Source: a virus. From it: 22,792 nucleotides of DNA. Each line of letters begins with the position of its first letter. Position 1 is the first letter of the stretch. Shown one piece after another: positions 1 to 22,792 of the stretch. The position numbers and the translations under genes are program-made. Under the pieces are notes generated by a model. That model did no database searches and was not told the DNA's origin. It saw only the letters and a program-made list of their open reading frames with translations. The stretch spans positions 1-22,792 of the IMG/VR virus record IMGVR_UViG_3300037193_001274; one strand, written 5' to 3'.

Positions 1-33
1 CTACATCGACCGACACCGAGGAGAGTACTACGG

Positions 34-375
34 ATGACCGTTACCAACTTCGAGACCCAGTCCATCGAGCAGGCCGCCGGGGCGGTTCGGGAGTTCCGCC
101 GTCGGCTGATCGACCGGGCCGGATTCGGCATCGCCAACTCGGCCGGGGAGCTGGCCAACGAGGAGAACGGCGTGTGGGTCGCGACGACCTACGCCGGGGG
201 CGAGTACGAGCTGGTCGTCTGGACCCGCGACGACACGGACCGGAACCGCGACCGCCGGATCTTCCGGGTCACCGCCCAGCTCCTGCAGGCCCACCCCGGA
301 TACCTGGAGGACATCTTCCTCCACGTCGTCCGGGGCGCGCAGGCCGACTACGACGGCCCGGGTCTGCGCCCATGA
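34..375 (+). CDS. Small hypothetical phage protein (113 aa)
   Basis: I do not recognise this protein. It is soluble-looking with no membrane segment and no Cys cluster. A beta-rich centre around residues 48-70 (WVATTYAGGEYELVVW) is followed by a helical C-terminus. The ATG at 34 is supported by a strong ribosome binding site, GAGGAGAG at 18-25, 8 bases upstream. Its TGA overlaps the ATG of the dUTPase fusion gene (ATGA at 372-375), so the two are probably translationally coupled. That coupling suggests co-expression with nucleotide metabolism but does not give a function. Confidence 0.75.
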   Translation: MTVTNFETQSIEQAAGAVREFRRRLIDRAGFGIANSAGELANEENGVWVATTYAGGEYELVVWTRDDTDRNRDRRIFRVTAQLLQAHPGYLEDIFLHVVRGAQADYDGPGLRP

Positions 376-1220
376 GCCGGACGGTCTACTTGGCCGAAGC
401 GATCGATCGGGCGCCGGAGCTGGACCGCAACCTGGTCGAGAAGATCGCGCTGGTGCTGTCGGGCCAGGGCTGGGCCGTCTATCGGCCCTGGGCGGCCTGG
501 TACATCACCACCATGGACGTAAGCCCGCAGCCGGAGCTGGTCAACCGGCAGGCTCTAGAGCTGGCTGATGCGATGATCGCGTACTGGCCAGAGCGAGTCC
601 ATTCGACCGGGGTGCCACGTGAGATCGAGATGGCGGTCGAGCGCGGCATCCCGGTCCTGGTGATCGGCCGAGGGCGAACCTGGTCGCTGTCCGACGTGGA
701 CGTGTTGCCGGAGTTCGAGTCGACGGATCCGATCGTCGCCTGGTTGGCGAACGTGCCGGAGCCGGACCCGCAGCCGTCGGGGATGCTGGATCTGATCTTC
801 ACCGGGCCGGGTCCGCTGCCGACGCGGGCGCACGCAGGGGACGCCGGATTCGACTTGTACGTCTCGGAGGAGAAGGTCATTCCGCCGAACGAGTTCGTCG
901 ACGTGCCCTGCGGGGTCTCGCTGGCGCTGCCGGACGACCTGTGGGCGCGGATCACTGGGCGGTCATCGACGCTGCGGCGCCGGGGGCTCCTCGTGGCCGA
1001 AGGGATCATCGACGCGGGCTACCGGGGGCCGCTGTACGCGGGCGTCTGGAACCTCACGGAAGACCCCGTTACGCTCCCCGTCGGGGACCGTGTCGCCCAG
1101 CTCCTGGTCGCCCCCAACATCGCACCCATGTTCCGGCCGATCCTGGTCGGGTCGGACGAGTTCGAGGCCATTCCGCACGACGGGCGGGGGACCGCCGGAT
1201 TCGGGAGCACGGGCTCGTAG
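372..1220 (+). CDS. dut: Nucleoside deoxyribosyltransferase-like / dUTPase fusion
   Basis: 282 aa, two domains. Residues about 145-282 form a trimeric dUTPase, which hydrolyses dUTP to dUMP and pyrophosphate. All five family motifs are readable: AHAGDAGFDLY (153-163), GRSST (196-200), GIIDAGYRG (211-219, catalytic-type Asp214), GDRVAQL (238-244) and RGTAGFGSTG (272-281). Residues 1-130 resemble the nucleoside 2-deoxyribosyltransferase fold: a VYLAEAI start, an ADAMIAYWP strand, and PREIEMAVERGIPVLVI with Glu84 where the family nucleophile lies. Stand-alone dUTPases are about 150 aa, so the N-terminal half is a real extra domain. The ATG at 372 overlaps the upstream stop; an open frame extends further upstream to 174 but lies inside the previous gene. 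The dUTPase call is firm. The N-domain activity is inferred. Confidence 0.92.
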   Translation: MSRTVYLAEAIDRAPELDRNLVEKIALVLSGQGWAVYRPWAAWYITTMDVSPQPELVNRQALELADAMIAYWPERVHSTGVPREIEMAVERGIPVLVIGRGRTWSLSDVDVLPEFESTDPIVAWLANVPEPDPQPSGMLDLIFTGPGPLPTRAHAGDAGFDLYVSEEKVIPPNEFVDVPCGVSLALPDDLWARITGRSSTLRRRGLLVAEGIIDAGYRGPLYAGVWNLTEDPVTLPVGDRVAQLLVAPNIAPMFRPILVGSDEFEAIPHDGRGTAGFGSTGS

Positions 1221-1282
1221 CGGACTGATACGCTCGGTCTTGTCAGCGGCGTGATGCCGTAGCACCCGTGATGGGAGACGAA

Positions 1283-1522
1283 ATGCCGAAGGAAACGATC
1301 AAGGGCGTGCCGAGTGGAGGCCCGCACATCGAACTGGACGTGAACTGGGGCAAGATTCACGACGGGACGATCCAGGTGGCGACCCGCAACACCGAGGTCG
1401 AGGACCGGTACTCGGCGGAGTCGGGCTGGGCTATCCACCTGAACGAGACCCAGTCCAGCGCCCTGATCCGTGCGCTCACCCGGGCGCACCGCCGGACGTT
1501 CCTCTCGATCGAGGACGACTGA
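1283..1522 (+). CDS. Small hypothetical protein (79 aa)
   Basis: Not recognised. It has a beta-rich first half (IELDVNWGKI, GTIQVAT) and a helical, basic end (SALIRALTRAHRRTFLSIEDD). In-frame GTG (1268) and ATG (1271) codons lie upstream, but ATG 1283 is preferred because GGGAGA at 1273-1278 precedes it closely while nothing like a ribosome binding site precedes the other two. The gene sits alone between the dUTPase gene and a strong stem-loop. It is the last gene before the terminase transcription unit. Confidence 0.65.
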   Translation: MPKETIKGVPSGGPHIELDVNWGKIHDGTIQVATRNTEVEDRYSAESGWAIHLNETQSSALIRALTRAHRRTFLSIEDD

Positions 1523-1561
1523 GCAACCGGCGGCCTGGTAGGAACTGACCTCGGTCGCCGG

Positions 1562-1612
1562 GAGGGGCGGGGGTCCGTGGCCCGTAGGGGTGGCCACGGG
1601 CTCTCGCCCCTC
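1562..1612 (+). terminator. 21-bp stem-loop, probable terminator
   Basis: Bases 1562-1582 pair with 1592-1612 around a 9-base loop (1583-1591). All 21 positions pair, three as G-U wobble. The apical part is a perfect 8-bp dyad, CCGTGGCC / GGCCACGG. The 3' side continues CACTTGTCT, with only a few T residues, so it is not a classic intrinsic terminator, though U-poor hairpins are usual in high-GC actinobacteria. It lies in the only sizeable gap between the 1283 gene and the terminase gene, just before a promoter-like element, so it could separate two transcription units. Confidence 0.6.
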
Positions 1613-1614
1613 AC

Positions 1615-1639
1615 TTGTCTCGGTGGTACACTAAGTAAG
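1615..1639 (+). promoter_or_regulatory. Promoter-like element, terminase unit
   Basis: TTGTCT, then CGGTGG, then TACACT at 1627-1632. TG-G-TACACT fits an extended -10 sequence. Exactly 7 bases separate TACACT from the ATG at 1640, so transcription from this -10 would begin at or next to the start codon. No -35 sequence is visible at normal spacing; that region lies in the stem-loop. It is one of at least seven copies of the TGGTAC(A/C/T)CT core in the window. Confidence 0.55.
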
Positions 1640-2341
1640 ATGGGAGCCGCTGAGCGCTACAGCGACGCGCCACCGATGTACGAGTGGTTGGCTAGTCAGC
1701 ACATGAACATCGATCCGCGTCGAGCGGCTGCGGCTCGCTACCTGGCCGAGCGATTCGGGTTCTGGGAGGGCTACAGCCACGCGCGGGCGCTCCGGGTGCT
1801 CGGGCGCGAGAAATCCGAGCACCTGCTCGGGGCTCAGCTCCTGTCCGACGATTACGCCAGCCAGTTTCAGCTCGACGCCAAGGATCGGATCGTCAAGACC
1901 GGCCTGGCCGGACCGCTGGTGCCGGTCGATGTGGTCCAGTGCAACTGGGAGTACTCGTCTGCCAAGCGCTGCCAGCGGGTCGCGATCCCGGGGGCCGAGA
2001 AGTGCGGTCAGCACGGCGGCGCCTGGATCTCGGAGGAAGAGCGCGAGAACCTGGTCAGCTCGGTCATGGACCGGCTGATCCTCCTCACGGACAAGGCCGT
2101 CGGGACCCTGGAGGGGTTGCTCGATGCAGGGTCCGAGAAGGTGCGGCTGGAGGCCGCTCTCGGTATCCTCGACCGCGCCGGAGTCGGGGCCGCCAAGAAG
2201 ATCGACCTGAATATCACCAACGAGGCGGAGCTGGAGGCCGCCGAAGCCTTGAATCGACTGGAGGCCCTGGCCAAGGAGTTCCAGTCGAAGGCCGAGCTCG
2301 AAGCGATCGAAGGCGAGATCGTCGATGAGCAGCACTCTTAG
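1640..2341 (+). CDS. terS: Terminase small subunit
   Basis: 233 aa. The small subunit recognises phage DNA and hands it to the large terminase for packaging. The call rests mainly on position, since it overlaps the large subunit gene by 17 bases. Other support is a helix-rich N-terminus fitting a DNA-binding region, and a possible zinc site C101-X9-C111-X10-C122-X2-H125 ending in HGG, a motif seen in some phage small subunits. The C-terminus (residues about 190-233) is a Glu/Ala-rich helix, plausible for oligomerisation or large-subunit contact. ATG 1640 is chosen over an upstream TTG/GTG frame because the promoter-like TACACT ends 7 bases before it. There is no convincing ribosome binding site, so it may be leaderless. 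Confidence 0.75.
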   Translation: MGAAERYSDAPPMYEWLASQHMNIDPRRAAAARYLAERFGFWEGYSHARALRVLGREKSEHLLGAQLLSDDYASQFQLDAKDRIVKTGLAGPLVPVDVVQCNWEYSSAKRCQRVAIPGAEKCGQHGGAWISEEERENLVSSVMDRLILLTDKAVGTLEGLLDAGSEKVRLEAALGILDRAGVGAAKKIDLNITNEAELEAAEALNRLEALAKEFQSKAELEAIEGEIVDEQHS

Positions 2342-3758
2342 TCTGGAGCAGCGCGTCGCGCTGATGCCACCGCCCGAGCGGCAGCGCTTCCTCGACGGTC
2401 TGGACATGCGCAAGCTCCGGTGGTCCTGGAACTGGACCGCCATGCCCAACCAGCTGGCCGCCACCGAGAGCGCAGCGGCAATCGCCCTGTTCCTCGCGGG
2501 CCGAGGGGCGGGCAAGACCCGTACCGGCGCCGAGAAGATCCGCCGCCGGGTGACCAACACCAAGTATAAGCTCCGGATCCTGCTGGTGGCGCGTACCGCC
2601 GCCGACGTCCGCGATGTCATGGTGAATGGCGACTCGGGGATCATGTCGGTGTTCCCTCGGCACGAACGGCCCCGCTATATCGCCTCGCAGCGCCGGGTCG
2701 AGTTCGCCAACGGCTGCGAGGCCCTGATGTTCACGGCCGAGGAGCCCAGCCAGCTCCGAGGCCCGCAGGGACACTTGTCGTGGGCCGACGAGGTGGCCGC
2801 GTGGGACCTGCGGCCGGACGACTCGGGTCTGAACGCCTGGGACAACCTGGTCATCGCGACGCGTCTTCCGGGGCCGGACGGCACCGAGCCGCAGATCTTC
2901 GCGACCACTACGCCGAAGAAGCTTCCGCTGGTCCGTGACCTCTACTCGCAGGGTCTGGACCCCAACAACCTCCGGGTCGAGTTGTTCACCGGCAAGACGC
3001 GCGACAACGTACACCTGTCGTCGCAGTACCTGGCCAACCTGGAGGCCATCTACAAGGGCACTCGCCTGGCCGCCCAGGAGCTCGACGCCGAAGTCATGAT
3101 GGACGTTGAGGGCGCCCTCTGGATGGAGGACCTGCTCAACGAGATGCGGGTTTACGACTCGGTCGGGAAGCTCCCGTTGCGGGTGGTCGGCGTGGACCCG
3201 ACGACGGCCGATCGACCCCGCGACGAGTGCGGCATCGTGGTGGTCGGGGCGACCAGCCAATCGAACCCGGTTCACCGCACCGGGTATGTCCTCGGCGACT
3301 ACTCGATGCAGGATACCCCGTCGAAGTGGGCGGCCGAGATCGTCCGGGTGGCGAAGCTCTGGGATGCGCCCGTGGTGGCCGAGTCGAACCAGGGTGGGGC
3401 GATGGTCCGAGAGGTTATCAAGAACTCCCCCGGCGGCAAGGACGTCCAGGTCCGGCTGGTGCACGCAAAGCAGGGTAAGGCTCTCCGGGCTGAGCCGGTC
3501 TCGATGGCCTACGACCAGAAGCGGGTCATTCACAACGGCCGGTTCCCGGAGCTGGAAGACCAGATGACGACCTGGGTCCCAGGCGAGACGGCCGAGTCGC
3601 CGGACCGGGTCGACGCGCTGGTTCACGGGCTGACCGCGCTGGTGGTTCCGCAAGCGCTGAACGCCGGGGTCGGAGGGTCCCGATTGTCGGCCCCGGCACG
3701 CAAGGCGCCACCGATCGCCCGAGGAGCGTCGACCGCCATCGGCCGACGGCGCCGCTAG
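2325..3758 (+). CDS. terL: Terminase large subunit (ATPase and nuclease)
   Basis: 477 aa, normal length for the family. It is the packaging motor that translocates DNA into the prohead and cuts it. The ATPase domain has Walker A GRGAGKTR at residues 59-66, Walker B HLSWADEVA at 150-158 with Asp155-Glu156, and an ATTTPKK coupling motif at about 196-202. The RNase H-like nuclease domain has GVDPTT with Asp291, VVAESNQGG with Glu353, and VDALVHG with Asp430, a plausible acidic triad. The tail after residue 450 is basic (SAPARKAPPIARG to GRRRR). ATG 2325 lies inside the small subunit gene, as expected for translational coupling. Confidence 0.96.
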   Translation: MSSTLSLEQRVALMPPPERQRFLDGLDMRKLRWSWNWTAMPNQLAATESAAAIALFLAGRGAGKTRTGAEKIRRRVTNTKYKLRILLVARTAADVRDVMVNGDSGIMSVFPRHERPRYIASQRRVEFANGCEALMFTAEEPSQLRGPQGHLSWADEVAAWDLRPDDSGLNAWDNLVIATRLPGPDGTEPQIFATTTPKKLPLVRDLYSQGLDPNNLRVELFTGKTRDNVHLSSQYLANLEAIYKGTRLAAQELDAEVMMDVEGALWMEDLLNEMRVYDSVGKLPLRVVGVDPTTADRPRDECGIVVVGATSQSNPVHRTGYVLGDYSMQDTPSKWAAEIVRVAKLWDAPVVAESNQGGAMVREVIKNSPGGKDVQVRLVHAKQGKALRAEPVSMAYDQKRVIHNGRFPELEDQMTTWVPGETAESPDRVDALVHGLTALVVPQALNAGVGGSRLSAPARKAPPIARGASTAIGRRRR

Positions 3759-3761
3759 TGC

Positions 3762-3797
3762 TTGCCAAAGTGACAAGTCGTATGGTTGACTAGTCCC
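3762..3797 (+). promoter_or_regulatory. Possible promoter, divergent copy
   Basis: TTGCCA at 3762-3767 could be a -35 sequence. Eighteen bases later, TGG-TTGACT (hexamer 3786-3791) resembles the window's TGG-TACACT core at its last three bases. The hexamer ends 6 bases before ATG 3798, which has no ribosome binding site. TTGACT is a poor -10, so this is a weaker candidate than the others. GTGACAAG at 3770-3777 also carries TTGTCAC on the opposite strand, so this stretch may hold a reversed recognition half. Confidence 0.35.
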
Positions 3798-4118
3798 ATG
3801 AACAACACACCGCGAATCGCCCCAGGTCAGCCGCTCTACACGTTCGACATCGAGCGTCTCAACGGCGAGCCGATCACTGATCTGCAGGAGATCGGCGGGG
3901 TTCTGTCGGACATCTTCACACCCGGCGAGAAGAGCTGGGTTCCGGGCGTCGACTTCGGTGAGGACTTCCCCGAGGGCTACGACCCGCGTCAGTACGTCGG
4001 CCGGTACTGGATCAACCCGCGTCGGCTGACCCAGGACGACTACAAGACATTGCACCAGACGGGCGGCTGGCTGGCTGAGCCGGACCTGCGCCGGTCGATC
4101 GAGGTCTTCTTCCCCTAA
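3798..4118 (+). CDS. Hypothetical protein (106 aa), possibly leaderless
   Basis: Not recognised. It is acidic and aromatic (WVPGVDFGEDFPEGYDPRQY, YVGRYWINPRRL), with no membrane segment. ATG 3798 is preferred over the in-frame TTG at 3786 because the TTG sits inside the promoter-like hexamer. There is no Shine-Dalgarno sequence before either. It is followed by a strong inverted repeat at 4126-4163, so it may be a monocistronic unit between the terminase operon and the next genes. Confidence 0.65.
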   Translation: MNNTPRIAPGQPLYTFDIERLNGEPITDLQEIGGVLSDIFTPGEKSWVPGVDFGEDFPEGYDPRQYVGRYWINPRRLTQDDYKTLHQTGGWLAEPDLRRSIEVFFP

Positions 4119-4125
4119 GGAGATC

Positions 4126-4163
4126 GCCCGGCCGGGGAGAGACAACCAAACCCCCGGCCGGGC
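4126..4163 (+). terminator. 12-bp perfect inverted repeat, probable terminator
   Basis: GCCCGGCCGGGG (4126-4137) and CCCCGGCCGGGC (4152-4163) are perfectly complementary around a 14-base A-rich loop. Each arm also contains CCCGGCCGGG, which is itself a palindrome, so alternative small hairpins or a cruciform are possible. It starts 8 bases after the stop of the 3798 gene. There is no T run after it. The likely role is a terminator or mRNA stabiliser. A packaging or protein-binding site cannot be excluded. Confidence 0.55.
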
Positions 4164-4202
4164 AGATCCCTTTCACCAACCAACCCCGCTGAGGAGCTTA
4201 CC

Positions 4203-4781
4203 ATGGCCAAGACCATCTCGACCACCGCCGTCCGCTGTGGGTTCTGCATGACCGGCAACCACGCGTCCTGTCGCCCGGCGGTGCGTCGCGGAGACGGGAC
4301 GGGCGTCTGGCGCTGCGCGTGCACAGACGACAGTCACGCCAATCAGCAGCCGTTCTGCCTGGATTGCAAGTCGACCGAGGCCGTCAACCCGGTGACTTGG
4401 CAGTGCATCGACCTGGCCGAGTGCCAGACGGCAGTCGAGGCCCGCCGGGCCAAGGACCCGCTGATGCAGTTCATCGCGAAGTGCCGCGAGGACGGCCGGG
4501 CCGAGGCTGCCGAACGCGATCGCGCCCGCCGCATCGCGGCCGACCCCGGACGGCCCGAACCCAAGCCGCGTCAGAAGCGCGAGCCCAAGACGCCCAAGCC
4601 GTGCCGGTGCGGGTGCGGCGAGATGACCGGCGGCGGGAAGTTCCGGCCGGGCCACGATGCCAAGCTCAAGGGGAGGTTGTCTACAATCACCGGGGACGCT
4701 ACCCTGACGGCGGAGGAGAGGAAGGCAGCGGCTGACGAACTGACTGAACTGGGTTGGTCCAAGTACATCAGGGAGTTGTGA
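4203..4781 (+). CDS. Cys-rich, probably zinc-binding protein
   Basis: 192 aa. The N-terminal 80 residues hold many Cys/His residues arranged as CGFC, HASC, CAC, CLDC and two further Cys, consistent with two zinc-ribbon or treble-clef-like knuckles. A basic Pro/Lys linker (residues about 115-135) follows. The C-terminal segment, CRCGCGEMTGGG then FRPGHDAKLKGRL, is a motif I recall in hypothetical proteins of actinophages. Its function is unknown; nucleic acid binding is an inference. ATG 4203 has GAGGAG about 6 bases upstream. Its stop lies 4 bases before the next gene. Confidence 0.8.
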   Translation: MAKTISTTAVRCGFCMTGNHASCRPAVRRGDGTGVWRCACTDDSHANQQPFCLDCKSTEAVNPVTWQCIDLAECQTAVEARRAKDPLMQFIAKCREDGRAEAAERDRARRIAADPGRPEPKPRQKREPKTPKPCRCGCGEMTGGGKFRPGHDAKLKGRLSTITGDATLTAEERKAAADELTELGWSKYIREL

Positions 4782-4785
4782 ACCG

Positions 4786-5082
4786 ATGACCGTTCTGTGG
4801 ATTGTTCTCGCGCTGGCCGGGGGCGTGCTTCTCGGCCGCGCGACCAACAACAGCCACCTGCTCGACCGGATCGAGGTCCTGGAGGACCTGCTGGACGACG
4901 CCTGGGAGAAGCTCAACCTCGCCAAGCGCGACCCGATCACGGGATCCAGCTTCATCTCGCGTGGCGCCCGCGCCCGGCTGCGCCAGATCCAGGAGAGCGC
5001 CGGGGGCTGGTTGCCCAACGACGAGTTCCCGATCGAGATCAAGCAGGGAAGGCTCGCTCGGGCATACGAAGGCGTCGCATGA
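4786..5082 (+). CDS. Small single-pass membrane protein (98 aa)
   Basis: An N-terminal hydrophobic helix at residues 2-18 (VLWIVLALAGGVLLG) is followed by a charged helical stretch (HLLDRIEVLEDLLDDAWEKLNLAKRD) with coiled-coil character, then a polar tail. The start follows the upstream stop by 4 bases, and its own stop overlaps the next start (ATGA at 5079-5082). The function is unknown. Single-pass membrane proteins encoded in pairs can be lysis proteins, but no endolysin is seen nearby, so I do not call it a holin. Confidence 0.75.
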   Translation: MTVLWIVLALAGGVLLGRATNNSHLLDRIEVLEDLLDDAWEKLNLAKRDPITGSSFISRGARARLRQIQESAGGWLPNDEFPIEIKQGRLARAYEGVA

Positions 5083-5177
5083 GTATCGGCGAGGTTCTCG
5101 CCGACACCTGGCCGCTGTTCCTGTTCGCCCTGTTCATCGCCTGGGTCTTCGCCCACTACCGAGGTAGCTCCCGCTGA
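5079..5177 (+). CDS. Tiny membrane protein (32 aa)
   Basis: An open frame of 32 codons starting at the ATGA overlap with the 4786 gene. The middle is strongly hydrophobic with aromatic residues (WPLFLFALFIAWVFA, residues 11-25) and the end is basic (HYRGSSR), giving a single membrane segment. Translational coupling and the sharply hydrophobic composition support a real gene despite its size. It may form a pair with the 4786 membrane protein. No family is recognised. Confidence 0.6.
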   Translation: MSIGEVLADTWPLFLFALFIAWVFAHYRGSSR

Positions 5178-5179
5178 CC

Positions 5180-5204
5180 TTGTCAATGTGGTACCCTTCG
5201 CCAT
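5180..5204 (+). promoter_or_regulatory. Promoter-like element, full consensus copy
   Basis: TTGTCAATGTGGTACCCT runs from 5180 to 5197, and 7 bases later the ATG at 5205 begins. The geometry is the same as at the terminase gene. TG-G-TACCCT resembles an extended -10; TTGTCA is only 6 bases upstream of it, too close to be a standard -35. Together with the copy at 15500-15517, which shares GTCAATGTGGTAC, this copy defines the long form of the element. Confidence 0.6.
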
Positions 5205-5522
5205 ATGGCGGAAGGCGATATTCGGGTCGAGCTGGATGTCTTCCCGGCCGACGTGCGCCTGCCGACCGGAGCCACGCTGCATGACGTCCGGGTCACCGTA
5301 ACCAACCTGGGCCTGCATATCTGGGAAGGTGTGCCGCCCATCGCCCGATACCACCGCGAACGCGTCCTCTCGCTGGAGGGCGCGTTCGCGTCTGGGTATG
5401 GTGTTCAGATCGAGGACGGTATCGTCACGGTCAAGCGAAGCCGTAGCTGTTCCTGCGCCAGCACGCTCAAATACTACGACCTGTGGCCAGGCCAGCGCCG
5501 AGTGGCGGTGCGTCGCCGATGA
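5205..5522 (+). CDS. Hypothetical protein (105 aa), probably leaderless
   Basis: Not recognised. It is beta-rich, with alternating hydrophobic residues (IRVELDVFPADVRL, DVRVTVTNLGLHIW), and ends in a basic segment with CSC at about residues 83-85 and WPGQRRVAVRRR. ATG 5205 directly follows a full promoter-like element by 7 bases, and no ribosome binding site is visible. Its stop overlaps the MuF-like gene start (ATGA at 5519-5522), so it leads the transcription unit that includes the MuF-like gene. Confidence 0.7.
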   Translation: MAEGDIRVELDVFPADVRLPTGATLHDVRVTVTNLGLHIWEGVPPIARYHRERVLSLEGAFASGYGVQIEDGIVTVKRSRSCSCASTLKYYDLWPGQRRVAVRRR

Positions 5523-6163
5523 CCCAGCAGGACGATCAGGCGACCGAGGAGCAGATTGCTGCCGCGCTGGCGCCGATCCTCGCCGAGCTCGCCGCTCAGG
5601 GCGCCCCGGTGGCGCCGTCCGCGATCGAGACTCCGATCGACGAAGCGGTCGGCGCGATGCTCCTGGCATACCTGCTGCGGGTCGGATTCGAGATGATCCG
5701 GTCCTTCCGCCAGCCTGAGCCGCCGTGGGCCGAGCGCATCGACGAGCTGGCCTACCGGTACTCGAATCAGGGTGTGCGGCGGGCGGCCGAGTGGACTCGC
5801 GAGGCCGTGCACCACTGGCCGGACCTGGCGCCAGGTACCGAGATGGCCGATCGAGTCGACCGAGCCGCCAACAGTGTTGACCCGATCGCGGTCGGCGTGA
5901 CCACGGCCAGCCGCGAGATGGTTCGCCGTGATCTGGCCGTCGATCTCGGGTCGACTCGAAAGACCTGGCGCACCAAGAAGGACACCCGCGTCCGGCCGAG
6001 CCACTTCGCGATGGAAGGCCAGTCGGTTCCGCTGGACCGGCCGTTCATCTCGGGGGCCGGGGTCCGGATCTGGCACCCAGGCGATCCGATGGCGCCGCTA
6101 TCGGAGACCATCATGTGCCGGTGCCGACTCTCCTATCGACTCCGACGGCTGGAGGCCGCATGA
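5519..6163 (+). CDS. MuF-like minor head protein
   Basis: 214 aa. The C-terminal part matches the Phage Mu F head morphogenesis domain: KTWRTKKDTRVRPSH at residues 148-162 (D155, R157, R159, H162), GQSVPLDRPF shortly after, and a terminal CRC at 200-202. MuF-type proteins associate with the portal and enter the prohead. The N-terminal half is helical, with an apolar helix near residues 45-60 (AVGAMLLAYLLRVGFEMI). It is shorter than many MuF proteins. Unusually, it is encoded before the portal gene rather than after it, separated only by a small membrane protein gene. Confidence 0.82.
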   Translation: MTQQDDQATEEQIAAALAPILAELAAQGAPVAPSAIETPIDEAVGAMLLAYLLRVGFEMIRSFRQPEPPWAERIDELAYRYSNQGVRRAAEWTREAVHHWPDLAPGTEMADRVDRAANSVDPIAVGVTTASREMVRRDLAVDLGSTRKTWRTKKDTRVRPSHFAMEGQSVPLDRPFISGAGVRIWHPGDPMAPLSETIMCRCRLSYRLRRLEAA

Positions 6164-6444
6164 AGCTCACTGAGATTCTGATCGGACTGGCCGCGACCAA
6201 GCGTTTCGTGAATCTCGTCACCGAAGATGAAATCACGCGCCCCGTCCGCGAAAAGGTCGCCCGGCGGTTCCCGGACAGCAAGGTCAACTATCTGCTCAAC
6301 TGTCCCTACTGTGTAGGCGTCTGGGGTGGGTTCCTGATCATGTCGCCGTACACCCCGCCCTATGTGCGCAATGCGCTGGCTATGGCGGGGCTCTCGGACC
6401 TGGTACTCTGGGCGCGAGGTGTCGTCGAATCTAAGGTGAAGTGA
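6160..6444 (+). CDS. DUF1360-like small membrane protein
   Basis: 94 aa. The signature NCPYCVGVWGGFL at about residues 47-59 (two Cys then Trp) resembles the DUF1360 family of small membrane proteins found in phages and Bacillus. Apolar stretches lie near residues 5-20 and 50-62. Its ATG overlaps the stop of the MuF-like gene, and its TGA overlaps the portal ATG (TGATG at 6442-6446), so it is translated in the same unit. The function is unknown. A promoter-like TGGTACTCT lies near its 3' end. Confidence 0.7.
   Translation: MKLTEILIGLAATKRFVNLVTEDEITRPVREKVARRFPDSKVNYLLNCPYCVGVWGGFLIMSPYTPPYVRNALAMAGLSDLVLWARGVVESKVK
6393..6409 (+). promoter_or_regulatory. Promoter-like core before portal gene
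   Basis: CTGGTACTCT (6400-6409), an extended -10-like TG-G-TACTCT, lies inside the 3' end of the DUF1360-like gene, 34 bases before the portal ATG. The upstream GTCA half of the long consensus is not conserved here (TCGGACC instead). It is listed because the core recurs at similar places before other genes. Taken alone it could be chance coding sequence. Confidence 0.35.
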
Positions 6445-8033
6445 TGGCCGTACTCCCGCTCCGGCGCCGGTCGGCCGAGCCCGCGCCCTACGTGGCCCGA
6501 CAGACCATCACTGCGTCTGCCGCCCGGCTGAACCTGCGCAAGAAGCAGGAGACCGACGAGATCCGGCAACGGACCACGGCGACTGTCTGGCAGGAGGAAG
6601 CCTGGCAGTACTACGACGCTATCGGCGAGATCAAGTTCGCATTCGGCCTAGAGGCCAACGTCCTGAGCCGACTGCGCCTCTACGCCGCCGTCGTCACGGA
6701 CCCCGAGGCCCCGCCCTCCCGGCTCACCGATGCGGTCTCGGTAGAGAAGCCGGACGGCGAGAACCCGCATCCGCACGGCATCGACCCCAAGCTCGCCCTG
6801 CTCGCTCGCGACACGCTCAACAAGACCCTGTCGAAGACCAGCCTCGGCACGTTCATGCGGGCCTTCACGTTGAACATGGCAGTGCCGGGCGAGGGCTACT
6901 GCGTCATGATCAAGGACCGGTGGCACTTCAAGTCGACGGCGGAAGTCACCGTCGACGGCACGGGTCAAGCATACCTGCAGGAGAGCAAGAGCCAGGGACA
7001 GAACCGGGTCAAGCTCCCGGCCAACACGCCGATCGGCCGCGTCTGGCGCAATCACCCCCGCAACTCCAAGGACCCCGACTCCAGCATGCTGGGCGTCCTC
7101 GGGGACTGCGAAGAGCTGCTGCTGTACAGCCGGATGATTCGAAAGTCCATCCGGGCCCGGATGAACGCGGGTATCCTGTACGTCCCCGACGGAATCTCCG
7201 TCGCCGCCCGAACCCCCGAGGACCAGGAGACCGAGGAGGAGGCGGAGGCCGACGAGAACTCGCTCGAACAGGAGCTGACCTACGCGCTGACCGAGCCGGT
7301 CGAGGACGAGAGCTCGTCGGCTTCGATCATCCCGCTACTGTTGCGCGGCCCGGCGGACATGGCCGACCAGATCAAGTACATCGAGCTTCACTCGAAGTCG
7401 GACGAAGCTCTGGTCGCCAAGTCCGAGCGCGCACTGGAGCGGATCCTCCAGGGTCTGGACGTGCCCAAGGACCTGGTGACAGGCCTGGCCAACGTCAAGT
7501 ACTCGAACGCCATCCAGATCGATGAGAACCTGTACAAGGCGCACATCGAGCCTCTGGCCGTGATCCTGTGCGAGGCGGTCACCGAGATCATCCTGCGGCC
7601 CCAGCTTGCGGCGGCGGCGAAGGCTAGCGGCGAGGAGTTCACGGAAGAGGACCTGGCCAAGATCGTCGTCTGGTACGACCCGTCGGAGATCACGGTCAAG
7701 CCCAACCGGTCGGAGGACGCCGACACCGGGTACAGCCACTATCTGCTGTCCGGTGACGCCTGGCGCCGCGAGCACGGCTTCTCGGACCAGGACGCCCCGG
7801 ACGAGAACGAGATCGCTCGACGCATGGCGCTGGAGAAGGCCGAGCTGCCGCCGGAGATGGCCGCCGCCCTGTTCAATCTGCTGCTGCCGAACATCCTCAA
7901 GGCGGCCCAGGCGCAGAACGCGGCCAACGACCCGAACGGCGGCCTGCCCGCCGACCTGCAGGAGATGCTCGGACAGACCGAGACCCCGATGAGCATGGGC
8001 CAGGTGGCCGAACCCGTGGGAGCCCAGCAATGA
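6444..8033 (+). CDS. Portal protein
   Basis: 529 aa, typical length. The portal is the dodecameric channel at one capsid vertex and the docking point for the terminase. Family features include an N-terminal region with NVLSRLRLYAAVV, the stretch PIGRVWRNHPRNSKDPDSSMLG-type (residues about 195-215) seen in actinophage portals, RMIRKSIRARMNAGILYVPDG, and a central helix-rich region before the acidic C-terminal part. ATG 6444 (TGATG overlap with the previous stop) is preferred over GTG 6441. AAGGTGA at 6433-6439 is a usable ribosome binding site. A Glu/Asp-rich insertion lies near residues 255-275. Confidence 0.9.
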   Translation: MAVLPLRRRSAEPAPYVARQTITASAARLNLRKKQETDEIRQRTTATVWQEEAWQYYDAIGEIKFAFGLEANVLSRLRLYAAVVTDPEAPPSRLTDAVSVEKPDGENPHPHGIDPKLALLARDTLNKTLSKTSLGTFMRAFTLNMAVPGEGYCVMIKDRWHFKSTAEVTVDGTGQAYLQESKSQGQNRVKLPANTPIGRVWRNHPRNSKDPDSSMLGVLGDCEELLLYSRMIRKSIRARMNAGILYVPDGISVAARTPEDQETEEEAEADENSLEQELTYALTEPVEDESSSASIIPLLLRGPADMADQIKYIELHSKSDEALVAKSERALERILQGLDVPKDLVTGLANVKYSNAIQIDENLYKAHIEPLAVILCEAVTEIILRPQLAAAAKASGEEFTEEDLAKIVVWYDPSEITVKPNRSEDADTGYSHYLLSGDAWRREHGFSDQDAPDENEIARRMALEKAELPPEMAAALFNLLLPNILKAAQAQNAANDPNGGLPADLQEMLGQTETPMSMGQVAEPVGAQQ

Positions 8034-8416
8034 CCGTCTGGAGTGTGCAAGCTCGCGTCGAGGCCGCTGCTCAGGGTCGGGCCATGCCCGACGGGTCGTT
8101 CCCGGTGGACGACGTCGACTCGCTGGTGGCGGCGGTCCGCTCGGTCCCCCGAGTCGACTCGCACCGTCAACTCGACGCCGCGTCGCACCTGCTGCGGCGA
8201 GCCAACGAGCTCGGGGTCTCGGAACGGCTGCTGGTGGCTGCGGGGCTCGACCCGGGCCTGGTCATCCGGGCCCGCAACCGCACCGCTGTCGGCACGCTGA
8301 TCGAGGTCGGCGACCACCACGTCCGGGTGTCCGGGCTGACCGCGTCTGGGGTCCGAGTTCACCTGCCGGACGGTATGCTGGAGATCACGGAGTCCGATAT
8401 CGTCGAGGCGGTGTGA
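8030..8416 (+). CDS. DGSFP-domain protein (128 aa)
   Basis: Residues about 12-72 match, by eye, residues 60-121 of the 9168 protein. Both have a basic/Ala lead, then A(M/L)PDGSFP (here 18-25), then a Leu/Ala helix and an RRA-type helix. This helical domain recurs in actinophage head-region proteins and I cannot give it a function. Residues about 80-128 form a small beta-rich domain (GTLIEVGDHHVRVSGL, GVRVHLPDGMLEI). Its ATG overlaps the portal stop (ATGA at 8030-8033), and its stop overlaps the next gene, placing it in the portal unit. Confidence 0.75.
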   Translation: MTVWSVQARVEAAAQGRAMPDGSFPVDDVDSLVAAVRSVPRVDSHRQLDAASHLLRRANELGVSERLLVAAGLDPGLVIRARNRTAVGTLIEVGDHHVRVSGLTASGVRVHLPDGMLEITESDIVEAV

Positions 8417-9153
8417 TGCAGGAGCTGGTGGGGCTGCTCTCGCGGCGGACGGGTGATGACCGTGAGGATCCGTTGTGGGACTTCTTCGGGGTCACCTGGG
8501 GGACCGTAGAGGGTGAAGGTATAGACGTCGCAGTCTACCGGGGTCACCACGATGTGTTCCGGGCGACCCTGGAAGCTCGGGCGCAGCTCGACCGCGACTA
8601 CGGTCACCCGTCGGAGTTTGCCGTCCCGGTGCCCGACCACAACGATCTGCGGATGGTCAAGCCGCTACAGCCCGGCGAGGCGCCGCGCGAGGTCGTGCTC
8701 GGCGACGGCGGGGTCGACGTCCGGATCATCCAGCTCAAGCTCGGACCGGTCCAGGTCGGGAAGGTCGACGGTTGGTACGGGCCGTTCACCGAGGCCGCCG
8801 TCCGGCGGTACCAGGAACGCCACGGGCTGAACGTCACCGGCAAGGTCGGGCGCCGGACCCGAGACCGGCTGCAGGGCATCACTCGGGGGCCGCGCGGGGC
8901 TAACCGGGCGCCTGCGTTCGGTCATCCGGACGAAGCCTGGACGCGGCAGACCTTGCGGATGGCCGGGTACGGACCGATCGACGACTCGAAACCCGAAGAG
9001 GGTTACGCGACCTGGGTGCCGCCGATCTGGCTGGATCAGTACAATCGGCTTACTGTCGCCGGAGCTAAGCAGGCGCACGCCCAGGCGATCGCGCGGGGAG
9101 CCTATCCGTCCCCGTTCGAACCTGGTACACTTCGATCCGTCGACCCGGAGTGA
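8416..9153 (+). CDS. Peptidoglycan-binding domain protein (245 aa)
   Basis: Residues about 97-155 form a PG_binding_1-type three-helix domain: VRIIQLKLG, then GKVDGWYGPFTEAAVRRYQ, then LNVTGKVGRRTRDRL. The VDGxYGPxTExAVRxYQ core is characteristic. Such domains bind cell-wall peptidoglycan, usually attached to an amidase or lysozyme. No catalytic domain is evident here: residues 1-95 are unrecognised, and the C-terminal 90 residues (AFGHPDEAWTRQTLRMAGY; WVPPIWLDQYN) match nothing I know. The gene lies in the head module. ATG 8416 (TGATG) is preferred to GTG 8413. Confidence 0.78.
   Translation: MQELVGLLSRRTGDDREDPLWDFFGVTWGTVEGEGIDVAVYRGHHDVFRATLEARAQLDRDYGHPSEFAVPVPDHNDLRMVKPLQPGEAPREVVLGDGGVDVRIIQLKLGPVQVGKVDGWYGPFTEAAVRRYQERHGLNVTGKVGRRTRDRLQGITRGPRGANRAPAFGHPDEAWTRQTLRMAGYGPIDDSKPEEGYATWVPPIWLDQYNRLTVAGAKQAHAQAIARGAYPSPFEPGTLRSVDPE
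9114..9131 (+). promoter_or_regulatory. Promoter-like core with GTTCGAAC palindrome
   Basis: CTGGTACACT (9122-9131) lies in the last codons of the previous gene, 36 bases before ATG 9168. Directly upstream is the 8-bp palindrome GTTCGAAC (9114-9121). The core matches the copies at 1615 and 15500 exactly in TGGTACACT. The position just before a large gene with its own strong ribosome binding site (AGGGGAG at 9153-9159) fits a promoter for the acidic repeat protein gene. Confidence 0.45.
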
Positions 9154-9167
9154 GGGGAGCTCACCGT

Positions 9168-11411
9168 ATGGCCACGATCCCCGTCATCGCTTCGGCAGAT
9201 GACATCGATGCGGCAATCGTCTACGCGCACCGCCGTCCCGAGGCCCGCTGGTACGTGGCCCGGCGCGCGGAAGCGCTGGGCGTCAGCAACAAGATCCCTC
9301 AGAAGTGGGGGATCACGGCGGCCGGTCCGCCGCAGGCAGTCCGCGAGAAGGCCGCTGACAAGGGCCAGGCACTCCCTGACGGGTCGTTTCCGATCCGCAA
9401 CAAGGAGGACCTGGCCAAGGCTGTGAAGGCGTTCGGTCGCGCCAAGGACAAGGCGAAGGCTAAGCGACACATCATCAAGCGTGCCCGTGCTCTCAAGGCC
9501 GTCGACACGTTGCCGGAGAGCTGGGGAGTCACCGCTACCGGCGCTCTGGTCGCTGCGTCCATCCGAGGCATGGCCCGAAAGATCAAGTGGGATCCCGCCC
9601 TGCATCCACGCGGCCGAGACGGCCGGTTCATCGAGAAGGGCGGCTCGGTCGACATCTTCGAGGGCGCCGGGTTCCGGACGCCCGAGGCCCGGGGGCGCGC
9701 GGTCGGCGTGCGCCGCGAGGGCGACAACGAGCTGGTCCAGGTCGAGATCACCACAGCCCCGACCGGCGGTGAGTACAAGATCGGCGACACGGTCGAGGTC
9801 GATACCGAGAACCTGGAAGCTGGGCCCGAGCAGAAGGCCCGACTGGACGAGGCTCCCGAGGGCGAGCCGGAGCCCGATATCATCTCGGACGACACGGCCG
9901 ACGCAGACCTGGATCGGAAGGTCGACGCGGTCTACGAGGCCTTGGACGAGATGGAGGCCGAGTACAACCCGGACACCATCGACGACACGGTCTACGCCGT
10001 GATCGACGAGAACCCGGACATGGAGCCGGGCGAAGTGGCGATGGAGGTCTCGTCTCGGCTCGACCTGGATGCTCCCGACCTGGAGGAGGAGGAGGACTCA
10101 GCGCCTTCCTCCGAGTTCGCCTCTGAGGAAGAGTGGCGCGGCGCCCTGTACGACGAGCTGACCGAGCGTGGGGTCAACGAGTACAGCATCGACGACGTCA
10201 TGTCGCGGGTCGATTCGACGCCGTATGAGAGCGGTCAGACTCCGGCTGAGTGGGCCGATGAGAACCTGGCCAACCTCGATGTGGACGAGATCGAGTACGA
10301 AGGCGAGGAAGACGACTTCGTCGAAGATGTTCGGGCCACGCTCGACGCGCGTGGCGTCGAGGGCATCGAGGACGGCGACATCGTCGAGCTCTACCGATCG
10401 AATCCCGACCTGTCGCGCGAGGATGCAGCGGACGCGCTCGCTTCGCGCAATGCCGAAACTCCGCCGCCGGACGCGCCGGAGACAGAAGAGATCGTCGAGG
10501 AGAGCTCCTACTCCGCCTACCTGAACGAGGACGGCACGGCCGACCCGCAGACCTCCTACGACTACTTCAAGGAGCGGCTGACCGAGGGCTATGGTCCGTT
10601 CGACACCCCGGACGGCCAGCCGACCGACGAACAGGTCAAGGACTACATCAGCCAGCTCTACGACACTCTTGACTCCGGCAACGAGGTCGAGGACGCCGAT
10701 CTGACGAAGATGCTCGACGCGGCCAGCGGTCATACGCCGGAAGGCGTCGAAGAGGAGGTTATCGAGCCAGGCCCCGCCCCCGCTCCGGAGCCGATCGAAG
10801 GTCCCGGCTTCACGCTGCCCTCGGACGCCCGAGCAGGCGACACCGATCCCCGAGCGTGGACCGGGCGCAAGGTCGACGTCCAGACTCGGGACGGACAGGT
10901 GTTCACGGGCGGGCGTGCGATCGTCCGCCGGGAGCGCGATGGGTCCTTCACGATGACGGTGGACGACCAGCCGGTCGACATGGACAACATCGCCACGATC
11001 GAAGAGTGGACGCCGAATCCCGACGACCCGGAGGCGTTCATCCGCCCCGAGCTTCCAGGTGAGAACGAGATCGTCCTGGTCGAGGGGTTCCCAGCCGCAC
11101 CCATCGGGGACCGCGAAGAGCTGATATTCCAGCGGACGGTCGAAGAGATCCAGGCGGCAGCGGGCAACCGGGCCCGGCTGCGCAAGATGCTCAACGACTG
11201 GCGCAAGACCAAGCGAGCGAGCCAGGCTCGTGCCGTGTCGCGCGGGTCTGGTCCTAGCCCGGAAGATGACCGGGTCGAACGCCAGATTGACTGGCGGATC
11301 GCTCTGCTGGAGAAGATGATCGCGGACATCCCGTCCGGTCGCCGCAGCACCACCGCGTCCGGAGCAGAGGATCCGCGCGAGACGCTGCGGCGACGAGTCT
11401 ACGGGGACTGA
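9168..11411 (+). CDS. Large acidic repeat protein, head-associated (747 aa)
   Basis: A mosaic protein of unknown function. Residues 11-49 and 80-121 are two related helical units, each ending P-x-x-WG(I/V); the second is preceded by LPDGSFPI (69-76), shared with the 8030 protein. Residues 138-228 contain HPRGRDGRFIEKGG and a beta domain closely similar to residues 10-100 of the ART-like protein encoded next. Residues 245-515 are extremely rich in Asp/Glu and contain about four degenerate helical repeats. Residues about 530-610 form a small beta domain (GRKVDVQTRDGQVFTGG), and the C-terminus is a basic helical tail. ATG 9168 is chosen over GTG 9150 because AGGGGAG lies 8 bases upstream of it. 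Candidate roles are scaffold-like, packaged or DNA-mimic protein. Confidence 0.8.
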   Translation: MATIPVIASADDIDAAIVYAHRRPEARWYVARRAEALGVSNKIPQKWGITAAGPPQAVREKAADKGQALPDGSFPIRNKEDLAKAVKAFGRAKDKAKAKRHIIKRARALKAVDTLPESWGVTATGALVAASIRGMARKIKWDPALHPRGRDGRFIEKGGSVDIFEGAGFRTPEARGRAVGVRREGDNELVQVEITTAPTGGEYKIGDTVEVDTENLEAGPEQKARLDEAPEGEPEPDIISDDTADADLDRKVDAVYEALDEMEAEYNPDTIDDTVYAVIDENPDMEPGEVAMEVSSRLDLDAPDLEEEEDSAPSSEFASEEEWRGALYDELTERGVNEYSIDDVMSRVDSTPYESGQTPAEWADENLANLDVDEIEYEGEEDDFVEDVRATLDARGVEGIEDGDIVELYRSNPDLSREDAADALASRNAETPPPDAPETEEIVEESSYSAYLNEDGTADPQTSYDYFKERLTEGYGPFDTPDGQPTDEQVKDYISQLYDTLDSGNEVEDADLTKMLDAASGHTPEGVEEEVIEPGPAPAPEPIEGPGFTLPSDARAGDTDPRAWTGRKVDVQTRDGQVFTGGRAIVRRERDGSFTMTVDDQPVDMDNIATIEEWTPNPDDPEAFIRPELPGENEIVLVEGFPAAPIGDREELIFQRTVEEIQAAAGNRARLRKMLNDWRKTKRASQARAVSRGSGPSPEDDRVERQIDWRIALLEKMIADIPSGRRSTTASGAEDPRETLRRRVYGD

Positions 11412-11417
11412 ATCGCC

Positions 11418-12449
11418 GTGGCTAGTATCCGGGGCACCGTTCAACGGGCCCGGTGGAATCCGGCGCTGCACCCTCGGGGCCGCGACGGGCGATTCATCGA
11501 GAGCGGTGGGCTGGTCAATCTCTTTGACGGGGCCGGGTTCGCCAAGCCTAGCGGCCGAGGGCGAGCGGTTGGGGTCCGGCAGGACGAGAGCGGCGAGGAG
11601 CTGATCCAGGTCCAGCTCCTCGACCCGCCGCCCGGAGACTATACTCGGGGCGACATCGTAGAGATCGACCCCGAGAATGCCGAAGCAGCGCCCGAGGCCA
11701 AGGCCCGAATCAGCGATGAGGACCTGGGCACGGGCATTCGCTGGCTGCCCATCCACCAGAGTACCTTGGACATGCTGGACGAGTCGATGGACAACGTCGA
11801 GACTCGGCGCCGCATCCAGCAGTTGCACCGCGAAAACGGCAACCTGCGGTCTCGACAAGTGGCCGACATCATCGCGGAGGAGCAGACCGAGGAGATCGCC
11901 GAGACGGTACCTGAGGAGGAAGTGACCGAACCGTCGGTCACTCCTCGGCAGGTCTATCACGTGACTTCGCCGGAGGGCCGTGCCGGGATCGAGAAGACCG
12001 GGTTTCGTTCGACCGGCGAGAACGGTGCCTTCTTCGGTCAAGGTATCTACTTCCACACCGACAAATCGCACTCGGATCAGTACCTGGAGAACTGGCAGGA
12101 CGAGGTCGACCCGCGCGCCGAGCAGATGAAGGCAGTAGCGGAGGTGCGCAACCCGTTCATCGTGCACACGGAGTTTCAAGAGGAAGACTTCGACCGCGAC
12201 GAGCTGGCGGAGACGCCGCGCCCGCTGGAGAAGATGTGGGAGACGATGCGCGACGCCGGGCTGATCGACAACGGGGCTCGTCCGACGCCATCGGAGATTA
12301 CTCGGATCCTGCAGGACGCTGGGTACGACGCGGTCGAGGTCATCCATCACGGCGAGTACGATAATGACTCGACCGGCAGTCAACTGGTACTCTTCGACCC
12401 GGAGCGCGCGAAGGCCGTCTTGCGCGACCGGGTACACGGAGGAGGCTAG
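11418..12449 (+). CDS. ADP-ribosyltransferase-like head-region protein (343 aa)
   Basis: Residues 10-100 repeat the HPRGRDGRF domain of the 9168 protein. A helical acidic linker (100-175) follows. Residues about 178-340 look like the ADP-ribosyltransferase fold of phage polyvalent proteins, which transfer ADP-ribose from NAD+. Readable motifs are VYHVTS with His181, GQGIYFHTD with Tyr211, and a final GYDAVEVI (302-309) then GSQLVLFDP (320-328). In relatives the last motif usually carries Glu where Gln322 stands, so activity may be altered. GTG 11418 follows the previous stop by 6 bases. The target, if any, is unknown. The fold assignment is by motif reading only. Confidence 0.78.
   Translation: MASIRGTVQRARWNPALHPRGRDGRFIESGGLVNLFDGAGFAKPSGRGRAVGVRQDESGEELIQVQLLDPPPGDYTRGDIVEIDPENAEAAPEAKARISDEDLGTGIRWLPIHQSTLDMLDESMDNVETRRRIQQLHRENGNLRSRQVADIIAEEQTEEIAETVPEEEVTEPSVTPRQVYHVTSPEGRAGIEKTGFRSTGENGAFFGQGIYFHTDKSHSDQYLENWQDEVDPRAEQMKAVAEVRNPFIVHTEFQEEDFDRDELAETPRPLEKMWETMRDAGLIDNGARPTPSEITRILQDAGYDAVEVIHHGEYDNDSTGSQLVLFDPERAKAVLRDRVHGGG
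12376..12393 (+). promoter_or_regulatory. Promoter-like element inside ART-like gene
   Basis: GCAGTCAACTGGTACTCT (12376-12393) closely matches the capsid-gene copy in AGTCAA and TGGTAC-CT, with one base less between the halves. It lies 59 bases before ATG 12453 and therefore could drive the 2H phosphoesterase gene. It coincides with codons for SQLVL of the ART-like protein's last motif, so the DNA serves two roles if the promoter is real. Confidence 0.45.
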
Positions 12450-12452
12450 CCC

Positions 12453-14669
12453 ATGGCGGAACGGACCTACCCGGTACCGAAGTCGTTGGTCGCGACCGGG
12501 GCGTTCGGTGGACGCGAGCACGCCACAGCCGCGCAGCTTCGGCAGGCGGTGACCGAGGACGAGCGGGCGTGGGCCAACCGAGTCCTGTCGCACCTGGACG
12601 GCCGGAAGGCTCAGGCTTTGTCGGCGGCGGCAGTCGGCGAGATGTCCGGGGCGTCCTACTACGGACTGCTCCACCCAGATATGCCCGACCACGAGGTCGT
12701 CTTCGCGGTGACCCGGGTCGACCCGAGCTGCTCGGTGAATCGGCCGATGGATCGATGGAACGGCCGCGAGTGGGAGCCGGTCACGGCAGCCTACGACCCG
12801 GTCGGATTCGACGTGGTCGAACTCGATACTGGGCTGCTGCCGGAGGTCCTGGAGGCGCTGTCCGCCGGGGCGGCCGGGGTCGTGTTCAGCCCACTCCGGC
12901 CGAAGGCGTGGACGCGGCCGAATACCACGCTGGCCTCGGGGTCGTCGCTGGTCGCAGCGGCCGAGGTGCATGACGATGGCATCATGGTGGCGTTCTATCC
13001 GCCGCCGGAGTGGGTCAACAAGCTGATGGTCGAAGGCGGCCAGCCGCCCGAGGATCTGCACATGACGCTGGCCTACCTCGGCAGCATGGCCGACAACATC
13101 GCCCTGCCTGACGCGGTCTCGGTCGGCGAGCTGGTGGCCGTGGTGGTGGACTGGGCGATGGATCAGGCCGAAACGATGACCGGATCGATCGCGGGCCCCG
13201 CCCTGTTCACCGAGGGCGAGCAGCCGGTCTCGGTTGCTCTGGTCGACGTCCCGGCCCTGCCGGAAGCCCGTCAGCAACTGGTCGAGTTTATCGAATCAGC
13301 CGGGTTCGCGGTGCGTAAGGACCATGGCTACACGCCGCATATCACCCTGGCCTACGATGGCGAGATCCGCGACGTGCCCACCGGCCCGATCTCGTTCGAC
13401 CGGGTCTGCGTGGTCTGGGGGACGGCGAAGTACGAGGTCCAGCTCGGCGACCCGATGCGCGAGTTGCGCGGATACGGCCTGGTCAACGAGGCGGGCGAGG
13501 CGTACAGCGAATCGGTCGTGGCAGCGTACGGCGGTACAGCCATCGCGACGGGCGAGGACGCGCTGGCCGAAGCGCCTCCTGGGTCGATGGTTGTGGCCGT
13601 GGTCGACGACATGGACACAAGCGCCGTCCTCGACGTCATCCGGGTGGAGCCCGGGCCCCGAGTCATGCGGCGGCACAACGGCGCCTGGGAGCCGGACAAC
13701 GAGTACCTGGCGAAGCTGATCGGGGTCGATCCGCCGACCGTGATGGAGCTGGAGGCCGAGCAGCTCACGGCGGTGCTGGAGCAGGTCGACCAGTACGACC
13801 AAGAGAATCCCGACCCCGAGCCGGAGGAGACGACCGAGCCGGTCACCGCCGCGTACGTGTTCACCGAGTCCAAGCACGAACGCGACGCGTCCGGGAAGTT
13901 CGAGTCCAAGGGCGGCGGGGGTGGTGGGGGAGCCCAGGCAGGGCGCCGTCGAATCCGCTTGAAGGCAACCTCGAAGCCGGGTCCCCGCCCAATCCCCGAG
14001 TCCAACCAGATCCGCCCCACGGACCGCGAGACCAAGCCGCTGCGCCGACCGGCTCCGCCGCGCGAGATCTCGGGTGGTCCGGCGAGGCCGAATCGCCCCG
14101 TCGACGACTTGCGCCCCCGTCCGATCAGCACGCAGCCCGGCCTGCGCCCCGGGCCGTTCGGGTCGACCGTGGACCAGCAGTACTGGCGCCGGACGGCGTT
14201 CGAGATCGCCGACGCCGAGCAGGCGCTGATCCGCCAGCGCGAGCGCGACGCGTTTGACCGCGAGATCAAGGACGAGTTCCAGCAGCGCATCGCCGCTGGC
14301 GAGGAAGACATCGAGGAGATCGAGGAGGATGTCCGCCAGCGCATCGCGGCCGAGATCCGGCGCCGAGAGGCCGAGGACCGGGAAGCCGAATACCGGCTGA
14401 GCGAGGAGGAGATCCAGCGCATGCGCGAGGACTCCGCCCTGAGCGCTGCCGCTGACAAGCCTGCCAGCACGAGGATGCCGGGCGACCTGATGTCGTATTG
14501 GTCGACCGGCAAGGGCGCGTTCAAGATCCGCTGGGGGACGTCGGGCGACTTCAACCGGTGCCGTCGTCAACTGGCCAAGTACCTGCGAACCGACCAGGTG
14601 TCGGGCGCCTGCGCCAACCTTCACCGTATCGCGACCGGGAGATGGCCTGGTCGGAACCGGGGTCATTGA
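12453..14669 (+). CDS. 2H phosphoesterase-containing head-region protein (738 aa)
   Basis: Residues about 165-340 form a 2H phosphoesterase (LigT / 2'-5' RNA ligase-like) domain, with both HxT motifs intact: HMTLAYLG at 203-210 and HITLAYDG at 296-303. Relatives cleave 2',3'-cyclic or 2'-5' linked nucleotides. The domain is flanked by two related segments, around NGREWEP (103-109) and NGAWEP (409-414). KHERDASGKFESKGG (474-488) and a Gly run lead into a long charged coiled region (585-670). Residues 675-738 are a compact C-terminal domain (YWSTGKGAFKIRWG, RCRRQL, GACANLH, TGRWPG) that I recall from several actinophage head proteins. ATG 12453 has GGAGGAGG at 12438-12445. The likely role is packaged enzyme or counter-defence, by inference. 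Confidence 0.85.
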   Translation: MAERTYPVPKSLVATGAFGGREHATAAQLRQAVTEDERAWANRVLSHLDGRKAQALSAAAVGEMSGASYYGLLHPDMPDHEVVFAVTRVDPSCSVNRPMDRWNGREWEPVTAAYDPVGFDVVELDTGLLPEVLEALSAGAAGVVFSPLRPKAWTRPNTTLASGSSLVAAAEVHDDGIMVAFYPPPEWVNKLMVEGGQPPEDLHMTLAYLGSMADNIALPDAVSVGELVAVVVDWAMDQAETMTGSIAGPALFTEGEQPVSVALVDVPALPEARQQLVEFIESAGFAVRKDHGYTPHITLAYDGEIRDVPTGPISFDRVCVVWGTAKYEVQLGDPMRELRGYGLVNEAGEAYSESVVAAYGGTAIATGEDALAEAPPGSMVVAVVDDMDTSAVLDVIRVEPGPRVMRRHNGAWEPDNEYLAKLIGVDPPTVMELEAEQLTAVLEQVDQYDQENPDPEPEETTEPVTAAYVFTESKHERDASGKFESKGGGGGGGAQAGRRRIRLKATSKPGPRPIPESNQIRPTDRETKPLRRPAPPREISGGPARPNRPVDDLRPRPISTQPGLRPGPFGSTVDQQYWRRTAFEIADAEQALIRQRERDAFDREIKDEFQQRIAAGEEDIEEIEEDVRQRIAAEIRRREAEDREAEYRLSEEEIQRMREDSALSAAADKPASTRMPGDLMSYWSTGKGAFKIRWGTSGDFNRCRRQLAKYLRTDQVSGACANLHRIATGRWPGRNRGH

Positions 14670-14677
14670 TGTACACT
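14661..14677 (+). promoter_or_regulatory. Promoter-like element before protease gene
   Basis: GGTCATTGATGTACACT (14661-14677) keeps the GTCA half and TACACT at the 6-base separation of the long consensus, but has GATG in place of TGTGG or similar. It overlaps the stop codon of the 2H gene and lies 37 bases before ATG 14715. A start of transcription 6-7 bases after TACACT would fall inside the dyad at 14682-14699. Confidence 0.45.
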
Positions 14678-14681
14678 CCGT

Positions 14682-14699
14682 CCTGAACGCCGGTTCAGG
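14682..14699 (+). promoter_or_regulatory. 7-bp dyad in protease leader (operator or hairpin)
   Basis: CCTGAAC (14682-14688), loop GCCG, GTTCAGG (14693-14699): a perfect inverted repeat. It is followed by GTCAGAG rather than T residues, so it is not terminator-like. It lies between the TACACT element and the ribosome binding site (GAGAGGG at 14703-14709), at the place where transcription would begin. A repressor operator or 5' mRNA hairpin are both possible. Confidence 0.45.
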
Positions 14700-14714
14700 T
14701 CAGAGAGGGTCATC

Positions 14715-15488
14715 ATGACGACGAAGGCGAAGATCTACGTGGAGCGTGACCCGCTGAACCTGGGCACGCTGCGCGCACTAACGGCGGCCAGTATCCCGGT
14801 CAATCCCCCGGCGGCCTGGTTCCAGGACCCGGGGCTGACGGCGGCCACGCCGCTCACGATCGAGGACGACGGCCGGGTCTACGGGCACATCGCGGCCTGG
14901 CGGACCAACCACATCGGGCGTCACGACAACACCAAGCCTCCGATGTCGGCCAGCGGCTACTCCTACTTCAAGACCGGGGTGATCCGGACCGCCGAGGGGA
15001 CCGACGTCCCGATCGGGCAGCTCACGCTCGCCGGGGGTCACGCGCCCTTGTCGGCCGGGGCGGCAGACGCGGTCAAGCACTACGACGACACCGCGTCGGC
15101 CATCGCCGACATCAACGTCGGCGAGGACAAGCACGGCATCTGGGCGGCCGGTTCGCTCCGGCCCACCGCCACCCCCGAGCAGATCCGCGCGCTGCGCGCG
15201 TCGGCCCCGTCCGGCGACTGGCGCCCGATCAATGGCAACCTGGAGCTGGTGGCCTGCTGCCAGGTGAACGTCCCCGGGTTCCCGATCGCCCGCGCCCGGG
15301 TCGCGTCGGGCATGGTCACCGGCCTGGTGGCGGCAGGCGCGCAGGAGCTCTACTCGGCCCGCGTCTCCAGCGCGCTCGGGTACGACGCGCGTATCGCGGA
15401 GCTGGAGGCTCAGGTTCAGGCGCTCACCGCGTCGGCGGCCGAGCAGCGCAAGGCCGAGCTTCGCGCTCGGGTTCGCCAGGCGGGGTAG
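14715..15488 (+). CDS. Capsid maturation (prohead) protease
   Basis: 257 aa. It is expected to cut the scaffold region of the capsid protein during head maturation. The pattern matches the actinophage prohead protease family: VYGHIAAW (56-63), GGHAPL with His109, KHYDDT with His122, HGIWAAG, SGDWRPINGNLELVA with Ser166, and VNVPGFPIARA. His109 or His122 and Ser166 are the best candidates for the catalytic pair. A C-terminal helix (AELEAQVQALTASAAEQRKAELRARVRQ) may contact the scaffold. It directly precedes the capsid gene, the standard order. Family assignment is by motif recall; the exact catalytic residues are uncertain. Confidence 0.78.
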   Translation: MTTKAKIYVERDPLNLGTLRALTAASIPVNPPAAWFQDPGLTAATPLTIEDDGRVYGHIAAWRTNHIGRHDNTKPPMSASGYSYFKTGVIRTAEGTDVPIGQLTLAGGHAPLSAGAADAVKHYDDTASAIADINVGEDKHGIWAAGSLRPTATPEQIRALRASAPSGDWRPINGNLELVACCQVNVPGFPIARARVASGMVTGLVAAGAQELYSARVSSALGYDARIAELEAQVQALTASAAEQRKAELRARVRQAG

Positions 15489-15499
15489 TTCTCGCCACT

Positions 15500-15517
15500 C
15501 AGTCAATGTGGTACACT
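15500..15517 (+). promoter_or_regulatory. Promoter-like element before capsid gene
   Basis: CAGTCAATGTGGTACACT (15500-15517) lies in the intergenic region after the protease gene. It is identical to the 5180 copy over GTCAATGTGGTAC. TG-G-TACACT serves as an extended -10. Transcription from it would give a leader of about 80 bases before ATG 15603, unlike the leaderless arrangement at 1640 and 5205. Confidence 0.6.
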
Positions 15518-15534
15518 CACGCTCAGGTTCGGAC

Positions 15535-15597
15535 GCGACCCCCATCGGTACCGTCCACGGTGAATCAGACCACACCGGTCTATGGAGGAGGGGTCGC
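15535..15597 (+). promoter_or_regulatory. Structured capsid leader with possible SD-sequestering stem
   Basis: In the 85-base leader, GCGACCCC (15535-15542) is perfectly complementary to GGGGTCGC (15590-15597), which includes the 3' end of the ribosome binding site GGAGGAGGGG (15584-15593). Between them lie competing small hairpins: GGACG/CGTCC (15531-15535 with 15552-15556), ACCG/CGGT (15550-15561) and AGACC/GGTCT (15567-15581). This could be a translational control element. High GC makes short complementarities common, so confidence is moderate. Confidence 0.35.
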
Positions 15598-15602
15598 CTT
15601 AC

Positions 15603-17333
15603 ATGGCTACCTACGAAGACAAGATGGTCGACATCGACCAGCTGTCGGACGAGGACCTGGAGTCGCTCGAAGGTGAAGTCACGGAGGCGTTCGACGCCGC
15701 CGACGACGCCAACGATCTCGAAGCCATGGCGGCTGCTGCCGATGCCCTGGACCAGGTCAAGTCTGTTCGGCACTCGCGGAAGGGCGAGGAGGACGAGGAC
15801 ATGGACGACGAGAAGAAGGACAAGCCGGAAGCCGTCGCCGCATCGGCGGAGGGCACCCCGGCGCCGTCGGACCCCGGTCCCGACCCGGCTCCCGCGCCCG
15901 ACCCGGCTCCCGCGCCGACGTCGCAGCCCGACGACGCTCCCGAGGTGACCGACCCGGCCGATCCGGCCGAGCCGGAGCCCACTCCGGACGAGCCCGTCAC
16001 CGAACCGACCGAAGGGGACCCGGCGGCCCAGCCGCCCACCACCGAGGTCACCACCGACGACAACAAGGAGGACACCCCGGTGGACATCCCCGAAGACCGC
16101 GCTCCGGTCCCGACCGAGACCAAGCCGTCCAACGTCATCACGGCAGCGGCCGACAACGTCAACTACTCGCAGGGTCACCAGTTCCGTGACTCCGAGGAGC
16201 TGGCGTCGGCCTTCTGCGACCGCATCGACAGCATCCGGGGCGTGACCTCGGGGTCCGGCGAGAAGCTCAAGGTCGCCACGATCCTCGCGTCGGCCGTCGA
16301 CGAGTCGCGCATCCTCGACGAGCGCGACCCCAAGGGCAACGCGAAGAAGATCCGCGAGGCCACCAGCATGGAGGCGATCCTCGCGGCCGGTGGCTACTGC
16401 GCCCCGCTGGAGTCGCGTTACTCCATCTTCGGTCTCGGCACCGCCGCCCGTCCCGTCCGGGACGGTCTCGCGGGCTTCCAGGCCGGTCGCGGTGGCATCC
16501 GCTACACCGCCGGTCCGAAGCTGGGCGACCTCGAAGAGGCCGTCGGCATCTGGACGGCGGCCACGGACGCCGCCCCGGGCGCCAACGTCAAGGCGAAGTT
16601 CGTCGTCGAGTGCCAGCCCGAGCTGACGGCGACCGTCGACGCGGTCACCCTCCAGCTCCAGTTCGGCAACCTGATGAGCCGGGCGTACCCCGAGCTCGTC
16701 GCGGCCAACAACGAGATGGCGCTCATCGAGCACGCCCGTCTCGCCGAGATGACGCTGCTGTCCAAGATCGAGGCCGGTTCGCTCGACCTGACCGGCTCGG
16801 CCCTGCTGGGCGTCGCCCGCGACTTCCTCCGGCAGGTCTCGGTCGCCGGGGCCCGCTACCGCGCCCGTCACCGCATGAACCGGACCGACATGCTCCGGCT
16901 GTTCGCTCCGGCGTGGATGCTCGACGCCATCCGGGACGACCTGTCGATGCAGGCCCCCGGCGACGACGCCATCTCGAAGGCGGACGCGGAGATCGCGGGC
17001 TACCTGCGCGACCGCAACGTCAACGTCACGTGGTACCTGGACGACGCCGACATGGTCACGGCCGAGGTCGACGGATCCACGGTCGACGCCTACCCGGCGG
17101 CGGCCGACTGGTACCTGTTCGCCGAGGGCACGTGGCTCTTCCTCGACGGCGGTTCCCTCGACCTCGGTGTCGTCCGCGACGCGGACCTGGTCAGCACCAA
17201 CGACTACATCGAGTTCTCGGAGACCTTCGAGACCGTCGCCAAGGTCGGCCACGAGTCCATCCACGTCACCACGGCGGTCGCGCTCGCCGGTTCCTACGGC
17301 GGCCCGACGGACACCACGCTCGTCGGTTCCTGA
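15603..17333 (+). CDS. Major capsid protein with N-terminal scaffold domain
   Basis: 576 aa. Residues 1-75 are acidic and helical (YEDKMVDIDQLSDEDLESLE), residues 75-175 are a Pro/Asp/Glu-rich linker, and from about 176 onward is an HK97-fold-type capsid protein (EAILAAGGYCAPLESRYSIFG, GLAGFQAGRGGIRY, an E-loop-like Gly-rich stretch). HK97-type capsids of this size carry their scaffold as a cleavable N-terminal domain, and no separate scaffold gene is present. ATG 15603 has GGAGGAGGGG at 15584-15593, about 9 bases upstream. An in-frame ATG at 15582 has no ribosome binding site and overlaps that one. The upstream protease probably removes the N-terminal part near residue 175. Confidence 0.88.
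   Translation: MATYEDKMVDIDQLSDEDLESLEGEVTEAFDAADDANDLEAMAAAADALDQVKSVRHSRKGEEDEDMDDEKKDKPEAVAASAEGTPAPSDPGPDPAPAPDPAPAPTSQPDDAPEVTDPADPAEPEPTPDEPVTEPTEGDPAAQPPTTEVTTDDNKEDTPVDIPEDRAPVPTETKPSNVITAAADNVNYSQGHQFRDSEELASAFCDRIDSIRGVTSGSGEKLKVATILASAVDESRILDERDPKGNAKKIREATSMEAILAAGGYCAPLESRYSIFGLGTAARPVRDGLAGFQAGRGGIRYTAGPKLGDLEEAVGIWTAATDAAPGANVKAKFVVECQPELTATVDAVTLQLQFGNLMSRAYPELVAANNEMALIEHARLAEMTLLSKIEAGSLDLTGSALLGVARDFLRQVSVAGARYRARHRMNRTDMLRLFAPAWMLDAIRDDLSMQAPGDDAISKADAEIAGYLRDRNVNVTWYLDDADMVTAEVDGSTVDAYPAAADWYLFAEGTWLFLDGGSLDLGVVRDADLVSTNDYIEFSETFETVAKVGHESIHVTTAVALAGSYGGPTDTTLVGS
15881..15916 (+). repeat. 18-bp perfect tandem repeat, two copies
   Basis: CGACCCGGCTCCCGCGCC occurs at 15881-15898 and again at 15899-15916 without change. 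It encodes DPAPAP twice in the Pro/Asp linker of the capsid protein. It is a likely site of length change by slippage; a variable linker length should be tolerated. Confidence 0.9.
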
Positions 17334-17374
17334 CCCGAACGCCAACGTAACGACGACGGGAAGCAGGAGGGGCC

Positions 17375-18130
17375 ATGAAGCTGCTGGACGCCGCAACGGT
17401 CGAGAACGGGGACGGCAACTGGGTCTCTGGTTACGAGATCGGTGCGGACCAGTGCGGTCTCGTGTCGGCTGTCTCGGACACCTGCAACCCGTCGTCGTAC
17501 GTGGTGATCGGCGGAAGCGAGGACGGCACCCCGCTGGCTCTGCGGGTAACGCCGTTCGCCGTGCTGGTCCGGATGAACGAGCGAACCACCTTCTGCTCCT
17601 GGCAGGAGATCGCCGCTCAGCTCGACGGGCTGATCAACGTCGAGAAGGAGAAGGCTGCCGGGCACGCTCTGTGGTTCGGGTCGGACGCGGGCGAAGGCCC
17701 GAGTGCTCCGGATCCGAACCCGCGTCAGGGTGAGACCTGGTTGGGGAACGCGGCGGTGACCTCGGTGGCCGCCGGTTCCGACGACACCGCGTCGCTGGCT
17801 GACGCGTTGGCCGCCTTCTACGCCAAGACGGTCGGGGTCGAGCCGGTCATCCACCTGGGCACGTCGGCCGCGCTGCGGATGGCGTGGATCGACAAGGACA
17901 GCATTCGAGGCATCGACGCGCCGGTCGTCATCAATCCCGGCTACGACCCGGACGGGATCGCGATCACCGGCCCGGTCCGGATCCGGTTCGGGAACGTCCA
18001 GAAGCTCGACGGCGTCAACACCAGCGTGAACCGCGTCTCTGCCGACGCGAACGTACTCGGCGCGATCGAGTTCGATCCGTGCGCCGCTGTCGTGGTCGGG
18101 CCCCTCCCGACGCACCCCAACCAGTCGTAG
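17375..18130 (+). CDS. Head-region protein of unknown function (251 aa)
   Basis: I do not recognise a named function. It follows the capsid gene with a strong ribosome binding site (CAGGAGGGG just before ATG 17375). The protein is beta-rich with a central helical segment (WQEIAAQLDGLINVEKEKAAGHALWF, residues about 76-101). PFAVLVRM, HLGTSAALRMAW and PVVINPGYDPDG look like parts of a shell or decoration protein. Four Cys residues are scattered (27, 37, 74, 241). Position immediately after the major capsid suggests a minor capsid, decoration or connector role. Confidence 0.75.
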   Translation: MKLLDAATVENGDGNWVSGYEIGADQCGLVSAVSDTCNPSSYVVIGGSEDGTPLALRVTPFAVLVRMNERTTFCSWQEIAAQLDGLINVEKEKAAGHALWFGSDAGEGPSAPDPNPRQGETWLGNAAVTSVAAGSDDTASLADALAAFYAKTVGVEPVIHLGTSAALRMAWIDKDSIRGIDAPVVINPGYDPDGIAITGPVRIRFGNVQKLDGVNTSVNRVSADANVLGAIEFDPCAAVVVGPLPTHPNQS

Positions 18131-18146
18131 AGGAGAGTCGAGAGAT

Positions 18147-18797
18147 ATGGCTTCGGACCACGCTTCCAGTGTCCAGGCCGTCGCGCTGCGGGCCACCAAG
18201 CTCAACGCGGACGGCACGCCGGTCGTCGGCGAGAACAACAGCTACGTCACCAACGCCTTCGCGCGGATCGGGTTCACCCCCGAGTACGACGAGGGCGAGG
18301 AGATCCAGGAGCGCGCGGCCGACGGCACGCTGTGCACCTACTACAAGGCCGACGACGTTCTCAAGCGGGTCGCGATGGAGGTCGCGGTCTGCAAGCCGGA
18401 GCCCGAGATCTACGAGCTGCTGGCGGGCGGTACGCTCCTGCAGGAGACGACCGAGATCGTCGGTTGGGCGTCGCCCGGCATCGGCGAGATCGCGACCCCC
18501 AACGGCATCGCGCTGGAGGTGTGGTCCAAGGCCATCGTCGGCGGCAAGCTGGCGTCGGTCAACCCGTACTTCCACTACGTGTTCCCGATCGTCAAGCTCC
18601 GGCCGGACGGCGAGCGCGCGCTGGAGAACGGGATCATGGCCAACGTCTTCAACGGGTTCGCGTTCGAGAACCCGGCGTTCGGCGACGGTCCGACCGGCGA
18701 CTGGCCGTACTCGGTCGAGTCCGCGTACCAGTGGGCTCGGCGCCCGAGCGCCCCGACCGGCATCCAGGGCTACGTCGAGGTCACGGCGGGCTCGTAA
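18147..18797 (+). CDS. Probable major tail (tube) protein
   Basis: 216 aa. The layout resembles siphophage tail tube proteins: a beta-rich start with VQAVALRATKLNADGTPV, then IGFTPEYDEGEEIQERAADGTLC, DVLKRVAMEVAVCKPEPEIYELLAGG, and a C-terminal Gly-rich beta region. Similar sequences are, as I recall, annotated as major tail protein in actinophages. The tube polymerises around the tape measure. Here it lies before the head-tail adaptor gene, whereas the usual order is adaptor first, so this call needs care. GAGGAGAG at 18130-18137 supports ATG 18147. Confidence 0.65.
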   Translation: MASDHASSVQAVALRATKLNADGTPVVGENNSYVTNAFARIGFTPEYDEGEEIQERAADGTLCTYYKADDVLKRVAMEVAVCKPEPEIYELLAGGTLLQETTEIVGWASPGIGEIATPNGIALEVWSKAIVGGKLASVNPYFHYVFPIVKLRPDGERALENGIMANVFNGFAFENPAFGDGPTGDWPYSVESAYQWARRPSAPTGIQGYVEVTAGS

Positions 18798-18800
18798 ACC

Positions 18801-19433
18801 ATGGACGAGTCGACGGCAAAGATCTTTGCCGCCGGGATCGTTCGATCGTTGACCGGGAACCGGTGGTCCTGGCCCATCCGCCAGGTTGTCGACCGGTACC
18901 CGGTCAACGCGTCTCGGCGAATCCGGCTGGACGGCCGACCTGTGCGCCAGGTCCTGGCGGTCAACTGGGCCGACGGTGGCGAGCTGATCGAGGGCTGGTA
19001 TCCGACGAACCGAGCTACGCTCCAGCTCCCCCGGGGGCTGCGCCCGCCGAGGGGGTATGTCCCGATCGGTGGGTCTTGCAGGGGTCCGGTGCCGTGGAGT
19101 GTGGACGTCGAATACCAGTTCGGGTCCAAGCCTCCGGTGATGGCTCAGGCGGCTATCGCGGCGCTGGCGACCGAGATCCGCAAGGCGGACGAGGGAGACA
19201 ACTCCTGCCGTCTGCCGGAGCGGGTCACGTCGGTCACGCGAGAGGGCATGTCCTGGTCGCTGATCGACCCGCAGGACTTTCTGCAAGACGGCCGGACCGG
19301 GGTCTACGAGGTCGATCTCGCCATCAAGTCGTTGAACCCGATGGGGGCGAAGGCGCGGGCTCGGGTGTTCAGCCCGGAGTACCCGCCCGGCGAGCGGATC
19401 CGAACCGTAAGGATCGTCGAGGATGGATCTTAA
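18801..19433 (+). CDS. Head-to-tail adaptor
   Basis: 210 aa. It is expected to form the ring under the portal. Typical features of the actinophage adaptor family are VDVEYQFGSKPPVMAQAAIAA (about 100-120), an ALATEIRKADEGDNSCRLPERVTSVTREGMSW stretch with its CRLP-RVT core (about 133-143), FLQDGRTGVYEVDL, and ARVFSPEYP near the end. The first 90 residues hold WPIRQVVDRYPVNASRR and a beta domain. It starts 3 bases after the tail tube stop and overlaps the next gene by 11 bases. Confidence 0.75.
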   Translation: MDESTAKIFAAGIVRSLTGNRWSWPIRQVVDRYPVNASRRIRLDGRPVRQVLAVNWADGGELIEGWYPTNRATLQLPRGLRPPRGYVPIGGSCRGPVPWSVDVEYQFGSKPPVMAQAAIAALATEIRKADEGDNSCRLPERVTSVTREGMSWSLIDPQDFLQDGRTGVYEVDLAIKSLNPMGAKARARVFSPEYPPGERIRTVRIVEDGS

Positions 19434-19914
19434 CGACACTCGGGAGGCCGCCACCCGGATGCTGGCGTCGATCGTCGACCGAGCAGCATCGCTGGGCGTG
19501 ACGCTTCCGGACCGGCAGTTCGCGAACGTGGGCGGGATCGTGCACGACTGCGAGCAGGTCTCGGCCAGCGCGCTGTCGCTTTCACTCGGCTTGAGCGGCG
19601 CCACCGGCTCTCCGGAGACGACCGGGGCGATCGCGTTCCCCTGCGATCCGATCTGGAAGGTCAACTCCGAGCTGGTCATCGTGCGGTGCGCGAAGGCGGT
19701 CTCAAAGAACGTCACCCGGGGGACGACCGCCCCGCCAGTCGAGGACTATGCCGAAGACCTGCAGACGGTCAGCCGGGACGCGGCAGTGCTCACCCAGGCA
19801 ATCATGGCGCTGGCCGGAGAGGGTGGTGTTCCGACTATGGACGTCCGATTCGCCCAGCCGCAGGGTGGCATGATCTCGACCACGGTTACCGCCTCGCTGA
19901 ACCTCTGGTTCTGA
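19423..19914 (+). CDS. Tail completion / terminator-type protein (163 aa)
   Basis: A helical N-terminus (NDTREAATRMLASIVDRAAS), a Cys-containing centre (IVHDCEQVS, FPCDPIW, VIVRCAKAV), a helical segment (EDYAEDLQTVSRDAAVLTQAIMALAG) and a final beta hairpin (TTVTASLNLWF). Size and position between the adaptor and an HK97 gp10-like gene suggest a head-tail joining or tail terminator protein, but no diagnostic motif is present. It overlaps the adaptor gene by 11 bases, implying coupled translation. Confidence 0.65.
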   Translation: MDLNDTREAATRMLASIVDRAASLGVTLPDRQFANVGGIVHDCEQVSASALSLSLGLSGATGSPETTGAIAFPCDPIWKVNSELVIVRCAKAVSKNVTRGTTAPPVEDYAEDLQTVSRDAAVLTQAIMALAGEGGVPTMDVRFAQPQGGMISTTVTASLNLWF

Positions 19915-19920
19915 TCCGCC

Positions 19921-20319
19921 GTGGCTTCGGACGTCATCTTCGAGCTGAACCGACCCGAGTTCGAGCGCATGAAGGGCTGGACCGGTCCAGTCGGCCTGGA
20001 TTTCGAGCGCCGGATCCGGACGCTGGTGTTCCGTGCCAAGACCTCTGCCGGGGTCAAGACCGGTGGGCTCAAGGCTGACATCCGGGTCATGAAGCGCGGC
20101 ACCCACAAGTACGGCCTGTCGGCTCAGGTGGGGTCGAGTGTCGACCACGCGATGGCTCATCACGAGGGCGCCCGGCCGCACGTCATCCGGGCTCGACGAC
20201 CTGGCGGAAAGCTGCGATTCGAGGTTCGCGGCCAGATCATCTTCCGTACTTCGGTGAATCACCCGGGCAACCGGGCGAACCCTTACCTGTCGCGCTGGCT
20301 ATCGGAGTTTGTCCGTTGA
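19921..20319 (+). CDS. HK97 gp10-like tail completion protein
   Basis: 132 aa. The family pattern is clear in the second half: HHEGARPHVIRAR (about 78-90), a LRFEVRGQIIFR strand pair, VNHPGNRANPYLSRWL at the end. HK97 gp10-like proteins join or complete head and tail. The start is GTG 19921, 6 bases after the previous stop. The basic composition fits the family. The promoter-like element for the chaperone gene begins within its last codons and following bases. Confidence 0.8.
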   Translation: MASDVIFELNRPEFERMKGWTGPVGLDFERRIRTLVFRAKTSAGVKTGGLKADIRVMKRGTHKYGLSAQVGSSVDHAMAHHEGARPHVIRARRPGGKLRFEVRGQIIFRTSVNHPGNRANPYLSRWLSEFVR

Positions 20320-20337
20320 TCACCAACCTGGTACCCT
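20309..20337 (+). promoter_or_regulatory. Promoter-like element before tail chaperone gene
   Basis: CCTGGTACCCT ends at 20337, giving an extended -10-like TG-G-TACCCT. In this copy a -35-like TTGTCC (20309-20314) lies 17 bases upstream of TACCCT, the best conventional spacing among the copies. The ATG of the chaperone gene is 26 bases downstream. Confidence 0.5.
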
Positions 20338-20343
20338 GCAGAC

Positions 20344-20360
20344 CAGAACGGGAGGTTCTG
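20344..20360 (+). promoter_or_regulatory. 6-bp hairpin presenting the ribosome binding site
   Basis: CAGAAC (20344-20349) pairs with GTTCTG (20355-20360) around GGGAG, which is the core of the Shine-Dalgarno sequence (GGGAGG) for ATG 20363. The stem could modulate initiation, or the dyad could be an operator. Its GAAC/GTTC arms resemble those of the dyad at 14682-14699. Confidence 0.4.
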
Positions 20361-20362
20361 AC

Positions 20363-20809
20363 ATGACAGCCAAAAAGACCGCCACAGGACCGATGAAGTC
20401 CTTCAACTTCAAGTCCGGCCGCTCCGCCACACCGGAGACGGTTCCCTTCAAGCTCAACGGCAAGGTCATCCGGCGCAAGGCCGAACTCGACGGCCTGACG
20501 CTCCTGGAGTTCGTGGCCAAGATGGTCTCGATCCTTCCGGACGACGTGACGCCGGACGCGCTGGATCGGCAGAACCTCGCCGCGCTCAAGGTTAAGGACA
20601 CCGTCTCCGCGATGACGACGATCCTTGACCTGCTGGAGCTCGCCATCGTCGACGAGGACTGGCAGCTGTTCCGGGACGCGGTCCAGGAGCAGGGCTCCGG
20701 TGTCGGCCTGGAAGAGCTGATGGAGATCGCGCTCTACTTCTTCGAGGTGTTCGGCGGTCTCTCGGCCATGGCGGGCGGAGAGCGCCCTACGGCGCCGTCC
20801 TTGGCCTAG
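20363..20809 (+). CDS. Tail assembly chaperone (G frame)
   Basis: 148 aa. It binds the tape measure protein during tail assembly. Evidence: position just before the tape measure gene, typical size, a beta-rich start (FKLNGKVIRRKAEL), a helical acidic centre (LLEFVAKMVSILPDD; LLELAIVDEDWQLFRDAVQEQG) and a stop overlapping a second frame. ATG 20363 has GGGAGG 7 bases upstream. As in most siphophages, a fusion to the following frame is expected, which here would need a -1 shift between 20596 and 20806. Confidence 0.82.
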   Translation: MTAKKTATGPMKSFNFKSGRSATPETVPFKLNGKVIRRKAELDGLTLLEFVAKMVSILPDDVTPDALDRQNLAALKVKDTVSAMTTILDLLELAIVDEDWQLFRDAVQEQGSGVGLEELMEIALYFFEVFGGLSAMAGGERPTAPSLA

Positions 20810-21156
20810 TGGCCTGGGCGATCGAAGAGGAAACCTGGCTCGACGGATACTGCCTGCTCAAGGGGATCGACCTGCAGACCCTGCTCCCACAGCTCAGTTT
20901 CGCGCGGATCTTGAACCTGCTGGAGGCGGCGTGCTTGGACCAGTGGAGCCAGGCCGAGGTGCGCAAGCACCAGAAGGCCTGGCTACGCGGCGACCCGCCA
21001 CCGGCAACCGACGAGGATCAGCCCGGCACCGCGCCGGAGAAGCCACGTGCACTGAACCTGCCTCCGGTGGATCCGTCGAGCTACGTCGACCCCGACGGTT
21101 CGATGGGTCAGCCGCCACCTGGCCTGCGTGAGGGCCCAGTAGGCTACGGCCTGTAG
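20809..21156 (+). CDS. Tail assembly chaperone (T frame)
   Basis: 115 codons from GTG 20809, which shares its first base with the stop of the G frame (TAGTG). The frame is -1 relative to G and is open back to 20596. WLDGYCLLKGIDLQTLLPQL and ILNLLEAACLDQWSQAEVRKHQKAWL are typical of the T part of G/GT pairs; a Pro-rich tail follows. I saw no canonical XXXYYYZ slippery heptamer in the overlap, and there is no ribosome binding site before the GTG. Either non-canonical frameshifting or reinitiation at TAGTG is needed to make it. Confidence 0.75.
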   Translation: MAWAIEEETWLDGYCLLKGIDLQTLLPQLSFARILNLLEAACLDQWSQAEVRKHQKAWLRGDPPPATDEDQPGTAPEKPRALNLPPVDPSSYVDPDGSMGQPPPGLREGPVGYGL

Positions 21157-21171
21157 ACGAGAGGAGGACCC

Positions 21172-22792
21172 ATGGCGAACGTCGGCACCGCGTGGGTTCT
21201 CGTCCGTATGATCACGCAGCAGATGGAGGGCGACCTCCGTCGCGGCGTGGAGCGGGCCGCGAAGCGAGCGGAACCTGCCATGCGGCAGGCGGCCCGCAAG
21301 CTGGGACAGCAGTTCGGGGAAGACCTCGCGTCGACCATGCAGCGGCAGGCGTACGGGGAGCGGATCGGGCGGCGGATCGCCGAGTCCATCGCCCGAGGCA
21401 TCAACAGCGTACCGCTGCTGCCGTTCCTGGCAGCGATGCTGATCCCGGCGCTGGCCGGGATCGTCAAGATAGCGGCAGCCTATGTCGGGGAGCTCGTATC
21501 CCTGTTCGCGGGGCTGGGTCCTGCCATCTCCGGGTCGCTCGTGGCGGGGCTCGGTGGCATCACCCTGATGATCCAGGGGATTGCCGCCCTGGGGCTCGCG
21601 TTCACCGCCGAGACCGACCGGCTCGAAGCCTTCAAGGAAGGTATGACCGAGCTGGGCGAGGTCTTCACGACCATCGGCCAGGCGGTCCAGAGCGTCCTGC
21701 TCGAACCGCTGTTGGACAACCTCAACCGGATGACCGTGGCGGTGCTCGGTCCGCTCCGGGACGGCCTGGTCGGGACCGGCCGGGAGGTCGCGGCGCTGTC
21801 GGGCGAGCTGGCCGACCTCACCGAGAACGAGGTGTTCCAGCGCAACTTCGCCGCCACCATCAACGGCAACAACGTCTCGCTGCGCAACTTCGGCCGCGCG
21901 CTGATCAACATCATCGACTCGGCGATCACGCTCACTGCCGCCGGGCAGCCGCTGGTGCAGTTCTTCTCGCGGTACGTGGACACGGTCACCGCCGGGTGGG
22001 CCGCGCAACTGCGGATGGCCCAGTCGACCGGCAACCTGACCGCGTACCTGGATCGGGCGCAGGGGGTTCTGCAGCAACTCGGGCGGATCGGCGAGAACGT
22101 CCGGATCACTCTCTCCAACATGTTCAGCGCGGCCGAGCAGCAGGGCCAGGGGCTGCTGTTCCGGATCGAGGCGCTCACCGCGCGCTGGCGCGAGTGGACC
22201 TCCAGCGTCCAGGGTCAGAATCAGCTGGCCATCTACTTCGAGAACTCCTCGGCGATCGCGCAGGAGTTCAACCGGCTGATCGGCGACATCTTCCGGGCGC
22301 TGGGCCAGAGCATCCAGCAGAACCCGCAGGGCCTGATCAACTTCATCTCGGTACTGCGCACCGACGCGCTGCCCGCGTTCCAGCGGCTGGCGGGGGCGCT
22401 CGCCCAGCTCGGGCCCGGCTTCATCGACCTGACGATTGCGGTCTCGGACTTCGTGACGGCCCTGGCCGCCAGCGGAGCGATGGGGGCGTTCGTCGACACG
22501 CTGAACCTGATCTTCTCGACCATGCGGGCGCTGCTGGAGCTGCCCGTCGCCGGACAGGTTCTCGGGTGGGCGCTGGCGTTCGCGGCGATGGGCCGCGCCA
22601 TCAACCTGATGACCTTCGGGGCGTTCACCAAGGCCCTGGCCGCCGTCGGTACGTCCATCGGCGGGATGATCGTCCGGTTCGGCGAGGCCCAGATTGGCGC
22701 CAACCGGATGAAGACGGTTCTCGGCGGCCTGTCGGCGGCGGCCGGACCGCTCGGTATCGCGGTGGCCGGACTGACCCTCGGGCTGGGTTTCC
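21172..22792 (+). CDS. Tape measure protein, 5' part (runs off the window)
   Basis: At least 540 codons open to the window end, with no stop in frame. The tape measure fixes tail length and is ejected with the DNA. Features: an N-terminal coiled region rich in Arg/Ala/Gln (GDLRRGVERAAKRAEPAMRQAARKL), a hydrophobic block at about residues 80-145 (PLLPFLAAMLIPALAGIVKIAAAYV and Gly/Ala-rich continuation) that could insert in a membrane, and long amphipathic helices (QSVLLEPLLDNLNRM; FNRLIGDIFRALGQSIQQ). ATG 21172 is preceded by GAGGAGGA at 21161-21168. It follows the chaperone frames, the conserved order. Confidence 0.93.
   Translation, partial: MANVGTAWVLVRMITQQMEGDLRRGVERAAKRAEPAMRQAARKLGQQFGEDLASTMQRQAYGERIGRRIAESIARGINSVPLLPFLAAMLIPALAGIVKIAAAYVGELVSLFAGLGPAISGSLVAGLGGITLMIQGIAALGLAFTAETDRLEAFKEGMTELGEVFTTIGQAVQSVLLEPLLDNLNRMTVAVLGPLRDGLVGTGREVAALSGELADLTENEVFQRNFAATINGNNVSLRNFGRALINIIDSAITLTAAGQPLVQFFSRYVDTVTAGWAAQLRMAQSTGNLTAYLDRAQGVLQQLGRIGENVRITLSNMFSAAEQQGQGLLFRIEALTARWREWTSSVQGQNQLAIYFENSSAIAQEFNRLIGDIFRALGQSIQQNPQGLINFISVLRTDALPAFQRLAGALAQLGPGFIDLTIAVSDFVTALAASGAMGAFVDTLNLIFSTMRALLELPVAGQVLGWALAFAAMGRAINLMTFGAFTKALAAVGTSIGGMIVRFGEAQIGANRMKTVLGGLSAAAGPLGIAVAGLTLGLGF

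Follow-up and report, generated by a model that had tools for sequence, protein, structure and literature searches.

A short peptide element shared by three head-module proteins of a virus and by candidate head-carried effectors elsewhere

Results

Gene Content of the Head Module

The window analyzed here is a virus record of 22.8 kb (22,792 nucleotides) with a head module inside it. TerL is encoded at 2325-3758, a MuF-like head morphogenesis protein of 226 aa at 5483..6163 (+ strand) as a separate gene, and the portal protein at 6441..8033 (+; phrog_776). Next come a small protein with a helical "..SFPV..." module (8030..8416, +) and a peptidoglycan-binding-domain protein (8413-9153; PF01471), which lies in an odd spot for an endolysin-type domain and is possibly a virion-associated cell-wall binder. 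The three proteins of main interest here have 753 aa (9150..11411, +; start GTG 9150 or ATG 9168), 343 aa (11418..12449, +) and 738 aa (12453..14669, +), and are called the 9150, 11418 and 12453 proteins below. They are succeeded by the head maturation protease (14715..15488, +; phrog_859/18402/21406) and the major head protein (15582..17333, +; phrog_777). All three are thus encoded between portal and protease, among the virion genes of a portal-terminase phage, and the gene map agrees with the first-pass annotation on this placement. Early in the window, the stretch at 174-1220 encodes an N-terminal part that resembles nucleoside deoxyribosyltransferases and, either fused to it or next to it, a C-terminal sequence of dUTPase type (AGFDLYVSEEK...GRSS...GIIDAGYRGP).

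Three Copies of a Shared Element

A six-frame search of the whole window with the regular expression [RK]D.{0,2}G[RK]F returned exactly three matches, all in frame and one in each of these proteins. Copy 1 lies at 9588..9644 (+; WDPALHPRGRDGRFIEKGG), where the stretch around the match, 9603-9644, reads HPRGRDGRFIEKGG. Copy 2 (11454..11510, +; WNPALHPRGRDGRFIESGG; stretch 11469-11510, HPRGRDGRFIESGG) is found 12 residues from the N terminus, and the divergent copy 3 lies at 13857..13925 (+; SKHERDASGKFESKGG; stretch 13872-13916, KHERDASGKFESKGG). Only in 11418 is the element N-terminal; it is located at residue ~145 in 9150 and ~474 in 12453. A hidden Markov model of the element built without the window copies found all three among 11,675 ORFs, with E-values of 5e-11, 4e-11 and 1.5e-4. 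Five column-permuted control models found nothing below 1e-3, and across 84 loci the reversed expression gave 0 matches vs. 20 for the forward one. The element was not found in the window's major head protein, portal or MuF protein.

The shared element claimed for these three proteins by the first-pass annotation was therefore confirmed, and for the first two proteins the likeness exceeds that claim. Rather than the element alone, 9150 (residues 136-232; 9555..9845, +) and 11418 (residues 2-98; 11421..11711, +) have a whole domain of ~97 residues in common, with 60% identity (E 1e-32). The resemblance of copy 3, in the 2H protein, is weak by eye. AlphaFold2 predicts the 11418 domain as a small five-stranded barrel (pLDDT 82-96 over residues 11-90), in which the element forms an ordered arm at the N terminus. 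Foldseek matches were to SH3-like folds (KOW, BAH, tudor), generic and all with E > 1e-3, and the viral matches included GodonK gp67. Neither the element domain nor the 12453 protein had a relative among solved structures.

Domains of the Three Proteins

In the N-terminal part of the 9150 protein, a helical "..SFPI...LP.WG" module occurs twice (about aa 10-55 and 79-125); the element and SH3-like domain come next, and then an acidic region. The protein has no Pfam, NCBIfam or enzyme match; through the helical-module part it matches phrog_80 (head maturation protease). The module (..[SR]FPI...D/E-L-A...RRA..L...LP..WG) is without a family name. It occurs once in the 8030 protein (E 2e-8 to the 9150 module), twice in 9150 (9177-9524), in Forza gp80 and GMA2 Orf10 (L119, L004) and, by eye, in L129 and L130.

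After its N-terminal element domain, the 11418 protein has a C-terminal ADP-ribosyltransferase (ART)-like catalytic domain (11943..12422, +). The matches to PF18760 (ART-PolyVal; 21 of 31.2 bits) and PF00644 (PARP; 21.7 of 26.7 bits) are significant, yet both are under the curated cut-off, and on this sequence similarity the part is probably an ADP-ribosyltransferase. No relatives of the domain were found among viral contigs, and for this reason AlphaFold2 modeled the ART half poorly.

The 2H phosphoesterase domain predicted in 12453 (12954..13451, +) is supported by PF02834 (26.9 bits; cut-off 23.3) and phrog_2659 (1e-25), and both HxT motifs (HMT and HIT) are readable. It is followed by a domain in common with GMA2 Orf11, Forza gp82 and GodonK gp71 (13563..13826, +; 43-50% identity), by the divergent element, and by a conserved C-terminal domain (14259..14663, +; phrog_6439, WGTxGDFxRC...GxCAxxHR...WPG) that is elsewhere fused to head maturation proteases. 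Judged by these similarities, 12453 is not free cargo: it is a conserved head-module protein of the GMA2 Orf11/Forza gp82/GodonK gp71 family, to which a 2H domain has been added. The earlier domain labels hold for 2H, which scores above its Pfam cut-off, and only as probable for ART; the idea of the 2H protein as simple cargo had to be given up. One enzyme is recognizable in 11418, one in 12453, and none in 9150.

In GMA2, a 2H domain of the 12453 type is also fused to the end of the neighboring ART-like protein, and in Lilbeanie and Abt2graduatex2 such a domain is joined to protease-containing proteins. Some such proteins are annotated as "RNA ligase" or "head maturation protease," namely GMA2 Orf10 (L004), Lilbeanie gp16 (L120) and Abt2graduatex2 gp11 (L118). 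The protease name of GMA2 Orf10 is suspect because Orf12 is the protease homolog, and may stem from families of 2H-protease fusions (phrog_18402).

Occurrence and Conservation of the Element

The rough consensus of the element is W/F-D-E/P-x-x-H-P-R-D/G-x-x-G-R-F-x-x-x-G-G, and nonredundant copies align as [WF][DN][EP]xx-HPR[DG]xxG[RK]Fxxx-GG. We searched a viral collection and 257 Gb of cellular genomes with a DNA-level pattern for HPRD..GRF...GG. The viral collection gave 111 matching stretches, of which 80 were returned as loci, vs. 45 in the cellular genomes, with a chance expectation of ~15 by our rough estimate assuming uniform base composition. About 10 of the 45 look like chance, being short frames or without the aromatic residue five positions upstream, and 20 of the remaining 35 are giant proteins of Streptomyces type. 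The element is almost confined to viruses and prophages. It heads unrelated proteins on viral contigs and in prophages that span several bacterial phyla, as well as in one archaeal virus, mostly with no barrel behind it.

Across 76 nonredundant copies, the invariant residues are fixed, a conservation partly built in by the search pattern, and third codon positions are at near-maximal entropy. The combination indicates that selection acts on the peptide. A DNA-level signal such as a recombination site is ruled out by the saturated third codon positions.

Copies fall into two classes. Class 1 copies (RRPWNPALHPRDSKGRFIETGG), at residue ~35 (30-38), head Streptomyces phage and prophage proteins of thousands of residues. 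Many of these are on contigs of 110-137 kb, SNF2/helicase domains were present in two of the four scanned, and isolate phage Gilgamesh has one class 1 copy near its portal-MuF gene. Among class 2 copies, 21 of 45 are more than 200 residues into the protein. Many standalone proteins have the element ~10-40 residues from the N terminus, and several at only 7-8. Most class 2 copies have a Gly/Ser linker in place of the barrel, so that what the copies have in common is the element and not the barrel. A tblastn search of isolate phages with the class 2 consensus gave almost nothing (one match), perhaps due to filtering of the Gly run. We found no description of this shared tag in the literature, nor any mention of an HPRD motif with portal proteins.

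Attached Enzymes and Neighboring Genes

Class 2 proteins match PHROG families for portal, head maturation protease, minor head and head morphogenesis proteins, and their Pfam matches include ADPrib_exo_Tox, ART-PolyVal, KptA, NUDIX, RelA_SpoT, SAM lyase, PI3/4-kinase, CdiA_C, GNAT, DUF3293 and ParB. Further tails resemble, by eye, PBECR RNases, PD-(D/E)XK nucleases and DpdA/TGT; lysozyme-like tails were also first seen by eye, and lysozyme alone was put to a domain test. When tested, otherwise unrelated cargo proteins had the element in common. The first-pass annotation had suggested searching relatives for the element beside other enzyme domains, and the outcome is strongly positive (ART, KptA, GNAT, NUDIX and others).

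Among the genes next to class 2 copies, those for portal, protease, MuF, major head protein and terminase predominate. In protease-anchored loci sampled regardless of the element, 12 of 78 have it; some of these elements precede zeta-toxin kinase and PI3/4-kinase domains, and others GNAT- or ART-like regions (by eye). The proteases found with the element belong to different families.

The Element at Domain Junctions

The element is repeatedly found where a head protein ends and an enzyme begins. One protein (L034) has a MuF domain at 197-286, the element at 477 and a SAM lyase at 502-614; in two others the portal part extends to 502 with the element at 522 (L039), and to 454 with the element at 470 (L011). 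The element can also lie between several enzyme domains of one protein, often with a Gly/Ser-rich linker after it. L012 has the element at 1372, GNAT at 1400, ParB at 1539 and KptA at 1722. Exceptions are L018 and L055, multi-enzyme proteins with an enzyme ahead of the element.

Two homology-based tests were independent of prior detection of the element. In the first, homologous portals 60-64% identical to L248 were found to end where the element and GNAT-like tail of L248 begin, so tag and GNAT-like cargo are gained and lost together. In the second, 59 genomes were searched with a Methylobacterium protein consisting of portal, element and PBECR (genus search). About 25 portals without a tail were recovered, none with the element, as well as four proteins (75, ~53, 27 and 26% identical) in which an element and PBECR-like unit follows a MuF-type CRC motif. 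In one prophage the unit comes after a plain portal, in others after a portal-MuF fusion, and similarity between units begins at the element itself. In the homology-based sample as a whole, the element is at the junction in 5/5 portals with a C-terminal enzyme vs. 0/~25 bare portals. These portal tests show that the tag moves with the cargo and is retained even in fusions, and the sequence comparisons indicate that the element and enzyme unit moves between different head carriers. A search for relatives of portal L221 in viral contigs returned only L221 itself. Two of the four proteins with the PBECR-like unit have a diverged element between portal and MuF as well; such a copy (FDEAQPRDASGRWTDG) is present in the portal-MuF fusions L290 and L291, besides one before the PBECR-like tail.

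Element Genes Away From Head Genes

The first-pass annotation had held that broad occurrence in proteins not linked to the head would refute it. Linkage to portal, MuF or protease is overwhelming, but one bacterial lineage departs from it. In gut genomes G064, G067 and G070 (one locus is named as Gastranaerophilales), element proteins are encoded at scattered chromosomal sites, one of them inside a ribosomal protein operon. The scattered loci are L214, L224, L233, L249, L306, L307 and L308. The proteins have similar N termini and different C termini, some lysozyme-like, some M23-like and some of other kinds. Behind three of the copies in G070 lie genes for small membrane proteins that are related to one another (L306 and L249 are among such loci); by their arrangement these genes look like putative immunity genes of toxin-immunity pairs. 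The gut genes are possibly toxins delivered by phage-derived particles. These loci weaken the rule that the element is always beside head genes, yet they fit a tag on delivered effectors.

Discussion

The association of the element with enzymes and its linkage to head genes make it well supported, at the level of sequence, that the element marks cargo. That it also targets cargo into the prohead, as first proposed for this window, is plausible. The reading that we favor, with some caution, is that a portable tag docks effectors in the prohead, so that the enzyme is carried in the head and delivered with the DNA. The element would mark where head-carried effector modules start on their N-terminal side; in this phage, it would head the 11418 ART-like protein, lie inside 9150, and have diverged in the 2H-bearing head protein. 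By docking to some part of the inside of the prohead (portal, MuF, scaffold or shell), the tag would trap the attached enzyme in the head, and the enzyme would then enter the host with the DNA. Once delivered, the ART and 2H enzymes might modify host proteins or destroy nucleotide defense signals. What the sequences show is the element with its domain, the conservation of the peptide, the association with many enzymes, the linkage to head genes, and gain, loss and transfer along with the enzyme. Docking, packaging, delivery and host targets are all steps that we infer, and our literature search found virion proteomics for no element protein. Counted against a docking tag are the internal position of the element in 9150 and 12453, the Forza ART protein and 12453-family homologs without 2H, none of which has it, and four gut loci that are not head-linked. 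An import signal would also be redundant in portal and MuF fusions, because the enzyme is already attached to a head protein; the element is kept both between portal and MuF and between either of these and attached enzymes.

This last arrangement is what would be expected if the element were a module boundary or linker with no role in trafficking, a stable hinge kept because recombination swaps cargo there. Gly/Ser-rich linkers often come after it, it lies between enzyme domains as well as between portal and MuF, and it is the exact boundary of the swapped unit. We nevertheless consider a pure linker unlikely, since the residue-specific conservation (HPR, G[RK]F and the preceding W/F) goes beyond the needs of a hinge, many standalone proteins have the element so near the N terminus that there is nothing to join, and the domain predicted in the window includes it as an ordered segment.

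Somewhat less likely again is a processing site, at which the prohead protease or another protease would free enzymes from portal or MuF proteins or trim a leader, as in T4. The junction position and the presence of several elements per polyprotein would suit such a site, and processed internal proteins are on record for T4 and P1 (PMC9024508). The prohead-protease version was downgraded because the window's major head protein, the usual protease substrate, is without the element, as are its portal and MuF proteins. The variety of protease families that accompany the element also argues against cleavage there, as do copies only 7-8 residues from the N terminus. Local duplication of the 9150/11418 domain in this lineage, with a chance third match and a shared domain that is just an SH3-like nucleic-acid or protein binder, would explain two adjacent domains at 60% identity, a weak third copy and a generic barrel, but was already disfavored and is very improbable, given that the element heads unrelated, mostly barrel-free proteins across bacterial phyla and in an archaeal virus and that the third copy is significant with the leave-out model.

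If the docking tag is real, its reach could be wide: a near-universal address tag for effectors of bacterial and archaeal viruses, reused by chromosomal toxin genes of the gut lineage, with putative membrane immunity genes and delivery by particles, is a speculative extension that we hold only tentatively. The way in which tailed viruses choose enzymes to carry in the head has been worked out in just a few model phages (T4, P1). With a tag that can be read from sequence, virion-carried effectors, many of them without recognized domains, could be predicted in thousands of phages, and a short and testable head-loading signal would become available in hosts such as Streptomyces, Gordonia or haloarchaea. 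Such a tag would also account for the exchange of widely differing enzymes among portal, MuF, protease and standalone carriers.

Comparison With Known Systems

The head module of Forza runs from MuF (gp75) through portal (gp77), element protein (gp78), ART (gp80), gp82 and protease (gp84) to major head protein (gp87). This matches the order in the window, gp82 being of the 12453 family, and the modules of GodonK and GMA2 resemble it. The element proteins of Gilgamesh (gp48), GodonK (gp67) and Forza (gp78) directly follow the portal or come one small gene later. The element proteins of Forza and GodonK have, by eye, a kinase-like region, unlike that of the window. Also unlike the window, the ART and 12453-family proteins of the Gordonia phages are without the element, which was not found in the Forza ART protein or in 12453-family homologs without 2H. 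The ART-like and 2H parts that GMA2 has in one protein are in separate proteins in the window. In the archaeal virus HHTV-1, the element is in gp13, in the head module, two genes upstream of the MuF gene.

Virion-carried effectors as such are already known. Packaging and injection have been predicted for ART and 2H domains that lie within portal, MuF or protease genes or are joined to them (PMC5512222, PMC9503650). As defined there, the class of polyvalent proteins is set by enzyme domains and gene context, and the accessible parts of both papers make no mention of the HPR[DG]xxG[RK]F element. The window matches this class in its ART-PolyVal/2H repertoire and in its location among virion genes, and differs in having mostly one enzyme per protein. 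MuF polymorphic toxins combine a head protein with a variable C-terminal toxin, linked to portal and terminase (PMC5576092). Such a fusion is absent from the window, where MuF is a separate gene without a toxin, and unlike in that class the element is used on MuF, portal and protease carriers as well as on standalone ones.

The signals of T4 internal proteins and P1 DarB resemble the element in being short sequences on head-carried proteins. DarB is the closest tested precedent: its first 30 residues are enough to bring a reporter into the capsid, and no consensus targeting sequence was found among the Dar proteins (PMC9024508). The T4 and P1 signals are N-terminal and experimentally proven, whereas the element is conserved across phyla, often internal and known from sequence alone, and does not share the extreme N-terminal location typical of those capsid targeting sequences. 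DarB itself is a large antirestriction protein, comparable in this respect to the element-headed Streptomyces giants.
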